64,000 bases of DNA from NCBI GenBank assembly GCA_945860295.1, contig CAMAQH010000013.1:1-64000 (forward strand), in the 5' to 3' direction. Source of the stretch: Prosthecobacter debontii (lineage in GTDB: Bacteria > Verrucomicrobiota > Verrucomicrobiia > Verrucomicrobiales > Verrucomicrobiaceae). Of the stretch, positions 1 through 64,000 are shown piece after piece (position 1 is the stretch's first letter; every line of letters starts with the position of its first letter). The notes beneath the pieces are model-generated. The model made no database searches, had not been told where the DNA came from, and saw only the letters and a program-made list of their open reading frames with translations. The translations under genes were made by a program, and so were the position numbers.

Positions 1-18
1 GGTGATGGTGTGTTTCAT
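1..18 (-). CDS. Start of an unidentified gene running off the left edge
   Basis: An ATG on the minus strand at 16-18 opens a reading frame encoding MKHTIT before the window ends. It lies about 17 bases downstream of the sialidase-like gene's stop, on the same strand, so it could be the next gene of that operon. The first residues look like a signal-peptide start, but only six codons are visible, so no family can be named. Confidence 0.3.
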
Positions 19-35
19 GGTGAGCGGGAAAATGG

Positions 36-1709
36 CTATGGGTTGATCCGCTCCACATCGACATACAGCGCTCGCAGATTCGGCGCGTCGTGGATGTAGA
101 GGAGGCGGCCCGGGCTCACTTCGCGCAACGCGGTGTAGTTGAAACCTCCGGAGTCGGTGATGACGGTGTGATGCGTCCAGGTTTTGCCTTGGTCGGTGCT
201 GAACATGAGGTTCGACCCAGGGCGGCCGTAGCTGCATGCGACCACGCCATCGCTCATGACCACCATGTCAGGCGAGACGCTGCCTTCCTCGAGCGTGATG
301 AGCGGGGTCCACGTCTTGCCACCGTCGTGCGACCAGGTTTGCCGCAGCGGCTGAAAAGAGCTGGTTCGCTGAACGGCCATCATCTCGCTGGCTGAGAAAC
401 GCACCAAGGAGGGCTCCTGACCATCGCCGAAGGTGGAGAAATGGCTCCAAGTCGCGCCGGAATCGGTGGATTTCATGAGATAGCAGGCTCCGACACCCTT
501 CTTGATCGTGGCGTAAACTACCGCCATGACTTCATGGTTTCCATTGTCGAAAATATCCCGGTCGAAGACGGCGGTCTGCCCGGTTTCCACGGGCAAATGG
601 ATGAGGTTCTCAAATGGAGTGAAGGTCTCCGCCTGTGAGTCAAACCGGTAGCTCATACCGATATAGGTGCCAGCCTCATACCTCACATTCCAACGCGACA
701 CCCCGAGGACGTGACCATCCGCCAGTCGCACGTGTGGCTGGGGCGCGAAGGTTTTGAATTGCAGGTCTTTCACCGGCTGCCAAGTCTTGCCAGCATCCTT
801 GGAACGCAGCACGCCATAGGGCTCAAACGCGGCGTCCGGCCCCTGACCGACGCTAAGCATGAGCATGCCTTTGCCCACATCGTAAAGATACGGGCGGGTC
901 GGCGGAAGTGGCCTGCCCTGCTTTGCGTCTGGCACAGCGATGCCGGTCGCGGGATCGTATGCTCGCACCTGATGACCGCCGTGTCGCGGCTGGTCCCATC
1001 CCGGAGTGGGCGGGATTTCCCATGGCTCGCCGACGGTGATCCGCAGTTGCGGTTGAGCTGGCTCAGCGGATCGCTGGCGAACCCCAAGGCGAACCGATTG
1101 CCAGTGCGCCGCGCCCATCCATCCTGGTGCCGTCGAGCCAAACTGCACGAAGGCCTCCGCACTCTCCGCCTTTTTCCAAAACGCACCTTCACCACGAATC
1201 ATGACAGCGCCATCAGCCGCGATGCTCATGTCGCGATCCCGGATAACGAGCTGGTAGGTGTGAAACTGGGTCTTCGCATCGAATAGCGCCACGCGATCAT
1301 GAAACGTCGCGATCTTCTCCGGCGCGAGGAGGAGCCCTTCCTGATGCTTCCCGTCGCTCACGATCAAGCCCACCGGCACACCCTGCTGCGCGGGCCACAT
1401 GGCCGAGCGGCCTTTTCGGGCCGCTACAGACTCCACACGCACCGTGGCGTCGACGACAATCTCAGTGCCCGGCTGTGGCTTCCATGCCGCGCGAAAAGCA
1501 CCATCAGCCGTCGCTGAATCATCCACGAGATGCAGCGCTCCATTCGCCAGCGCAGCCTTCGCCGCAAGCTCACCGACGGCTTTCCAACCCTGCTCCTGCG
1601 GCAGCAATTTCGCATCGTAGTGAACGAGCCAGGTGATGGGTTCTTCGGCGGCCTTGACTTGGCCGAAAGAAACGAGAAGCAAGGAAATAATGAGGAGAGG
1701 GTGTTTCAT
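36..1709 (-). CDS. Secreted sialidase-like Asp-box (BNR) repeat protein
   Basis: A 557-residue exported protein with an N-terminal signal peptide (about residues 1-20, cleaved after VKA). Residues 25-210 resemble a concanavalin/LamG-like beta-sandwich. Residues 270-557 form a sialidase-type propeller with four Asp-boxes of pattern S-x-D-x-G-x-T-W at about 303, 414, 460 and 504. The family includes exo-sialidases and other secreted glycosidases that trim terminal sugars. I could not identify the full arginine triad of a true sialidase, so the substrate is open. The gene starts 7 bases after the PmoA-like gene's stop on the same strand, which implies co-transcription. A divergent LysR-type gene lies upstream. 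Sugar release from host or plant glycans is inference. Confidence 0.8.
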   Translation of the reverse strand: MKHPLLIISLLLVSFGQVKAAEEPITWLVHYDAKLLPQEQGWKAVGELAAKAALANGALHLVDDSATADGAFRAAWKPQPGTEIVVDATVRVESVAARKGRSAMWPAQQGVPVGLIVSDGKHQEGLLLAPEKIATFHDRVALFDAKTQFHTYQLVIRDRDMSIAADGAVMIRGEGAFWKKAESAEAFVQFGSTAPGWMGAAHWQSVRLGVRQRSAEPAQPQLRITVGEPWEIPPTPGWDQPRHGGHQVRAYDPATGIAVPDAKQGRPLPPTRPYLYDVGKGMLMLSVGQGPDAAFEPYGVLRSKDAGKTWQPVKDLQFKTFAPQPHVRLADGHVLGVSRWNVRYEAGTYIGMSYRFDSQAETFTPFENLIHLPVETGQTAVFDRDIFDNGNHEVMAVVYATIKKGVGACYLMKSTDSGATWSHFSTFGDGQEPSLVRFSASEMMAVQRTSSFQPLRQTWSHDGGKTWTPLITLEEGSVSPDMVVMSDGVVACSYGRPGSNLMFSTDQGKTWTHHTVITDSGGFNYTALREVSPGRLLYIHDAPNLRALYVDVERINP

Positions 1710-1716
1710 AGGATGG

Positions 1717-2685
1717 CTATTTTTGTTTGGTGTAGTCTTGGAATCTCACGTCCAGCGCCTCCGGCTTAGGCTGGCCTTTCGCGAGGTAGAAACGGTAGCG
1801 CAGAGTGAGGCTGTCCCCTCTCTTGATCGTGTAGTCACCAGCGCCTGCGGTCTTGTCAGGCTCGAAGTCGTGCAGGCCAAAAGGATTCACAGCGAGGAGT
1901 CCGTAATCGCGGGCGTGCCAGGTGGTGGGCGAACGGAGGTTTCCGGGATGGCTGAAGATGACGACACCGACGGGGTGCCCTTTGGGATCAGGGCCGTAGT
2001 AGCAGACCCAGTTCGCGTGCTTGCCCCAGATGTCGCGATCGCGGACGCCGTTGCTGTTAAAGGCCTGTCCGGTGGATGGGCCGGTGTTCACGCCGCTCTT
2101 GCTGCTGTTCATGCTGAGCGATGGGCAGAGGCGCAGGGCCATGGTGCCTTCTTTGGTGTCACCGATGAAGACATCGCCCTCACTGGCCTTCAGCGTGATG
2201 TCGAAGTCGAGTGTCTTCTCGCCATCGGGCAGCGCAGTGATGGTGATGCGGCGCGCGTCGGTCATGACGGTCTTCTTGTCGGGTCCGATCCATTGCGTGG
2301 AGGCGGTGAAACGACCTTTATTGCCATCCGCGTGGACATCGATGAAGCCAGTGTGAGCTTGCTTGCCAAACACCTGATACTCCGCCCAGAAATTGATCTC
2401 ATTGATCCGCGAATGCCCAAACCACAGCGAGCGATGATGCGGATGGTCTACAAACATCGCCTCGCCCGGCACATCCTTTTTCATCGGAAACTCCCGCGAT
2501 ACATTCACACCCGCCGCACCAATGAGCGGATACATGTAAGGTCGCGCCACCCCCTTGGTGATGTATTCCGTGAAAAGCTGCCCATCAATCTCAACGCGCA
2601 TACTGGCATCGCTGGTTTTCAGCGTGACTGTTTGTGCGTGGGCGAACAGCGGCAGGGTGAGAAGAGCGATGGCGAGGCGGTTCAT
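1717..2685 (-). CDS. Secreted PmoA-like (DUF6807) family protein
   Basis: A 322-residue protein with a signal peptide (residues 1-17, ending AHA). It contains the DHPHHRSLWFGH stretch near residue 80 that marks the family called PmoA or DUF6807, common in Planctomycetes and Verrucomicrobia. Despite the name the family is not shown to be methane monooxygenase. It is a secreted beta-rich protein often found with glycoside hydrolases and Gfo/Idh/MocA oxidoreductases. Here it is first in a two-gene minus-strand unit with the sialidase-like gene. The 200-base gap to the divergent LysR gene should hold both promoters. The biochemical role is unknown; involvement in carbohydrate breakdown is inferred from context. 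Confidence 0.8.
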   Translation of the reverse strand: MNRLAIALLTLPLFAHAQTVTLKTSDASMRVEIDGQLFTEYITKGVARPYMYPLIGAAGVNVSREFPMKKDVPGEAMFVDHPHHRSLWFGHSRINEINFWAEYQVFGKQAHTGFIDVHADGNKGRFTASTQWIGPDKKTVMTDARRITITALPDGEKTLDFDITLKASEGDVFIGDTKEGTMALRLCPSLSMNSSKSGVNTGPSTGQAFNSNGVRDRDIWGKHANWVCYYGPDPKGHPVGVVIFSHPGNLRSPTTWHARDYGLLAVNPFGLHDFEPDKTAGAGDYTIKRGDSLTLRYRFYLAKGQPKPEALDVRFQDYTKQK

Positions 2686-2851
2686 TGGTTCGGATGCAGG
2701 GGGAAGACAGGAGAATGGGTACAGAAGATTATGATGTTCTGGAGTGATTTTCCTAGCACCTTACTGCTGTCCCTATTCTTCAGTCTATTCCACCTGCTCG
2801 ATCAATACACCCGCAGCACTCACATTTGCGCGAGCTATTCGCGGCCAACAA

Positions 2852-2867
2852 AGTAAAGTTGTTTACT
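2852..2867. promoter_or_regulatory. AGTAAA-N4-TTTACT palindrome between divergent genes
   Basis: A perfect 6-bp inverted repeat with a GTTG spacer, lying 19 bases before the LysR gene's ATG in the gap shared with the PmoA-like gene. The location suits an operator bound by the LysR protein itself or by another dimeric regulator. Operator function is inference. Confidence 0.3.
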
Positions 2868-2886
2868 CTCAGGCTAAAATTACGCC

Positions 2887-3831
2887 ATGAAAACCGACCG
2901 CCGCTTTTTCAAAGAACTCCGCTTCCGCCAGCTCCGTGCCCTGGTGGAGCTTTCGCGTCAAAAGACCTTCTCCGCCGTGGCTGCTGCGCTAAAGATGTCC
3001 GTCGTCTCAGCGTGGCGGCAGGTAAGAGCACTGGAGGAGGAGTTCGGCGTGCAACTCGTGGATACGCAAGGCCAGCAGGTGGTGCTGACAGAGGACGGAC
3101 GTCTGCTCGTAGAGATGGCTGAGCCGATGGTCGAGAGCTTCCTGTCGCTGCGCTCGGTCTTCGATGATCGCCAAGGCAAAGCGCCGCGCAAACTCACCGT
3201 CGCCGCTCCCGCTGGCGTCCTCAATGACGCCCTGCCTGATCCCGTGACGCGCTATCGTAAACAGTTTCCCAACGTCGGCCTCCGGCTCATGGAACGCCCC
3301 TCGCGCGGAGCTTTGGCGGCCCTTTTGGCCGGACAAGCCGACATTGCTATCATCGGTATGACTGCTGCCGATGAACTGCCAACGTCGCTGAGCCTGCATC
3401 GGCTCACACGCTATCCTATTCACCTGTTGTGCCCAGCGGACCACGTTTTAACTACAGCGAAAAAGCTCACCGTGAAACAGATCGCCCTGCATCCACTGGT
3501 GCTCAGCAGTGAGGACACCTCGGACCGCTCACAGATCGATCTCACCTTTGCTAATGCCGGTGTGCTCCATCAGCTCAACATCGCCATCAGCGCCTCGCGC
3601 GTGCCCATGATCACCAAGTATGTGGCGATGGGCTTCGGCGTGGCATTGCTGGCTCCAGGCGAAGTTAAGCCTCAGGTAGCCAAGCGCGCACAGCCTCAGC
3701 TCGTCTGGCGCGATGTGAGCGGTCTCTTCGGCCACGAAGAGCTCGTGCTGCTGCAAAGACAGGGCCGTTTTGAGCTGCCGCACGTGAAGGTGTTTCGCGA
3801 GTTGGTGGAGCAGTCGTTTGATGGCGGCTGA
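2887..3831 (+). CDS. LysR-family transcriptional regulator
   Basis: A 314-residue protein with an N-terminal winged helix-turn-helix (about residues 10-70; FRQLRALVELSRQKTFSAVA is typical of LysR openings) and a periplasmic-binding-like effector domain (about 95-300). Such proteins bind DNA as tetramers and respond to small metabolites. The gene is divergent from the PmoA-like/sialidase-like pair, the classic layout for a LysR regulator and its target operon, so it probably controls those genes; the ligand cannot be read from sequence. The first motif is slightly unusual: ALKMSVVSAWRQVRALEEEFG has a tryptophan where most members have a smaller residue. Confidence 0.9.
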   Translation: MKTDRRFFKELRFRQLRALVELSRQKTFSAVAAALKMSVVSAWRQVRALEEEFGVQLVDTQGQQVVLTEDGRLLVEMAEPMVESFLSLRSVFDDRQGKAPRKLTVAAPAGVLNDALPDPVTRYRKQFPNVGLRLMERPSRGALAALLAGQADIAIIGMTAADELPTSLSLHRLTRYPIHLLCPADHVLTTAKKLTVKQIALHPLVLSSEDTSDRSQIDLTFANAGVLHQLNIAISASRVPMITKYVAMGFGVALLAPGEVKPQVAKRAQPQLVWRDVSGLFGHEELVLLQRQGRFELPHVKVFRELVEQSFDGG

Positions 3832-4117
3832 GTGCCCAGAGTGGTCCGCACAGCCGGAGCGACGGAGATAGCCCGTCACAGGCTGCCCGTAGGGCGAACA
3901 AAGCGAGGCAATCTCCCGTGCGGCACGAGCGTCTCCTAACTCAGAACCTCACAGAGGCTTCGCTTCGCGGCTCGCTGGTGCGTGCTAAATTGCGCATCCG
4001 TATCAGTTCATGGCAGCTAACGATTACACGAGGGCATCGGCATCGAAACCGGCTCGTTTACTGCACTAAGCTTTCCTGTCACTACCTCGATCCGCAAGAC
4101 CGCGACATTGTTCCTCT
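3832..4117. other. Intergenic stretch without a recognised gene
   Basis: Between the LysR stop and the decayed remnants at 4118. The short open frames here have no recognisable domain, no good ribosome-binding site and no family resemblance that I can see. It is probably decayed DNA continuous with the pseudogene region that follows. Confidence 0.4.
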
Positions 4118-4340
4118 TCATGTAGCGGTATTTAGCTTTTCGTTGATGATATAGACTCGCTTCCTAGTCGGGTGATACGTCACATGTCTCAGGCCGGAAC
4201 GCGGAGCCAATATCTCGAAAGGTTGCGGCCCATTCGGCTCCAACTTTCCAGTGAGCGCATCGAGTCGATAGATCAAAATTTGATCGATACCGAGATCCGC
4301 CGAGAGCGCGAAGCGATGATGGATTATGCGAAGGCCCCGT
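4118..4340 (-). pseudogene. 6-phosphogluconolactonase (7-bladed lactonase) fragment
   Basis: On the minus strand an open stretch reads [15 protein letters not shown], then [11 protein letters not shown], then [10 protein letters not shown] and VYIINEKLNT before a TGA at 4118-4120. This order and spacing match the mid-region of the lactonase beta-propeller family, as in 6-phosphogluconolactonases that hydrolyse 6-phosphogluconolactone in the pentose phosphate pathway. Only about 65 residues of a normal 340-390 survive, with no start and no C-terminal half. It abuts a threonine dehydrogenase N-terminus in another frame, so the locus is a junction of two unrelated gene remnants. The family call rests on motif memory and needs a protein search. 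Confidence 0.6.
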
Positions 4341-4341
4341 G

Positions 4342-4568
4342 CGATTCACGCCGATGCCGACGACTTCACCGACGAACTCATGCCGCACGACCGTCGGCAC
4401 CGGGATGGTCTTCTGCTCCAAGGCGTCCCATTTGTAAACATACAGGTTCGAACCGCAGATGCCAGCCTTGCGGATATTGATGAGGACATCATTGATGCCG
4501 ACCAGCGGCGCCAGGACATTCTGGAGCCAGGGTCAGCGCTCCGCATTGGATTTGACGAGAGCCTTCAT
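4342..4568 (-). pseudogene. tdh: L-threonine 3-dehydrogenase N-terminal fragment
   Basis: From the ATG at 4566-4568 the minus strand reads MKALVKSNAER, a TGA stop, then [54 protein letters not shown]. This follows the start of zinc-dependent threonine 3-dehydrogenase, which oxidises threonine to 2-amino-3-ketobutyrate. The zinc-ligand cysteine (GICG) and the HEFVGEV segment remain, but an intact enzyme has a glycine before HEF and a threonine after GICG; here these are Arg and Ser. After about 75 residues homology stops and the lactonase fragment begins. The early nonsense codon plus truncation make it non-functional. The real tdh is presumably elsewhere. Confidence 0.75.
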
Positions 4569-4620
4569 GGATGACGAAATATTGGACTCACATCCTATAT
4601 ATTGGCAAACAAATTTTTGA

Positions 4621-6045
4621 TTACGCCAGCACTTGGCTGATCACCTGACCGAAATCACGCTCCAAGCGCTTGCGACCGGGTATCTCCAACTGATGTGGAT
4701 CGAGCCCGAGAAGCTGCATCATCGTGGCATGAACGTCGGTGACGTAATGCGGATGCTCGACGGCGTGGAAGCCGAGTTCGTCGGTGCTGCCGTGGATGGT
4801 GCCACCTTTCGTGCCGCCACCGGCCATCCAAACACTGAAGCCAAACGGATGATGGTCGCGACCGTCGCTGCCTTGCGAGCCGGGAGTGCGGCCAAACTCA
4901 GTGGCGAAGACGACGAGCGTGTCATCAAGCATACCACGTTGCTTAAGGTCTTTGAGAAGGCCAGCAATCGGTTTGTCCACTTGCTGCGCGAGCATGGAGT
5001 GATTCTTCTTTAACCCGGAGTGCGAATCCCATGCGCCAGCGGCGCCATCGCCATGCTGAAGCTGGATGAAACGCACGCCACGCTCAGCAAGACGGCGAGC
5101 CACGATGAGCTGCCGCGCAAACGGCTCGGTCACTTTGTCGTCGAGACCGTAGAGCGCTTTCGTCTCGGCACTCTCCGCATCGAGATTCATGGTCTCCGGC
5201 ACGGCGGTCTGCATGTTGTAGGCGAGTCGGTAGCTCTTCATGCGGGCGGCGAGTGTCTTGTCACCGGGATACTGCTCGGCATTGAGCGCGTTGAGTTTGT
5301 GGATGAAATCAAACTGCGCTGCCTGCTCAGCTTTGCCGACAGTAATTTCGGGTGAAGCAAAGGTGAGCGGGTTCTTCGGATCGACCTTCAAATTGATCGC
5401 GTCGTAAGCGGGGCCGAGATAATGGCCATCACGCACATCGAAGTAGCGCGGCCCCATATTGACGAAGGACGGCAGGTTGTCCGACATTGAACCCAGTCCA
5501 TAGGTGACCCACGCGCCGATGGTCGGCACACGCGGCTCCAGCATGTGGCGGCCACTGGCAAACTGGACCTGCGCACCGTGATTGTTATCCGTCGTCCACA
5601 TGCTGCGGATGAAGGCGATCTGATCCGCGCATGACCCAATGTGCGGGAACCAATCACTGATTTCGATGCCACATTGGCCGTAGCGTTTGTAGCCGACTTG
5701 CAGCGGGTAAATGACATTGCGCTGCTTGCCGTTCGCATCGTTCACCACGACGACGCGGACATTCTTGAGCTTGTCAGGCGACAGCACGCTTTTGTAGGGC
5801 GTCTCTTCGATCGACTTGCCCACATACTTCGTCAGCATCGGCTTCGGATCAAAGCTCTCCATGTGACTGACTCCACCGCGCATGAACAGCCAGATCACGC
5901 GCTTTGCTTTCTGCGGCAGCACTGGAAGTCCGCTCGGCGGCTGCCAGGCTTCTTCAGCCTTCAGCATGGACGCGACCGCGATGCTGCCGAGTCCGCCGAG
6001 GATGTCACGGCGGAGAAAGGGTGTCGGTTGATGCATGAAATTCAT
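4621..6045 (-). CDS. DUF1501 secreted protein (twin-arginine)
   Basis: A 474-residue protein of the DUF1501 family, which adopts an alkaline-phosphatase/sulfatase-like fold and is expanded in Planctomycetes and Verrucomicrobia. The N-terminus (LRRDILGGLGSIAVASML) is a twin-arginine signal, and the body carries family hallmarks: WLFMRGGVSHMESFDPKP near residue 52, RSMWTTDNNHGAQ near 145, and FATEFGRTPGSQGSDGRDHHP near 385. The start codon overlaps the stop of the upstream DUF1549/1553 gene by 4 bases (ATGA), so the two are translationally coupled. These pairs are thought to act outside the cytoplasm on polymers, but no reaction has been established. Confidence 0.9.
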   Translation of the reverse strand: MNFMHQPTPFLRRDILGGLGSIAVASMLKAEEAWQPPSGLPVLPQKAKRVIWLFMRGGVSHMESFDPKPMLTKYVGKSIEETPYKSVLSPDKLKNVRVVVVNDANGKQRNVIYPLQVGYKRYGQCGIEISDWFPHIGSCADQIAFIRSMWTTDNNHGAQVQFASGRHMLEPRVPTIGAWVTYGLGSMSDNLPSFVNMGPRYFDVRDGHYLGPAYDAINLKVDPKNPLTFASPEITVGKAEQAAQFDFIHKLNALNAEQYPGDKTLAARMKSYRLAYNMQTAVPETMNLDAESAETKALYGLDDKVTEPFARQLIVARRLAERGVRFIQLQHGDGAAGAWDSHSGLKKNHSMLAQQVDKPIAGLLKDLKQRGMLDDTLVVFATEFGRTPGSQGSDGRDHHPFGFSVWMAGGGTKGGTIHGSTDELGFHAVEHPHYVTDVHATMMQLLGLDPHQLEIPGRKRLERDFGQVISQVLA

Positions 6046-9000
6046 CGCAGGGTGACGAAGTCGTTATGATTGATGAGTGCCTGCAAGAACAGGCTGCGGT
6101 TTTGCTTCAACGACTCAAAGCCTTCGAGGCTTGCGCGGCGCTCTGCTGCTGATGGAGGACGACCGAGCACGGTGAGGAAGGACTGGGTCATGAAGGTCTC
6201 TACATCGAGCTTGCCGAGCTTCGCGGCTATGGCATCGGCGCATTCACGGCTAAGCCGACTGTTGGTCAAAGCCAGAGCTTGCTGCGGCACGATGCTTTCA
6301 TTGCGGCGATAGCACTCGAGGACATTGGCATTGTCAAAAGTGGCGAGGAAGCGGTGTTCGACGTCAGCATTCTGTGTGAAGTAAAGCGAGCGACGCGGAC
6401 TTGTCTCCAATGACGCGGGATCGAGACTCGGGCCACCGAGCGTGAGATCGAGCTTACCGGCAAGCTGTAGCAAACTGTCGCGCACCACCTGGGCTTCCAT
6501 GCGGCGTGGGTTCATGCGCCAGTAGCTCGCGTTGTCGGGATCGGCAGCGACGGTGGCTGCATCTGCCTCCGCATTCGAGGAACTGCGGCGATACAGCTCT
6601 GACAGCAGCATAGCACGATGCAGTTGCTTCAAGCTCCAGCCATTGTTCATGAAATCGACCGTGAGTGTGTCGAGGATGTCCTGGTGCAGCGGTGCCAGTG
6701 AGCGGCGGCCGAAGTCATCCATGTTCGCGACGAGCGGCGCGCCGAAGTGCCGCATCCAGACTTGATTCACGAGCACCCGAGCAGTGAGCGGATTGCGTTT
6801 GTCAGTGATCCATTTGGCAAAAGCGAGTCTGCGTCCCGTGCTGGTGTCTGGAAAGGTCTGTACGGTGGCGTTGTTGTTTTCTTCGGGGCCTTCCTGTGCT
6901 TTTAAACTCGCAGGTAATGACGTGTAAACTTCGCCAGGTGCTGCGGCTTTCTTCTGCGCTTTCTCGAACGTTTCGCGGGCGGCTTTGATCTTCTTCTGCG
7001 CGTCCTTGGCTTTCGGATCCGCCTCGGCTTTGGTGAGATCGACCTCCGCCTGCGCCATTTTAAATATCGCTTCGGCGGCAGCGGCAGCTCGGGCGAGTGC
7101 TTTGTCCTGCTTAGCTTTATCCGCTGCGAAAATGGCACGAATCATGGCGGGTTTGGACTTGGCGGCAGCGAGTTGCTTTTCGGCGAGTGTCACGGCGGTT
7201 TTGGCATCCGCTAATGGCACTGATTTGTCTGCCGCAGGTTCACGCAAGACGGCATCGGTGGCCAGTTCGGCAAGCTTGAAGCTGTGAAACTCGACATCGG
7301 CATCGAAGGCGGTGAGCGCTAGGCTGCCTTGGCGGCGGCTCTGCGGCAGACGATAAGCGAGCGCAGGCTCACCATTGATGCTGGCATTGATGAGTTGGCC
7401 ACGCAGACGCAGATCGAGCGTGTAACGTACGTCCTGTGAGATTGTGCGCAGTGCAGAACCATTTGCTGAGTAAGTGGTAGTCCCACCGTTGGCCAAGGCC
7501 ACCTGGATTTTCGATCCGCCGCTGAAGGCACTCATATAGATCATCACATCGTCACCGCCTGCGCTGTCGAAAACGATGCCGACGGATTTCCATTTCTCTC
7601 CGCCACGAATGGTGAAGCTCAAACTGGCCTCGAAGTCAGTTGGCGGGGCAGTTTTGAGCCGAAGAGAGCGGCGCTCGGCTCCGGTCTCATGCTGCCGCAC
7701 GCCATTCGGTGAATGCCTCCAGTCGCCTTTGAGCATCTCCCATTGGTCGGGCTTCGCGGAGGTGAAATCATCGCTGAAGATGACCTTGGAATTCGTCACT
7801 AGTTTCGCGGCTGGCGCAGGCGATTTGGCGAGTGTAAGCCGCGCTTGATCGAGAGCTTTTTGAGCTGCTGCGATGTCATGATCGGCGGCGCTGAGATGAT
7901 CTTTGAGAACAAAGGGCAGTAGCGCAGGCTTGGCAGATGCTGGTGGTAGTTTGATCGTCGCAGGTTGGAATGCAGCGAACTCCAGCACCTGTGGAATGCC
8001 GGGCGTCATCGGCTTCGATTTGTCTTCGTTCTTTTCGTCGCCGCGCACATGGCGAAAGGTCGGCGTATCGAGGTGGAGGTCATAGACGCGAGGCAAACCG
8101 TTTTTCTCGAAGTCCGTCTCACCCTGCCACGGATCGAGCCGCACATGCAGCGGCTCAAAGATGGCTCTCATGCGGTAGTAATCGGTGTGCTCGATGGGGT
8201 CGTACTTGTGCGTGTGGCACTTTACACACTGCATCGTCAGGCCGAGAAAGGCGCGGCAAGTGTGCTCGATGGTTTCATCAAGCCAGGTTGTGCGGTTGAA
8301 GAGGTAGTAACTGCGGGCGAGGAAGCCTGTGGCGCGGAGGTTGCCACGGTCCTCAGGCGCGAGTTCATCGGCAGCGAGCATCTGCACGATCATCTGGTCG
8401 TAACCTTTGTCCGCATTCACCGACTCCACGATCCAGTCACGCCAGTGCCAGATGTGCTTCTGCGAATGACGAAGCTGCGCACCGAGGCCATACCAGTCGC
8501 AGTAGCGCCAGATATCCATGAAGTGACGCGCCCAGCGCTCGCCGTATAGGGGTGAGTTCAGGAGTCCGTCAACGACGCGGGAATAGGACTGATGAGTCGC
8601 ATGAGTCTTATTTAAATCGTCCAAAAACGCCGCGATCTGCTCCGCCGTCGGCGGCAGGCCGATGATATCGAGGTACACGCGACGCAGCCAGATCTCCGGC
8701 GTGGCTTCGGGCTGTGGCTTGAGTTGTTTCGTGAGAAGCCGTACCTCGATCAGCGCGTCCATCGACTTGCTGGATGTTTTCGGTATTTGATAGGCCCAGT
8801 GTTCGCGTGGATCTGGCTCCGGAATCTCGTTCGCAGGCCCCTGAGCGCCAGTGGCAAGCCAGGCCTTGATCTTGGCAACATGCTCTGGCGTCAGTAGCGA
8901 ACCTTCACCTTCTGGCGGCATACGATCGTCTTTGTCGGTGGTGGTGACACGCTCCAACAGCAGCGTGTGGTTGGCGGTCAGAACACTGCCTCCATCACCG

Positions 9001-9218
9001 CCGGTTTTCATCGCGACCACTGTGTCCAGTCGCAGCCCCGCTTTTTGTTTCAATGCACCGTGGCAGGTATAGCAGCGCTCTTTGAGTAGCGGCTTGATAT
9101 CCTTTTCATAATCCACCGGCGCTGCATTGAGTGTGCTTAGAACCATCGACACGAACACACCTTGTTGAAGGAGGCGCGGGAGATTCAACAATGGAAGGTT
9201 CATACGGTGGCGAGTCAT
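6042..9218 (-). CDS. DUF1549/DUF1553 secreted cytochrome c protein
   Basis: A large exported protein of about 1058 residues with the planctomycete/verrucomicrobial order: signal peptide, haem-binding cytochrome domain (YEKDIKPLLKERCYTCHGA, CxxCH), DUF1549 (WLRRVYLDIIGLPPTAEQ onward), a LamG/DUF1080-like beta-sandwich (about residues 470-640), an Ala/Lys-rich helical segment (about 660-750) and C-terminal DUF1553 (RVLVNQVWMRHFGAPLV, then NPRRMEAQVVRDSLLQLAG). ATG codons at 9218 or 9203 fit a signal peptide better than the TTG at 9239. It is translationally coupled to the DUF1501 gene. Its role is thought to be extracytoplasmic electron transfer during polymer degradation, which is inference. 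Confidence 0.9.
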   Translation of the reverse strand: MTRHRMNLPLLNLPRLLQQGVFVSMVLSTLNAAPVDYEKDIKPLLKERCYTCHGALKQKAGLRLDTVVAMKTGGDGGSVLTANHTLLLERVTTTDKDDRMPPEGEGSLLTPEHVAKIKAWLATGAQGPANEIPEPDPREHWAYQIPKTSSKSMDALIEVRLLTKQLKPQPEATPEIWLRRVYLDIIGLPPTAEQIAAFLDDLNKTHATHQSYSRVVDGLLNSPLYGERWARHFMDIWRYCDWYGLGAQLRHSQKHIWHWRDWIVESVNADKGYDQMIVQMLAADELAPEDRGNLRATGFLARSYYLFNRTTWLDETIEHTCRAFLGLTMQCVKCHTHKYDPIEHTDYYRMRAIFEPLHVRLDPWQGETDFEKNGLPRVYDLHLDTPTFRHVRGDEKNEDKSKPMTPGIPQVLEFAAFQPATIKLPPASAKPALLPFVLKDHLSAADHDIAAAQKALDQARLTLAKSPAPAAKLVTNSKVIFSDDFTSAKPDQWEMLKGDWRHSPNGVRQHETGAERRSLRLKTAPPTDFEASLSFTIRGGEKWKSVGIVFDSAGGDDVMIYMSAFSGGSKIQVALANGGTTTYSANGSALRTISQDVRYTLDLRLRGQLINASINGEPALAYRLPQSRRQGSLALTAFDADVEFHSFKLAELATDAVLREPAADKSVPLADAKTAVTLAEKQLAAAKSKPAMIRAIFAADKAKQDKALARAAAAAEAIFKMAQAEVDLTKAEADPKAKDAQKKIKAARETFEKAQKKAAAPGEVYTSLPASLKAQEGPEENNNATVQTFPDTSTGRRLAFAKWITDKRNPLTARVLVNQVWMRHFGAPLVANMDDFGRRSLAPLHQDILDTLTVDFMNNGWSLKQLHRAMLLSELYRRSSSNAEADAATVAADPDNASYWRMNPRRMEAQVVRDSLLQLAGKLDLTLGGPSLDPASLETSPRRSLYFTQNADVEHRFLATFDNANVLECYRRNESIVPQQALALTNSRLSRECADAIAAKLGKLDVETFMTQSFLTVLGRPPSAAERRASLEGFESLKQNRSLFLQALINHNDFVTLR

Positions 9219-9330
9219 ACCTACGCGGTGAAATGACAACCTCTTGAGTCAGGGGTGCCGATTCCATTGAAGTTTATCCCATGAATAACTTCAAAAGATG
9301 ATTCTAATTTACAAGAGTCCGTTCCGTTAT

Positions 9331-9345
9331 ATCGCATGTCGCGAT
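9331..9345. promoter_or_regulatory. ATCGC-N5-GCGAT palindrome overlapping the XRE start codon
   Basis: A short perfect inverted repeat whose right arm contains the first two bases of the start codon of the XRE-cupin gene. XRE proteins often repress themselves by binding such sites at their own promoter. With 5-bp arms this could be chance. Confidence 0.2.
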
Positions 9346-9955
9346 GCCAGCCAAAAAGAAACCCAGCCAGACTACCCGCCATCAAGAACTCGGGCCTGAA
9401 GAGATCGGTGAATTCGTCGGACGCCGGGTAAAGAAGCTGCGAGCGGACCGCGGCTGGTCGCTGGAGGAACTGGCCACGGCCAGCGGTGTGAGCCGGTCAA
9501 TGCTGAGCGAGATCGAACGGGAGAAGGCGAACCCGACGTTGACGGTGACCTTTCGCATTGCTCGGGCGTTTGGGATGACATTGCAGGAGTTGATTGAGAG
9601 TGCTGAGCCATCAGCTTCCAAGATTCAAGTGATTCGCGCCGTGGATCGCGGGCAGGTCTTTCGCTCGGACAAGCAGTGTGAGATCAGAACTCTGTCGCCA
9701 CTGAACCTAGAGAAGGATGTGGAGTTTTATGAGGTGACGCTGCGGCCGCGTGGCGCGCTGCGCAGCCAGCCGCACTTTGAAGGCACGCGTGAATTTTTGA
9801 CGGTCGAAGAAGGCAGCGTGCGTATCGAGTCCGACCAGGATGTGGAGGAACTAACCGAAGGCGACTCGGGCACCTATCGCGCTGACGTGGCCCATGCCAT
9901 CGTCAATACAGGCAAGGGCAGTGCGCTGATTTTTCTTGTCGTCATTTATCGTTAA
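9344..9955 (+). CDS. XRE-family regulator with C-terminal cupin
   Basis: A 203-residue regulator. Residues 18-85 form an XRE/Cro-type helix-turn-helix (RVKKLRADRGWSLEELATAS then GVSRSMLSEIEREKANPTL). Residues 125-200 form a small cupin barrel (PHFEGTREFLTVEEGSVRI, then EGDSGTYRADVAHAIVN). Proteins of this layout usually sense a small molecule in the cupin and control adjacent catabolic or transport genes. Codons from 9936, inside its 3' end, are open into the M60 peptidase gene, whose preferred ATG lies 17 bases after this stop, so the two are probably one transcript. The inducer is unknown. The long divergent DUF1549/1501 operon upstream is another candidate target. Confidence 0.9.
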   Translation: MPAKKKPSQTTRHQELGPEEIGEFVGRRVKKLRADRGWSLEELATASGVSRSMLSEIEREKANPTLTVTFRIARAFGMTLQELIESAEPSASKIQVIRAVDRGQVFRSDKQCEIRTLSPLNLEKDVEFYEVTLRPRGALRSQPHFEGTREFLTVEEGSVRIESDQDVEELTEGDSGTYRADVAHAIVNTGKGSALIFLVVIYR

Positions 9956-9971
9956 TCGCCCCAACCCAGCC

Positions 9972-12182
9972 ATGAAACTACCACGCATCATCTGTCCGTT
10001 CCTTTTTGTGACCTCTCTTAACGCACAGCTGCCGCCTGAAATGGTCACGGCGGAGCGAACAAAGATTCTCGCGGGTGTGAAATCGGTGCCGAAGAGCGGT
10101 GCGCCAGGTCCGATCGCCATCTGGGGAAACATCGCCTTTCCCATTCTGTCAGCGCCGGACCGTGAGGGAGTGGAGATCGCCGTGGCGGCGGCAGCAGGTT
10201 ATGGCAAGGGGCGCGCGATCCTCTTTGGTCATAACAGCTTTCTTGATGGCAGCCTGGGTGGCGATCACGCGCAGCTCATGGAGAACTGCGTGAAGTGGGC
10301 GGGTGCGAAAGACAAGCCGCGCGTCGGTCTGCGCGGAGTGAATGCAGCGAGCTTTTATGAAGGCCGCGGTTTCCGCGCGGAGAAGTTCGATGGCGCGCTG
10401 GAAAAGAAAACACTCAATGATTATGACGTGGTGATCGCCAACATGCAGGGCATCACCGATCCGGCGGAAGGCGCGGCACTCGCGGAGTGGATCAAGGGCG
10501 GCGGCGGATTCATCGGCGGCATGACCGGCTGGGCCTTCAGCCAGACGAGCGGCGGCAAAGAACTGTCTGTGGCGCATGGCGTGAATCAAGCGCTGATGGC
10601 TACGGGTGTGGCGATCACCGACATGAGCGCCTTTGACCAACTGCGTGCCTTTGAAGCCCGCCCGGCCCTCCCCCGCATGATGAATGCGTCTGAGGCGATC
10701 ACCGCGCTCAAAAAACAATCGAACGGTGGTGCAGCGCTGGCAGAGGAAGAAGTGAAGCAGGGCTCCAATGCCATCCAGATCGCGCTGGCCGCACAACCGC
10801 CCGACCGCAGCAATCTGCGTGATGCCGTGACTGCCGCACTCGGCAACACAGGAGGCAGCGGACCCATCCCGACGAAGGCGGCACCGCTGACTCAGGCACA
10901 AAACGCCTCAGCACGTATCCGCCTCGGCATGGAGACGCGAGTGCTGCGACTCGCCGCGACAGAGACCGTGGCGGCGCATCCCGCACATGAAAGTTTTCCC
11001 GGCAAGACAGGGGCGGACGCACCACGCATCACAAAGGAAGTCTCCATCACACCAGCGATCCCAGGTTGGACGAGTACCGGACTGTATGCAGCAGCAGGTG
11101 AAACCATTAGCGTGAGTCTTCCGATTGCGATGGCAGACAAAGGCTATGAGCTGCGCATCGGCTGCCATTCAGACACGCTGTATCATTTGGAAACGTGGTC
11201 ACGCGCGCCTGACATCACCAAGAGTGTCTCCCTGACCGCCGCGCAGACAAATGCCGCAAGCGCGTTTGGTGGGCTGGTCTATGTCGAGGTGCCGGGTCGT
11301 GCCAAAGATGACGCGCCATTCACAGCAACCATCAGCGGAGCCGTCGCCGCTCCGCTCTTTGTGTTAGGCAAAGATGACGACGCGAAGTGGAACAGTGAGA
11401 TCAAGAAGCTGCCTGCGCCCTGGGCCGAGCTGGCCTGCGACAAGATGATCGTCTCCGTGCCCACCGAAGTCGCACGCGCCATCAACAATCCGACCGATGT
11501 CATGACCTTCTGGAAGAAGCAGGTCGAGGCGCAGGATGACATCAGCAATCAAACCGCCGAACGTAAACGGCCCGAGCGAATGGTCGCTGATGTGCAGATC
11601 AGCGCGGGTTTCATGCACAGCGGCTACCCCATCATGCTACATGTGCCAGAGGCGGATGAGATGGTCACCTTTGGCCGCCTCAAATTCCCTGGCTGGGGCT
11701 ACCATCATGAAGTCGGGCATAACCATCAGCGTGGTGACTTCACTTTTGATGGCACAGGTGAAGTGACGAACAATGTGCTCGCCATGTATGTGTATCATGC
11801 CGTGCTGGAGAAAGACTGGCTCATCGGTCACCCAGCGATCAGCGAAGAAGCGCGGAAGGAAAACATCCAGAAGATCAAACGCGCGTCCGACAAGTGGCAG
11901 GCATGGAAGAGCGATCCCTTTCTGGCACTCACCACCTACATCCAGCTCGTGCAGGAATTTGGCTGGGAAAGCTGGCGCAAGTATTTGCACAGCTTCGCCG
12001 AAACCAGCTTCGGCCCTGCACCCGCCAATGACGATGCCAAGCGCGACCAGTTTCTCGTGCGCTATTCCAAGATCACGAACAAGAACCTTGGCCCTTTCTT
12101 TGAAGCCTGGGGCATCCCTGTGAGTTCATCCGCCAAAGCAGAAGTGAGCAAACTGGAGACGTGGATGCCGAAGGGGATGTGA
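9972..12182 (+). CDS. Secreted M60-like (enhancin/mucinase-type) metallopeptidase
   Basis: A 736-residue exported protein. The ATG at 9972 is preferred because it begins a clean signal peptide (MKLPRIICPFLFVTSLNA). Residues 25-210 look like a glutamine-amidotransferase-like or ThuA-like domain. The C-terminal half carries the M60 zinc site HEVGH at about residue 579, followed by NHQRGDFTFDGTGEVTNN, matching HExxH with a downstream Glu. Characterised M60 members cleave mucins and other O-glycoproteins, often with sialidases or carbohydrate-binding modules. A sialidase-like gene lies 8 kb away, which fits glycoprotein use. It follows the XRE-cupin gene and converges on a DUF1501 gene 15 bases downstream. 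Confidence 0.85.
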   Translation: MKLPRIICPFLFVTSLNAQLPPEMVTAERTKILAGVKSVPKSGAPGPIAIWGNIAFPILSAPDREGVEIAVAAAAGYGKGRAILFGHNSFLDGSLGGDHAQLMENCVKWAGAKDKPRVGLRGVNAASFYEGRGFRAEKFDGALEKKTLNDYDVVIANMQGITDPAEGAALAEWIKGGGGFIGGMTGWAFSQTSGGKELSVAHGVNQALMATGVAITDMSAFDQLRAFEARPALPRMMNASEAITALKKQSNGGAALAEEEVKQGSNAIQIALAAQPPDRSNLRDAVTAALGNTGGSGPIPTKAAPLTQAQNASARIRLGMETRVLRLAATETVAAHPAHESFPGKTGADAPRITKEVSITPAIPGWTSTGLYAAAGETISVSLPIAMADKGYELRIGCHSDTLYHLETWSRAPDITKSVSLTAAQTNAASAFGGLVYVEVPGRAKDDAPFTATISGAVAAPLFVLGKDDDAKWNSEIKKLPAPWAELACDKMIVSVPTEVARAINNPTDVMTFWKKQVEAQDDISNQTAERKRPERMVADVQISAGFMHSGYPIMLHVPEADEMVTFGRLKFPGWGYHHEVGHNHQRGDFTFDGTGEVTNNVLAMYVYHAVLEKDWLIGHPAISEEARKENIQKIKRASDKWQAWKSDPFLALTTYIQLVQEFGWESWRKYLHSFAETSFGPAPANDDAKRDQFLVRYSKITNKNLGPFFEAWGIPVSSSAKAEVSKLETWMPKGM

Positions 12183-12197
12183 CGCAGGGCAGGCTTC

Positions 12198-13625
12198 TCA
12201 AACTCGGATCAATCCACGAATCGGCCGGCCATTCGGCACGATGGGTGTGGGGCGTCCCGCGAAATCATTGACCGTCTCCTTACCGGAGTCGATTCCGAGA
12301 TGGTGATAGATGGTGGCGAGGAAATCATGGGGACTGCACGCATTCTCGACCACGTCTTCACCACGCTTGTCACTCGCACCAATAACGCCACCGGTTTGCA
12401 GACCGCCACCGGCCCAGAGATTGGTAAAGGCACGCGGCCAGTGATCTCGGCCTGGCTGCACGATGCCTGCGGCGGCGCTAGCCTCTCCAGCTCCCGAGCT
12501 GGCCACATGACTAATCTTCGGCGTGCGCCCAAACTCTCCGCTAACGACGACAAGCACGCGCTTGTGCAGACCACGAGCATGCACGTCCTCAATCAAAGCC
12601 GACACGGCCTGATCAAAGGCACCGGCTCGAAAGCGCAAGGCGTCGAAGACGTGATGATTGACTGCGTGATCGTCCCAGTTGCCGACGCGACCACATTGCG
12701 GGCCGTCGAGACAGCTCGTGATGATTTCCACGCCAGACTCGACGAGCCTGCGCGCCAGCAGCAATTGCTGGCCCCAGCGATGCATGCCGTAACGCTCGCG
12801 GGTGCGTTTGTCTTCCTTGCTCAAATCAAAGGCGTGTCGCGTTTCTGGATTCGTGAGCAGCGTCATCGCCTGTGCTTCAAACTGATCCATAGCCCCCATC
12901 TCACCGGCAGCATCGACACTGCGCTCCAGGCTGTCCAGACTGCGCCTCAGTGCCACGCGCTCATTGAGACGTGCCACCTGCGCCGGATTGGACAGACCCA
13001 TGTTCGGCACGGCAAAGTCCGGACGGCTGGGATCATTTGAGATCGATAGCGGCGAGTAGGCGGCATTCAAATAGCCAGGACCAGCGATGGTAAAGCTGTC
13101 GTAATTGATGATCGGATTCACGCCGACGTAATTGGGCAGCGGGCTGTTACGCTTGTTCTTCGAGCGCAGGTAGTTTGCCACCGTCATCCAGTCAGGCAGC
13201 AGCGGCTTCGGTTTGTCGCGCGGATCGGTGTCACCGCTAAGCATTTGCAAGGAGCCTGCAGGATGCCCGCCTCCCGTGTGTGTCATCGAACGCAGCAGCG
13301 TGAACTTGTCCGCGATCTTTGCCTGAAGAGGAATCAACTCCGTGAGCTGCATGCCTGGCACCTTGGATTTGATCGTCTTGAACGGGCCGCGATACTCGCT
13401 GCCAATGCCCGGCTTCGGATCATAGGTGTCGAGGTGAGAGCACCCACCGCGCAGCCAGACCAGAATGACGGCGGTGCGTTCACGCGCTGGTTTCACGGCA
13501 TTTTCCGCGCGCAGCTTCAGCAGTCCCGGCCAGCCCAGGCTTGCGAAGCCGGTGAGCCCGATGCTCATGAAGCCACGTCGATTCAATGGGCCGGAGCAAA
13601 GGGGAGAAGGAAGTAGTGCGGGCAT
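12198..13625 (-). CDS. DUF1501 secreted protein (twin-arginine), second copy
   Basis: A 475-residue DUF1501 protein with a twin-arginine signal (LNRRGFMSIGLTGFASLGWP). Family hallmarks are ILVWLRGGCSHLDTYDPKPG near residue 53, LLRSMTHTGGGHPAGS near 110 and VVVSGEFGRTPKISH near 358, and the HDF(L)ATIYHHLGID end. It differs clearly from the 4621-6045 copy and has no DUF1549/1553 partner next to it: upstream lies only decayed sequence. It converges with the M60 peptidase gene, 15 bases between stops, with no obvious hairpin terminator. The activity of the family is not established. Confidence 0.88.
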   Translation of the reverse strand: MPALLPSPLCSGPLNRRGFMSIGLTGFASLGWPGLLKLRAENAVKPARERTAVILVWLRGGCSHLDTYDPKPGIGSEYRGPFKTIKSKVPGMQLTELIPLQAKIADKFTLLRSMTHTGGGHPAGSLQMLSGDTDPRDKPKPLLPDWMTVANYLRSKNKRNSPLPNYVGVNPIINYDSFTIAGPGYLNAAYSPLSISNDPSRPDFAVPNMGLSNPAQVARLNERVALRRSLDSLERSVDAAGEMGAMDQFEAQAMTLLTNPETRHAFDLSKEDKRTRERYGMHRWGQQLLLARRLVESGVEIITSCLDGPQCGRVGNWDDHAVNHHVFDALRFRAGAFDQAVSALIEDVHARGLHKRVLVVVSGEFGRTPKISHVASSGAGEASAAAGIVQPGRDHWPRAFTNLWAGGGLQTGGVIGASDKRGEDVVENACSPHDFLATIYHHLGIDSGKETVNDFAGRPTPIVPNGRPIRGLIRV

Positions 13626-13739
13626 GAGCCCTGAGCATACGGCCAGTGCTTCTGTTTTCTTCGCCTTCTGCCATCATACAGCTACAAGAAGCTGCCGATG
13701 ATGCACGCTTGATACCGGTTGGCGCGCACTTGGCAGACC

Positions 13740-14218
13740 GGCAGTGTTTTTGTGAATGGCAGCGGCAGCTATCAAGTCGATCTCCAGCCTGCTCCAGGCA
13801 ATCCACAGGAGGTCTCGCCACTCATGTTAGATCGCCTACGTCTCGCATAAAAGGTGCGCGTCGGGCGGAACCATGATGTGATCGAATCAGGCATCGGTGT
13901 GCCGGTGGTCGGTGAGATTTCATATTTAGAAACTCTGGCCAAAAAGTATCCCCTCGTGCCTCTCAATGGCGGGCATCTTACACTCAGAGCCTTGCTACAG
14001 TTTGAGCCTGCGCCAAAAGACCCGAAGGCTCCGCGCGTGGCACGACTCCATCTGTCCAATCCATTGCAGCAGGACACCTGGATGCTCGACCAAAAAAATC
14101 ATCCTCGCTTCTAACTACACTGCCGCCTAGAAGCGCGCGCTTGATAATGGGTTTCTCAAAAGCTTCTCACTCATCGGCGCGCTGTTCCCAGAAAGGACCA
14201 TCAAAGAAACTCGGACTA
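13740..14218 (+). pseudogene. Decayed N-terminal part of a putative alpha/beta hydrolase
   Basis: Plus-strand reading gives SVFVNGSGSYQVDLQPAPG, a stop near 13849, then IESGIGVPVVGEISYLETLA, PLNGGHLTLRALLQFEPAP and LHLSNPLQQDTWMLDQK, then after a frameshift in a poly-A run ASNYTAA, a stop, and RALDNGFLKSFSLIGALFPE. Several consecutive segments read like one protein interrupted by two stops and a frameshift. They recall the N-terminal region of a family of secreted alpha/beta hydrolases, but the catalytic domain is missing, so the name is tentative. No start codon or ribosome-binding site is evident. Confidence 0.4.
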
Positions 14219-14239
14219 GAGTAGCGGGCAGTTTGAGAT

Positions 14240-14322
14240 GGTTTGCAGTTGTTTGCTATCGTTTGCGATGGTTTGTAAAAACCACTGCAAACTACCGCCA
14301 ACCATCGCAACAACTGCAAACC
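14240..14322. repeat. TTTGC-rich composite inverted repeat
   Basis: GGTTTGCAGTTGTT at 14240-14253 is repeated inverted at 14309-14322, and TTGCGATGGTT at 14263-14273 is inverted at 14301-14311. TTTGC recurs every few bases on the left arm. The element could fold into a long imperfect hairpin and ends only 10 bases before the ATG of the small gene at 14333, so it could shape that gene's leader or be a miniature intergenic repeat. Confidence 0.6.
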
Positions 14323-14332
14323 TTCCCACCCC

Positions 14333-14707
14333 ATGTTTCACACCGGCCAAAAAGTCGTCTGCATCAATGACCAGTTCGAACCCTGGGTCTATGACTTGTA
14401 TGTCTCATTGCCTAAAAAGGACCGCACCTACACCGTGCGCTCCATGTCAGCAGGTCGATCTAATCCCAAATTCAGCGTCGATGACGACGCCAAGATCCAG
14501 CTCACGGATGCCGAGTTCGACATCCTTCTACTGCTCAAAGAACTGCAAAACCCGGATGATCCTCACAGCAGCGTGAAGCAGGAGCTTGGCTTTCGTAGCG
14601 AGCGCTTTGCCCCGCTAGAAACTGACAGCGAAGAGGAAGAAGAAGGTGAGCTCGTCGGTGTCGGAGCCGGACAAGAAGACTGGCTGCCCGAGCCTGCCTA
14701 CAAGTAG
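14333..14707 (+). CDS. Small acidic-tailed protein, phage-associated family
   Basis: A 124-residue soluble protein. The start MFHTGQKVVCINDQF and the following KKDRTYTVRSMSAG resemble a small SH3-like family that I know mainly from phage and prophage hypothetical proteins, which share the layout G-x-x-V-V-C-x-x-D followed by G/D-R-x-Y-T-V-R. The middle (ELGFRSERFAPLE) also matches the family ending. The tail is very acidic (SEEEEEGE). It stands alone, next to decayed sequence and directly behind a TTTGC-rich inverted repeat. Function is unknown. It may be a prophage leftover, although no other phage gene was seen nearby. Confidence 0.6.
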   Translation: MFHTGQKVVCINDQFEPWVYDLYVSLPKKDRTYTVRSMSAGRSNPKFSVDDDAKIQLTDAEFDILLLLKELQNPDDPHSSVKQELGFRSERFAPLETDSEEEEEGELVGVGAGQEDWLPEPAYK

Positions 14708-15407
14708 CCGTCGGTCATGCGTTTTTGGTTCGCAGAGCATGGCTGGAATTTCGATTCACAGAGCCAAAATGCCCTGTAACTTTGACGGCGATCACGCGAG
14801 TCGTCCACTTTTCCCAACACCCAACGCTGGGGGTGCTACTAAAGATTCACACTGAGCATGAACTGGTCGTAACGCTGCTTATCGTAGCCCACCATGCGGC
14901 GAGTTGGTCCACGTTTTAAAAGCTCGGTTCAGAGCCGCCACCGGGTTTTAGCCACTCCTGCATCTCCTTCAGCACGCGATTTTTCGAGTGTCTTTGGAGC
15001 GCCCACTTGCCAAAACCATGGCTTCAAAAAAGCGCACCCTCTATTGTTCTGCCCATCTCTAAAACATCTCTTCTAATGCGGTGCCAACAGACTCCAGCCC
15101 ATGTCACGCACACCCTTGTTTCCACCGCTGTTCAAGCGGTCCACTGGGTCACGAGATATCAGTTTAGATGCAGTGGCTGCAGGCGTCCTTACACCTGCAC
15201 TCGCATTTACAGAGCGTTTCAAAGCCTGGCTCGGGTCACTGCACGATCTAGCGATCAGTCACCCGATCAGGAAAGCTAAAACCAGAGAACTAAAGATCAA
15301 AATTTGGCGCAGTAATTGGGACATGACTCTGTGAATAGGGAGCGGATTAAGCGTGAATGAAAGTGATGCATCAGACGCCGCTCTATAAGCCAACAGGCTA
15401 GCGTGGC
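14708..15407. other. 700-base gap with decayed coding traces
   Basis: No convincing gene. The minus strand carries a fragment ending GPTRRMVGYDKQRYDQF followed by MLSVNL and a stop near 14855, and upstream of it VLKEMQEWLKPGGGSEPSF with a stop near 14918; these look like protein ends but I cannot name them. On the plus strand a 77-codon frame at 15101-15334 starts MSRTPLFPPLF and has no recognisable domain. This is probably gene debris like that on either side. Confidence 0.35.
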
Positions 15408-18400
15408 TTATTTCAGCGTCTGCAAATAGGCGACAATATCCGCGAGACCTTGCGGTCCAATCGCAGCCGCCAGACCAGGAGGCATCAGCGACTCCTTCAA
15501 CTCCTCTTTCTTGGTGATGCTAGCTTTCTTGATGGGCATCGCGGCTCCACCAGCGATCTTGAGGGTCAATTCATCGGCGGTTTCGCTTATGATGTAGCCC
15601 ATGGCTTGCAATCCTTCCTTCGTCGTCACGCTGAGGCCGCCGAAGCTGTGCTCGACGGCAGCGCTGGGATACAGCACGGCGGTGAAGAGGCCGTCTTGGC
15701 TGAGTTTGTTACCGATTTGGGAGAGATCGGGGCCGAAGTTGATGAACTGGCCTTTGACCTGATGGCAGGCCACGCAACCGGCCTGCATGAACATCCCCTG
15801 CCCTTTGGTGGCATCGCCTTTGAGCTTCATGAGATCGGCGAGCGGTGGGAATTTCTCGGCACCGAGCGCGGCGGGCAGCCGCAGCTCTCTCGTGGCTTGC
15901 TGACGCAATCCAGCATCGGTGCTGCGGCTGAGGGCGAGCGCGGCGGTGGCCTTCACATTGTCCGGCAGTTTTTTCTCGCTCTGCCATTTCAGAAGAGCGC
16001 GTCCGCCTTCGCTGCTGAGCGCTAAGGCCTCGACGATGCTGCGGCGCACGTCGTCGCGCTTCTCCGGCCAGAAGGCCTGGTTCAACACGGCCACGCTGGG
16101 CCGGTCGCTGACCTTCCCGAGCGCGGCGACGAGCTTCTTCGCCGAAGCGGCGTCCGCCTTCGTGAGGAAGGCCACGGTCTTGCCGACGTTCGCGGCGAGA
16201 ATGCGTGCGGCGTTGATGGATTCGCCCGCGTCGGGATGCGCGGTGATGTAATCGACGAGTTCCTGCTCGAACCCGGTCAAATTGAGCCGCTGCACGAGGT
16301 CGATGAACTCCGGTTTGCCGATGACTGGCTTCAGCAGCGCATCCAGCCGCGCCTTGGCTGCCGGATTGGAGGCGATGGTGTTGCGGTCGAGCAACGCGGT
16401 GGAGGCGAGGGCCTTTTCAGCGTCGGCTTTGAGGAAGATGGTCAGCGCAGACTTGGCAACTTCTTCGCGGTGATTGAAGGAGAGGAGTTGGAGGGCGCGG
16501 AGACCGTGGACTTTGAGTGCATTGTTAGCCCCCATGAAACCTACGCCTGTCGCCTTTGCAGGATTGTGAAGTGCTGCACGCCAGTTTTGAAGATCGGGCA
16601 CCTTCACATCAGCAGCCTTACTCAGAGCCGCCCATCGCGAACCCGAGTGAAGGTCTTGAGCGATCCCCCAGGCCTCCAAGCCCCAGCGATCACCCTCATC
16701 CGTGGTGGCAGTGAGATCATGCCAAATGTTGTTTGCCTGATCAGAGCCATCAAAGCGTAGTGCGATAGCCAACTCACGATTGATGGCTGGTGTTTTGATT
16801 GATGGTGACACTTTGGCAAGCGCCTCACGCAGCATCTCAGGATGCGCTTTCTGCACCAGACGACGAGCGACGCGGATGGCGGTGATGCGAATGTTGGGAT
16901 CGGTGTCGGTGAGGGCTTTGGTGAGGCATTCGGGCAGCGTCAGGTCGTGCGGGTTGGGTTTGTCGGAACCGGGATTGATGCGCTCCCATTCATGAGCGGC
17001 GAGCAGCCACAAGGCACGGGCGCGATGCTGCGGGACAGATTGGGTGTCTTGGAAGAGCTTGTGAAGCTCGGGCTCGGCTTCGGAGCCGATTTCTTCGAGC
17101 TTCTTCCAGGCGAGATAGCGCGAATCTTCATTCGGTGATTTCAAAGCGGCCACAGCACCTTCGACCGTATCCAACTTGAGACTTGGAACCTGAAACTTCT
17201 CCGCCGCCTTCGTCGTCACGCGGAACAACCTCCCGCGCGTGACATCACCCATGCCGTGGCCGCCGACGCCGGGATCATACCAGTCGGCGACGATTAAAGA
17301 GCCATCGGGGGCGACGGCGACGTCGCTGGGGCGGAACCAGCGGTTCTTGCTGCCTTCGAGGATGTTGACGATCTCAGCTTTGTAGCCTGCGCCGTCGGGT
17401 TGCGTGATGTAGGCGCGGACGACGTTCGGTCCGGCGTCGCAGTGGAGGGGCTGGCCGTGGAAGATGCTGGGGAGGAGGTCGCCTTCATAGACTTGCATGC
17501 CGGTGGGGCTGCCAGCGCCGGTCATGAGCATGTTCGGGACGACACCGGGATCGTTTTGATGCCAGTGACGTTGCGGGATATCGCTTTCCCAGCCGATGCG
17601 CGGTGTCTGCCAGCCTGCGCCGGTCATTTCGTCGGAGTAGCCGTAGTTGCCGAACTCCATGACGTAGTTGATACGCACGCCTTTGTTGCCGTCGTCGTCG
17701 TTGTCGGACTGCCACATCGTGCCGTAGCTATCGACAGCCACTTCCCAGTTGTTGCGGAAGTTCCAGGCGAGCACTTCGACCTTGCTGCCATCCAGCTCGC
17801 AGCGGAAGACCATACCCTGCTGGTAGGGGCGGTTGTTTTGGTTGGTGCATTTGATGCCGTGGATGTCGGTGATGAGTTCGCCCTTGGCATCGCAGAGCTG
17901 TTTGCCGGCGTTGCCGAAATTAAAATAGAGGCGGCCATCGGGGCCGAAGTGGAAGGCGTGGATGCCGTGGTCGTGCTGCGCGCCGCCGATCTTCGTGAAC
18001 ATGAGTTCTTTGCGGTCGGCTTTGTCGTCGCCGTTATCGTCAATGAGCCAGAAAACGTCGTCACCGCAGGAAATGAGGGCCTTGTTGCCGAGCACGCAGA
18101 TGCCGTGGGCGCTGTCCACATCGCGGCCCTGGTGGAAGACGGTGGATTTGTCGGCCTTCGCGTCGCCGTCGGTGTCTTCGTGGATGAGAATGCGGTCACC
18201 CTCGACGCGCTCGCCGCTGTGCTTGCGGTAGTTCACGACTTCGCAGACCCACACGCGACCGCGATGATCGATGTCGATGCTGGAAGGCGACGCCATCATC
18301 GGCTCGCTGGCGAAGAGCTGCACGGTGAGTTCGGGGTGCACGTCGAGCTGCTCAATGGACTCGGCGGGCTCGTGGGAAGCACCAGCGACGGCGCTGGCGG

Positions 18401-18905
18401 CGAGAAGGCCGGGATTCTCCGTGTAAACGCGAAACTCGACGCTGGTGCCGCCATTTTGCATAGTGCCGCCTTCATCGAGAGCACCTCGTGCTTTGAAGCG
18501 CTTCACGTCTGCGGGGAGGTTGAAGGCGATGACGCTATTCGCATGCGTGCCTATGCCGTATTCGATGGCCTTGCCAGCGCTGCGCAGTGCTTGACCACTG
18601 CAGTTGGCATTGACGCGGACACTGCCAAAACCCGTCTGCGCGGACTTCCACTCGACCTCGGTGAGTTTCTTTTCGCTGCCATCGGCCAAAATGAGACGCG
18701 GCTCCGCCCAATCGGCCCAATCGGCGGTGAAGCCGTTGCCGCCATCGGTGGCGACGAGGAAGAGTTCCTTGGCACCCTCGACTGAGACGTCGATGTCCAC
18801 ACTGTGGTTAGGCGTGCTCGGTGTGATGAGCTTGGATTGGAAGAGCGGTTTCGGCGCGGCCAAGACAAGCGTGGGAGCTAAAAGGGCGAGCAGGATGGAT
18901 TTCAT
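15408..18905 (-). CDS. PVC-type propeller/HEAT/cytochrome c dehydrogenase
   Basis: A 1165-residue secreted protein with signal peptide (residues 1-16). Domains in order: NPCBM-like carbohydrate-binding domain (about 20-160; FNLPADVKRFKARGALDEGG), a glucose/sorbosone-dehydrogenase-like beta-propeller (about 185-590; VCEVVNYRKHSGERVEGDRI, DGRLYFNFGNAG, VADWYDPGVGGHGMGDVTRG), HEAT-type helical repeats (about 600-990), and a C-terminal cytochrome c with CVACHQ near residue 1043. This is the PVC-type haem-binding membrane-bound dehydrogenase family, abundant in Planctomycetes and Verrucomicrobia, presumed to oxidise sugars and pass electrons to its own haem. The substrate is unknown. It is divergent from cstA, with about 110 bases between starts. 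Confidence 0.9.
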   Translation of the reverse strand: MKSILLALLAPTLVLAAPKPLFQSKLITPSTPNHSVDIDVSVEGAKELFLVATDGGNGFTADWADWAEPRLILADGSEKKLTEVEWKSAQTGFGSVRVNANCSGQALRSAGKAIEYGIGTHANSVIAFNLPADVKRFKARGALDEGGTMQNGGTSVEFRVYTENPGLLAASAVAGASHEPAESIEQLDVHPELTVQLFASEPMMASPSSIDIDHRGRVWVCEVVNYRKHSGERVEGDRILIHEDTDGDAKADKSTVFHQGRDVDSAHGICVLGNKALISCGDDVFWLIDDNGDDKADRKELMFTKIGGAQHDHGIHAFHFGPDGRLYFNFGNAGKQLCDAKGELITDIHGIKCTNQNNRPYQQGMVFRCELDGSKVEVLAWNFRNNWEVAVDSYGTMWQSDNDDDGNKGVRINYVMEFGNYGYSDEMTGAGWQTPRIGWESDIPQRHWHQNDPGVVPNMLMTGAGSPTGMQVYEGDLLPSIFHGQPLHCDAGPNVVRAYITQPDGAGYKAEIVNILEGSKNRWFRPSDVAVAPDGSLIVADWYDPGVGGHGMGDVTRGRLFRVTTKAAEKFQVPSLKLDTVEGAVAALKSPNEDSRYLAWKKLEEIGSEAEPELHKLFQDTQSVPQHRARALWLLAAHEWERINPGSDKPNPHDLTLPECLTKALTDTDPNIRITAIRVARRLVQKAHPEMLREALAKVSPSIKTPAINRELAIALRFDGSDQANNIWHDLTATTDEGDRWGLEAWGIAQDLHSGSRWAALSKAADVKVPDLQNWRAALHNPAKATGVGFMGANNALKVHGLRALQLLSFNHREEVAKSALTIFLKADAEKALASTALLDRNTIASNPAAKARLDALLKPVIGKPEFIDLVQRLNLTGFEQELVDYITAHPDAGESINAARILAANVGKTVAFLTKADAASAKKLVAALGKVSDRPSVAVLNQAFWPEKRDDVRRSIVEALALSSEGGRALLKWQSEKKLPDNVKATAALALSRSTDAGLRQQATRELRLPAALGAEKFPPLADLMKLKGDATKGQGMFMQAGCVACHQVKGQFINFGPDLSQIGNKLSQDGLFTAVLYPSAAVEHSFGGLSVTTKEGLQAMGYIISETADELTLKIAGGAAMPIKKASITKKEELKESLMPPGLAAAIGPQGLADIVAYLQTLK

Positions 18906-18972
18906 ATATAGAGGAACAGATACGGATAAGTTGAAGCATTGTGATCAAGTGAGCTTTAGTGATCATTCATGT

Positions 18973-18985
18973 CTTGATCGTCAAG
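18973..18985. promoter_or_regulatory. CTTGA-TCG-TCAAG palindrome upstream of cstA
   Basis: A 5-bp inverted repeat in the divergent gap between the dehydrogenase gene and cstA, 29 bases before the cstA ATG. Two further TGATCA-like words lie just upstream. A regulator site is possible, but the arms are short. Confidence 0.2.
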
Positions 18986-19013
18986 GCGGCGCTCTCTACC
19001 ATGGCACCTACTT

Positions 19014-21071
19014 ATGCCGAAAGTATTTCAAATCATTCTCTGGGTCGCCATCTCTGCATTGGGCGCTGGCTCTGTCGCCTTCTCCGCTTTTCATAAAGGA
19101 GAGACGATCAATGCGCTCTGGCTTGTCGTCGCGGGCATGTGCTCGTTCGCCGTGGCGTATCGCTTTTACAGTAAATGGCTGATGACCAAAGTGCTGGTGC
19201 TCGATGCTCAACGCGCCACGCCAGCCCACACGAAAGAGGACGGAAAGGACTTCGTGCCGACGAACAAGTGGGTCGTATTCGGGCATCACTTCGCTGCCAT
19301 TGCAGGTCCTGGACCACTGGTGGGACCTGTGCTTGCCGCGCAGTTTGGCTACTTGCCAGGGATGCTTTGGATTCTCATCGGAGCCACGCTCGGCGGTGGC
19401 GTGCATGATGCGATCGTGATGTTTGCCTCGATTCGTCGTGGTGGAAAATCAGTCGGCCAAATGCTGAAGGAAGAGGTCAATCCCTTCGTCGGCATGGTGG
19501 CTATGATTTCGGTGCTGGCGATCATGACGATCCTGCTCGCCGTGCTCGGACTTGTGGTTGTCAAAGCTCTCGCCGAAAGCCCGTGGGGCCTATTCACTAT
19601 CGCCATGACTATCCCGCTGGCCTTCATCATGGGCTTCGGGCACACAATCTTCAAAGTGGGCGTGAGGGACATCACGATCTTTGGCATCGTCGGTCTTTTG
19701 CTCAGTGTCTGGGCGGGCAGTCATCTCAAGGACTGGGGCATCGAGCACTTCTTTGATTACAAAGGTGAGACCATCGCGTGGTCGATCATGATCTATGGTT
19801 TCGCGGCATCCGTGCTACCTGTGTGGATGCTTCTAGCACCGCGCGACTACTTGAGCACTTTTATGAAAATCGGCACGGTGGCTGTGCTAGCTGTCGTCGT
19901 GATCTGGGTGGCTCCTGATCTGCAAATGCCCAAGCTCACGAAGTACATTGATGGCACGGGCCTTGTCTTCCTTGGCTCTGTTTTTCCGTTCGTCTTCATC
20001 ACCATCGCCTGCGGTGCGATCTCAGGTTTCCATGCGCTCATTTCATCTGGCACGACACCCAAACTCCTCGACCGCGAGGACAGTATCCGCAGCATCGCTT
20101 ATGGCGCAATGGTCACTGAAATGCTGGTCGCGTTGATGGCTCTCGTGGCCGCCTGCGCGCTGCAACCGGGTGAATATTTTGCCATCAATGCAGGTGCCGC
20201 TAAAATCGTGCAGACTGATCCGACTCAGGCTGTGGCGGTGACTCAAATGATCACGACAGCGGGCTTCCCCGTCACCGTGGCAGGCATGGAAAAGCTGGCG
20301 ACTGACATCGGAGAAAAAACCATGTTTGGCCGCGTCGGTGGAGCACCCACTTTTGCGGTCGGCATGGCCCAAATGTTTTCCCGGGCCTTTGGTCCAGGCT
20401 GGATGGCTTTCTGGTACCACTTCGCCATTATGTTTGAGGCGCTGTTTATTTTAACGACGATTGATGCAGGCACCCGAGTGGGTCGCTTCATTCTGCAAGA
20501 CTTCCTCGGTGGTATCTGGAAGCCATTGGGAAATACCAGTAGCTTGCCCGCGAATGTCTTTGCCAGTGCGCTGCTCGTCGCGGCTTGGGGCTTCTTTTTG
20601 TATCAAGGAGTGGTCGATCCACTCGGCGGCATCAACACGCTCTGGCCGTTGTTTGGGATCGCCAATCAATTGCTGGCCGTGATCGCTTTCAGTCTGGGAA
20701 CGACGATCCTGATCAAGATGGGCAAAGCGCGCTACATGGCCGTCACGCTGGCACCGCTGGCCCTGCTCATCACTGCTACTTTTAGCGCAGGGTACATCAA
20801 GCTCTTCGATGCCAATCCAAAGATGGGCTTCATCTCAGGCGCTAAGTTTTACGCAAATAAGATCGCCGCTGGCGGCACGCCGAAGGAACTGAAGGAATGG
20901 GGGGCACAGCAGTTTAACTTCAATGTCGATACTGCCGTCACCGCGTTCTTCCTGTGCGCTGTTGCCATCATCTTTCTCGGCTGTCTGCGTGAATGGATCA
21001 AGCTGCTGAATGGATCCAAGAGATCGGTGCTCAATGAAGACCCTTACGTAGCCCTGCCAGACGCAGGATGA
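19014..21071 (+). CDS. cstA: CstA-family peptide/pyruvate transporter
   Basis: A 685-residue polytopic membrane protein matching the carbon starvation protein A family along its length. Visible hallmarks: NKWVVFGHHFAAIAGPGPLV near residue 85, GGGVHDAIVMFASIRRGGKS near 123, SGFHALISSGTTPKLLDRED near 340 and TTIDAGTRVGRFILQD near 480, with many hydrophobic segments. CstA proteins import peptides or pyruvate when preferred carbon is scarce. The start at 19014 matches the family N-terminus (KVFQIILWVAISALGAGSVA). The gene is single, divergent from the secreted dehydrogenase gene, and followed by a pseudogene. Starvation control is expected from the family but not proven here. Confidence 0.93.
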   Translation: MPKVFQIILWVAISALGAGSVAFSAFHKGETINALWLVVAGMCSFAVAYRFYSKWLMTKVLVLDAQRATPAHTKEDGKDFVPTNKWVVFGHHFAAIAGPGPLVGPVLAAQFGYLPGMLWILIGATLGGGVHDAIVMFASIRRGGKSVGQMLKEEVNPFVGMVAMISVLAIMTILLAVLGLVVVKALAESPWGLFTIAMTIPLAFIMGFGHTIFKVGVRDITIFGIVGLLLSVWAGSHLKDWGIEHFFDYKGETIAWSIMIYGFAASVLPVWMLLAPRDYLSTFMKIGTVAVLAVVVIWVAPDLQMPKLTKYIDGTGLVFLGSVFPFVFITIACGAISGFHALISSGTTPKLLDREDSIRSIAYGAMVTEMLVALMALVAACALQPGEYFAINAGAAKIVQTDPTQAVAVTQMITTAGFPVTVAGMEKLATDIGEKTMFGRVGGAPTFAVGMAQMFSRAFGPGWMAFWYHFAIMFEALFILTTIDAGTRVGRFILQDFLGGIWKPLGNTSSLPANVFASALLVAAWGFFLYQGVVDPLGGINTLWPLFGIANQLLAVIAFSLGTTILIKMGKARYMAVTLAPLALLITATFSAGYIKLFDANPKMGFISGAKFYANKIAAGGTPKELKEWGAQQFNFNVDTAVTAFFLCAVAIIFLGCLREWIKLLNGSKRSVLNEDPYVALPDAG

Positions 21072-21080
21072 TACGACCTC

Positions 21081-21364
21081 ATGCACTGCCCTGCCTGCCG
21101 CCAACCAATCACCGAGACTGAGCCAGCGTGCCTCCAGTGCGGGTTTTCGTAAGCGGCGCTGGCGGCTCAGATGGGGATCTCTCCGCAACTGTCGCGGCCG
21201 GTAGCAGACATCGGCAATGTCTTATCAGCCAAAGAACGCCGAGCCATGGCCAAGGCAGCTCAAACATTGGAGCAACACTTTCCAGACATCTCTGGCGTGG
21301 TCATAATTGCTGAAATTCTGGCAAACCTGACACCTGAGCTGTATGCCTTTTGGCGCTTCAATCG
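21081..21364 (+). pseudogene. Zinc-ribbon/TPM-domain protein, N-terminal fragment
   Basis: From ATG 21081 the frame reads MHCPACRQPITETEPACLQC (two CxxC pairs of a zinc ribbon), GFS, then TAA at 21150-21152. Reading on in the same frame gives PQLSRPVADIGNVLSAKERR and TLEQHFPDISGVVIIAEILA, typical of a TPM (TLP18.3/Psb32/MOLO-1) domain. Homology ends at about FWRFNR, where the frame passes without interruption into DUF1460 sequence. It is thus a truncated, nonsense-interrupted gene joined to another. Intact relatives of this layout are secreted or membrane-linked proteins of unknown role. Confidence 0.6.
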
Positions 21365-21709
21365 CACCAGCCTCATTAGCTACCGTTACCTGAAAAACAA
21401 TCCATCTCTACGCTACGGAATGGCGCAGATGGAGGCCGAGTTACAGACGCACGCCTTTCGCTATATCCCGAAGGAGTCCGTGGGTGCTATCGAGTCCAAA
21501 CTGCAAAGCGGCGACATCATCGACATCGTTACTCATAAGCCGCATGTTTATTGCAGCCACGTTGGGCTTGCGATGCGGACTCAGTATGGAGTTTGCTGAT
21601 TCATGCACGCTTCAGCGACGAAGAAGCGCGTCATGATCGACAAGTCCGTGTCTGGTATCTAGCTGATTTCAAAAGCCACGCAGGCATCATCGTAGCCCGG
21701 CCTCTGTGA
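21365..21709 (+). pseudogene. DUF1460 (putative NlpC/P60-fold amidase) C-terminal fragment
   Basis: The frame continues SLISYRYLKNNPSLRYGMAQ, RYIPKESVGAIESKLQSGDI, VTHKPHVYCSHVGLA, a TGA at 21597, FMHASATKKRVMIDKSVSG, then after a frameshift YLADFKSHAGIIVARPL and a natural stop. This is the C-terminal half of the DUF1460 family, which has an amidase-like papain fold; the HVG histidine and the MHAS segment are conserved family features. The N-terminal half with the catalytic cysteine is missing, replaced by the TPM remnant. One nonsense codon and one frameshift confirm decay. Confidence 0.7.
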
Positions 21710-21715
21710 CTTCGT

Positions 21716-22096
21716 TTAAGGCAGCTCAACGATCACTTCGATCTCGATCAACGCGCCGAGTGGCAGACCTGCCACAGCGACGGTGGATCGTGCTGGCTTG
21801 TGGCCTTGAAAGGTTAATTCATAGATCGGATTCACTTTCGGGAAATCGGCCATATCACGCAGAAACACCGTAGCTTTCACCACGCGACTAATATCCAGGT
21901 TTTGAGCTGTGATCAGCGTCTGAATGTTTGCCATCACTTGCCTAGCTTGATCTTCTATATCCGTGGCTTCGATCTTGCCGCTAGCAGGATTAATTGGGAT
22001 CTGGCCGGAGCAGAAAAGATAGCCGCCTGAGCGCACCGCTTGTGAGTAGGGACCGACAGCCGCCGGGACGTTGGGAGTATTATTGATGAGTTCCAT
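21716..22096 (-). CDS. ridA: RidA-family reactive enamine/imine deaminase
   Basis: A 126-residue protein from the ATG at 22096 (MELINNTPNVPAAVGPYSQA). Upstream codons in frame are hydrophobic and not conserved, so this start is preferred. It matches RidA/YjgF/UK114 end to end, with the FCSGQIPINPASG, ATVFLRDMADFPKVN and ARSTVAVAGLPLGALIEIEV blocks; the Arg of ARSTV is the substrate-carboxylate ligand and the late Glu is conserved. RidA hydrolyses reactive 2-aminoacrylate-type intermediates from PLP enzymes and so protects metabolism. It is a lone gene converging on the TPM/DUF1460 remnant. Confidence 0.93.
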   Translation of the reverse strand: MELINNTPNVPAAVGPYSQAVRSGGYLFCSGQIPINPASGKIEATDIEDQARQVMANIQTLITAQNLDISRVVKATVFLRDMADFPKVNPIYELTFQGHKPARSTVAVAGLPLGALIEIEVIVELP

Positions 22097-22186
22097 GGAT
22101 GGGTAGAAAAGCGGTATTTTGAAAAGCAGAAAGCAGAAATTCAAAGCAGGCCTCGTTTATAGCAGCTTTACTCCCTTTCAGCTCTA

Positions 22187-24610
22187 ATGCGTCATCTCAC
22201 TCTCTTGCTCTTTCTCATCAGCCCGGCACTGCCTTGCCTAGCGGCGGTGGATTTCTCTCACCAGATCGTGCCGCTTTTAAAGAAGCACTGCGCCGAGTGC
22301 CATGCCGGGGATAAAAAGAAAGGCGGCTTCTCCTTCAACACTCGTGAGGCGCTGCTGGAAGGTAGTGAAAATGGTTCCGTTATCACCCGTGGTTCTGCGG
22401 ATAAGAGCCATCTAATCGAGGTCATTCTTTCCACCGATTCAGATGATCAAATGCCACCCAAGGGCGAGAGGCTAATCAGCTCAGAGATCACGCTTTTGAA
22501 GAGCTGGATCGCTGAAGATCTGCCCTGGGAGAAGGGCTACGCTTTCAAAAAACCCTCGTATGAACCTCCGCTGAAGCCGCGCCGTCCCGAACTGCCCGCC
22601 GTGGTGAATGGGCGAGCCAATCCTATTGACCGTATTCTCGACAAGCATCTCGCTGATCATCATCAGGAGCCGCCCGCTACCATCAATGACGCTACCTTTG
22701 CGCGTCGCGTCCATCTTGATCTCATCGGTCTGTTACCCGAACCAACAGCGCTTCAAAAATTCATCACCGACCAAGCACCCGACAAGCGCGCTAAATTGAT
22801 CAGCTCAATGCTCCATGACGACCTGGCTTATGCCGAGCACTGGCTTACCTTTTGGAATGATCTGCTGCGCAATGATTACAGCGGCACAGGCTTTATCACT
22901 GGCGGGCGCAAGCAGATCAGCAAGTGGCTCTATGACGCCCTAGTGACCAACAAACCTGCGGATCAAATGGCGCGCGAACTCATCGCTCCGCCCGGCGATG
23001 AGAGCCGCGGATTCATCGACGGCATCAAATGGCGTGGCGATGTCAGCGCTGGACAGACCGTGGAGATTCAATTCGCACAGAGTGTCTCGCAGAGCTTTCT
23101 CGGCATTAATATGAAGTGCGCATCCTGCCATGACAGTTTCATTGATCGCTGGAAACTGGATGAGGCCTATGGACTCGCCGCCATCTATTCGACACGCCCG
23201 CTCGACATTGCCCGCTGTGACAAGCCCACAGGCCGACTCGCTCAGGCTTCGTGGTTGTTTCCAGAGATCGGCCAGGTCGATGCTAAAGCCGCTCAGCCCG
23301 AGCGCTTGAAACAACTCGCCGCCCTGCTGACGCATCCAGATAACGGGCGCTTCACAAGGACGCTGGTGAACCGCTTGTGGCATCGTCTCATGGGGCACGG
23401 CATCGTGCATCCAGTCGATTCCATGCAGACTGAACCGTGGAGTGCGGACCTGCTCGACTACCTCGCCAGCCAACTGGGTGATCAACGCTATGATTTAAAA
23501 AAGATCTGCCAACTCATTACCAACTCACAAGCTTACCAAAGCCGTGTACAGACCATGAATCCGGGCACGGATGATCACGGTTACGCCTATGCCGGACCGC
23601 GCAGCAAACGCCTCACCGCCGAGCAATTCTTCGATGCTGTCTGGCAACTCACCGGCACGGCTCCTGTAAAAATGGATGCGCCAATTCTTCGTGGCAAACC
23701 TGATACCGCTGCGGCTAAGGCAATCCAGCTCAGCGCCCTATGGATTTGGGGAGACAGCGCAAAAAAAGGCCCACCGCCTGCGGGTGAAAGCATCACTCTG
23801 CGCAAGACACTCAGCCTGCCTGCTGACATCAGCAGCGCCAGCGCCGTGACCACCTGCGACAATGAATTCACCCTCTACGTCAATGGACGCAAAATCAGCC
23901 GCAGTGACAACTGGCTGCAACTCGAATCAGTGCCGCTTCAGACCGCCCTCAAATCGGGCAATAACGCCATCGTCATCATCGCCAAAAATGGCGGCTCCAG
24001 TCCCAATGCTGCCGGGGCCTTCCTGGAAGCACGCATCATGCTTGCCAATGGCAAACAACAAACACTAGTCACCGATTCAACATGGGAATTTAATCCCAGC
24101 GCGCCTGCGGGGAAAGAAGGTCGTCTCGGCGCACTGCCGCCGAAAGGCTGGATGCCAGTCACTGTGGTCAAAGCGCTCCCCGTATGGACGGCAACGATCA
24201 CCAAGCAAGCCCCTGCCCTACTTGCGCAAGCGACTCAAGGCACGCAGCGCCCCGTCCGCGCCAGCCTTCTCAAGAGCGACTTCCTAATGCGCAGTCTGGG
24301 CCGCCCGAACCGTGATCAAATCGTCTCTATGCGGCCCGATGACCTCACCACACTGGAGGCCATCGACCTCGCCAACGGCACCATTCTCACTGACACGCTT
24401 GCCCGTGGAGCCAAAACTCTCAAGGCTAAAAACTGGCCTAACAGTGAATCACTCATCACTTGGCTTTACCAGTCAGCCCTCAGTCGCAGGCCGAGTGATC
24501 AAGAGCGACAGACCCTATCGACAGCCTTTAGCGGAGACATCACCGAGCAAGCCATCGCCGATACCCTCTGGGCCATAGTCATGCTGCCAGAATTTCAGCG
24601 TGTAAGGTGA
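22187..24610 (+). CDS. DUF1549/DUF1553 secreted cytochrome c protein, orphan
   Basis: An 807-residue exported protein: signal peptide (residues 1-20), cytochrome domain (VPLLKKHCAECHAGDKKKGG), DUF1549 (FARRVHLDLIGLLPEPTALQ), a DUF1553 block (GRFTRTLVNRLWHRLMGHGI, GPRSKRLTAEQFFDAVWQLT), an inserted galactose-binding-like beta-sandwich (about residues 515-650; CDNEFTLYVNGRKISRSDN), then the DUF1553 tail (FLMRSLGRPNRDQIVSMRPD). Unlike the 6042-9218 copy it has no DUF1501 partner. It is followed within 85 bases by a Ser/Thr kinase gene on the same strand, which could be co-transcribed. Electron transfer in polymer breakdown is inferred from the family only. Confidence 0.88.
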   Translation: MRHLTLLLFLISPALPCLAAVDFSHQIVPLLKKHCAECHAGDKKKGGFSFNTREALLEGSENGSVITRGSADKSHLIEVILSTDSDDQMPPKGERLISSEITLLKSWIAEDLPWEKGYAFKKPSYEPPLKPRRPELPAVVNGRANPIDRILDKHLADHHQEPPATINDATFARRVHLDLIGLLPEPTALQKFITDQAPDKRAKLISSMLHDDLAYAEHWLTFWNDLLRNDYSGTGFITGGRKQISKWLYDALVTNKPADQMARELIAPPGDESRGFIDGIKWRGDVSAGQTVEIQFAQSVSQSFLGINMKCASCHDSFIDRWKLDEAYGLAAIYSTRPLDIARCDKPTGRLAQASWLFPEIGQVDAKAAQPERLKQLAALLTHPDNGRFTRTLVNRLWHRLMGHGIVHPVDSMQTEPWSADLLDYLASQLGDQRYDLKKICQLITNSQAYQSRVQTMNPGTDDHGYAYAGPRSKRLTAEQFFDAVWQLTGTAPVKMDAPILRGKPDTAAAKAIQLSALWIWGDSAKKGPPPAGESITLRKTLSLPADISSASAVTTCDNEFTLYVNGRKISRSDNWLQLESVPLQTALKSGNNAIVIIAKNGGSSPNAAGAFLEARIMLANGKQQTLVTDSTWEFNPSAPAGKEGRLGALPPKGWMPVTVVKALPVWTATITKQAPALLAQATQGTQRPVRASLLKSDFLMRSLGRPNRDQIVSMRPDDLTTLEAIDLANGTILTDTLARGAKTLKAKNWPNSESLITWLYQSALSRRPSDQERQTLSTAFSGDITEQAIADTLWAIVMLPEFQRVR

Positions 24611-24692
24611 GGAGTTAGTTCTCATTAGGTTTTTTCGCACATCTCTCTTGCCAAAGAGAGTGATTTCAGGTTCTCGTAGACTACAAATCAGC

Positions 24693-27332
24693 ATGGCGGA
24701 ACGATATAAAATTTATGAACAACTTGGCGCAGGTGGCGTCGGTGCTGTTTATCGTGCCTACGACAATGAACTGAAACGCTGGGTAGCCATCAAGCGCCTG
24801 ATGACCAACAGCGAAATCGGCGGTGATGAGAAACTAGCCACCGATCTACGCCGAGAAGCAGATGCACTCGCGGCGATGCGTAACCCAAACGTCGTCACCA
24901 TTTTTGATGTATCCAGTGATGCCGAAGGACTCTTCATCGTTATGGAACTGCTGGAGGGTGAAGATCTGGCTGATGTCGTGGCGCGCGGGCCACTGCATTA
25001 TGATGACTTTAAAGAGCTGGCTTCTCAAACGATGGAGGCACTGCTCGGTGCTCATCAGAGACATATTTTGCATCGGGACATCAAGCCTGAGAACATCAAA
25101 GTAGAGCGCCTACCCGGCGGGCGGATGCAATCCAAAATCATCGACTTTGGCCTAGCTCGGACAGGCATGAGGGCGCGCAAGCAAACGGAAGATCAGTCCG
25201 GCACGGTCATGGGTTCCATTTACTACATGGCTCCAGAGCAGCTTACGCGTCAACCTGTGGACGAAAGAACTGACCTCTATGCCATAGGCTGTGTGTATTA
25301 TGAAGCACTCTCAGGCCGAAAAGCATTCGATGGCGATACGATCTCAACCGTAATCGACAAGCACATCAATCATGACCTTGTCCCACTGCATATCGTGGCA
25401 CCGCATGTGCCGCCATGGCTCGGAGCATGGGTCCTGCGTTTGATGGCGCAGAAGCCTGATGAGCGGCCCGCCAATGCCCAACAAGCGATTGAGGAATTTC
25501 GGGCTTGGGAAAAAATGGCCGCGGCACCCCAAATGATGCCTTGGATGCCAGCAGGCTACGGACAGCCCATGTATCCCGGCACAGGCAGCGTGCCACTCGG
25601 ACCGCATGGCGCTACGACGACCAGCGTGCCTGTGCAGCCTATGTATTACCAGACTGGGCAGGTACCACCCGTCTATTACCAGACTGGGCAAGAACCGTCG
25701 GTTTATTACCAAACCGGGCAATTGCCTCCGGTTGAAGTCGTTTCTCAGCAAGAGCCTGTCGTGGAAGTACCGGTCGCGGCACCTCAGCTTAACGCTCTTT
25801 CCAGCCTCCAGACAGCCGCTCCGAAAAAAGTACAGCCAGCACCACGCCCCTACAGGGCCACCCCGGCGCAGCACTCCACAAGTCGTATTGATCCTCAGAT
25901 CAGAAAGTATGCGCTCATCGGCATAGGTGCTTTAGTCATCGTAGTCATCGGCTTCACATTCGTAGGGGGTGACAAGAAAGGCGCTGGTAATGATGTGGCC
26001 ACAGCGACTTCAGTTCTAGGCTCAAAAGGACCCGCGAAGCCCATCTTTGAACTGCCCAGTGAGCGCCCATTTCCGCCGCAAGATGACGACTTGGTTTTGC
26101 ATTTAATATCCGACGTTGGACAGTCAAAAAACTCCAAAGACACCACAGGTCGGCCTAACACCGCGAACGTCAATGACCCCATCTATGAATGGCATGACCT
26201 GTCCCCACGCGGTCAAAGCAACATCATGCGGGCCTTTCAAAACTCCACAGCCTACGCCCCATTGCGACAGAACTGGAACCATCCAAACGTCAAGAGTGGT
26301 CGCAGTGTCTTTGATTTCCATCCTCGGGGCGGCAAGCCAAGTGCCCTTTTGCTAACGGACTCAGGCAGTGAGTCCAGTCAGTTTCCTTTCGGCAGTGCAA
26401 GTGTGAAAGGCCCCAAAGGTCTAACTTTTAGCATCGTTTTCCAAACAGATGCCGCCATGCTACCAACGCGTGTCATGACTCTGCTCTCCGCCAATGGCAG
26501 CAGCGTCTCCCTTTCCGTGAATAAGGATAAGCAACTCGTGGCAGAATTCCGCAATGACGCCGGAGCCACGAGCACCATCACCAGCAAAGATGTCGATGGA
26601 GCTATGCCAATGATCGCTATTCTTGTTTGGGATGCGGAAACGGGCACCACTTCATTGCGAGCACGAGACGGTTCAGACAAAGGCTTCAAGGCCGATGGCG
26701 CAAAGGTCACTGCCCCGAGCCAACCCTTGACCCGCCTACAGCTTGGCCGCGTCTCTGATGCCGCAGGCACGACTGTCGGAATTTCAGATCAGTTCACAGG
26801 TATGCTGGCAGAGGTAGAGATGTATGCCAGCGCACTGCGCACCGATCAGTTGCAACTTTTGGAAGGAGCAAACCTGAAGAATTTCTACTTCAATTTCATC
26901 CCTCAGCTCGCCCAACGATTGAAGACCAAGCTGCCGCAGATCGAGCCACGCAGCGCCTGGAAATTCCAACCCAGTCAAAACGCAGGCGAGGCCATAAAAG
27001 TCGCCGATGGCAATGTGACCAGCCGTTGGACGACTAAAACACGGCAAACCCCAGGGCAATGGTTCCAGGTGGAACTGCCAGAAGACCAGGAGGTAGCCGG
27101 CCTAGCCCTCGACTGCCAAGCTGCGACTGGCGATTACCCGCGCAAGTATCTCGTGGAAGTCTCCAGCGATGGCAGCAACTGGTCCAAAGTGAACGAAGGC
27201 GACGGCAAAGGTGCACTCATCGAGATCATCTTCAGCACGCCACAAAGAGCACGCTTTGTGCGGATCACCCAAAAAAGCACCACGCCAACGAATGATTGGG
27301 CCATCTGCGAGATGGTGCTTTTCAAGAAGTGA
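24693..27332 (+). CDS. Membrane Ser/Thr protein kinase with LamG and F5/8-C sensor domains
   Basis: An 879-residue Hanks-type kinase from ATG 24693. The cytoplasmic kinase domain (residues 5-275) has all motifs: GAGGVGAVYRAYD, the VAIK lysine at 34, HRDIKPEN at 127, DFGLA at 151 and APEQL. A Pro/Gln/Tyr linker (about 285-400) contains three YYQTGQ repeats. A single membrane span lies at about 405-427. The outer part has a LamG-like domain (about 480-720) and a C-terminal F5/8 type C (discoidin-like) domain (about 760-879; AGLALDCQAATGDYPRKYLV). It probably senses an external sugar or polymer and phosphorylates cytoplasmic targets; ligand and targets are unknown. The htrA-like gene follows 91 bases later. 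Confidence 0.9.
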   Translation: MAERYKIYEQLGAGGVGAVYRAYDNELKRWVAIKRLMTNSEIGGDEKLATDLRREADALAAMRNPNVVTIFDVSSDAEGLFIVMELLEGEDLADVVARGPLHYDDFKELASQTMEALLGAHQRHILHRDIKPENIKVERLPGGRMQSKIIDFGLARTGMRARKQTEDQSGTVMGSIYYMAPEQLTRQPVDERTDLYAIGCVYYEALSGRKAFDGDTISTVIDKHINHDLVPLHIVAPHVPPWLGAWVLRLMAQKPDERPANAQQAIEEFRAWEKMAAAPQMMPWMPAGYGQPMYPGTGSVPLGPHGATTTSVPVQPMYYQTGQVPPVYYQTGQEPSVYYQTGQLPPVEVVSQQEPVVEVPVAAPQLNALSSLQTAAPKKVQPAPRPYRATPAQHSTSRIDPQIRKYALIGIGALVIVVIGFTFVGGDKKGAGNDVATATSVLGSKGPAKPIFELPSERPFPPQDDDLVLHLISDVGQSKNSKDTTGRPNTANVNDPIYEWHDLSPRGQSNIMRAFQNSTAYAPLRQNWNHPNVKSGRSVFDFHPRGGKPSALLLTDSGSESSQFPFGSASVKGPKGLTFSIVFQTDAAMLPTRVMTLLSANGSSVSLSVNKDKQLVAEFRNDAGATSTITSKDVDGAMPMIAILVWDAETGTTSLRARDGSDKGFKADGAKVTAPSQPLTRLQLGRVSDAAGTTVGISDQFTGMLAEVEMYASALRTDQLQLLEGANLKNFYFNFIPQLAQRLKTKLPQIEPRSAWKFQPSQNAGEAIKVADGNVTSRWTTKTRQTPGQWFQVELPEDQEVAGLALDCQAATGDYPRKYLVEVSSDGSNWSKVNEGDGKGALIEIIFSTPQRARFVRITQKSTTPTNDWAICEMVLFKK
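25644..25733 (+). repeat. Three 30-bp tandem repeats (YYQTGQxPPV) in the kinase linker
   Basis: Three consecutive 30-bp units each encode YYQTGQ followed by a short proline-containing tail (VPPV, EPSV, LPPV). The first two are nearly identical in DNA, which suggests recent slippage or duplication. They lie in the cytoplasmic juxtamembrane linker and could be a flexible spacer or tyrosine-rich docking segment. Confidence 0.85.
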
Positions 27333-27423
27333 TCCGACGGGATCATCTCGTCTGACGCCCTTGCCATTCTTCGTGCTCCGCGCATCATTGCGCACTCTTC
27401 TCGTCATTCATCTTTCGTCATTT

Positions 27424-28608
27424 ATGGAAACTCTCCGCCGTCTTCTCTTCGCCATCACCGTCTTCATCGTTGCTTCACTTGTCTTCTCCTTCTGGCGGAA
27501 TGGGCAGGAGGGATACGGTCTGCTTAATTTCCTGAAAGGCGAGTCACCCAAGGATGAGAAATTCACCCCAGCCCCTGCGCCTAAAATCGATCTCAATGAC
27601 GTGAAAATTCTGTCGGCAATGAATGATGAATTTTCCAAACTCTCCGCAGCGGTGCTGCCCAGCGTCGTCAGTGTGAATACCAAAACGCTGCGCCAGGGGC
27701 AGACGGCGTGGCACCCCTTCTTCGGCCTCGTCAGTGGTCGCCCTCAGGTCATCCCTGGCCTCGGCTCAGGCGCCATCATTTCTAAAGAAGGCCACATCAT
27801 CACCAACTACCACGTCATCGCCGATGTCAGCGAGGTCATGATCACCACCAATGACAACAAGCAATACACGGCACACATCCTCGGAGCCAGCCGCGAGCGC
27901 GACATCGCGCTACTAAAGATTGATGGGGCCAAAAAGGATTTCCCCGCACTCACCTTTGGCAATAGCGACGCCGCTAAAGTCGGCCAACTCGTCTTCGCCG
28001 TCGGCAACCCTTTTGGTCTAAGCGGCACTGTGACGCAGGGCATCATCAGTGCCCGTGACCGGCATCTCAGCGACGCCCAGCTCAATTATTTGCAAACCGA
28101 CACTGTCATCAATCCCGGCAACTCCGGCGGACCTCTCGTGAACATTCTGGGTCAAATCATCGGCATCAATGTCGCCATTTATCGTGGCGATGAAAACGTC
28201 CGAGCCTGGCAGGGCATCGGACTTGCTGTGCCGTCCAATGATGCCAAGTCCGTCATCGACGCCATCCTGGCGCAGACCAAAAATGGAGCACCCGCCAAGG
28301 CCGCAGGCATGGGCTACCTCGGACTCGAACTCAGCGCTGAACCCGTCGCCATCGACGCGGGACTCGGCGTTGCGCAAACCGGTGCCTTCATCGCCAATCT
28401 CGATCCACAGTCACCCAGCGTCGCCGCCGGTCTCGCCCCTGGTGATGTCATCACCGCCCTCAATGGAGGCCCCTTCCGCACCCCACGCGAACTCCTCAAC
28501 CTCATCCAAGCCCTCGTTCCAGGATCAAAGGCAAACGTCACCGTGCTGCGGAATGGTCAGCTTATCGAGATCCCCGTCACCATCGGCCAGCGGCCTGATG
28601 TGCGGTGA
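27424..28608 (+). CDS. HtrA/DegP-type periplasmic serine protease with PDZ domain
   Basis: A 394-residue protein from ATG 27424, chosen because it begins a hydrophobic anchor (METLRRLLFAITVFIVASLV); codons open further upstream look non-coding. The S1C protease core has HIITNYHVIADV (His), RERDIALLKIDG (Asp) and INPGNSGGPLVN (Ser nucleophile), followed by one PDZ domain (about residues 290-390; DPQSPSVAAGLAPGDVITAL). With a single PDZ and an N-terminal anchor it resembles DegS/HhoA-like quality-control or regulatory proteases. It lies downstream of the kinase gene in the same direction. Envelope protein quality control is the expected role. Confidence 0.9.
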   Translation: METLRRLLFAITVFIVASLVFSFWRNGQEGYGLLNFLKGESPKDEKFTPAPAPKIDLNDVKILSAMNDEFSKLSAAVLPSVVSVNTKTLRQGQTAWHPFFGLVSGRPQVIPGLGSGAIISKEGHIITNYHVIADVSEVMITTNDNKQYTAHILGASRERDIALLKIDGAKKDFPALTFGNSDAAKVGQLVFAVGNPFGLSGTVTQGIISARDRHLSDAQLNYLQTDTVINPGNSGGPLVNILGQIIGINVAIYRGDENVRAWQGIGLAVPSNDAKSVIDAILAQTKNGAPAKAAGMGYLGLELSAEPVAIDAGLGVAQTGAFIANLDPQSPSVAAGLAPGDVITALNGGPFRTPRELLNLIQALVPGSKANVTVLRNGQLIEIPVTIGQRPDVR

Positions 28609-28617
28609 GAAGAGATT

Positions 28618-29064
28618 ATGAAACGGTTATTCATCTTGCTGGTTGCCATGAAATTGACGTCGTGCGTCAGCACCCGCTGGATGGACGGATCTTTAGCGGG
28701 AGCCTATGAAAAGTCGCCCAAAATGATGAGCCTTCACTTCGGGCCTCCCGCCGACATTTTTATTATCTAGACGCTTCAAGGCTATCCAGGAAAGCATCAA
28801 GGGTATCGGTATTTTTTTCTCGGTGAAGACGGGGAACTGCGCTGTCACGAAATCTTCTTCCGGCAAGGTGTTTACATGACTTCCTTTTTACTCGGCCCGC
28901 CAACTTGGAAATCTCCTTCCAACGCCAGTGGAAGCACAATCTTGAAAGACAAAATTCGAATCAGAGTGCTATCGGCAGATGAACTCACTGATCCTGTTAT
29001 GAGATCCAGAGTAGAGCAGACTTGGCCGCATCTCAGCAGGCAAACGGGATCAGGCAAAAATTAA
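28618..29064 (+). pseudogene. Small lipoprotein gene interrupted by an in-frame TAG
   Basis: The ATG at 28618 begins MKRLFILLVAMKLTSCVSTR, a lipoprotein signal with Cys in lipobox LTSC. After 50 codons a TAG occurs at 28768-28770, and the same frame then stays open for 97 more codons (GYPGKHQGYRYFFLGEDGEL, RQGVYMTSFLLGPPTWKS) to a TAA at 29062. The reading looks like one 148-residue lipoprotein with a single nonsense mutation. I do not recognise the family. It lies 9 bases after the HtrA-type gene and was probably co-transcribed. Confidence 0.6.
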
Positions 29065-29139
29065 CAGTTTAATCTAACTCAGTTTTTTGCACCCTAGCAC
29101 CGATCTGTCACCATCGGCCCAGCGGACGGACGCGCTCCA

Positions 29140-30450
29140 TCACACCGGATACTCCCACGGCCCGCGATACTCGCGACTGAGGAGTTTGCTCGCTTCAGCG
29201 TCGCCGATGATCTGCTCTTTCTCGGCATCCCATTGGATGCTGCGTCCGGCTTTCCAGGACAACATGCCGAGCATCGGCAGACAGCTTGAGCGGTGGGCGC
29301 TCTCGATGTCGGCCACGGGCTTGCTTTCGGTTTCGATGGCAGCGATGAAGTCGGCCCACAGCAGCGCGATGTTGTGACCATCGGGTTCCTGAAGCTGGTG
29401 ATCGCCATGCACGGTTTGGCCTTTCGGATCGGCAGGATAAAAGGTCCAGCCATCGCGCCAGCCGATGTGCAGCACGCCTTTTTCACCGTAGAAGTAAGCA
29501 CCGATACCGTGCTTCTCGTTGTTGTTCGCGGCGAACTTCCGGTGCTCCCAGATCGCGGTGAACTGCTCGAACTCAAACGTGGCCACCTGATGATCCGGCG
29601 CATCCGTGGTCTGCTCTTTGTCATTGAGCACGGCAGCGCCAAAGATCGGACGACCGCCGATGCAGAAGACACGCTTGGGGCCTTTTTCACCGCTCCACCA
29701 CAGCACCTGATCCAGCCAATGCACGCCCCAGTCGCCCATCGTGCCGTTTGCGTAATCGAGAAAATTCCGCCAGCCGCCGGGATGCATCTTCGAGTTGAAA
29801 GGACGCATCGGCGCGGGGCCGCACCACTGATTCCAGTCCATGCCTTCGGGCACCTTGCTGTTTGGTTTCGGCGCTTCCGGCCCGCCTTTGCTATGAGCAA
29901 AGCAGCGCACCATGCCGACCTTGCCGACTTTGCCTGATTTGAGAAAGTCCATCGCCGCCACATGATGCGGTCCGATGCGTCGATGCAGCCCCACCTGCAC
30001 CACCACGCCCGCTTCTTTGGCCGCCCTCACCATCGCGCGGCTTTCATTCACCGTGTGACCTGTGGGTTTCTCGACAAACACATGCGCGCCAGCCTTGCAG
30101 CAGGCGATGGATTGCAGCGCGTGCCAATGATCCGGCGTGGCGATGATGACGATCTCCGGCTTCGCTTCGGCCAGCATCTCGCGGTAGTCCTTGTAGCCCT
30201 TCGCCGCATCTCCGCTGTCCGACTTCACATCTTCAATGCCGTTCGCCAGCACGTTGTCATCGACATCACACAGCGCTACGACCTTGATGCGACCTGAGGC
30301 CATCGCCTCGCGCAAGATGTTCATCCCCCACCAGCCGGAGCCAATCAGTGCTGTGCGAAATTTCTTTCCCTCCGCACCGATAATCGGCAGCGCAGAAAGA
30401 GAGATGGAAGCCGCAGTGGCAGAGGTGAGAAAGGTTCGGCGTGAGGTCAT
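29140..30450 (-). CDS. Secreted Gfo/Idh/MocA-family oxidoreductase
   Basis: A 436-residue protein with a twin-arginine signal (MTSRRTFLTSATAASISLSA), an NAD(P)-binding Rossmann domain (ALIGSGWWGMN near residue 34, then VVALCDVDD), the conserved EKP of the active site (VFVEKPTGHT near 128) and a C-terminal substrate domain (about 185-400). Exported Gfo/Idh/MocA enzymes are typical of Planctomycetes, Verrucomicrobia and Bacteroidetes and oxidise or reduce sugar derivatives; some are redox-neutral glycosidases that keep NAD bound. The substrate is unknown. A gluconokinase gene lies just upstream on the same strand (37 bases between), so a sugar-acid role is plausible. Confidence 0.9.
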   Translation of the reverse strand: MTSRRTFLTSATAASISLSALPIIGAEGKKFRTALIGSGWWGMNILREAMASGRIKVVALCDVDDNVLANGIEDVKSDSGDAAKGYKDYREMLAEAKPEIVIIATPDHWHALQSIACCKAGAHVFVEKPTGHTVNESRAMVRAAKEAGVVVQVGLHRRIGPHHVAAMDFLKSGKVGKVGMVRCFAHSKGGPEAPKPNSKVPEGMDWNQWCGPAPMRPFNSKMHPGGWRNFLDYANGTMGDWGVHWLDQVLWWSGEKGPKRVFCIGGRPIFGAAVLNDKEQTTDAPDHQVATFEFEQFTAIWEHRKFAANNNEKHGIGAYFYGEKGVLHIGWRDGWTFYPADPKGQTVHGDHQLQEPDGHNIALLWADFIAAIETESKPVADIESAHRSSCLPMLGMLSWKAGRSIQWDAEKEQIIGDAEASKLLSREYRGPWEYPV

Positions 30451-30487
30451 GGCGTGGAGCCAGCATGAACGGAACGAACCTGCTGCG

Positions 30488-31015
30488 TCAATCGCAGAAT
30501 CTGAGAAGACTTAAAGCCTCATCCAAGATCGCCTCGGGCGTCTGTGCGAGCGACACAGCCATCAGATCCGGCGTCTCTTCCAGGATGGCGAACTGGCTGT
30601 CCAGCAGGCTCGCTGGCATGTAGTGACCTTTCCTGGCAGACAAGCGTTGATGGATCACCTCGCGCTCACCCTTCAGATAGATGAAGGCGATGTCATTCGT
30701 GCCATCCGCAGCACGCAGCCGATCACGATACACGGCCTTCAGCGCTGAGCAGGCCAGCACATAGACAGGCGTATGTGTGCGCATCTCTTCGATCCGAGCG
30801 CGCAGGGTCGCATACCAGGGCCAGCGATCTTCATCCACCAGCGGCGTGCCTGCGCGCATCTTTGATTTGTTTGCCTCTGAATGAAAATCATCCGCATCCT
30901 CAAACACACCACCCAGTCGCTCAGCCATCAGGCTTCCGATCAAAGATTTCCCACAGCCAGACACCCCCATGACGATGATGGTTCGGGGAGACTTGGCTGA
31001 TTGTGGAGATGACAT
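30488..31015 (-). CDS. gntK: Gluconokinase
   Basis: A 175-residue P-loop kinase from ATG 31015; a GTG two codons upstream is a less likely start. Motifs: GVSGCGKSLIGSLMAERLG (Walker A), EDADDFHSEANKSKMRAGTP and LVDEDRWPWY, all diagnostic of GntK/IdnK-type gluconokinase. It phosphorylates D-gluconate to 6-phosphogluconate for the pentose phosphate or Entner-Doudoroff route. It is followed by the secreted Gfo/Idh/MocA gene and preceded by the ABC exporter gene, all on the minus strand. The SALKAVYRDRLR segment, a substrate-region motif, is intact. Confidence 0.93.
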   Translation of the reverse strand: MSSPQSAKSPRTIIVMGVSGCGKSLIGSLMAERLGGVFEDADDFHSEANKSKMRAGTPLVDEDRWPWYATLRARIEEMRTHTPVYVLACSALKAVYRDRLRAADGTNDIAFIYLKGEREVIHQRLSARKGHYMPASLLDSQFAILEETPDLMAVSLAQTPEAILDEALSLLRFCD

Positions 31016-31035
31016 GATCACAGACTAATTTCCTG

Positions 31036-32754
31036 TCACCTTTCGATCAACGATGTCTTGCAGAGATTGGCATAAAGTCCGCCCTTGGTCAGCAGTTCAT
31101 CATGAGTTCCCTGCTCGGTGATCCGGCCCTGCTCCAGCACATAGATGCGGTCAGCATGACGAACGGTGCTCAGACGATGGGCAATGACGAAACTGGTACG
31201 ACCTTCCATGAGTCGATCCAGTGCAGCTTGGATCTGGCGCTCAGTCTCGGTATCGACACTGGCGGTGGCTTCATCGAGCAAAAGAATGGGCGGATTACGC
31301 AGCAGGGCGCGAGCAATGGAGAGGCGCTGCTTTTCACCCACACTGAGTTTCACACCACGCTCGCCGACATGGGTGTCCAGCCCCTTGGGCAGACGTTTCA
31401 CAAAGACATCCGCATTCGCGCTGGTGAGCACGTCCCAGAGCTGCTCGTCCGTGGCATCACGACGACCAATGCGCAGATTCTCCCGCACCGTGCCATTGAA
31501 CATGAAACTCTCCTGCGTGACATAGCCGATCTGTTGGCGCAGGGAATTCTTATTCAACTCATGCACGGGGATGCCATCAATGGTGATCATGCCTTCGCTG
31601 TATTCATAGAAGCGGGTCAGCAAATTGATGAGTGTGGATTTGCCAGCACCCGTCGGCCCGACGAGCGCGATGGTTTGACCTGGCAGAGCTTCGAGATTGA
31701 TCTGCTCCACAGTCGGGATGCTGCCATAGCTGAAGCTGACTTTTTCAAAGCGCACATGACCGAGCACCGCTGGCAAATCACGACCGCTAGAGGTGTCGGC
31801 TTCGGGTTCAGCATCGAGAATATTAAAGACACGCTCACCCGCAGCACGGCCTGTTTGCAGGATTTGATTGAGCTGATGCAGGCTTTCGATGGGATCGTAA
31901 AAAAACTTCAGCAGCAGCAGAAACGCCGCGAGATCACCCGCCGAGATGCGCCCTGCTTTCAGCGCATAGGCCCCGATCCAGAGCACCAGCACCATGCCCA
32001 CACTGCTGAGGAAATGCATGCTCGGACGGTAGATCGCCCAGATGCGCATGACGTGCAGCGTGGCTTGTTTCAAAGCATGGCTGGCAAGATTGAAGCGCGC
32101 GTGTTCCTCGGCCTCGATGGCATAGGCTTTGATCTGGCGCATACCCGCCACGTTATCGTGGAGCAGGCTGTTCATGGCGCTGCTGGCCTTTCTCACCGCG
32201 CGGTGACGGTCCCTTGAAGTGGCCGTGTAACTCGCCGCGCCTAGCGCCAGAAAGGGAATCGGGATGAGTGCATAGAGAGCCAATTCCACATCTGCTCGGA
32301 ACATGAAAACACCGACCACGATGATTTGAAGAACCGCCACGAGTCCCTGCTCGATGCCATCAATCAGCACCCGCTCCACCGATGGAATGTCCTCGCTCAC
32401 CGTCGTCATGATGTCGCCCGTGGGCCGGTTATCAAACCACCGCAGAGGCAGTGTTTGCAGTCGCTGATAGATGTCACTGCGCAGATCATAGATCACCTTT
32501 TGCTCAAAGGTGTTATTGAGCTGGATGCGCATGGAATTGAAGAAGTGCTGCGCGAAATAGGCGGCGAGAGCCATCAGCGCCAGAGGCGTGAGTCGATCCC
32601 ACTGCGCCTTTGGCACCACCACATCTAGCACCTCACGAGTCACCGCCGGAAACACCACCACCATCAACGTGCCCGTGATGGCGCAGAAAAGCTGGGCCGT
32701 AGCCATGTAAGGGTAACGACGAAGGTAGGCAAAGACGCGGAGAGTGGTTTTCAA
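31036..32754 (-). CDS. MsbA-like ABC exporter (fused permease-ATPase)
   Basis: A 572-residue half-transporter: six membrane segments (about residues 15-300), then an ATPase domain with Walker A (LVGPTGAGKSTL near 370), signature LSVGEKQRLSIARALL, Walker B (PPILLLDEATASVD) and the switch histidine (IAHRLS). It works as a homodimer exporting lipid A, lipids, peptides or drugs. The first codon appears to be TTG; no ATG is in frame before residue 18. Closest in layout to MsbA/LmrA-type multidrug or lipid flippases, but the substrate cannot be told from sequence. The gene is divergent from tyrA, with CGTCATT repeats in the shared gap. Confidence 0.9.
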   Translation of the reverse strand: MKTTLRVFAYLRRYPYMATAQLFCAITGTLMVVVFPAVTREVLDVVVPKAQWDRLTPLALMALAAYFAQHFFNSMRIQLNNTFEQKVIYDLRSDIYQRLQTLPLRWFDNRPTGDIMTTVSEDIPSVERVLIDGIEQGLVAVLQIIVVGVFMFRADVELALYALIPIPFLALGAASYTATSRDRHRAVRKASSAMNSLLHDNVAGMRQIKAYAIEAEEHARFNLASHALKQATLHVMRIWAIYRPSMHFLSSVGMVLVLWIGAYALKAGRISAGDLAAFLLLLKFFYDPIESLHQLNQILQTGRAAGERVFNILDAEPEADTSSGRDLPAVLGHVRFEKVSFSYGSIPTVEQINLEALPGQTIALVGPTGAGKSTLINLLTRFYEYSEGMITIDGIPVHELNKNSLRQQIGYVTQESFMFNGTVRENLRIGRRDATDEQLWDVLTSANADVFVKRLPKGLDTHVGERGVKLSVGEKQRLSIARALLRNPPILLLDEATASVDTETERQIQAALDRLMEGRTSFVIAHRLSTVRHADRIYVLEQGRITEQGTHDELLTKGGLYANLCKTSLIER

Positions 32755-32773
32755 AGTAGCGGAAAAAAATGAC

Positions 32774-32871
32774 GAATGACGAATGACGATCTCAGTCGGG
32801 AGAGACCGTGATACGTCAAGTGCAGTCTAAGCGCCCGAAACTTATCTGTTTCCCTCCGGCATTCGTCATTC
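32774..32871. repeat. Inverted GAATGACGAATG / CATTCGTCATTC pair
   Basis: A 12-bp word at 32774-32785 occurs inverted at 32860-32871 in the gap between the divergent ABC exporter and tyrA genes. Each arm, read toward its own gene, gives CATTCGTCATT just before that gene. It could be a duplicated leader motif or a small mobile repeat. Confidence 0.6.
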
Positions 32872-32938
32872 GACATTCTGATTTCGTCATTTCCTCACAG
32901 TTGCATCCCCTGCCCTCCCCGCTACCCATCTCGCCCGC

Positions 32939-33781
32939 ATGTCCCCAGAACGCCTCATCACTCTCTATGGCCCAGGTCTGCTCGGCGGATCGCTGGCTTT
33001 AGCGATCCAAGAGCAATTCCCAGAGACTAAACTGCGCCTATGGGCACGCCGCGCCGAAGCCGAGAAAGGCATCCGCGCTCGCGGCATCGACGCTGAGTTT
33101 TTTACCGACCCGACTGCGGCCGCCTCTGGCGCGTCATTGATCATCCTCTGCACGCCTGTGGAGAGCATGGCGGCTCTAGCTCAGCAGATCGCTATGGCCG
33201 ACCTGCCTGCCGATTGCCTCATCACCGATGTCGGCAGCGTCAAAGGACAGGTCGTAAGTGAGCTTGAACCCATTTTGGGCAAGCATTTCATCGGCAGCCA
33301 CCCCATGGCCGGCTCCGAGAAGACCGGCATCGAAGTCGCGCGCGCCAACCTCTTTGTAAACGCCGCCTGTCTGCTCACGCCCCGAGCAGGAGCAGATGCC
33401 GCCCGGCTGCGTCACTTCTGGGAAACACTTGGCTGCCGCGTTTTGGAAATGTCCCCCGAAGAGCATGATGTGAAGGTCGCCCGCATCTCTCACCTGCCGC
33501 ACATGATGGCCGCCATCACGACCCTGGCCGCCCTGCGCAGTGATCCGAGTGCCGTTTCCTGCGTGGCTGGCGGCTTCCGCGACAGCACCCGCATTGCCAG
33601 CGGTGATCCCAGTCTTTGGACTGGCATCGCCCTCGCCAATCGCGCCGCTTTGACTGCACAGCTGCGGGAAGCCTCCGCTGCGTTGACCGAGCTTCTTGAA
33701 ATCCTCGACAAGCCGGACGAAGCCGCCCTCCGCCGCCTCCTCGCCGAGGCCAAAGCTCTACGCGATAGCGTTCCAGCGTAA
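32939..33781 (+). CDS. tyrA: Prephenate dehydrogenase
   Basis: A 280-residue TyrA. The N-terminal NAD-binding domain has GPGLLGGSLALAI near residue 10 and LITDVGSVKGQV near 97; the catalytic region has FIGSHPMAGSEKTG near 117 and the helical domain has ARISHLPHMMAA near 180. It oxidatively decarboxylates prephenate to 4-hydroxyphenylpyruvate in tyrosine synthesis. There is no ACT domain, so feedback control by tyrosine must act within the catalytic domain or be absent. The phenylalanine branch gene pheA lies separately at 55.8 kb. Divergent from the ABC exporter gene. Confidence 0.93.
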   Translation: MSPERLITLYGPGLLGGSLALAIQEQFPETKLRLWARRAEAEKGIRARGIDAEFFTDPTAAASGASLIILCTPVESMAALAQQIAMADLPADCLITDVGSVKGQVVSELEPILGKHFIGSHPMAGSEKTGIEVARANLFVNAACLLTPRAGADAARLRHFWETLGCRVLEMSPEEHDVKVARISHLPHMMAAITTLAALRSDPSAVSCVAGGFRDSTRIASGDPSLWTGIALANRAALTAQLREASAALTELLEILDKPDEAALRRLLAEAKALRDSVPA

Positions 33782-34228
33782 CCGAGTCAGCCCATTCCAA
33801 AGCTGATCTTGGTTAGAATCGACTCCCGCCTCGTTCTAGCGGTAAAAACTCCGCAGTGCCCGATTCAAGACCATCACCGCAGGATCGAATCAGCCACAAA
33901 GCCACGCCGCCGAGGTCGAAAAGCACGAAAAACCGAAACAGCGCGAGTTGATCCTGCGACGTAAGGGATCGGGGAAAAGCTTTCTCCTCAGGCTTCCAGG
34001 ACTTCAGGAGGTAGTTTGATCAGTTTCCGCCTAGCAGACAAGACTTTCGCGGCATGGCTGAGACGGACGGCGAATCTTTAAGGTGTCGTGGATGCCCAAG
34101 TCTCTAAAAACTGGAATCGCTAAAATATGAATTGCCTAGCGCCGGCCTCTGATGACCAAACATAAAATTATTCTGGTAAATTCGAATAAAATATTGCTCT
34201 CTGATCGATCATTTCGTAAACCTAAAGC
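33782..34228. other. 450-base gap, nothing recognised
   Basis: Between tyrA and a broken membrane-protein gene. Open frames are short and show no family features. Base composition shifts toward AT near 34.1 kb, marking the left edge of the AT-richer Sel1 region. No terminator hairpin with a clear T-run was found after tyrA. Confidence 0.4.
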
Positions 34229-34675
34229 ATGCGTCTAAATGGTTGGCACCGCCTCTGGCTACTCAGTTTTGTTTTGTGGTCGAGCTTAGTTGTAACCTAT
34301 TGGGTCGCTGAGATTCGTTGGCCAAAGGCCGACCTCGGTGTTGCTCATCAAGAAAAGTTTCTGAAAGCAATAATCCCCCAGAGTGCATTGTGGTCTTCCG
34401 ATTTAATACAAGACAAAAAAGCCAAGTGTGAAATCAAAATGCCCAACGGCTAAACCTTGCTACTGGTGGATGATGGTCATATGGATGATAATGGTTCAAA
34501 TGGCAAATTAGCAGCTGAAAGTTACTGGCAAGCTGTGATGGCGGAAACAAAACAACAGCAGCAAGAATACATGGAATCTATATTGGGTGTTTGCCTAATC
34601 CCTTCTTTCATCATTTTACTCGTGGGCCACGGAATTGCATGGGTTCGCCGTGGATTCCGAGCAACGGTGGCCTAA
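34229..34675 (+). pseudogene. Small two-span membrane protein interrupted by a TAA
   Basis: From ATG 34229 the frame encodes MRLNGWHRLWLLSFVLWSSL (first membrane span), a hydrophilic loop ending CEIKMPNG, then TAA at 34451-34453. The same frame continues TLLLVDDGH and a loop to a second span (SILGVCLIPSFIILLVGHGI) ending AWVRRGFR. The W-x-R-L-W start and WVRRGF end are typical of a small bacterial inner-membrane family of unknown role with exactly this two-span topology. A single nonsense codon splits an otherwise full-length gene. The two halves might be separate short proteins, but that is less likely. Confidence 0.6.
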
Positions 34676-34864
34676 TCTGCGAGCACTGCCTCTTGGTCAG
34701 ACCTAGTTCTATCTCGTTAAATCCACCTTTGGAAATCATCAAACTGCCAACAACTTTGGTTCTTGCTGTTATTCAGCAAGACTGTAAAACGACTTCATTT
34801 GTGGTGAAGGTTAATAAATTATAGTCGAGGGCATTTATAGTTTGCGAATAGATCACTTATTCAC

Positions 34865-35620
34865 TTACTGAGTCACAATTGGTTTCCATTCGCGTGATAA
34901 TCTTTGAGCCTCTGTGATCTGTTCAGAAGTCATTGTTTTCTCTACCATGGAACGACACTTCGCTGAGTCGTCTGATCCCTGCGCCGCAGCTAGGTTATGC
35001 CATTTGTAGGCTTTCACTGCATCTTTGGGAACACCTGAACCCGAAACATAACATTGACCCAGTAAATACTGTGCCATCATATTACCTTGCTCAGCGGATT
35101 TACAGAACCACTTTACGGCTTCGACAGCATCTTTAGGCATGCCTACACCAAAAGCGTAACTCGCACCCAATGATAATTGTGCCTCCGAATAGCCTTGTTC
35201 CGCTGATTTGCGGTACCATCCTGCGGCCATTACCGGATCTTTAGACATGCCTTTACCAAGTTCGTAACTTAGGCCTAAATAATACTGTGCTGCCTTATTG
35301 CCTTGTTGGGCTGATTTACGGAACCACTTTACCGCCTCTACTTCATCTTTGAGAACGCCTTCTCCCTTGTCATAAATGTAGCCCAAAGCAAATTGTGCAT
35401 TCGCTAAGCCTTGTTCGGCTGATTTACGGAACCACTTTACAGCCTCTACCTCATCTTTGGGCACGCCTGCACCTAACTTGTAACTGAAGCCTAAAGCTAA
35501 TTGTGCAGCAGCATCACCTTGCTCTGCTTTGGTTCGTTTTTCATCAAGGGATTGACTGAAAACTGATTCACTGTTCAAAATCAAAAAAAGCAGAAGACAC
35601 GTAAATAAACAAATTTTCAT
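34865..35620 (-). CDS. Secreted Sel1-repeat protein
   Basis: A 251-residue exported protein: signal peptide (about residues 1-22) then five 36-residue Sel1-like repeats (pattern A-E-Q-G-x-x-x-A-Q-x-x-L-G...G-V-P-K-D-x-V-E-A-V-K-W-F-R-K-S) and a tail with TMTSEQITEAQRLSREW. Sel1 repeats stack into a superhelix that binds other proteins. The same tail motif (TMTREQMAEGQKLAREF) ends the Sel1 array of the divergent Sel1-protease, so the two are paralogues. Sel1 proteins of this kind act in envelope signalling, adhesion or host interaction; the partner here is unknown, though the protease is an obvious candidate. Confidence 0.88.
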   Translation of the reverse strand: MKICLFTCLLLFLILNSESVFSQSLDEKRTKAEQGDAAAQLALGFSYKLGAGVPKDEVEAVKWFRKSAEQGLANAQFALGYIYDKGEGVLKDEVEAVKWFRKSAQQGNKAAQYYLGLSYELGKGMSKDPVMAAGWYRKSAEQGYSEAQLSLGASYAFGVGMPKDAVEAVKWFCKSAEQGNMMAQYLLGQCYVSGSGVPKDAVKAYKWHNLAAAQGSDDSAKCRSMVEKTMTSEQITEAQRLSREWKPIVTQ

Positions 35621-35804
35621 CGTCTGAGTTTAATAAGCAAGAATCCCTTAGCAAGGTTAACAATGGGGTTTAAACCTCAAGCAGCTACGATTACAGACCC
35701 GCACAAGGACTTTCACAAGTCACAGCATTAAAGACTCCCAAAGGAAACCATCAACGTCAGATGAAAGGCATGGAAATCAACTTTAAGCATACTATGCTCA
35801 GTAT
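35621..35804. promoter_or_regulatory. Divergent promoter region of the Sel1 pair
   Basis: An AT-rich 184-base spacer between the two divergent Sel1 genes. It must hold both promoters; the word ATACTATGCTCAGTAT just before the right-hand ATG is a short inverted repeat (ATACT/AGTAT) that also resembles a -10 box. No other clear element was seen. Confidence 0.3.
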
Positions 35805-37814
35805 ATGAAAATGCCTAATTGTCTCATGCTTCTTTTCATTTGTTTGGTGTTCACATTGAACCAACTAGCCAAAGCGGCGGAAAAGACCAACCTATCTGAT
35901 GACTCCGCTAAAGATCTGAAAAGCATCGAAGTGTTGCAAGCGGAAGCGGAAAGAGGCGATGCCAAAGCGCAATTCATGCTTGGTCTAAGATGCACGTCTG
36001 GTCGAGGCATTACGAAAGATGAAGTCGAAGCGGGGAAGTGGTATCGCAAAGCTGCTGAGCAGGGTTATGTCTTTGCTCAGCTCTGCATAGGTATAAGCTT
36101 TGCCGAAGGCCGAGGCGTTATCAAAGATTATGTCGAAGCGGTGAAATGGTTTCGCAAAGCTGCTGCGCAGGGCAATGCAAGGGCACAATTTGAACTCGCT
36201 CGTTGCTACGCCCAAGGACGAGGGGTGGAAAAAGATAAGGTAGAGGTAGCAAGGTGGTTCCGCAAAGCTGCTGAGCAAGGTGATGAGCATGCGCAATACG
36301 AGCTGGGATGTTGCTACACACTCGGCGTAGGACTTACGAAGGATTTAGCGGAAGCGGAGAAGTGGTATCGCAAAGCTGCTGACCAAGGCTTTGCCAAGGC
36401 TTATATTAGCCTTGGTGATTACTATTTCTTGGGGGGAAGGGATTATGTAGAAGCGGAGAGGTGGTATCGCAAAGCTGCTGAGCAAAGTGAATTGAATGCG
36501 CATGCGCAAATGAACCTTGGTTTTATGTATGCTGATGGCCTCGGCGTAACCAAAGATGAAGTCGAAGCGGTGAAATGGCTCCGCAAAGCTGCTGACCAAG
36601 GTGAGGTGGATGCGCAATTAAACTTGGGAGGAATATATTCTGCAGGCGGCAAAGGCGTGCCCAAGGATTGTGTAGAAGCGATAAAATGGTATCGCAAGGC
36701 TGCTGATCAGGGACTTCATGCGGCGCAAAATAACCTTGGGTATATGTATTCTAGAGGCGAAGGCGTGCCCAAAGATTATGTCGAAGCGGTGAAATGGTTT
36801 CGCAAAGCTGCTGATCTGGAATTCCATGGTGCGCAATACAACCTTGGTAGCATGTATGCTGATGGCCAAGGAGTGACCAAGGATTATGTCGAAGCGGGGA
36901 AGTGGTATCGCAAAGCTGCTGAGCAAGGCTTTGATTTGGCGCAATACGCTCTTGGTGAGATCTATTTTAATGGCAAAGGCGTTCCGAAAGACTTTGTGGA
37001 GGCTTACAAGTGGCTATTACTCGCGGCAGCGCAGGATAATGAGTCTGCTAGTAAATTAGTTCTTACTTTAGAAGGAACTATGACACGAGAGCAGATGGCT
37101 GAAGGTCAAAAACTCGCCCGTGAGTTCAAGCCAGAAGATAAGTCGCAAAAGAATGACATTACGCGTGAGAATCTTCAAGAATCCAACCCAGAAGTATCGG
37201 GCAGCGGCTTCTTTATCACAGATGACGGCTATTTTATCACCAATCAACATGTCGCTGGCAGTGGAGCAAATGTGCGTATTCACACCGCATCGGGTATCAT
37301 TCCAGCCAAAGTGATTAAAGTGGATGAGCAGAGTGATCTCACACTACTAAAGGCGGAAGGGAAGTTTTCAGAACTGCCAGTCATCTTGAGTCGAGGCGTG
37401 CAGCTAGGTGCCACGGTTGCGACTGTAGGCTTTCCAAACATCGGTCTGCAAGGATTCTCTCCCAAACTAGCTAAAGGAGAAATTGCTAGTCTTGCGGGTA
37501 TTCAAGATGATGCGCGCCACTTTCAGATCAGCGTTCCTATGCAGCCTGGCAACTCAGGTGGTGCACTTGTTGATGAACGAGGAAATGTGATTGGCGTCGT
37601 GGTGGCCAAACTGAGTCAGGAAGCCGCTTTGGCGACGAGTGGCTCATTCGCGGAAAATGTGAATTATGCCATCAAGAGCAGCTATCTATTGAGCTTCCTT
37701 GAATCTGTCCCTGAAGTGGCAGCCAAGCTGAAAGAGCCAAACACGATGCAGCGTGACTTTGAGACCACCATCAAGGATGTGGAGCAGGCTGCAGTTCTTG
37801 TGCTGGTTTATTGA
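35805..37814 (+). CDS. Sel1-repeat protein fused to a trypsin-like (S1C) serine protease
   Basis: A 669-residue exported protein: signal peptide (residues 1-25), ten Sel1-like repeats of about 36 residues (about 48-415), a tail (TMTREQMAEGQKLAREF), then a C-terminal trypsin/HtrA-type protease (about 460-650). The triad is visible: His482 in FITNQHVAGSG, Asp511 in EQSDLTLLK and Ser584 in QPGNSGGALVDE. No PDZ domain follows, so the Sel1 array probably replaces PDZ as the substrate- or partner-binding part. DNA of adjacent repeats is very similar, which implies recent internal duplication. It is divergent from a Sel1-only paralogue. Substrates are unknown; regulated proteolysis in the periplasm is inferred. 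Confidence 0.9.
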   Translation: MKMPNCLMLLFICLVFTLNQLAKAAEKTNLSDDSAKDLKSIEVLQAEAERGDAKAQFMLGLRCTSGRGITKDEVEAGKWYRKAAEQGYVFAQLCIGISFAEGRGVIKDYVEAVKWFRKAAAQGNARAQFELARCYAQGRGVEKDKVEVARWFRKAAEQGDEHAQYELGCCYTLGVGLTKDLAEAEKWYRKAADQGFAKAYISLGDYYFLGGRDYVEAERWYRKAAEQSELNAHAQMNLGFMYADGLGVTKDEVEAVKWLRKAADQGEVDAQLNLGGIYSAGGKGVPKDCVEAIKWYRKAADQGLHAAQNNLGYMYSRGEGVPKDYVEAVKWFRKAADLEFHGAQYNLGSMYADGQGVTKDYVEAGKWYRKAAEQGFDLAQYALGEIYFNGKGVPKDFVEAYKWLLLAAAQDNESASKLVLTLEGTMTREQMAEGQKLAREFKPEDKSQKNDITRENLQESNPEVSGSGFFITDDGYFITNQHVAGSGANVRIHTASGIIPAKVIKVDEQSDLTLLKAEGKFSELPVILSRGVQLGATVATVGFPNIGLQGFSPKLAKGEIASLAGIQDDARHFQISVPMQPGNSGGALVDERGNVIGVVVAKLSQEAALATSGSFAENVNYAIKSSYLLSFLESVPEVAAKLKEPNTMQRDFETTIKDVEQAAVLVLVY

Positions 37815-37843
37815 GCTCCACAGATGCCATGCAATGACACTGA

Positions 37844-37873
37844 CATTGAGGCAATCAGGGGAATGCCTCAATG
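37844..37873. terminator. Hairpin between convergent genes
   Basis: CATTGAGGCA and TGCCTCAATG form a perfect 10-bp stem with a 10-base loop, 30 bases after the Sel1-protease stop and before the convergent lipoprotein gene. The following T-run is weak (GTCTTTC), so it is a probable rather than certain terminator. Confidence 0.5.
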
Positions 37874-37918
37874 GTCTTTCGCTCCCATATCTCATCACAA
37901 GCAGTTATCGTCCGCGTT

Positions 37919-38389
37919 CTATTGGCTTTTAGTCCTAACAAAAATAGCTTCTTGAATTTTAACAAATGCGTTTTGGTACGGCGTCGCTAATTCCACAGGT
38001 TTATCAGAACGTGATTTCATTCCGTATCCAGATGAGCTTTCAGATACATTTACAAAATTCAATCGAATGGATGACTTAGTCGAAGTGAACTCTTCAATGA
38101 ATGCTGTTGCTTCTGTATTGGACATGTAGCTTCCCATAAACATCACGTTTTTTGTGGGGCTAGCGGCTGAGATCAGACCCGTTTCAAAGCTCGCTGACTT
38201 TACGATATATCCTAGGTCCTGAAAGACTGAAAGCGCTGAAGCGAAAGCTATTTTTTTGGTGCATTCAAACTCCTTTCTCTGAAAGGATTGAAGCTCTAGG
38301 CCGGACTTAGTTGGCCCGCCTGTAACGCATCCTGTGAGAGCACTAGCTAAAAGGATTGCAGAGAAAATTAATGGTGTGTGTGTTGTCAT
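37919..38389 (-). CDS. Small lipoprotein of a conserved family of unknown function
   Basis: A 156-residue lipoprotein: signal with lipobox LTGC (MTTHTPLIFSAILLASALTG then Cys20). The mature part (QSFQRKEFECTKKIAFASAL, SVFQDLGYIVKSASFETGLI, SAASPTKN) follows a pattern I know from a widespread family of envelope lipoproteins, in which a residue block R-x-F-x-T/C is followed by A-x-x-x-L-Q-D-L-G-(Y/F). The role is unknown. It starts 5 bases after the stop of the upstream BamE-like lipoprotein gene, so the two form an operon, and it converges on the Sel1-protease gene. Confidence 0.75.
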   Translation of the reverse strand: MTTHTPLIFSAILLASALTGCVTGGPTKSGLELQSFQRKEFECTKKIAFASALSVFQDLGYIVKSASFETGLISAASPTKNVMFMGSYMSNTEATAFIEEFTSTKSSIRLNFVNVSESSSGYGMKSRSDKPVELATPYQNAFVKIQEAIFVRTKSQ

Positions 38390-38394
38390 TTTAA

Positions 38395-38766
38395 TTAGAA
38401 GCTAGAATAAAGACTATTGAAGTCAGAAACGACTTTTTGTGCATTGAATTTAATGATGAGTGTCATCGCCTTGGAAGACTGCTCAAACCCACTTACAGAA
38501 CCACCAAACAGCAATAGCGTTCCATAGGCCTCCGATCCTCTGGATGATGAGGCATGGCGTTGATAGGTCCACACTTCATGTCCTTGTGCGTCCAAAGAAG
38601 TTAAATTCGGCGAACCAAACGTTTCAATCACTTGCGTTTGAGTAGTAACCCCCTTCACTAAAGTCATTTGAACTTGTCCGTGAGTGAGGCTTGAATTTCG
38701 TGTCGGGGCTGTAGATCTGCAATTTGAACAAATTAAACACAAGGCCAATAAGAATGTTAATTTCAC
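38395..38766 (-). CDS. Small lipoprotein with BamE/SmpA-like domain
   Basis: A 123-residue lipoprotein with a short signal (MKLTFLLALCLICSNC; Cys16 is the likely lipid-modified residue). The mature part has the SmpA/OmlA-like motif VKGVTTQTQVIETFGSPNLT followed by a Trp-Tyr strand (EVWTYQRHASS), the usual opening of the small two-helix, three-strand fold shared by BamE and many unrelated lipoproteins. True BamE helps outer-membrane protein assembly; this one more likely has another role. First gene of a two-lipoprotein operon in the AT-richer region. Confidence 0.75.
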   Translation of the reverse strand: MKLTFLLALCLICSNCRSTAPTRNSSLTHGQVQMTLVKGVTTQTQVIETFGSPNLTSLDAQGHEVWTYQRHASSSRGSEAYGTLLLFGGSVSGFEQSSKAMTLIIKFNAQKVVSDFNSLYSSF

Positions 38767-39068
38767 AAGTATGTAGTGGGTTTAGAAAAATGAAGATTAG
38801 TCTTAGTATTTAAGGTATATAGAATTCAAGAAGATTACAAGCATTATTATCTTTTTGGTTTTGTGCGCAGACTGGACGCATGACCTCTGTTCTCTCTGTG
38901 ACTGCCTGTTGAAAACTGCCCTTACGGATGTCGAAGGAGCGGCTGAAAGGCTGAAGTTTGATGGAAGGAGGATATAGACGGGCTACGGAACACCCAGAAG
39001 ACGCGGAACCATGATTTCACCCCCATCATTTTGTCTTTTCCCTGGCCGAAGGACGACCAAAAGGCCCC

Positions 39069-39240
39069 CAAGTGGTCGAACAAAGAGGGAAAGTTTTGCT
39101 TTTTTTCCCCCAAGTGGTCGAACAAAGAGGGAAAGTTTTGCTTTTTTTCCCCCAAGTGGTCGAACAATGAGGGCAAGTTTTGCTTTTTTTCCCCCAAGTG
39201 GTCGAACAATGAGGGCAAGTTTTGCTTTTTTACCACCTCG
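39069..39240. repeat. 42-bp tandem repeat array (four copies plus a degenerate fifth)
   Basis: Units of 42 bp begin (at AAGTGGTCGAAC) near 39070, 39112, 39154 and 39196, with a divergent copy from about 39236 (TAATCGAAGAATGACC). Copies 1-2 share AAAGAGGGAAAG and copies 3-4 share AATGAGGGCAAG. Because 42 is a multiple of 3 and the unit lacks stops, several frames on both strands stay open through it; the minus frame would give repeated LFDHLGEKKQNLPS. Unique flanks have no gene features, so I treat it as a repeat, not a coding region. Confidence 0.9.
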
Positions 39241-39443
39241 TAATCGAAGAATGACCTCAAGGGGCCGGTGATCGGGAGTCGGGATCCGCCTTAAGGCGGA
39301 ACTACGAACGCAGAGACACCCACAGCCTCCGGCCATGAATCCCAAGCCAGACTCGTCGGCGACGAAAGGTGGTCCACATACTCCGTGTGGGGAGTTTGCC
39401 AACGGAGCCTGGGCACTGCTGCCCGCCGCTGCTTCTCTGAAGC

Positions 39444-39455
39444 GGACTGAAGTCC
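39444..39455. repeat. GGACT-GA-AGTCC palindrome in a GC-rich intergenic element
   Basis: The words AGCGGACTGAAGTCCACGCT form a palindromic core inside the spacer between the tandem array and the DUF58 gene. Similar GAAGCGGACTGAAGTCC-like sequences are, from memory, dispersed between genes in several Verrucomicrobia and Planctomycetes. Whether other copies exist in this genome is not visible here. Confidence 0.35.
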
Positions 39456-39497
39456 ACGCTCCTGTCAGGACATCACTCCTCTCCTTTCCCCCATGCA

Positions 39498-40409
39498 TCA
39501 GGCGCCAGCCAAGGCTGAGCCACGGTTCAGGAGGTCCAGGAAACGCTGCTCGAAGGGTTCCTCGGCACCGCATTGCATGAAGTCGATCCGGTGGCTGGCG
39601 CACCCGCGAGAGAGTTCATCACAAAAGGCGTCAAAGGCGTCGGTGTAGCGCTGGACGTCACGGTGGGTGAGCCAGAAACGACGGCGCTCGCCGGTCTCGA
39701 CCTCCGCTAGTTCGACCTCACCTTCCAGGCTGGGCGTGCGCTCCTCGGGATGCAGGATTTGGAGAAAATGCACCTCACCCGGCCAGGAGGCGGCGCGCTT
39801 GATGGACTCGGTGGCGGTGCTGACATCCTTTCCGAAGAAATCTGAAATCACAAAGATGACGCCATAGCGCTGGCGAGTCGGGTGAAAGTCAGCAAAGCTG
39901 CGTTCGAGATCGGTGAGTCCACCGAACTTCAGTTGCGTGGCTGACTGGATGACTTTTTCGATATTTCCCTGCCCTCTGAGTGGCGGCAGCTCTTGATGGA
40001 TGGTGCCACCGAGCGAATAAAGACTGACACGCTGATGACCAGCCAAACCGAGATAGGCAAGCGCAACAGCGAAACGCAGGGCTTGTTTTCGTTTGTCGCC
40101 ATGAGGCTCGGCCATGGAACCACTGGTATCGACAAGGATGTGGAGATTGAGTTCCTGCGTCTCCTCATAGAGCCGCACAAAGAGCTTGTCTAACCGAGCA
40201 TAAAGTCGCCAGTCGATGGCTCGGTAATCTTCACGCGGTGTGTATTGGCGGTAGTCCTTGAACTCGCGCGTGTAGCCTGTGGCGGGAGTGGACTGTGACC
40301 CTTTGCGCATGAGTGAGCGGCGCTTCCGCAGACGCACCGCCAGTGAACGCAGCCGATCTAGAAAGGCGGCATCAAAGAGATCTTCACGTGCGAGGGGTGA
40401 GTCGGTCAC
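39498..40409 (-). CDS. DUF58 family protein (MoxR-associated, vWA-like)
   Basis: A 303-residue soluble DUF58 protein. Visible blocks: the family signature EFKDYRQYTPREDYRAIDWR near residue 50, ARLDKLFVRLYEETQELNLH, and an integrin-like metal site VDTSGSM near 93, with IFVISDFFG near 176. DUF58 proteins normally partner a MoxR AAA+ ATPase and vWA/BatA membrane proteins in chaperone-like or stress complexes. No MoxR gene is in this neighbourhood, so the operon appears split. The gene lies between a repeat-rich gap and an SDR gene on the same strand. Confidence 0.88.
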   Translation of the reverse strand: MTDSPLAREDLFDAAFLDRLRSLAVRLRKRRSLMRKGSQSTPATGYTREFKDYRQYTPREDYRAIDWRLYARLDKLFVRLYEETQELNLHILVDTSGSMAEPHGDKRKQALRFAVALAYLGLAGHQRVSLYSLGGTIHQELPPLRGQGNIEKVIQSATQLKFGGLTDLERSFADFHPTRQRYGVIFVISDFFGKDVSTATESIKRAASWPGEVHFLQILHPEERTPSLEGEVELAEVETGERRRFWLTHRDVQRYTDAFDAFCDELSRGCASHRIDFMQCGAEEPFEQRFLDLLNRGSALAGA

Positions 40410-40469
40410 AAGGTTTTTTTACCGAAGGAATCTCTGTTTGGGAAGGCGAGATTCAGAAATCGCTGTGGC

Positions 40470-41243
40470 CTAGCGCAGATTCACTGCGCCGCCGTCGATG
40501 GGATAAGAACTGCCGGTGATGAAGCTGGCTTCGTCACTGCATAGATAGAGCGCGAGTGCGGCGATCTCAGCAGGCTGGGCCATGCGTCCGATGGGCTGGG
40601 CTTCGCTGAGTTTTTGAAACATTTCAGCTTCGCGGCCAGGATAAGTGGTGGCGAGGTAGCCATCGACAAAAGGCGTGTGCACACGGGCAGGGCAGATGCA
40701 ATTGCAGCGAATGCCCTGCTTGATGAAGTCTTTGGCCATGGAGTAGGTCATCATGAGCACGGCCCCCTTGGTCATCGAGTAGGCGAAGCGGTCAGCCAGG
40801 CCCATCTGAGCGGCGATGCTGCACATGTTTAGAACGATGCCACCGCCCTGCGGAACCATGCGCTCGATGGCTGCCTGGGAGCAGTGAAAGACGCCTTTGA
40901 TATTGATGCGGTAAAGGCGGTCCATATCAGCCTCACTGGTGGTCAAAACACTGCCGATGTAGGCGACGCCGGCATTGTTGACAAGGATGTCGAGCTTTGG
41001 GCGACGGGCGCTGATGGCGGCAAAGATGGATTTCACGGATTCCTGATCACCGACATCACAAGCGGTGGCATGAGCACTACCGCCTGCGGTGATGATTTGA
41101 TCGACGGTTGCCTGAGCTGACTCAAGCTTGAGGTCGCTCACTTCGACATGCGCGCCTTGTTTGGCGAAGAGGATGGCGATGGCTTGACCGATGCCGGAGC
41201 CAGCTCCGGTGATGAGGGCGGTTTTGTCTGTGAGTGCGAACAT
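40470..41243 (-). CDS. Short-chain dehydrogenase/reductase
   Basis: A 257-residue classical SDR from ATG 41243; codons open further upstream do not look coding. Cofactor motif TGAGSGIGQAIA (residues 11-22), acidic residue after strand 2 (VEVSDL) suggesting NAD, NNAG at about 85, catalytic Tyr in AYSMTKGAV with Lys three residues later, and the C-terminal ITGSSYPIDGGAVN. The substrate is unknown; members with this ending oxidise sugars, polyols or 3-hydroxy acids. It lies between DUF58 and DUF218 genes, all on the minus strand, with no functional link evident. Confidence 0.9.
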   Translation of the reverse strand: MFALTDKTALITGAGSGIGQAIAILFAKQGAHVEVSDLKLESAQATVDQIITAGGSAHATACDVGDQESVKSIFAAISARRPKLDILVNNAGVAYIGSVLTTSEADMDRLYRINIKGVFHCSQAAIERMVPQGGGIVLNMCSIAAQMGLADRFAYSMTKGAVLMMTYSMAKDFIKQGIRCNCICPARVHTPFVDGYLATTYPGREAEMFQKLSEAQPIGRMAQPAEIAALALYLCSDEASFITGSSYPIDGGAVNLR

Positions 41244-41295
41244 GGATAAAGAGGAATTAATCATCACGCTGCGGATTTGAGGTTTCACACACAAA

Positions 41296-42069
41296 TTAGA
41301 TCCATCCGCGCCAGCGATAGACCCAGGTGCCAATGATCTCATGAAACCAGGCACCGAAGTCATAGAACGAACTGCCGTGAGGTGGATGCACCCAATCCAT
41401 ATCAGTGACAGTGTTGAAGCTGCTCAAGTAATCACAAGGCACAGCGATCACTTTGAGATCTGCTTTTTCAAAGGTCGCCACAGCGCGTGGCAAATGACAG
41501 GCGGAGGTAACGAGGAGGACGCGCTGCCAGCGTTTCTCTTTGGCTAGAGCGGCTAGCTTCACCGCCTCATCATGAGTGTCGGCACAAATGCCGAGGCTCT
41601 GAATACTCAATGGACTGCCGAGGCTGTCTTTCAAGAAATTGAAAGCAGCATCAGCCTCGGAATACATCTTTCCAGCCTTAGAGTATGCGCCGCCTGTGAT
41701 CACCATGAGAGGTGCTTTTTTTTGAGAAAGCAGGGCCAGTGAGGTGGTCACTCGATCCACACTGCCTTTGAAATTGACGCCTGTAGGTTCTGTCAAAGAT
41801 GGCTCGGCGCCGCCACCGAGGCAGATAATCACATCGGCTGGTTGAAGCTCCGAGATCGTGACTGGCGGGAAGCGAGCCTCCAAGTCCGCCAGAAGCCAGG
41901 AATTGAATGGCGTGCAGGAGAAAAGAGTCAGCACCAGCCAAGCCAAGCCTGGCAGCCAGAGAACCCGCCACTGACGCAGCCAAGCCTGACGCGCCAGATG
42001 GACACTGAGCAGTAACCAAATAATCCCAAGTGGCTGGGCAAAGAGAAGCATCGTTTTCAGGTTAGACAT
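41296..42069 (-). CDS. YdcF/ElyC-like DUF218 membrane protein
   Basis: A 257-residue protein from ATG 42069 (a TTG 12 codons upstream is possible). Two N-terminal membrane segments (about residues 5-60) precede a DUF218 domain: DVIICLGGG near 86, MVITGGAYSKAG near 126, ESDA-like SEADAAFNFLKD, and LVTSACHLPRAVATFEKADL near 190. Relatives include SanA and ElyC of enteric bacteria, which affect envelope integrity and peptidoglycan or polysaccharide carrier balance. The exact reaction is not known. It stands between the SDR gene and the divergent pair of exported proteins. Confidence 0.85.
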   Translation of the reverse strand: MSNLKTMLLFAQPLGIIWLLLSVHLARQAWLRQWRVLWLPGLAWLVLTLFSCTPFNSWLLADLEARFPPVTISELQPADVIICLGGGAEPSLTEPTGVNFKGSVDRVTTSLALLSQKKAPLMVITGGAYSKAGKMYSEADAAFNFLKDSLGSPLSIQSLGICADTHDEAVKLAALAKEKRWQRVLLVTSACHLPRAVATFEKADLKVIAVPCDYLSSFNTVTDMDWVHPPHGSSFYDFGAWFHEIIGTWVYRWRGWI

Positions 42070-42204
42070 CTGAGACGATGCGAGCGCGCTCGTGAGTAAT
42101 TGCAACAGGATGTACTAAATGCTTTGCGAGAACTGCGGCATGAATTGCGCGGGAACCTCAAAGCGGTTGCCTCTCTTGGGAAACGGCGCTTCCTTTAGCC
42201 ATCC

Positions 42205-43029
42205 ATGAAACGCTCTTCACTCTATCAAATGGCGGTGCTAACGGCCGCAACGGCCTTGTTTACGATCACTGCCCTTTGTGCGCAGGCGACAAGCACCGGT
42301 GCACAGCAGTTTGATCCCCTGGCTTTCCCTGGCAATGTAGTGGATGACGTGGTGGTGCCAGTGCCGAGTGAAGTGTTCAGCGTTCTCGACAAACTGGGCG
42401 AGCCGAACTGGCGTCAAGAACTGCGCAAGCTCGATCTACCGAAGACGGCTGACCGGACTAAACTGGCGCTGATGTTTGGCATGGTGGTCGCAGAGGGCTT
42501 TGTAGCGGTGCAAGCTGAGGACAAGGAAGAGGTGAAGGACATCGGCCGCGAGGTGATCGATCTGGCAACGGCACTTGGGCTTGTCAAATCGGTGCGGCCC
42601 CATGCACAGGCCATTCTGGATGCCGCCGACAAGGAAGACTGGAAATCTATCCGCAAGGAGTTCGACCTGACGCAAAAGACGGTGCGTGACTCAATGGAGC
42701 AAATGAAGGATGTGGATCTCTCCCAGTGCGTCAGCATGGGTGGCTGGCTGCGCGGCACGGCCAGCGTGACCTCAGTCGTGACCAAAAATTTCTCCGCTGA
42801 TCGAGCTGAGTTACTGAATCAACCGATGCTGGTGGAGCACTTCATCTCGACCATTAACAAGATGGGATCGAGCATGAAAGAGCATGTTGTCGTATCCGAC
42901 ATTACCAAAGGGCTAGCGACTATCCTTTCAAGGATGGAAGGGGCGGTGGATGGATTCAGCAAAGACTCCGTGCGCGACATTGGCAAGACTTGCGACAGCC
43001 TACTTAATGGCATCAAAGCAGCAAAATAA
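42205..43029 (+). CDS. Exported helical protein of unknown function
   Basis: A 274-residue protein with a signal peptide (about residues 1-27, ending LCAQA) and a mostly helical acidic/lysine-rich body. Recognisable stretches: FPGNVVDDVVVPVPSEVFSV, KLALMFGMVVAEGFVAVQAE, KEDWKSIRKEFDLTQKTVRD and a C-terminal MEGAVDGFSKDSVRDIGKTC. I do not recognise the family. It is followed 36 bases later by a second small exported protein on the same strand, so the two may be an operon. Location in the periplasm or surface is inferred from the signal only. Confidence 0.75.
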   Translation: MKRSSLYQMAVLTAATALFTITALCAQATSTGAQQFDPLAFPGNVVDDVVVPVPSEVFSVLDKLGEPNWRQELRKLDLPKTADRTKLALMFGMVVAEGFVAVQAEDKEEVKDIGREVIDLATALGLVKSVRPHAQAILDAADKEDWKSIRKEFDLTQKTVRDSMEQMKDVDLSQCVSMGGWLRGTASVTSVVTKNFSADRAELLNQPMLVEHFISTINKMGSSMKEHVVVSDITKGLATILSRMEGAVDGFSKDSVRDIGKTCDSLLNGIKAAK

Positions 43030-43065
43030 GCGGAACGTTGAGCATCACCCATTTCTGGATCTGCC

Positions 43066-43518
43066 ATGTATCTCTCCACCCGATCAATCCTACAGAGCGC
43101 AGCGCTAGTAGCTGCTGCCTTTATCACTCTCAGCGCAGCACTCAGCCACGCCACGGTGGATGATGCGCATGGGTTTGCCATGGAGGCAGCGATGCCTTTC
43201 GTCGAACAAGGTTTTATCGTCCGTGAGGACTACTGGAATGGTGAAGTCAAGACTGGGCAAAAGCTCATGATCAAGCACCAGATGTTCAAGGGTAACGAGT
43301 ATGCCTTTTGGCTCGGCACGGCGAATGAAGGCGTGACATTTGAGCTCAAGGTCTATGACGAGAACAAGAAGGAAATCACTATCGACGCTAAGTCGAGTGG
43401 CGCCTTTGCCAGCATCCGCGTGAACCCGCCAAAAACCGGAACTTATACGATCGTCTTTTCGCTCACTTCAAAGAAGGAAACCGGACTGTATTGGGCTCTG
43501 GCCTATGGGTATCGTTAA
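43066..43518 (+). CDS. Small exported beta-sandwich protein of unknown function
   Basis: A 150-residue protein with a signal peptide (about residues 1-29, ending LSHA). The body looks like a single beta-sandwich, with TGQKLMIKHQMFKGNEYAFW, FELKVYDENKKEIT and RVNPPKTGTYTIVFSLTSKK; the last segment is the strand pattern of pre-peptidase C-terminal or similar binding domains. No catalytic motif is visible. It lies between another exported unknown and phoH, 32 bases before the latter, but is unlikely to be functionally tied to phoH. Confidence 0.72.
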   Translation: MYLSTRSILQSAALVAAAFITLSAALSHATVDDAHGFAMEAAMPFVEQGFIVREDYWNGEVKTGQKLMIKHQMFKGNEYAFWLGTANEGVTFELKVYDENKKEITIDAKSSGAFASIRVNPPKTGTYTIVFSLTSKKETGLYWALAYGYR

Positions 43519-43550
43519 GGCTTGACGCTTGCCCCCTCCGCTGACTTCTC

Positions 43551-44540
43551 ATGCAGATCGAGACGCTGACATACGAAACACCGCATTTTCTACAAATGCT
43601 CGTCGGACATGATCTGACGGGGCTGCGCGTAGTGGCTGAAGTATTCGGTGTACATTTGACCTCTAGAGATAGCTGGGTGCGGATCGAAGGAACCACTGCC
43701 GCCGTGCATGCCACGAAGGAAGTTTTCGTCCAACTTGAACGGGTGCGCCGTCAGGGTGGTGAGATCACGCCAGCGATGCTCGCACTGGTGGCTGAAAGTG
43801 TAAAAACCGAGCATGGAGATGCCCCAGCCGATGCCATCATGACGCTGAAGCTGACGACCTCCAACAAGCGGCCACCCGTGCTTGCCAAGACACGCAGCCA
43901 GATTGGTTACGTGCAGGCCATGCGTGATCATGAGGTCGTTTTTGGCACCGGCCCAGCAGGAACCGGCAAGACTTATTTAGCCATGGCGCAGGGCTTGCAT
44001 TTACTGCGTGAGAAAGCCGTGCAGCGACTCGTGCTAACCCGGCCAGCCGTGGAAGCAGGTGAGGCGCTGGGCTTCCTGCCGGGAGATCTGAAAGAAAAGA
44101 TATTTCCGTATCTTCGGCCGCTCTATGATGCTCTTTATGAAATGCTCGATCCCGATGAGGCTGAGCGTCTGATCGAAAAGGGCGCGGTAGAAATCGCCCC
44201 GCTCGCCTACATGCGTGGCCGCACTTTAAAAAATGCGTTCATCATTTTGGATGAAGCACAAAACACAACGACTGAGCAGATGCTCATGTTTCTCACTCGT
44301 CTCGGTGAAGGCGCACGCTGCGTAATCACGGGCGACCCATCTCAGGTGGATCTGCGCCGCCATGTGAAATCAGGGCTGCGAGAAGCGGTGGAGGTGCTGC
44401 AAAACGTGCCCGGCGTGCGCTTTGTGAACTTCCTGTCGAAGGATGTCGTTCGACTCGCCGTCGTTCAGCGCATCATCGAGGCCTATGATCGTCATCGCGC
44501 AGGGGCACCCATCAAGGCTGTTCCGGTGAACAGAGATTGA
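43551..44540 (+). CDS. phoH: PhoH-family ATPase
   Basis: A 329-residue PhoH-like protein (YbeZ type). N-terminal KH-like region (about residues 10-90) and a P-loop ATPase domain: GTGPAGTGKTYLAMAQG near 126, LGFLPGDLKEKIFPYLRPLY, AYMRGRTLKNAFIILDEAQN and FLTRLGEGARCVITGDPSQV. It is the first gene of the conserved set phoH, 7TM-HD, ybeY, which works in RNA metabolism: YbeZ binds YbeY and is thought to be an RNA-linked ATPase acting in 16S rRNA maturation. Following genes are closely spaced on the same strand. Confidence 0.93.
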   Translation: MQIETLTYETPHFLQMLVGHDLTGLRVVAEVFGVHLTSRDSWVRIEGTTAAVHATKEVFVQLERVRRQGGEITPAMLALVAESVKTEHGDAPADAIMTLKLTTSNKRPPVLAKTRSQIGYVQAMRDHEVVFGTGPAGTGKTYLAMAQGLHLLREKAVQRLVLTRPAVEAGEALGFLPGDLKEKIFPYLRPLYDALYEMLDPDEAERLIEKGAVEIAPLAYMRGRTLKNAFIILDEAQNTTTEQMLMFLTRLGEGARCVITGDPSQVDLRRHVKSGLREAVEVLQNVPGVRFVNFLSKDVVRLAVVQRIIEAYDRHRAGAPIKAVPVNRD

Positions 44541-44611
44541 TGTGAAACGTTTCTTGTCGGAACTTCAGCATGTGCTAGATTTCCCACCCTGAGTTTCCCC
44601 TCACAACACCG

Positions 44612-46315
44612 ATGTTTGAATCCATTCGCCGGGCCAAATTACAAAGAGAAGGCCTTTCCTGCGGCAAGACACGCCGCAAACACCAAGAGGGTGATCTCGT
44701 GGACGAACTCCGCACTCACCCAGCCGCGACGGTCGCCGTCTATGTGCTGTTCTTTGCCGCCATAGGGCTGCTGATGCGACTGGCCGCGAGTGCAGTGCCG
44801 GGCACGGTGCAGCCACAGATCACGGCTTATCTTTGTGCCGCCGCCATCGGGGCCGCCTTGGTCGTGCATCTGCGAGTCGCACTGCGTGATGAAGTGGCGG
44901 ACAACACCGAACTCGTGCTCGTGCTCGGCACGCTGCTCCTGCAATTGGCCGCCAGCGTAGCCATGATGGACTTCGCTTATGAGAACAGTTGGAGTGGCGC
45001 TCTACCAATACTCGCATTGCCGCACGCGCTTTGTCCGATGGTGCTCTCGGTCATTTTGGGGAGAAAGATCGGCCTCTTCGGGGCTATCTATTCGACACTG
45101 CTCGGAGCCATGGTTTTCGTGGCGGTAAATCCGGTAACTTACATTGCCTGCTCATCCTTGATCGGATTTCTGATGGTGCTTTTCACCAATCGTGTGCGCC
45201 GCCGAAATAAGCTCTTCATGGCAGGTCTTTATGTGGGCGCTATCGCCGCTGTTTTCTCCCTGCTGCTGCATGAATCTTCAGGAGCTATCGAGTCCGCCTC
45301 GCTGAGTCGCATCATCGGCGTGCCCTTTGCGGTGGGTGTCCTTACCGGACTCATCGTGGGTGGTGGGATGCCGGTAATCGAGAGTCTCTTTGGTGTGACC
45401 ACCGAGGTTTCCTGGCTCGAGCAGGCAGATTTGAATCATCCCCTCATGAAGCGCCTCAGCATCGAGGCCCCCGGCACTTATCATCACAGCCTCGTGGTCG
45501 CGAACTTGTCTGAAGCTGCCGCTGAAGCCATCTCAGCCAATGCTGGCATGACGCGCGTTTGTGCTTACTTCCATGACATCGGTAAGCTCAACAAGCCTGA
45601 GTACTTCATCGAGAACATGGACCCGGCGCACAATCCGCATGAAGATCTCACGGCCCGCATGAGCGCGCTCATCCTCATCGCTCATGTCAAAGACGGTGTC
45701 GATATTGCGATCAAGCATAAGCTCAACTGCAGCATCATTGATGTCATTGAGCAACATCACGGCACCTCGTTGGCCTGGTTTTTTTACAAGCGTGCGCTGG
45801 ATCAAAAAGCACAGATCCTCAGGCTGGTAGAAGAAGGCAAATCCAAGGAGGATGACGTGCCGCAGGTGAGTGAAGAAGTCTTCCGATACCCTGGTCCGAG
45901 ACCTCAGTTCAAAGAGGCTGCCATCATCTCTTTAGCAGATGCTGTTGAGAGTGCTTCACGCGCTTTGGAGAAGCCTAACCCATCTCGCATTGAAGCGCTG
46001 GTCGATGAACTTGTACAAGGCCGCATGGTGGATGGTCAGCTTGACGAATGCGATCTCACCATCGCCGAACTGGCCAAGGTAAAAGCCAGCTTTGTGAAGA
46101 CGCTGCTGAGCATGATGCACAGCCGAATCAAATATCAAAAAGCCACAGAGACAACAACGACGGCCATTCATTCAAACCGCGATGCCAGTGCCACACAGCA
46201 CATCCATGATGGTCGCACCATCGCCATGACATCACCCTACGCGACTGGAGCTGAAGCCATGGGCGGCGAGAAAAAGAAACGCACCACGCGGAAACCACCT
46301 GCGTCTGCTGCGTGA
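44612..46315 (+). CDS. Membrane HD-domain phosphohydrolase (PgpH/YqfF-like)
   Basis: A 567-residue protein: an N-terminal cytoplasmic stretch, about seven membrane segments (roughly residues 35-265) and a C-terminal HD domain with HHSLVVANLSEAAAE near 290 and the metal site YFHDIGKLNKPEYF near 318. In Bacillus and relatives the gene between phoH and ybeY encodes PgpH, which degrades the second messenger c-di-AMP, so the position supports the same role. It is about 150 residues shorter than typical PgpH and seems to lack the large extracytoplasmic 7TMR-HDED domain. The Ala/Thr/Lys-rich tail overlaps the ybeY start. Confidence 0.85.
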   Translation: MFESIRRAKLQREGLSCGKTRRKHQEGDLVDELRTHPAATVAVYVLFFAAIGLLMRLAASAVPGTVQPQITAYLCAAAIGAALVVHLRVALRDEVADNTELVLVLGTLLLQLAASVAMMDFAYENSWSGALPILALPHALCPMVLSVILGRKIGLFGAIYSTLLGAMVFVAVNPVTYIACSSLIGFLMVLFTNRVRRRNKLFMAGLYVGAIAAVFSLLLHESSGAIESASLSRIIGVPFAVGVLTGLIVGGGMPVIESLFGVTTEVSWLEQADLNHPLMKRLSIEAPGTYHHSLVVANLSEAAAEAISANAGMTRVCAYFHDIGKLNKPEYFIENMDPAHNPHEDLTARMSALILIAHVKDGVDIAIKHKLNCSIIDVIEQHHGTSLAWFFYKRALDQKAQILRLVEEGKSKEDDVPQVSEEVFRYPGPRPQFKEAAIISLADAVESASRALEKPNPSRIEALVDELVQGRMVDGQLDECDLTIAELAKVKASFVKTLLSMMHSRIKYQKATETTTTAIHSNRDASATQHIHDGRTIAMTSPYATGAEAMGGEKKKRTTRKPPASAA

Positions 46316-46758
46316 TCCCTGAACTGCATCTCTACAATCGCCAGCGGCAGCACAAGCTCAGGCTGCCTTGGCTCAAGAAGCTGATCAAAGCAGCGCTGCC
46401 TCTTTGCCAAGCCGAAGCCAAATCATCTGAGGCTCCTTTGCTAAATCTCCATGAGGTCGAATTCAGCATCATTGGCGATGACGAAATGGCTCGTGTTCAC
46501 GGGGAGTTTCTCGACGACCCGACACCGACAGATGTCATCACCTTTCATCATGGCGAAATCCTCGTCAGTGCCGACACCGCTTTGCGCCAGGGTGCCGAGC
46601 ACGGTCAGTCCCTGGATCACGAGCTCGCTCTCTACCTGATCCACGGCCTCATGCACCTCGGTGGTTGGGACGATCATGAGGCGGAAGAAGCCGCCGACAT
46701 GGCACAGCGGCAGGAAGCCGTGCTCCGAAAAGTTTGTGCGCTTGTGGGTGAGAAATGA
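46312..46758 (+). CDS. ybeY: Endoribonuclease YbeY
   Basis: A 148-residue YbeY from a GTG start that overlaps the upstream stop (GTGA). The zinc motif is intact: HGLMHLGGWDDH (three His ligands) near residue 115, preceded by PTPTDVITFHHGEILVSADT. YbeY is a single-strand endoribonuclease for 16S rRNA 3'-end maturation and ribosome quality control. Overlapping start and stop codons point to translational coupling with the HD protein. The normal length of 140-160 residues fits. Confidence 0.93.
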   Translation: MIPELHLYNRQRQHKLRLPWLKKLIKAALPLCQAEAKSSEAPLLNLHEVEFSIIGDDEMARVHGEFLDDPTPTDVITFHHGEILVSADTALRQGAEHGQSLDHELALYLIHGLMHLGGWDDHEAEEAADMAQRQEAVLRKVCALVGEK

Positions 46759-46843
46759 CGAGCACTCACTTCGTCATTTCCACTTCTCTCTTGCACCGCA
46801 CCCGGCTCGACGCCATCTCAGGCGAACCCGCCTTTAAACTCCC

Positions 46844-49253
<2,410 letters not shown>

Positions 49254-49303
49254 TCGCAGATTGGGCAGGATTTAATCTGCCTTCTCGCTTCCAAGATCAA
49301 AGA

Positions 49304-49331
49304 AATGAGGCGGACTGATGTCCGCCTCATT
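49304..49331. terminator. Bidirectional terminator between pyrG and purA
   Basis: AATGAGGCGGAC and GTCCGCCTCATT form a perfect 12-bp stem with a TGAT loop, followed on the plus strand by TTTTAATTAG and on the minus strand by TTTCTTTG. It sits between the convergent ends of pyrG and purA, so it probably serves both. Confidence 0.88.
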
Positions 49332-49361
49332 TTTAATTAGTTGAAACCTTTTATCGTCGTC

Positions 49362-50654
<1,293 letters not shown>

Positions 50655-50746
50655 CTACGCACCGCTGGTTGAGTTGAGACAAATAGTAGAGTCTGTCAGG
50701 AGCCTCTGCTGACAGCAGATCCTACGCAGACATCTCCTGAATGGAT

Positions 50747-51250
50747 TTAAGCAGAGAGATTCATGAAGGCAAAGATCGCATACCCGCAGGCCCCGAGGGC
50801 GATCATACCCAGTGCATAGAGAGGGCCATAACCATGGCTCTTGGGCTTCGTTTTCGCTCCAAAGCCGACACGTCGACTGCGATCAATCGCCGCCGCGCCA
50901 TAGCCACTGCTTGAGAGGGTGTGACTCGTCGCACTGTGAGCAGTCGGAGCTTCCGCCTCGGCGTAGTCACCAAAGAAAACGCACTCCACATGACCGATAC
51001 TGAACGTTCCACCATTAGCCATCTCCAGACTCTCCACCCGTTGGCCACTCACCGTAGTGCCATTGGTCGAGCCAAGGTCGGTGAATATCCACGCGGCACC
51101 GTCAAAGACAAATTCGCCATGATGGCTGGACACCGAATCATGCGCGATCACGATTGAATTGTCGTCGGCACGGCCAAGCGGAAGTCGCTCAGCAATGAGT
51201 TCGACTTCACCGGTTGCGCCTTCAGGAGTGGTATATTGGATTTTTGCCAT
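50747..51250 (-). CDS. FHA-domain protein with C-terminal membrane anchor
   Basis: A 167-residue protein from ATG 51250. Residues 8-90 form a forkhead-associated domain with the phosphothreonine-binding loops LGRADDNSIVIAHDSVSSHH and DLGSTNGTTVSGQRV. A linker (about 95-140) leads to one membrane span at the end (LYALGMIALGACGYAIFAFM), a tail-anchored layout with FHA in the cytoplasm. FHA proteins read out Ser/Thr kinase signals, and a Hanks-type kinase is encoded at 24.7 kb, though a link is only inference. It lies upstream of purA on the same strand, 113 bases apart. Confidence 0.88.
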   Translation of the reverse strand: MAKIQYTTPEGATGEVELIAERLPLGRADDNSIVIAHDSVSSHHGEFVFDGAAWIFTDLGSTNGTTVSGQRVESLEMANGGTFSIGHVECVFFGDYAEAEAPTAHSATSHTLSSSGYGAAAIDRSRRVGFGAKTKPKSHGYGPLYALGMIALGACGYAIFAFMNLSA

Positions 51251-51838
51251 AGCGTTGGAGGATTTAGCAGGGCACACGGGAGGTGGCAAGACGGAATCAT
51301 TCAGGGAAAGCAGCACCACCAGAACCAGCTACCCCGATTCGGTTCCAAAACACACCTTTAGATCGGGAAACTACACGACCGAAGCTAGACAGAAAGAGCT
51401 TTTGCGAGTGAGTCGGGTGCGCGCGTTAATAGAGCGGGAAACTTCCAACCGCTGCTCTGAATTTGAATCTCGAACTCTCTCTTAAAATCCTTGGCGCTGA
51501 TCTGTGGTTTGTTCTGGTGGCGAGTTTGCAGTTAGACATGGAAAGCGTGTCCTGGATTATCCTGCTGCTGATGTTTCCACCGCTCTTCATCATGCTGCTG
51601 TCACGGCGTCTGGTCGAGACGCCACTTCAAGCAAGACGCCACTCAAAACCATCGGCTTTAGCCTCTGCGGCCTTCTCGGTTGTAGATTGATGGAGCATCA
51701 TCGCCGATACCTAGGAGCAGGCGTTTGCGCGCCAGGCTTTCAAATGGCAAAGAAAAAGCCGTATCTGCGGGCGAGGATATGGCTACGTTAAGTAGAGTTC
51801 AGTAACTCGATTTTTCAATCGTCGTCGTATTCTTTGCA

Positions 51839-51949
51839 TCACTTAACTTTGTCATCGTTGTCGTCTTTGCACTTGTCATCTTTATTGGGCTTATTGCTGA
51901 TGTCTGATTTCTCCTTCGTTAGGGGTAGAAAAGAAGAAAGCGGCTTCAT
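51839..51949 (-). CDS. Possible 36-residue lysine/aspartate-rich small protein
   Basis: The frame from ATG 51949 has a GGAG ribosome-binding site at good spacing (GGAGCGCGAAGATG). It encodes MKPLSSFLPL, then a charged tail with KPNKDDKCKDDNDDKVK before the stop. The low complexity of the tail may reflect a simple repeat in the DNA rather than a protein under selection, so it stays doubtful. Confidence 0.2.
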   Translation of the reverse strand: MKPLSSFLPLTKEKSDISNKPNKDDKCKDDNDDKVK

Positions 51950-51961
51950 CTTCGCGCTCCA

Positions 51962-51989
51962 TTGACAAGACTGCCCCTAGCCCTAGCCT
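51962..51989 (+). promoter_or_regulatory. Possible sigma-70 promoter of the flavoprotein gene
   Basis: A consensus -35 box TTGACA at 51962-51967 is followed after 16 bases by TAGCCT, a partial -10 match, about 34 bases before the ATG at 52023. The -35 box is convincing and the -10 box weak. Confidence 0.35.
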
Positions 51990-52022
51990 GCGCGCCTTTA
52001 GCCCCTACCAAAAAAATTCAGC

Positions 52023-53186
52023 ATGAGCACTCCAGAACCCGGTAAGCCCATTTATAACGTCAAAAATCCCTTCATCGCCAAAGTGAAGCGGGCTTTTGAT
52101 ATTTCTGGTTCTGATGCTCCAAAACATACACGACATTACGAAATCGAACTGACAGGCAGCCAGCTCGTGTACACGCCGGGTGACTCACTCGCTGTGCAGC
52201 CTACGAATGACCCCGCGCTGGTTTACGAAACGCTGAAGGCGCTTGGTTTTTCCGGTGAGGAAATCGTCAAACATCCAAAAACCGGCATCGAAGTGCCCAT
52301 TCGTCAGGCTTTAATCGAGGCCACACTCATCACCGAAATCGACAACAAACTCATCAAGGCAATCATCGAGAAGACAATGGGGAACACGACACTCGCTGGG
52401 CTGCTGGAGCCGGAGAAGAAGGACGAATTGAAGAGCTACCTCTGGGGTCGTTATGTGATCGATCTACTATTGGAAAACCCGAGCGCTAAGTTTGAGCCGC
52501 AGGAGTTCATGCTGACGCAAAAAAAGCTGAATATTCGCCTCTATTCAATCAGTAGCAGTCAAAAGGCGCACCCTGAGGAAGTGCATCTCACAGTGGCCAC
52601 CGTACGCTACAGCAGCCATGGCCGGGCGCGCGGTGGTGTGGCTTCGACTTTCTTGGCGGAGCGCATCACGGTGGGTGAGACGTTGATCCCGGTCTTCGTC
52701 AATCACGGCAAAGGCTTCCGCCTACCGGAGCCTGATGACGAGACACCAGTCATCATGATTGGCCCCGGCACTGGCATCGCTCCCTTCCGCGCTTTTCTTG
52801 AGGAGCGAAAAGCCACCGCAGCTAAGGGAAAAGCTTGGCTTTTCTTTGGCGAAGTAAGCGCCAAGACTTGCTTCTTCTACAAAGACGAATTTGAAGCCTA
52901 CCTGGCCGATGGCACTCTAGCCAAGCTCACCACGGCCTGGAGCCGTGACCAGGCGGAGAAGATCTATGTGCAGCATAAAATGCTGGAAAACAGCGCTGAG
53001 ATCTATACTTGGCTTGAACAGGGGGCGATCGTTTATGTGTGTGGTGATGCCTCACGCATGGCGGTGGATGTGGACAAAGCTCTGCACAGTATTATCGAAA
53101 AGGAAGGCAGCAAAACTACCGAAGAAGCGAGTGCGTACATGGCCGCTTTCAAAGAGGCTAAACGCTACCGCCGCGACGTTTATTGA
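52023..53186 (+). CDS. Sulfite-reductase-type flavoprotein (diflavin reductase without flavodoxin domain)
   Basis: A 387-residue FAD/NADPH oxidoreductase. It matches the C-terminal two thirds of CysJ-like diflavin reductases: FAD-binding domain with LYTPGDSLAVQPTND-like lead-in near residue 45, RLYSISSS near 168 and RARGGVASTFLAERI near 200; NADPH domain with IGPGTGIAPFRAFLEER near 240, the QHKM block and the terminal RYRRDVY. The N-terminal FMN/flavodoxin domain of CysJ is absent. Stand-alone forms pass electrons from NADPH to a separate flavodoxin, ferredoxin or hemoprotein sulfite reductase. No CysI gene is nearby, so the partner is unknown. Confidence 0.88.
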   Translation: MSTPEPGKPIYNVKNPFIAKVKRAFDISGSDAPKHTRHYEIELTGSQLVYTPGDSLAVQPTNDPALVYETLKALGFSGEEIVKHPKTGIEVPIRQALIEATLITEIDNKLIKAIIEKTMGNTTLAGLLEPEKKDELKSYLWGRYVIDLLLENPSAKFEPQEFMLTQKKLNIRLYSISSSQKAHPEEVHLTVATVRYSSHGRARGGVASTFLAERITVGETLIPVFVNHGKGFRLPEPDDETPVIMIGPGTGIAPFRAFLEERKATAAKGKAWLFFGEVSAKTCFFYKDEFEAYLADGTLAKLTTAWSRDQAEKIYVQHKMLENSAEIYTWLEQGAIVYVCGDASRMAVDVDKALHSIIEKEGSKTTEEASAYMAAFKEAKRYRRDVY

Positions 53187-53206
53187 TCTCTTGAGATTCA
53201 ACTGGC

Positions 53207-53628
53207 CTACTTAGAAACTCGGCATTTTGACAGGGCATTTTGAAAGTCAGCCACAGCTTTATCAGAGACTTCTGAGCGATTACCGACGAGTTCCTTGAGT
53301 TTCTTCAAGGCCTAGAGCTTCTCCAGACCTGAATTTTTCAGCTTAGTCTTTGATGACGGCGGTGGTTTTTTTGACTAACAAATTGGCAGCGTTGACTGCC
53401 CAAGGTGTGGACTAACTCCAGAAATAAAGTCGGGAGGGCAGATGGCATCACCAGCGCTGGAGTTGGCTTGCTGACAGGAATAAAGTCGATGGAGTGAAAG
53501 ATGACTTTGCCACGGGGGGCTTTGAGGCTGAAAACTCCCGTGTCTCTTGCCATGGTGGAGCTCACATCAGAGCGGAGCACTTCCTAGTCACCGAGTAGGT
53601 TGGTGATTCGTTCAGCGCGAATCTGCAT
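53207..53628 (-). pseudogene. Decayed gene for a helical protein of unknown function
   Basis: From ATG 53628 the minus strand reads MQIRAERITNLLGD, a TAG, then VLRSDVSSTMARDTGVFSLK and APRGKVIFHSIDFIPVSKPT in the same frame. After a frameshift in an A-run comes ANLLVKKTTAVIKD with a TAA, and after another shift LKKLKELVGNRSEVSDKAVA and DFQNALSKCR to a stop at 53207. The pieces read as one protein broken by about three stops and two frameshifts. I do not recognise the family. Confidence 0.5.
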
Positions 53629-53652
53629 TGGGGCACGCCCGAAAAAACTTTT

Positions 53653-53694
53653 CATGCGACCTGACTTTCTCATGCGAAAGTCAGGTCACATGCG
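53653..53694. repeat. 12-bp-stem hairpin framed by CATGCG direct repeats
   Basis: GACCTGACTTTC (53658-53669) and GAAAGTCAGGTC (53676-53687) form a perfect stem. CATGCG occurs three times at exactly 18-base spacing (53653, 53671, 53689), once in the loop and once on each side. It lies 40 bases before the MFS transporter start, so it may be an operator, an attenuator or the terminator of sequence upstream. Confidence 0.7.
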
Positions 53695-53733
53695 AGAATG
53701 TTTTTGGGCGTGCCTTTAAAAAGATTAACCCTC

Positions 53734-54984
53734 ATGACCGTCTCCCAGCCTTCGAACTCACGCACCGCATGGATGATCGTGGCGCTACTCTTCCCTGTGG
53801 CCCTACTGAACTACCTGGATCGGCAGATGATCGCTTCGATGAAGGTCTCGGTGATGACAGATGTCACCAGCATCGGCAGTGAAGCAAACTGGGGCTACAT
53901 GCTCGGTCAGTTTAAATGGGTGTATGCTTTTTTTAGCCCGATTGGAGGCTATATCGCTGACCGATTCAGTCGAAAGCACACCATTGTTGGTAGCCTGCTC
54001 ATCTGGTCGCTCATCACTTATCTGACGGGGCATGTGAGCGACTACCACGAGCTACTCTGGGCGCGCACAGCCATGGGCATCAGCGAGGCTTTCTACATAC
54101 CCGCAGCGCTCGCTCTGATCGCAGATTTCCATACAGGCGACACACGCTCGCGCGCTGTCGGCGTGCATCAGACGGGCATCTACTGCGGTGTCATGATCGG
54201 TGGCTTTGCAGGTTATGTGAATGAGTGGCCTGACTTCGGCTGGCGCGGCGCTTTCGACTACACGGGGATCGTCGGCGTGTTATATGCGCTGCCGCTGTTA
54301 TTTCTGCTCAAAGACGTGCCTCGATCAGTCACATCAGCACCCTTACTAAAACCATCCGTCGGCACTGCTGCGCGTGAGCTATTGACAAACCGCTCCTTCA
54401 TCTTGCTCGTGCTCTACTTCACGCTGCCAGCGCTTGCTGCCTGGGTCGTGCGGGATTGGATGCCGGCCATTTTACAAAAGGAATTCAACATCAGTCAGGG
54501 CAAAGCTGGCGTCTCAGCAGCGCTTTACTGGCAGGCTGCGGCTCTCGTTTCCGCGATGCTTGGCGGCTGGTTGGCTGATCGGTGGATGCGCAAAACGCAG
54601 CGTGGACGCATTCACGTCAGCGCCATCGGCATGGTGCTCATCGTCCCTGCCCTTTTTGGCGTCGGCAATGCACCCGCCATGCATTCCTTTGGCCTCGCCA
54701 TTGCTTCGCTCATTCTCTTCGGCATCGGCTGGGGATTCTTTGATGGCAACAACATGCCCATCCTTTCCCAGATCACTCGACCGCATCTCCGCGCCACGGG
54801 TTATGGCATCATGAATTTCGTCAGCATGAGCTGCGGTGGACTAGCCGACTGGGGCTTTGGCGTGCTCAATGACGTCAAGGTGCCGCTGAATGTCATCTTC
54901 AGCGTGTTCGCCAGCCTCTGCCTACTTTCAGCCCTGCTGGTGCTCATGATCCGCCCGCAGCTAAGCACCCGCGAGGACACATGA
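53734..54984 (+). CDS. Major facilitator superfamily transporter (hexuronate/anion type)
   Basis: A 416-residue, twelve-segment transporter from ATG 53734. The first membrane segment carries VALLNYLDRQMIASM, the anion:cation symporter signature seen in ExuT/GudP/NarK-like families, and YIADRFSRKHTIVGS is the MFS loop 2-3 motif (G-x-x-x-D-R). ARTAMGISEAFYIPAALALI and IGWGFFDGNNMPILSQ are further family-like stretches. Likely substrates are sugar acids or other organic anions, imported with H+ or Na+; this is inferred. A hairpin with CATGCG repeats precedes it. The scpB gene follows 70 bases later. Confidence 0.88.
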   Translation: MTVSQPSNSRTAWMIVALLFPVALLNYLDRQMIASMKVSVMTDVTSIGSEANWGYMLGQFKWVYAFFSPIGGYIADRFSRKHTIVGSLLIWSLITYLTGHVSDYHELLWARTAMGISEAFYIPAALALIADFHTGDTRSRAVGVHQTGIYCGVMIGGFAGYVNEWPDFGWRGAFDYTGIVGVLYALPLLFLLKDVPRSVTSAPLLKPSVGTAARELLTNRSFILLVLYFTLPALAAWVVRDWMPAILQKEFNISQGKAGVSAALYWQAAALVSAMLGGWLADRWMRKTQRGRIHVSAIGMVLIVPALFGVGNAPAMHSFGLAIASLILFGIGWGFFDGNNMPILSQITRPHLRATGYGIMNFVSMSCGGLADWGFGVLNDVKVPLNVIFSVFASLCLLSALLVLMIRPQLSTREDT

Positions 54985-55054
54985 TTTTGACAGGTCACAC
55001 CCCAGCTTGACTCCCCCATGAGGCTGGCTTTGGATGAGACTCGTTTTTTATCTC

Positions 55055-55741
55055 ATGGAACTGACCGCCATCGTCGAATCTCTGCTCTTTGCCACCCAGG
55101 AACCCCTGCCTTTGACGCAAATGGTCACGGCAGTCAAAGACACGGCTAGGGACATCAAAGATACGGCGGAAGAAGGTGCCTTAGCTCCCGAGTGGGTCAC
55201 TGAGCTATTGACCATCGATGAACTCAATGTGCGTAGTGCCATCGACAGCCTTGTGGCGCACTATGAAGCGGATGGCCGAGCCTTCACTATCGTCGAGCGT
55301 CCCCATGGCTGGCGGCTCTGTGCCAAAGCTGAGTACTCTGAGTGGTGTCGCGCTCTGTTCCCTGGAAAAAAAATCCAGCGGCTCAGTCAGCCTGCTTTGG
55401 AGACCTTGGCCATCATCGCCTATCGCCAGCCGATCACGCGCGCTGGGATCGAGGCCGTACGCGGAGTCAGCGTGGACTCCATGGTCCAGCAGCTTGTGGA
55501 TCGCAGCCTGATTAAAATCGAGGGTCGCGCCGATCTGCCTGGCAAGCCCATTCTCTACGGCACTACCGAGGCCTTCTTGGAGCACTTCGCCGTCCGCACG
55601 CTGGATGAATTGCCGAACGCCACCGAGCTGCGTCGAGTCAAACTGCCGACTCCTGATTCCGAACAGCCCGGCTCCGCCAACACTGAGACGCAGCTTTCGC
55701 TCGAACCTGTTTCTCTGCCGACACCTGAATCAGCCGAGTAA
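55055..55741 (+). CDS. scpB: Segregation and condensation protein B
   Basis: A 228-residue ScpB from ATG 55055 (MELTAIVESLLFATQEPLPL), the family-typical start. Two winged-helix domains: ESLLFATQEPLPLTQM early and LETLAIIAYRQPITRAGIEA then VRGVSVDSMVQQLVDRSLIK near 110-150, with GKPILYGTTEAFLEHFAV. ScpB joins ScpA and SMC in the condensin that organises and separates chromosomes. No scpA is adjacent in this window. An insertion (TARDIKDTAEEGALAPEWVT) after residue 25 is longer than in common homologues. The pheA gene follows after 18 bases. Confidence 0.92.
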   Translation: MELTAIVESLLFATQEPLPLTQMVTAVKDTARDIKDTAEEGALAPEWVTELLTIDELNVRSAIDSLVAHYEADGRAFTIVERPHGWRLCAKAEYSEWCRALFPGKKIQRLSQPALETLAIIAYRQPITRAGIEAVRGVSVDSMVQQLVDRSLIKIEGRADLPGKPILYGTTEAFLEHFAVRTLDELPNATELRRVKLPTPDSEQPGSANTETQLSLEPVSLPTPESAE

Positions 55742-55759
55742 TATCAGTCACACTCTGCC

Positions 55760-56848
55760 ATGTCACTGGATCAAACACGCGCCCAGATCGACGCCATCGA
55801 CCAGCAGCTTATCCGCCTGCTCAATGAGCGCGCCGATTGCGTGCAGCAGATCGGTGAAATCAAGAAGAAGGATGGACTTGACATTTATGTCCCCGGTCGT
55901 GAAGAGGCATTGCTGAGGAAGCTCTGTCAGCTCAATGCAGCGCAGAATGGCAAGCTCACCGAGAAGGCGATCCGCGCCATCTTTCGTGAAATCATGAGCG
56001 CCGCCCTAGCTCTGGAGAACAGCCTGAAGATCGCCTACCTCGGCCCTGCCGGATCATGGACGCATCAGGTAGCTGTGCATAAATTTGGCAATAGTGTGGA
56101 GTATGTGGCCGAGTGCAGCACAGAAGGCGTCTTTGCGCGTGTCGCATCACGCCAGATCGACTACGGCGTGTTACCAATCGAGCATTCAGCCGAGGGGGCC
56201 GTGCATCACACGCTCGATCACCTCGTTGACTCGCCCTTGCAGATTTATGCAGAGATTTTGTGGAAGCTGGAGACCGTCGTCATGGCGCAGGATTCGGATT
56301 CATTGCCCACCACGATCTATGGTCACCCACAGATGCTCGCGCCCTGCCGAGCCTGGATTAATCAGCGATTCCCTGGGACCAAACTCATCGAAAGCGCCTC
56401 ATCAAGTCTCGCCGCGACACACGCGGAAACCGAGGTCGGCACAGCAGCCGTCGGCACGCCACTGAGCGCGGAATTACACGGGCTGCGCGTGCTGGCCACC
56501 TCACCACGCGAGTATGCTTCACGCGCGCGATTCATCATTCTCGGTCACCGCAGTGGCGCTCCGAGCGGGAATGACAACGCCATGCTAATGGTCCATGCGC
56601 GCGATCGAGTAGGTGCTCTTTTGGAGGTGCTCCAAGTCTTCGCCGCGAGGAACGTGAATGTGCGCCAGATTGAAAATCGCCCTGTTCCTGGTGATGTGAC
56701 AGGCACGCAGGCACGCTTCTTTTTAGAGATCAGCGGTCATCATGAGGACGCTCTTTTGCAAGCCACCATTCAGGAGCTAACAGCCCTCGGAGCTAGCGTG
56801 AAACCTCTCGGCAGTTACCCCGCACCGAGCTGGATCGAGGAGCATTAA
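55760..56848 (+). CDS. pheA: Bifunctional chorismate mutase / prephenate dehydratase
   Basis: A 362-residue P-protein. Residues 3-88 form an AroQ chorismate mutase (RAQIDAIDQQLIRLLNERAD then IGEIKKKDGL), 92-270 the prephenate dehydratase (IAYLGPAGSWTHQVAVHKFG, YGVLPIEHSAEGAVHHTLD), and 280-360 an ACT domain (VGALLEVLQVFAARNVNVRQ then IENRPVPG) that binds phenylalanine for feedback control. It turns chorismate into phenylpyruvate. With tyrA at 32.9 kb both aromatic branches are present. It lies 18 bases after scpB, a frequent neighbour in Verrucomicrobia and relatives. Confidence 0.95.
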   Translation: MSLDQTRAQIDAIDQQLIRLLNERADCVQQIGEIKKKDGLDIYVPGREEALLRKLCQLNAAQNGKLTEKAIRAIFREIMSAALALENSLKIAYLGPAGSWTHQVAVHKFGNSVEYVAECSTEGVFARVASRQIDYGVLPIEHSAEGAVHHTLDHLVDSPLQIYAEILWKLETVVMAQDSDSLPTTIYGHPQMLAPCRAWINQRFPGTKLIESASSSLAATHAETEVGTAAVGTPLSAELHGLRVLATSPREYASRARFIILGHRSGAPSGNDNAMLMVHARDRVGALLEVLQVFAARNVNVRQIENRPVPGDVTGTQARFFLEISGHHEDALLQATIQELTALGASVKPLGSYPAPSWIEEH

Positions 56849-58258
56849 TTACAGCTTCTTGAGCAATCCCTGGAGCAGGTCACCCAGACCCTCACCACGG
56901 ATCAAGTTCTTGAGGATTCGATCCAACTTGGGCTTAACCTCAGGATCTGAAAGAGAGCCTTTCGATTCGATGTCAAAGGTCATACGACCACGCTTATCCG
57001 ACAGGGCTTTGATGACTCCGCTTGTCAGCGACTCACCCAATTTGGCTTTTGCCACGCCGGCCTGAAGTCGCGCCTGAAGCGCCGCCCCACACGAGAGGCG
57101 GAAGTCCATTTCATGCTTGTCTTGTGAGCCATTGAACCAGGAACTTTTTTCGATCAGCACCTCATACTCAGAGAAAACAAAACGTGTATCACTTCGCAGA
57201 CCGAAGAAGTTGTTTTTAAAGACCCCCTCGACAATGGCTGGCTCCAGAAGTGCACCACCAATCGACACCGGAGCTAGATCCACACCGTATTCCTGGAGCT
57301 TCTTCAACTCTTTCCCCGCAGCATCCCCGATCGTGATATGACCCGCAAGCACAGAACCCTGAGCCAAAGTCAGTTTAAGCGTCGTCGTCGGCATCCAATC
57401 ACCCGTGGCCAGATCAATTGGCACCAAATCACCCTCACCACTGAGTTTCAAATTGGCCAGCTCAGCCGGCCGCTTCACGCCGCCAATGCGGGCCTCACCA
57501 CGAACCTTGATATTAGCACCAAGCGTGGAGTGCATCCGGTTGTGGAGGGCGAGATCAGCATGCTGAATATCGATGTCAGATAGAGTGAAAAAAAAGTCAC
57601 TCACTTGAATCAGGGTCTTCTTGTTGGTGATCGTCATCTGCCCGCGCTCTAAGGAGGCGCTATTCACAGCAAAGGTATAACCAGAACTACGTTCCGTCAC
57701 CACAGGCTTTGAAGCCGCAGCGGGCGCATTGACGGGGATGGCAAGCGGCATTTCACTTTCAGCACTCAGCTTGCGAAAAAGAGCTTCCAGGCTGCTGCGA
57801 CCCTGCTCATCTTGCATCTCAGTCACGACGGGTGAATCTATTTTCAATTGCTCGATAAAGATCCGCTTATTTAGCAAATCATCCAGCTTCACAGACAACA
57901 CGATCTCAGGGATCACGATGGGGGCAATCCCATCCGCAAGAGGCGTGCGATCCGACAGAGGTTTCGCCACTTCAGCATCACGAGGGGCGATTTTTACGCC
58001 TGCAAAAACCAGTTTCGCCGGACGACTCAGCAGACTGAGATTGGCATCATCAATCTGGCAGCGGCAATTGTAGTTCTCCTCCAGCATTTTCACCCAGATC
58101 TCTGGCCCCATCTTGCGCATCACCCACCATGAAGCGCCAGCCAGGACACATCCTGCCAGTAATGCCAAAACCACTCCGACAATCACCACGATTCGGAAGA
58201 GACTGCGCGCACCACGCTTCACAGGACTACCCTCAATGACGTTCTGCATTTCATTCAT
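56849..58258 (-). CDS. AsmA/DUF748-like envelope protein
   Basis: A 469-residue protein with a cytoplasmic N-terminus, one membrane span (about residues 20-48; SLFRIVVIVGVVLALLAGCV) and a long periplasmic beta-rich part. LSRPAKLVFAGVKIAPRDA, VIPEIVLSVKLDDLLNKRIF and a C-terminal KPKLDRILKNLIRGEGLGDL are typical of the AsmA-like superfamily of lipid-transfer and envelope-biogenesis proteins. It probably helps carry or organise outer-membrane lipids, inferred from the fold. The gene converges on pheA with abutting ends (no spacer), so any terminator must lie inside coding sequence. A DUF6580 gene precedes it. Confidence 0.75.
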   Translation of the reverse strand: MNEMQNVIEGSPVKRGARSLFRIVVIVGVVLALLAGCVLAGASWWVMRKMGPEIWVKMLEENYNCRCQIDDANLSLLSRPAKLVFAGVKIAPRDAEVAKPLSDRTPLADGIAPIVIPEIVLSVKLDDLLNKRIFIEQLKIDSPVVTEMQDEQGRSSLEALFRKLSAESEMPLAIPVNAPAAASKPVVTERSSGYTFAVNSASLERGQMTITNKKTLIQVSDFFFTLSDIDIQHADLALHNRMHSTLGANIKVRGEARIGGVKRPAELANLKLSGEGDLVPIDLATGDWMPTTTLKLTLAQGSVLAGHITIGDAAGKELKKLQEYGVDLAPVSIGGALLEPAIVEGVFKNNFFGLRSDTRFVFSEYEVLIEKSSWFNGSQDKHEMDFRLSCGAALQARLQAGVAKAKLGESLTSGVIKALSDKRGRMTFDIESKGSLSDPEVKPKLDRILKNLIRGEGLGDLLQGLLKKL

Positions 58259-58303
58259 GGCGGAGAGCCTTGGTCAAAATTTGTTGTTGCGGAAAAATTC
58301 AGA

Positions 58304-58912
58304 CTAACCAAGAACGACCTGTCTACCCCAGGGCATCTGATTCAGTTGCCGCACACGCGCTTCAGCATTGAAAGCCAAGATCAGCATGGCGCTAAAGCCC
58401 AGATCACTGAGCAGTGAAGCCCGGAAGAAAGTCCACGTCGGTGCATAACCTGGCAGACCTATCGTTAGAGCCTGCGCCCAACCCGAGAGGCTCTTGGCAT
58501 AGGCTGGCTCGACCATCCATGAGGCGGTATTGGTGACCAAGTAGAACAAAGCACTGCCTATGAACACTCCGAGCAGTGCTTGCAGAATTCCCAAACGAAC
58601 TCTCAAGCGTGAAGCGACCAAGGCAAGCGCTGCATACATCACGTAGATTGCCAGGCTCTCCAAATTCAGCGCAGAGGCAACCCCGAGCACGGTGAGATTG
58701 ATGCCAAGCATCGCCAAGGGCCATACAAACCAAGGCAGTGCGCGGGGCAGCACGAGTGTGCCGGTGAATGCTAGCGCCAACCAGGGTGAGAAATTTGGCA
58801 GTAAGCTCATCCCTGGCGACTCCAGCTTTAACCAGCGCAATACGAGAGCGCAGGTGATGAGGAGTAAAGGAACCCAAAGCATGGGTGTAGAGCGGCGTTC
58901 GGCAAGGGTCAT
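58304..58912 (-). CDS. DUF6580 family membrane protein
   Basis: A 202-residue inner-membrane protein with about six hydrophobic segments: MLWVPLLLITCALVLRWL, SLLPNFSPWLALAFTGTLVL, ALPWFVWPLAMLGINLTVLG, then SLAIYVMYAALALVASRLRV, ALLGVFIGSALFYLVTNTAS and ASLLSDLGFSAMLILAFNAE. The N-terminal P-N-F/S-P-x-x-A-x-A and late LVTNTASW stretches are family signatures of DUF6580, which structurally resembles ECF transporter S components. Its substrate, if any, is unknown. It precedes the AsmA-like gene by 45 bases on the same strand. Confidence 0.85.
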   Translation of the reverse strand: MTLAERRSTPMLWVPLLLITCALVLRWLKLESPGMSLLPNFSPWLALAFTGTLVLPRALPWFVWPLAMLGINLTVLGVASALNLESLAIYVMYAALALVASRLRVRLGILQALLGVFIGSALFYLVTNTASWMVEPAYAKSLSGWAQALTIGLPGYAPTWTFFRASLLSDLGFSAMLILAFNAEARVRQLNQMPWGRQVVLG

Positions 58913-59070
58913 AGTTGCGATAATACGAAGAGTTTTCTGACGTGCAACCCAGGGAAATTAGTCTCTCAACAAGCACTGTGTTAGACGTTTTGTCTCAGCG
59001 TTCTGCATTCTGATGAATCCACGCAGCCCTCTGGGGCGAAGAACTCTGACTAGCACACTTCCGCACACTC

Positions 59071-60348
59071 ATGCCACCGCCACGCATTGCCATCATTGGG
59101 ACCGGAATCTCCGGTCTAGGCTGTGCGCATTTCCTGCACCGGCGTTTTGACCTAACGCTCTATGAAGCTGCAGATTACATCGGTGGGCATACAAACACAG
59201 TCACTGTCACTGAGGACGGTTGCGATTTGCCGATCGACACGGGGTTCATGGTCTTCAATCATCAGACCTATCCCCTGCTCTGCCGTCTCTTCAAAGAATT
59301 GGGTGTGGAGACCAAGCGCACGGACATGTCCTTCAGCCTGCGCCATTTACCCACGGGCTATGAATACAATGGCAAGAACCTCGACACAATCTTTGGTCAG
59401 CGCAGCAACCTGCTCAGCCCACGCTTCTGGCGCTTCCTGCTGAAAATTAAACGCTTTAATCAAGAGACGGTCGACGCAATGAACGATTCGCGCTTTGAGA
59501 GCATGAGTCTCCGGCAGTATGTCGATGCACGCGGCTACGGTGAGGATTTTTTAAATCTCTACATCATTCCCATGGGCAGCGCCGTGTGGTCCACACCGCC
59601 AGAGTTGATGCTGGATTTCCCGGCTATCACCCTGATGCATTTTTGGTTCAACCACGGCTTCCTCGGCATGAGTACGCGACATCCATGGTGGACCGTGGTC
59701 GATGGTTCACGTCAATATGTGAGAAAACTTGTGCCGCCTTTTCGTGAGCGCATTCGTCTGAACACAGCCGTTCAGCGCATTGAGCGTCAAGATGGTAAAG
59801 CCATCATCCACACTCAAGATCAGGCACCTGAAACCTACGATAAAGTTATCTTGGCCACGCACGCTCCGACCTCATTGAAAATGCTAGCTGCACCCACGGA
59901 GCTTGAAACTAAGCTGCTTTCCTGCTTTAACTACCAGCCTAATATGGCCACGCTGCATACGGATGATCGTTTCATGCCAAAGACCCGCAAATGCTGGGCT
60001 TCATGGAACTACCATGTCGAGTATGATCAGAGCGGCGTCATCCAGCCAAGTACTCACTACTGGATGAATCTGCTCCAAGGCGTGTCGGAAAAAACGAACT
60101 ACTTTGTCAGCATCAACGGCGCTGAGTCGATTGATCCTGCCAAGGTCATCAAACGCATTCCTTATGAGCACCCGCTCTTTGATGTGCAGGCCACGGCAGC
60201 TCAAAAGCGCCTGCCCGAATTGCATCAAATCTCGCGCGATCAAACAACCTACTTCTGCGGAGCTTGGCAGCGCTACGGCTTCCATGAGGATGGCTTCCTG
60301 TCAGCCGTCAATCTCTGCCGCGACCTGCTCGGAGAAGAACCCTGGTGA
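59071..60348 (+). CDS. FAD-dependent amine-oxidase-like oxidoreductase (lipid cassette)
   Basis: A 425-residue flavoprotein. The N-terminus has the dinucleotide motif IAIIGTGISGLGCAHFL then TLYEAADYIGGHTNTV; GSAVWSTPPELMLDFPAITL and YFCGAWQRYGFHEDGFLSAV (C-terminal FAD contact) are typical of the NAD/FAD protein that accompanies cyclopropane-fatty-acid-synthase-like genes in many bacteria. It probably oxidises or reduces a fatty-acyl chain or a methylated intermediate; this is not proven. It is the first gene of a six-gene operon whose members overlap or nearly overlap. The next start (TGATG) overlaps its stop. Confidence 0.88.
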   Translation: MPPPRIAIIGTGISGLGCAHFLHRRFDLTLYEAADYIGGHTNTVTVTEDGCDLPIDTGFMVFNHQTYPLLCRLFKELGVETKRTDMSFSLRHLPTGYEYNGKNLDTIFGQRSNLLSPRFWRFLLKIKRFNQETVDAMNDSRFESMSLRQYVDARGYGEDFLNLYIIPMGSAVWSTPPELMLDFPAITLMHFWFNHGFLGMSTRHPWWTVVDGSRQYVRKLVPPFRERIRLNTAVQRIERQDGKAIIHTQDQAPETYDKVILATHAPTSLKMLAAPTELETKLLSCFNYQPNMATLHTDDRFMPKTRKCWASWNYHVEYDQSGVIQPSTHYWMNLLQGVSEKTNYFVSINGAESIDPAKVIKRIPYEHPLFDVQATAAQKRLPELHQISRDQTTYFCGAWQRYGFHEDGFLSAVNLCRDLLGEEPW

Positions 60349-61145
60349 TGAATATATCATCAGCCATCTACGAATGTTCAGTCATGCATCACCGCCTGAC
60401 GCCTAAACAGCACCGCTTCGCCTATGATGTGTTTTACCTCTGGCTTGATCTGGACGAGTTGGACACGCTATCCAGCCAGCTGAGGCTCTTTAAGCGCAAT
60501 CGTTGGGCTATGTTTTCTTTCTTTGATGCGGATCACATCATGAAGGATGGACAGGAGGTGAAAGCCAACGTGCTTCAGGTGATTCGCGAGTCTGGAGTGG
60601 ATACCGCAAACATCGCCAAAGTGCGGTTGTTGACCTTCCCGCGCATCTTTGGGTACATCTTCAATCCCGTCTGCTTCTACTACTGCTTTGATGCTGATGA
60701 GCAGCCTGTCTGCGCTGTCGCAGAGGTCACAAATACGTTTCACGAACAGAAGCCGTACGTGCTCGCGAATCAGGAGGACGACCGCTTCAGGCTCATTACG
60801 CCAAAGCATTTTTATGTCTCCCCTTTTTGTGGCCTTGAACTGAATTTCGACTTCAAACTTAGACTGCCCACAGAGCATTTAGAAATCCATGTCGATGACC
60901 GCCAAGGCGAAGATCGCGTCATCCTTACCAGTCTTCAGGGAAAGCGCCGCCCGCTCACCGATTCAGGACTACTGGCCTGTGCATTCAAGTATCCGCTACT
61001 AACCCTGAAGGTGATTTTTCTCATTCACTGGCATGCTTTTCGCCTCTGGATGAAGGGCCTGCACGTTTATCGAAAAAGAGAAGACACCGACCTCCAACGC
61101 GGTGTCTATCGCCCGCACCGCTCCATAACTCCGCAAGAACCATGA
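60348..61145 (+). CDS. DUF1365 protein (lipid cassette)
   Basis: A 265-residue DUF1365 protein from ATG 60348, overlapping the preceding stop by one base; a GTG at 60345 is the alternative. Family blocks: ECSVMHHRLTPKQHRFAYDV near the start, VRLLTFPRIFGYIFNPVCFY near 100, YVSPFCGLELNFDFKLRLP and WHAFRLWMKGL near the end. DUF1365 occurs almost always between an FAD oxidoreductase and a CFA-synthase-like methyltransferase, so it probably handles a fatty-acyl or phospholipid substrate. No catalytic motif is established. Its stop overlaps the next start by 4 bases (ATGA). Confidence 0.9.
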   Translation: MNISSAIYECSVMHHRLTPKQHRFAYDVFYLWLDLDELDTLSSQLRLFKRNRWAMFSFFDADHIMKDGQEVKANVLQVIRESGVDTANIAKVRLLTFPRIFGYIFNPVCFYYCFDADEQPVCAVAEVTNTFHEQKPYVLANQEDDRFRLITPKHFYVSPFCGLELNFDFKLRLPTEHLEIHVDDRQGEDRVILTSLQGKRRPLTDSGLLACAFKYPLLTLKVIFLIHWHAFRLWMKGLHVYRKREDTDLQRGVYRPHRSITPQEP

Positions 61146-62419
61146 ACGCCACCACACTCAAACGTAACAATGGCCAAGCCGCCCCAGCCATGGCTCAAGG
61201 CCCTAGCTTCTATGAGCGACTCGTCATGGGCACGCTGCGCAAATTCCCTCTCGGTGGCCTGCGCATGACGCTGCCAGACGGGCGCGAGCACCGACTCGGA
61301 GATCCCAAAAGTCCAATCACAGCAGAGATCAGAGTCACCAATCAAGATTTCTTCCGTAAGTGCGCCTTGTATGGAAACGTTGGCTTTGGTGAGTCCTATG
61401 TTGAGAGTGACTGGGAGACCGATGATATCTCCCGCGTGATCTCATGGTTTATCCAAAACATCGTAGCGACACAAGGAACGGAGTCTTCATCCACCCGACT
61501 CGCTGGCACAAATTTACTCAAGGCTTACAACCGCATTCTGCACCTACTCAGGCCAAACAGTGTGAAGACAAGCCGACGCAATATTTCAGATCACTATGAT
61601 CTTGGGAACGACTTTTATTCCCTCTGGCTGGACAAGACCATGACCTACTCATCGGCACGCTTTACCCGTGATGGTCAGCCACTCGAAGACGCACAGAACG
61701 CCAAGTATGAAGCGCTCTGCCAGAAGCTGCAGCTCAAAGCCACTGATCATGTGCTGGAGATCGGCTGCGGCTGGGCAGGATTCTGCACCTATGCTGCGCG
61801 TGAGTATAGCTGCCGAGTCACATGCCTCACGATCTCTGAAGAGCAGTTAAAATATGCGACGGATCGTGTGAAGCTTGAAGGTCTGGATCACCTCGTCGAA
61901 ATCCGACTTCAGGATTATCGCCACGTCACCGGGCAGTTCGATAAGATCGCTTCTATCGAAATGCTGGAGGCCGTAGGTGAAGCTTATGTGGACACCTATT
62001 TTGCCAAGTGTCATGAGGTGCTCAAACCGAATGGACTACTTGCTTTTCAAGTCATAACGGTGCCTGACTGCAAATATCGAAACATGGTGAAGAGCGTGGA
62101 TTGGATTCAAAAGCACATTTTCCCTGGATCACTCCTGCTCAGTCTGGGGCGCATCAATCAAGCCATGAACAAGACTGGCGACATGTTCCTACATGGCGTC
62201 GAAGACCTCGGTGCTAGCTATGTAAAAACTCTGCGCATGTGGCATGAGCGCCTGAACTCAAAGCTCGATGAAGTGAAGGAGCTTGGCTTTGATGAGCGGT
62301 TCATTCGCAAATGGAACTTCTATTTCCAATACTGCGAAGCTGCGTTTGCGACCCGCAACATCAGCGTCGTCCAAGCGGTCTATACCCGCCCGAATAATAG
62401 CACACTCGCGCGGTCATGA
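61142..62419 (+). CDS. Cyclopropane-fatty-acyl-phospholipid-synthase-like methyltransferase
   Basis: A 425-residue SAM-dependent methyltransferase of the CFA-synthase family. NISDHYDLGNDFYSLWLDKT then MTYSSARF precedes SAM motif I (VLEIGCGWAGFCTYAAREY near residue 203), LTISEEQLKYATDR and FDKIASIEMLEAVGEAY, followed by FPGSLL and the C-terminal FYFQYCEAAFATRNI. CFA synthases methylate cis double bonds of membrane phospholipid acyl chains, giving cyclopropane or, with partner reductases, methyl-branched or furan fatty acids. The partners here (FAD oxidoreductase, DUF1365, DUF1295) suggest a product beyond a simple cyclopropane ring. It overlaps both neighbours by 4 bases. Confidence 0.92.
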   Translation: MNATTLKRNNGQAAPAMAQGPSFYERLVMGTLRKFPLGGLRMTLPDGREHRLGDPKSPITAEIRVTNQDFFRKCALYGNVGFGESYVESDWETDDISRVISWFIQNIVATQGTESSSTRLAGTNLLKAYNRILHLLRPNSVKTSRRNISDHYDLGNDFYSLWLDKTMTYSSARFTRDGQPLEDAQNAKYEALCQKLQLKATDHVLEIGCGWAGFCTYAAREYSCRVTCLTISEEQLKYATDRVKLEGLDHLVEIRLQDYRHVTGQFDKIASIEMLEAVGEAYVDTYFAKCHEVLKPNGLLAFQVITVPDCKYRNMVKSVDWIQKHIFPGSLLLSLGRINQAMNKTGDMFLHGVEDLGASYVKTLRMWHERLNSKLDEVKELGFDERFIRKWNFYFQYCEAAFATRNISVVQAVYTRPNNSTLARS

Positions 62420-62754
62420 TCCTCACGCTCCGCATCTTCTTCATCGTGGTCCTCGCATCCATGCTCTGCGTCACGACTTGGGCCAGCACGCATGTCGCGG
62501 TTTGGAAACTACCTTATGAGACTTGGACGCATCCGTGGTTCATCGCGACTTTGTTTGATGCCTACTGGGGCTTCCTGACTTTCTACTGCTGGCTGGTTTA
62601 TAAAGAGGTGTCATGGGTGGCCCGCATCGCTTGGTTACCCAGCATCTTATTGCTCGGAAACATCGCCATGGCCATTTACGCGCTCATCCAGCTATTTAAA
62701 GCGCCACTGAATGCTCGGATCGAAGACGTGCTGATTCGGAGGAGTGCGAGGTGA
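62416..62754 (+). CDS. DUF1475 small membrane protein (lipid cassette)
   Basis: A 112-residue membrane protein with about three hydrophobic segments: LRIFFIVVLASMLCVTTWAS, HPWFIATLFDAYWGFLTFYC and ILLLGNIAMAIYALIQLF. The YWGFLTFYCW and EVSWVARIAW stretches match DUF1475. The role is unknown; in this cassette it may be a membrane partner of the methyltransferase or of the C-terminal DUF1295 protein. Its ATG overlaps the previous stop (ATGA), and its stop overlaps the next GTG start. Confidence 0.85.
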   Translation: MILTLRIFFIVVLASMLCVTTWASTHVAVWKLPYETWTHPWFIATLFDAYWGFLTFYCWLVYKEVSWVARIAWLPSILLLGNIAMAIYALIQLFKAPLNARIEDVLIRRSAR

Positions 62755-63233
62755 TTGGCCAAAAGGCTTCTCTGTGGCAGCTCTGGATCACTCATCCTAT
62801 CCTGCAACAGCTCACCCAAGGAGTCTCACCACCAAAGATTGCCCAAGCCATCTCTTATGGGATCACTCTCGGCCTGTTTCCCATCCTTGGATCAAACACT
62901 ATACTCACACTGGCTGTGGGTGTCACATTGCGGCTAAACCAGCCCATCTTGCAGGTCTTCAAAACACTTACTTACCCCTTTCAATGGGTTACAGTTTTCG
63001 GATTCTATCGCGCAGGCGAATGGCTTTTTAATGCGCCACATGTCAGCATTCACATTCCCACGATGATGAAGCGTTTTTTTGCTGAGCCAGGCCCATTCTT
63101 TAAAGACTACGGTATGACAGCACTCTACGGCATCGCTGTTTGGTTGATACTCGCGCCTGCCATCGGCTGGCTCATTTACGTCATCACCAAGATCATGATC
63201 GAAAAACTGGTCTCCCTGAAAAACACACACTAG
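62751..63233 (+). CDS. DUF2062 membrane protein (lipid cassette)
   Basis: A 160-residue DUF2062 protein from a GTG start overlapping the previous stop. Family blocks: LTQGVSPPKIAQAISYGITL, GLFPILGSNTILTLAVGV and RLNQPILQVFKTLTYPFQW, with two to three membrane segments. DUF2062 domains are often attached to glycosyltransferases or other lipid-acting enzymes and may organise membrane substrates; no activity is known. Translational coupling through overlapping codons ties it to the cassette. Confidence 0.87.
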   Translation: MIGQKASLWQLWITHPILQQLTQGVSPPKIAQAISYGITLGLFPILGSNTILTLAVGVTLRLNQPILQVFKTLTYPFQWVTVFGFYRAGEWLFNAPHVSIHIPTMMKRFFAEPGPFFKDYGMTALYGIAVWLILAPAIGWLIYVITKIMIEKLVSLKNTH

Positions 63234-63247
63234 CAGCCCATCGCTTC

Positions 63248-64000
63248 ATGATCATAGCAGCCCTCATCCTACTCGCCCTTTTTCTGTTTACTTGGTGGCT
63301 CAGTGTCAGGCTCGACAACTATTCGTTTGTGGATGTCACATGGTCGCTCGCCTTTGCCCCCGTTGCCGTTTGGCTGGCCTTTTCAGGAGAAGGTTGGCTA
63401 ACACGGCGCTACGCGATTGCCACTCTGGTTTCCACCTGGAGCCTGCGCCTTGGCATTCATTTGTGGCGGCGCGTGGCCAGTCATCATCCAAAGGAAGATG
63501 TGCGTTATGCGGTGCTTCGTGAGAAATGGAAGGTCAATCCGCCACGCGCTTTCCTTTGGTTCTTCCTGATGCAGGCTGCGCTGGTCTGGCTGCTCATGCT
63601 GCCGGTGTATTTGATCGCTCAGCAGTCAGCCACAGGCTTTCACACTCTTGAATGGCTAGGTCTGGCCACTTGGACAATAGCGCTCATCGGAGAAGGTGTC
63701 GCAGATGCGCAGCTAGCTCGTTTCAAGAAACTTGGTAAAGGCATCTGCCAAAAGGGGCTTTGGCACTACAGTCGGCATCCGAATTACTTTTTTCAGAGCC
63801 TGCTCTGGTGGGGACTTTTTCTCATGGCGCTGCCTACACCCTGGGGGTTGACAGCGATCATCGCTCCCGTGGTGATGCTGCATTTTCTGCTCAACGTCAC
63901 CGGTATTCCGCTGACGGAAAAGCTCTCTGTCGAGAAACGGGGTGACGCCTACCGGGAGTATCAACGCAGCACGAGCGCCTTTGTGCCTTGGTTCCGCAAA
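63248..64000 (+). CDS. DUF1295 steroid-reductase-like membrane protein (partial, cut by window end)
   Basis: A membrane protein beginning at ATG 63248 (MIIAALILLALFLFTWWLSV) and open to the last base, giving 251 visible residues without a stop. FVDVTWSLAFAPVAVWLAF, STWSLRLGIHLWRR, WHYSRHPNYFFQSLLWWGLF near 175 and EKLSVEKRGDAYREYQRSTS match DUF1295, which belongs with 3-oxo-5-alpha-steroid 4-dehydrogenase and isoprenylcysteine methyltransferase-type folds. Most members are about 260 residues, so only a few are missing. In lipid cassettes it is a candidate reductase of the modified acyl chain. It follows DUF2062 by 14 bases. Confidence 0.9.
   Translation, partial: MIIAALILLALFLFTWWLSVRLDNYSFVDVTWSLAFAPVAVWLAFSGEGWLTRRYAIATLVSTWSLRLGIHLWRRVASHHPKEDVRYAVLREKWKVNPPRAFLWFFLMQAALVWLLMLPVYLIAQQSATGFHTLEWLGLATWTIALIGEGVADAQLARFKKLGKGICQKGLWHYSRHPNYFFQSLLWWGLFLMALPTPWGLTAIIAPVVMLHFLLNVTGIPLTEKLSVEKRGDAYREYQRSTSAFVPWFRK

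Follow-up and report, generated by a model that had tools for sequence, protein, structure and literature searches.

The window, a 64,000-nucleotide stretch of DNA from Prosthecobacter debontii, belongs to a 4.68-Mb draft genome of 75 contigs. One of its open reading frames (ORFs) encodes a 669-residue protein in which ten Sel1 repeats precede a trypsin-like domain, and a divergent ORF beside it encodes a Sel1-only protein of 251 residues (Table 1). The Pfam scan of the larger protein, referred to here as the fusion, returned ten Sel1 stretches (E = 3e-103) and one Trypsin_2 domain at residues 466-598 (E = 8e-22), and that of the smaller protein returned five Sel1 stretches (E = 4.5e-53). The corresponding PF08238 scores were 334.9 and 176.2 bits, with a gathering score of 30.7. 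The 251-residue protein was modeled as an all-helical solenoid (pLDDT 93.8). By inspection, a hydrophobic, signal-peptide-like stretch opens both proteins, and we infer that the fusion is probably exported.

Table 1 Features of the Sel1-protease locus, in window positions
Feature	Position	Strand	Basis
Sel1-protease fusion CDS, 669 aa	35805..37814	+	ORF, Pfam
Hydrophobic N-terminus, probable signal peptide	35805..35879	+	Inspection only
Ten Sel1 repeats (residues about 48-407)	35946..37025	+	Pfam, sequence
Capping helices with tail motif MTREQMAEGQKLAREFKP	37041..37124	+	Sequence, tail tree, AF2 model
Linker, residues 447-459, pLDDT <50	37143..37181	+	AF2 model
Trypsin_2 domain (residues 466-598)	37200..37598	+	Pfam
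Triad codons H482, D511, S584	37248, 37335, 37554	+	Sequence, homologue alignment
Conserved C-terminal helix and strand (residues 652-668), reaching the protein end	37758..37808	+	Family comparison, AF2 model
Sel1-only protein, 251 aa, five repeats, probable signal peptide	34865..35620	-	ORF, Pfam, model
Divergent intergenic region, 184 bp; promoter signal not above shuffles	35621..35804		Sigma-70 scan
Low-GC island	33850..39100		500-base GC windows
Small lipoprotein-like protein in low-GC island, GC3 0.38	37919..38389	-	ORF, GC3
BamE-like small lipoprotein (below Pfam cut-off) in low-GC island, GC3 0.40	38395..38766	-	Pfam, GC3

The catalytic residues of the fusion lie in the motifs NQHV (H482), SDLTLL (D511), and GNSGG (S584), all within stretches that can be aligned to HtrA proteases. 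The triad was compared across 75 protease-domain stretches, consisting of the window's own and those of loci L047-L119 that scored at least 60 bits. Among the stretches covering each position, histidine is kept in 65 of 65, aspartate in 67 of 67, and serine in 73 of 75; both serine exceptions are broken ORFs. By sequence, the nearest solved structures are HtrA1 and other HtrA proteases. Structural comparison with VIA-align matched the protease part to HtrA1 (3tjn; Z 21.5, rmsd 2.2, 161 residues), with the DegS and DegP rows near Z 20. These matches span about residues 455-640 of the fusion and barely reach residues 641-669. A Sel1-protease chain was not among the fold-search matches listed, which is a weak absence. 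The protease is predicted to have an HtrA-like fold, and judging from its sequence it is probably a catalytically competent serine protease. It has the fold and the triad of HtrA, DegP, and DegS but differs from them in lacking a PDZ domain, in scoring 82 bits against the Do-family model TIGR02037 (cut-off, 416 bits), and in carrying a short C-terminal helix-strand after the protease. No PDZ domain was found by Pfam in either the fusion or the 251-residue protein. The original prediction had described ten Sel1 repeats joined to an intact S1C triad (S1C being the label for HtrA/DegP/DegS proteases) without PDZ. The ORF, the Pfam scan, and the sequence bear this description out, and its protease half stands on triad conservation, the predicted fold, and Pfam. 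About 7 kb from the fusion, at 27211-28608, the window also encodes a conventional HtrA-type Trypsin_2 protein with one PDZ domain.

An AF2 model of the fusion, built on a 24-row alignment (mean pLDDT 89.5, pTM 0.60), runs in the order Sel1 solenoid, linker, trypsin-like domain, helix (residues 652-662), and final strand (663-668). The arm and the protease are separate, confident units around the linker, and their placement relative to each other is not predicted. Among solved structures, the arm was matched by VIA-align to the Sel1 protein LceB (8sxq; Z 33.3, 338 residues). Fusions were defined as ORFs containing at least two Sel1 repeats and a protease scoring >90 bits and were counted as distinct by their last 200 residues. 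Across the 27 distinct fusions so defined, the arm ranges from 2 to 16 Sel1 repeats ahead of the same protease module. An arm of variable length on a constant protease module fits a recruitment arm.

A scan of genome contigs with the protease domain yielded 73 loci. About 20 close loci are mostly from Verrucomicrobia by title, and others are from Planctomycetes, Bacteroidota, and some Proteobacteria; titles were used loosely because some loci look mis-binned. In three loci titled Klebsiella pneumoniae or Akkermansia muciniphila (L048, L049, and L052), the protease domain of the fusion is about 74% identical to that of the window; these are probably mis-named bins. The closest members are 70-89% identical in this domain. 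The family shares the signature QPGNSGG...ENVNYAIK, and an ENVNYAIK-like motif is present in 129 of 132 ORFs scoring >80 bits, a count that includes repeated copies of loci and copies of the window. Among ORFs whose C-terminus lies 81 to 140 residues past GNSGG, 75 of 82 show four hydrophobic residues in a row among their last 12; the fusion's own terminus, VLVLVY, is typical of the family in this respect.

The modules that accompany the protease vary. Sel1 is the companion in Verrucomicrobia and Planctomycetes, and MORN is the companion in Bacteroidota; among 39 scanned members of one alignment (A3), MORN_2 was found in 17 and MORN in 12. Other companions are LRR_5 (L181), a PQQ propeller after the protease (L066), Adhesin_E (L073), and DUF4124 (L088), and several same-genus homologues have an N-terminal region without Pfam recognition. 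At the start of one contig (L164:2-1498), the protease module is in frame with GAF_PdtaS, which could represent either a genuine sensor fusion or an artifact of the contig edge. One genome has two Sel1-protease fusions in the same orientation, separated by about 4 kb (L184 and L185; G240:C1:142111 and 146054), likely a tandem duplication.

Within the genus, the close form (protease at least 53% identical) occurs in 6 of 48 genomes (G000, G021 twice, G057, G010, G025, and G007), and in a draw across the phylum, 15 of 387 genomes had a match at E = 1e-25 or better. A peptide-pattern scan of viral contigs found no relative of the protease domain. In a phage collection, 32 records matched the whole fusion, all at <60% identity and none covering 80% of it, and the 10 matches listed cover the Sel1 region only; phage carriage was rejected on these grounds. 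The protease domain is found in 431 plasmid records, all at <60% identity, and the three plasmid homologues examined have no Pfam domain besides the protease. The distribution of the family is patchy, and the fusion belongs to a patchy, modular family of HtrA-fold, PDZ-less proteases. A larger proposal, which we hold only tentatively, is that these proteins form a class, spanning phyla and not described before, of exported HtrA-like proteases in which the PDZ domain has given way to an exchangeable recognition module on one side (Sel1, MORN, LRR, or PQQ propeller) and to a fixed C-terminal helix-strand, possibly a latch on the protease domain, on the other. Swaps of the arm would then retarget a single conserved catalytic module.

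Both genes lie in a region of low GC content (0.41-0.51 in 500-base windows at about 33.85-39.1 kb; flanks, 0.51-0.64). GC3 is 0.38 for the Sel1-only gene and 0.45 and 0.48 for the two halves of the fusion, and seven neighbors range from 0.59 to 0.73. Horizontal gain of the island is the simplest reading of this composition, and we infer such an origin from sequence. No recombinase was seen by eye among the ORFs of 30-43 kb, and no tRNA was found in the window. At the island edge, positions 39065-39231 contain a 42-bp unit repeated four times in tandem (copies 98% alike); a 31-base core of the unit occurs nowhere else in the draft genome with up to 3 mismatches allowed.

The genes around the island were also compared. 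The PDH neighbor is present in 43 of 47 genomes of the genus and the DUF58 neighbor in 45 of 47; they do not occur together in any of seven relative regions around either one. The PDH, DUF58, and small lipoprotein genes of the window are all missing from the seven other fusion loci that were examined. A conserved neighborhood was thus ruled out, since PDH and DUF58 are widespread in the genus and absent at those seven loci. The DUF58/VWA gene (39498-40409) encodes a VWA domain, is not part of the low-GC island, and recurs widely in same-genus genomes without a close fusion. Trypsin-like peptidases are reported to be employed by vWA-MoxR conflict systems (PMC7159879); this assignment was not adopted because the scanned neighbors look unrelated.

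The original prediction paired the two proteins as a protease and a matching noncatalytic partner or inhibitor that share a promoter region and should co-occur in relatives. The promoter claim is supported by position alone: the start codons are divergent and 184 bp apart, and a sigma-70 scan of 34700-38000 found 6 sites versus 4.1 (standard deviation, 1.9) in shuffles. Co-occurrence failed. Among the 27 distinct fusions in the loci gathered, the window's alone adjoins a separate divergent Sel1 gene; such a gene is found at none of the other 26, of which 17 had at least 1 kb upstream to inspect and 9 had less. At L047, the closest fusion, which lies on a 3.2-kb contig, 307 bp of upstream DNA could be inspected. 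The extra Sel1 ORF at L061 is the 5' part of the fusion there, sharing its strand and reading frame and severed from it by one TGA. The 251-residue protein was also used as a query against 15 genomes reached through the loci, which do not make up the full set of fusion carriers: 12 of the 15 loci are in the fusion list, L051 and L055 duplicate its entries L151 and L152, and L058, located at a contig end, contains the protease part only. The top match per genome ranged from 37 to 57% identity, and several of these matches were fusions themselves. In the partial assembly of the genome with the closest fusion (G446; protease 89% identical), the best non-fusion match was 50% identical.

The 251-residue divergent protein itself, with its five repeats and the tail motif that it has in common with the fusion, is as predicted according to the ORF, Pfam, and sequence. 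The tail is not particular to the pair. A profile hidden Markov model (HMM) made from the two window tails was run against ORFs with at least 3 repeats and at least 20 residues past the last repeat (9 short rows and 5 window rows excluded). At >8 bits it matched 20 of the 44 Sel1-only ORFs other than the window's and, among the remaining fusions, 14 of 23; the set was collected by similarity to the window proteins and so is not unbiased. A similar tail also ends C51, a Sel1 protein with a 276-residue frame elsewhere in the source genome. The tail was therefore ruled out as a tag of the pair. Mean repeat identity is 53% between the two proteins, 53% within the fusion, and 57% within the 251-residue protein. 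A tree built from the last repeats and the tail does not place the two proteins together, but its resolution is low: of its 40 inner branches, 9 are starred and 23 are open, and the row L186, labeled Sel1-only, is the window's own fusion, clipped by the locus end. Neither the repeat identities nor this poorly resolved tree supports recent duplication of the fusion arm. Together with adjoining Sel1 genes elsewhere, these results leave "paralogue" correct in a broad sense only.

We regard as quite improbable a model in which a divergent promoter region shared by the two genes drives expression of the Sel1-only protein and this protein serves the fusion protease specifically, as an inhibitor, adaptor, or decoy. 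The genes are adjacent and divergent, have similarly low GC3 (0.38 and 0.45-0.48), and encode two probably exported proteins. A precedent is IltA (PA3978), a periplasmic Sel1 protein reported to inhibit the envelope enzyme MltF, a lytic transglycosylase (PMC10746161). Like IltA, the 251-residue protein is small, probably exported, and Sel1-only; IltA, as that source presents it, targets a transglycosylase, whereas no enzyme target is implied for the 251-residue protein. Against such a partnership are the 26 other fusions without a divergent Sel1-only gene, the 50% match in the partial assembly of G446, the generic tail, repeat identity that is no greater across the proteins than within each, and the tail tree, low as its resolution is. 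At L073 (5917-8048), in a metagenome-assembled genome titled Proteobacteria, a protease module with Adhesin_E lies a short way upstream of a distinct Sel1 gene that has five repeats and the same orientation. This is the sole split-like arrangement among the 73 loci, and it makes a Sel1 partner in trans not absurd. The sequences do not imply that the Sel1-only protein binds the protease, and any such binding would be confined to the source genome.

Sel1 genes are abundant in this lineage. A search with the Sel1-only protein at a cut-off of E = 1e-30 gave matches in 45 of 47 same-genus genomes, up to 17 in each, and Sel1 ORFs adjoin one another without this protease at the same-genus loci L224, L225, and L226. 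Two same-genus loci (L225:6296-10687 and L187) encode very long Sel1 proteins with adjoining Sel1 ORFs (up to 20 repeats), and L187 has two tail motifs within one frame. This abundance, along with a close fusion in only 6 of 48 same-genus genomes, would suit a local repeat expansion in a Sel1-rich lineage that produced both the array and the Sel1-only gene, the pair being a passing one and the protease a generic housekeeping or nutritional secreted enzyme. We consider that account improbable, because the protease module and C-terminus are strongly conserved across phyla and the fusion is therefore not a random product. The best explanation of the Sel1-only gene is that it is one of the lineage's many Sel1 genes, adjoining the fusion within a low-GC island that was probably acquired horizontally.

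For the fusion itself, we give about even credence to an exported, competent HtrA-type protease that lacks a PDZ domain and has instead a long N-terminal Sel1 solenoid, joined through a flexible linker, and a short helix-strand at its C-terminus. The arm would most likely bind envelope proteins or a scaffold and present them to the protease or, alternatively, tether the enzyme at a site in the envelope, where it would cut. HtrA-type proteases are commonly regulated through oligomerization and PDZ domains. With PDZ missing and an arm of variable length present, that arm might instead be a regulatory lid or oligomerization module, governing active-site access or building a higher-order protease rather than choosing substrates. 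This seems unlikely: the AF2 linker is unstructured, and arms of 2 to 16 repeats beside proteases 70-89% identical in the closest members speak against a close-fitting lid. Substrate recruitment is the most likely role by analogy, and Sel1 arms could equally oligomerize or inhibit the enzyme.

As a recruitment arm, the fused solenoid would act in cis as the TPR adaptors NlpI and LbcA, reported to bring envelope substrates to Prc and CtpA, act in trans (PMC5686067, PMC8764530). NlpI-Prc and LbcA-CtpA likewise pair a helical-repeat solenoid with an envelope protease; as described in those sources, they use a separate TPR lipoprotein and a C-terminal processing protease, whereas here a Sel1 solenoid is fused to a Trypsin_2 protease of the HtrA type. 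SEL1L is reported to help select substrates in ERAD (PMC4746701). Bacterial metacaspases often carry Sel1 (40 sequences, 6.0%; PMC3501461), making the joining of Sel1 to peptidases a recurring theme.

A literature search, in which subscription journals were scarcely covered, found no functional study of a Sel1-HtrA protease, so the earlier claim that no such system had been studied holds to that extent. It does not extend to the architecture, since a trypsin-family domain and Sel1 repeats within one protein were already listed in a 2008 survey, reportedly by Tripathi and Sowdhamini. The protein listed there is Tryp-(Sel1)6, YP_374752.1 of Pelodictyon luteolum (PMC2605481). By its listed architecture, the protease comes first and six repeats follow, whereas in the fusion the repeats come first. 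The Sel1-protease architecture was thus noted in passing in 2008, and the patchy, modular family is shown here. A neighboring paralogue in a repeat-rich lineage is, by itself, not evidence of a partner. If the proposed reading is true, a widespread, unstudied group of envelope proteases would find or sense its targets through fused repeat modules rather than PDZ domains, and both the contribution of the Sel1 arm to the protease and the retargeting of one catalytic module by arm exchange would be directly testable.

Follow-up and report, generated by a model that had tools for sequence, protein, structure and literature searches.

The 64,000-nucleotide stretch of Prosthecobacter debontii DNA analysed here (the window) ends in a run of six closely packed genes. 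The locus raises the question of which lipid these genes make, and of whether the three unknown families encoded in their second half (DUF1475, DUF2062 and DUF1295) belong to the same pathway. Six open reading frames, read from the sequence, lie on the + strand of the contig between 59071 and 64006, where the sequence-only reading had placed them, and all six products were named above the cut-offs in a Pfam search:

59071..60348, + strand: UfaD-like FAD oxidoreductase, 425 aa (Pfam Amino_oxidase 2e-24, NAD_binding_8)
60348..61145, + strand: UfaO-like DUF1365 protein, 265 aa (Pfam DUF1365 1.8e-80)
61142..62419, + strand: UfaM-like SAM methyltransferase of the CFA family, 425 aa (Pfam CMAS 1.7e-83)
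62416..62754, + strand: DUF1475 small helical membrane protein, 112 aa (Pfam DUF1475 1.7e-8)
62751..63233, + strand: DUF2062 membrane protein, divergent, 160 aa (Pfam DUF2062 1.1e-11)
63248..64000 in the window, + strand: DUF1295 membrane protein, candidate member of the SRD5A/ICMT superfamily, 252 aa (Pfam DUF1295 7.3e-63)

The last of these genes reaches its stop at contig position 64006, 6 bases past the window. Start-to-stop overlaps through five genes had been described, and there are indeed four overlaps of 1 to 4 bases: one base at the ufaD/ufaO junction (TGATG), four at both the ufaO/ufaM and ufaM/DUF1475 junctions (ATGA), and four at the DUF1475/DUF2062 junction (GTGA). DUF1295 is set off by 14 bases between the DUF2062 stop and its own ATG at 63248. 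The operon was taken to end at DUF1295 because the downstream gene, argJ, is on the opposite strand. Upstream, on the - strand, an AsmA/DUF748-like gene (56849-58258) and a gene for a DUF6580 membrane protein (58304-58912) point away from the operon. Promoter and terminator scans returned no more sites than were found in shuffled sequences.

Furan fatty acids (FuFA), membrane lipids that act as antioxidants, are rare and have been described from a small number of other bacteria. Lemke et al. 2020 (PMC7380195) showed for Rhodobacter sphaeroides and Rhodopseudomonas palustris that the 18:1 chain is first methylated by UfaM and then desaturated by UfaD to 11Me-10t,12t-18:2. UfaO, a DUF1365 protein, converts this to the furan acid 9M5-FuFA in an O2-using step, and a further methylation by FufM leads to 9D5-FuFA. 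The genes are RPA2571-2570-2569 (ufaD-ufaO-ufaM) and RPA0924 (fufM) in R. palustris, and RSP1091 (UfaD), RSP1090 (UfaO) and RSP2144 (UfaM) in R. sphaeroides. A deletion of RPA0923 is also among the published strains. According to the same study, RPA2571-2570-2569 were necessary in R. palustris and sufficient for 9M5-FuFA in an R. sphaeroides triple mutant, and deletion of RSP1087-1089, the other operon genes, was without effect in R. sphaeroides.

By Pfam assignment and coordinates, the FAD oxidoreductase, DUF1365 protein and CFA-like methyltransferase of the window are encoded together in the order of RPA2571-2569. The window operon and the published pathway, likened here through families, order and the published descriptions, thus share three families in identical order, and in both R. 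palustris and the window genome a second methyltransferase of the FufM type is encoded apart from the trio. The proposal of a lipid-modification operon was borne out by these families and their order, and the first three genes, which had been called a known co-occurring trio, correspond to the published ufaD-ufaO-ufaM (PMC7380195). The trio itself, including the function of DUF1365, is not new (PMC7380195). The operon most likely makes FuFA, with a probability of roughly three in four. The observations made here that bear on this reading are the gene families, their order, their linkage, nested phylogenetic profiles and active-site substitutions.

The UfaD-like protein gave weak NCBIfam matches to phytoene desaturase, HpnE and protoporphyrinogen oxidase, and is predicted to be the desaturase of the methylated acyl chain. 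The UfaO-like protein is the predicted O2-dependent, furan-forming enzyme. The window UfaM and E. coli Cfa, about 38% identical, belong to a common CMAS/CFA family and the E239 and Y317 positions are retained, but the window protein differs from Cfa in having serine for C139, glutamine for H266 and alanine for H240. In Cfa, H266 is part of the bicarbonate site, and the window protein lacks this histidine. The H266 to Q and H240 to A substitutions were present in all 129 UfaM copies from the phylum (some of these being duplicates of one genome), and likewise in the DUF1365-adjoining copies of Azospirillum, Azoarcus and Streptomyces, that is, in alphaproteobacterial, betaproteobacterial and actinobacterial proteins. 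A fusion of UfaO and UfaM of about 665 aa was found in the distant phylum members G155 and G407. The two proteins form one polypeptide at L163:2714-4717 (667 aa) and L166:2368-4356 (662 aa), and are also joined in L164 (frame 2170-5376). The 1068-aa frame of L164 was considered as a triple fusion and rejected, as its first 400 residues did not match UfaD.

Linkage of DUF1475 and DUF2062 to the trio in other genomes was looked for and found. Among 115 genomes of the same genus, family and order, DUF1365 was detected in 67, DUF1475 in 61 and both in 59, counts that are low because Pfam passes over some DUF1475 genes seen by tblastn (in G048 and G061, for example). DUF1365 and DUF1475 were within 6 kb on one strand in 46 of the 59 genomes having both, and the cluster-type DUF2062 adjoined DUF1475 in all 46 genomes that had these two. 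When GTDB genomes were scanned with an alignment of DUF1475, 260 homologous loci were found, of which the best 80 were taken for neighbourhood analysis. A few MAG titles apart, nearly all of these best 80 of 260 were titled Verrucomicrobiota, and they included Prosthecobacter, Brevifollis, Verrucomicrobium, Opitutae, Chthoniobacter and Limisphaerales. Counted over those of the best 80 with sufficient flanking sequence, the neighbours of DUF1475 were DUF1295 (70 of 71), UfaM (66 of 72), UfaO (63 of 69), FufM (61 of 68), UfaD (58 of 68), DUF2062 (51 of 76) and a fatty acid desaturase (40 of 62). The commonest order, desaturase-UfaD-UfaO-UfaM-DUF1475-DUF2062-DUF1295-FufM, was found at 28 of the best 80 of 260 loci, and 11 further loci of this set differed from it only in missing DUF2062.

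The gene arrangement is not due to chance, since the same order recurs in dozens of genomes. What is new is the place of the trio in a recurrent Verrucomicrobiota cluster, desaturase-ufaD-ufaO-ufaM-DUF1475-(DUF2062)-DUF1295-fufM. Downstream of the window trio come DUF1475, DUF2062 and DUF1295, which are absent from the description of the Rhodobacter and Rhodopseudomonas pathway in the examined passages of PMC7380195, and most relatives of the window, unlike those two genera, have FufM and the desaturase inside the cluster. A literature search found no paper linking FuFA to Verrucomicrobiota and none linking DUF1295 to furan. From the recurrent cluster, FuFA are to be expected in Verrucomicrobiota of soil and freshwater, and the three unknown families would be narrowed to one pathway across the whole phylum.

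The phylogenetic profiles of these genes were nested. In a sample of 387 genomes from the phylum, DUF1475 was found in 33, FufM in 73 and UfaO in 89; all 33 genomes with DUF1475 also had FufM and UfaO, and all 73 with FufM had UfaO. DUF1295 was counted in 357 genomes, and 72 of the 73 in which it was found had UfaO. The spacing between DUF1295 and FufM was less than 200 bases in 45 of the 63 genomes having both. Fisher values for these associations, from 1e-18 to 1e-63, are descriptive only and overstate significance, as related genomes are not independent. DUF1475 is dispensable for the core pathway, because 56 of the 89 UfaO genomes in the 387-genome sample were without a DUF1475 match. In two genomes (G155 and G360) the DUF1475-DUF2062-DUF1295-FufM block was located on another contig or 30 kb from UfaO. 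Five others (G007, G015, G028, G040 and G043) retained the block whole or in part while a distinct version of the trio lay elsewhere, and their UfaO was 45-48% identical to that of the window, compared to 67-80% in several intact-cluster genomes of the genus. Since the block was kept with a UfaO of only 45-48% identity, the accessory module apparently also functions after the trio has been exchanged.

In the cluster, the gene after DUF1295 encodes a CFA-superfamily methyltransferase; the best solved match of the copy in L067 was coclaurine N-methyltransferase (6gkv), an enzyme that the Arabidopsis protein AT4G33110 resembles. The cluster methyltransferase was named FufM because FufM of R. palustris (RPA0924) is reported to be 26% identical to UfaM and 38% identical to AT4G33110 (PMC7380195). 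The FufM homologue of the window genome (G000) is on contig C1 (L154:8184-9227), and is 61% identical to the L067 copy and 25% identical to the window UfaM. The gene immediately after it (L154:9228-9974) encodes an RMD1-3-family TPR protein that probably has a lipoprotein signal, and the same TPR gene was 3' of FufM at 21 of 60 loci. Contig C43 encodes a desaturase with 52% identity to that of the cluster. As the window genome has fufM, on another contig, dimethyl FuFA is probably made. The parts for dimethyl FuFA are present but dispersed, therefore the window operon covers only part of the pathway, and the earlier claim of a complete pathway in one operon does not hold.

The DUF1475 protein had a compact, helical, membrane-type AlphaFold2 model (pLDDT 89), which matched no fold in the PDB. 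Its invariant residues were W22, D48, E64 and G81. The Pfam family (PF07343) has 236 positions, and the 112-aa bacterial protein matches either the first or the second half (for example L003-L022), so that the long members of the family look like tandem duplications of a 112-aa unit. The suggestion that DUF1475 is a form of DUF2177, a small membrane protein encoded in FuFA loci of Alphaproteobacteria, was rejected, as the profiles were dissimilar. The DUF2062 model was also helical (pLDDT 90), and its fold search against the PDB gave nothing with E below 2. Operon-type DUF2062 copies scored about 24-52 bits, compared to 66-122 for the usual copies elsewhere in the genomes. DUF2062 as a generally pathway-specific family was rejected: most copies are elsewhere, and only the divergent, low-scoring class is in the cluster.

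DUF1295 had about 50 invariant positions, including the motif SRHPNYFF...W, and weaker Pfam matches to PEMT and Steroid_dh as well as weak ICMT matches. Compared with solved structures, its profile gave ICMT 4a2n at E 0.023 and SRD5A2 7bw1 at E 0.21, both below significance. In the second of these below-significance matches, the invariant N-Y-F-F plus following W aligned with the region of SRD5A2 N193. These weak matches point to the SRD5A/ICMT superfamily, with a sequence that fits a reductase and a methyltransferase alike. Functions for three DUF families had been expected from this operon. That of DUF1365 was already published (PMC7380195). DUF1475, DUF2062 and DUF1295 cannot yet be given one, since the published trio yields the monomethyl furan acid without further genes.

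Participation of these three proteins in FuFA metabolism is likely. The main alternative is that the trio makes FuFA and that DUF1475, DUF2062 and DUF1295 are mere neighbours through operon inheritance, with general membrane functions. This would agree with the sufficiency of UfaD, UfaO and UfaM for 9M5-FuFA in R. sphaeroides and the silent RSP1087-1089 deletion (both PMC7380195), with the lack of DUF2062 at 25 of 76 DUF1475 loci (among the best 80 of 260), and with the many UfaO genomes that do not have DUF1475. However, mere neighbours would hardly explain why DUF1475 never occurred without UfaO and FufM in 387 genomes, why the block from DUF1475 to FufM persists apart from the trio in G155 and G360, why five relatives hold it whole or in part despite a distinct trio elsewhere, or why the DUF1295-FufM adjacency recurs in other phyla, and we regard this explanation as unlikely.

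Still less probable is a cyclopropane or methyl-branched acyl chain as the product rather than a furan. UfaM does belong to the CFA family, with the identity to E. coli Cfa given above, and in plants certain relatives that carry a fused UfaD-like domain produce cyclopropane fatty acids, which was counted in favour of a cyclopropane. Against this, the histidine replacements H266Q and H240A are universal in the UfaM family, and the constant pairing with DUF1365 (UfaO, the O2-dependent furan step) and with FufM would have no purpose in cyclopropane synthesis. Of the three products that had been considered, methyl-branched, cyclopropane or furan, the furan is thus the best supported. A third alternative concerns DUF1295 only, which could be a membrane SAM methyltransferase of the ICMT/PEMT kind, adding a methyl or capping group, rather than an oxidoreductase. 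The slight lead of 4a2n over 7bw1 and the weak PEMT and ICMT Pfam matches are in its favour, but both structure matches are below significance, and the Steroid_dh match and the alignment of N-Y-F-F...W to the SRD5A2 N193 region argue the other way; this possibility is unlikely too, though less so than the other two.

For the favoured reading, FuFA synthesis, the chemistry of UfaM, UfaD, UfaO and FufM is carried over from published work on relatives, and we infer that the window proteins catalyze the same steps. With SAM as methyl donor, UfaM would methylate a cis-unsaturated acyl chain of a phospholipid. Removal of two hydrogens by UfaD would leave a conjugated methyl-diene, UfaO would insert an oxygen from O2 and close the monomethyl furan ring, and the FufM homologue encoded on contig C1 of the same genome would add the second methyl group. 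Any role of DUF1475, DUF2062 and DUF1295 is likewise what we infer: they may constitute an accessory module in the membrane whose evolutionary ties are to FufM and the FuFA pathway, not to the formation of the ring. The DUF1295 protein probably acts on FuFA or a derivative as a membrane-bound enzyme of the SRD5A/ICMT superfamily; for DUF1475 and DUF2062, a role as small partners in the membrane is probable. As the steady partner of FufM in several phyla, DUF1295 is the best candidate for a missing step.

A far more speculative suggestion, a guess from chemistry to which we give little weight, is that spent FuFA is repaired by DUF1295, acting as an NADPH-dependent enone reductase. Oxidised furans ring-open to unsaturated diketones. 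FuFA are destroyed by singlet oxygen (review, PMC6852236). A furan ring that quenched singlet oxygen or radicals would open to the unsaturated diketone, DUF1295 would reduce the double bond to leave a 1,4-diketone that could be re-closed to the furan (Paal-Knorr), and DUF1475 and DUF2062 would serve as its membrane partners. If true, FuFA would be a recyclable membrane antioxidant, and the association of the module with FufM would be accounted for.

Beyond the phylum, a plasmid search for DUF1475 gave no match. DUF1295 was found 22-120 bases 5' of FufM in plasmid records of Acinetobacter, Caballeronia, Cupriavidus, Shinella and Ensifer, which are alpha-, beta- and gammaproteobacterial. A plasmid locus of Streptomyces sp. 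NBC_00158 (L160) encodes FAD oxidoreductase, DUF1365, CFA-like and DUF1295 proteins in the order of window genes 1-3 and 6, but is without DUF1475 and DUF2062 and has an alpha/beta hydrolase after DUF1295. Two plasmid-labelled records, NZ_AP026896.1 (Aeromonas caviae) and CP125156.1 (Klebsiella pneumoniae), are about 5 Mb and look like misfiled chromosomes.

Loci of the ECF11 (RpoE-ChrR) singlet-oxygen regulon in Phyllobacterium (L157), Azospirillum (L158) and Qingshengfaniella (L159) contain the UfaD-UfaO pair, sometimes with UfaM. As in the window, they encode small membrane DUF proteins, and L157 has DUF1295 nearby. Unlike the window, they contain genes for sigma and anti-sigma factors, and in place of DUF1475 and DUF2062 they have DUF2177, DUF3833, SDR or photolyase genes. 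Alphaproteobacterial UfaD-UfaO loci encoded sigma factors together with ChrR or a cupin protein, whereas the window operon, compared with Rhodobacter and Rhodopseudomonas, has no adjoining ChrR or ECF sigma genes. The only ChrR match in the window genome was partial, at 37 bits against a cut-off of 124.5; ChrR regulation in this genome is thus unsupported, and the ECF11/ChrR control known elsewhere may not apply here. In Chlamydomonas, the SAK1 regulon includes CFA1, CFA2 (also called CPLD27, a coclaurine N-methyltransferase), DUF1295 and DUF2177, all induced by singlet oxygen in a SAK1-dependent manner (PMC4067076). Given these families, the FuFA link may extend to algae and plants. The CFA, coclaurine-N-methyltransferase-like, DUF1295 and DUF2177 families of the SAK1 regulon occur also in bacterial FuFA loci.
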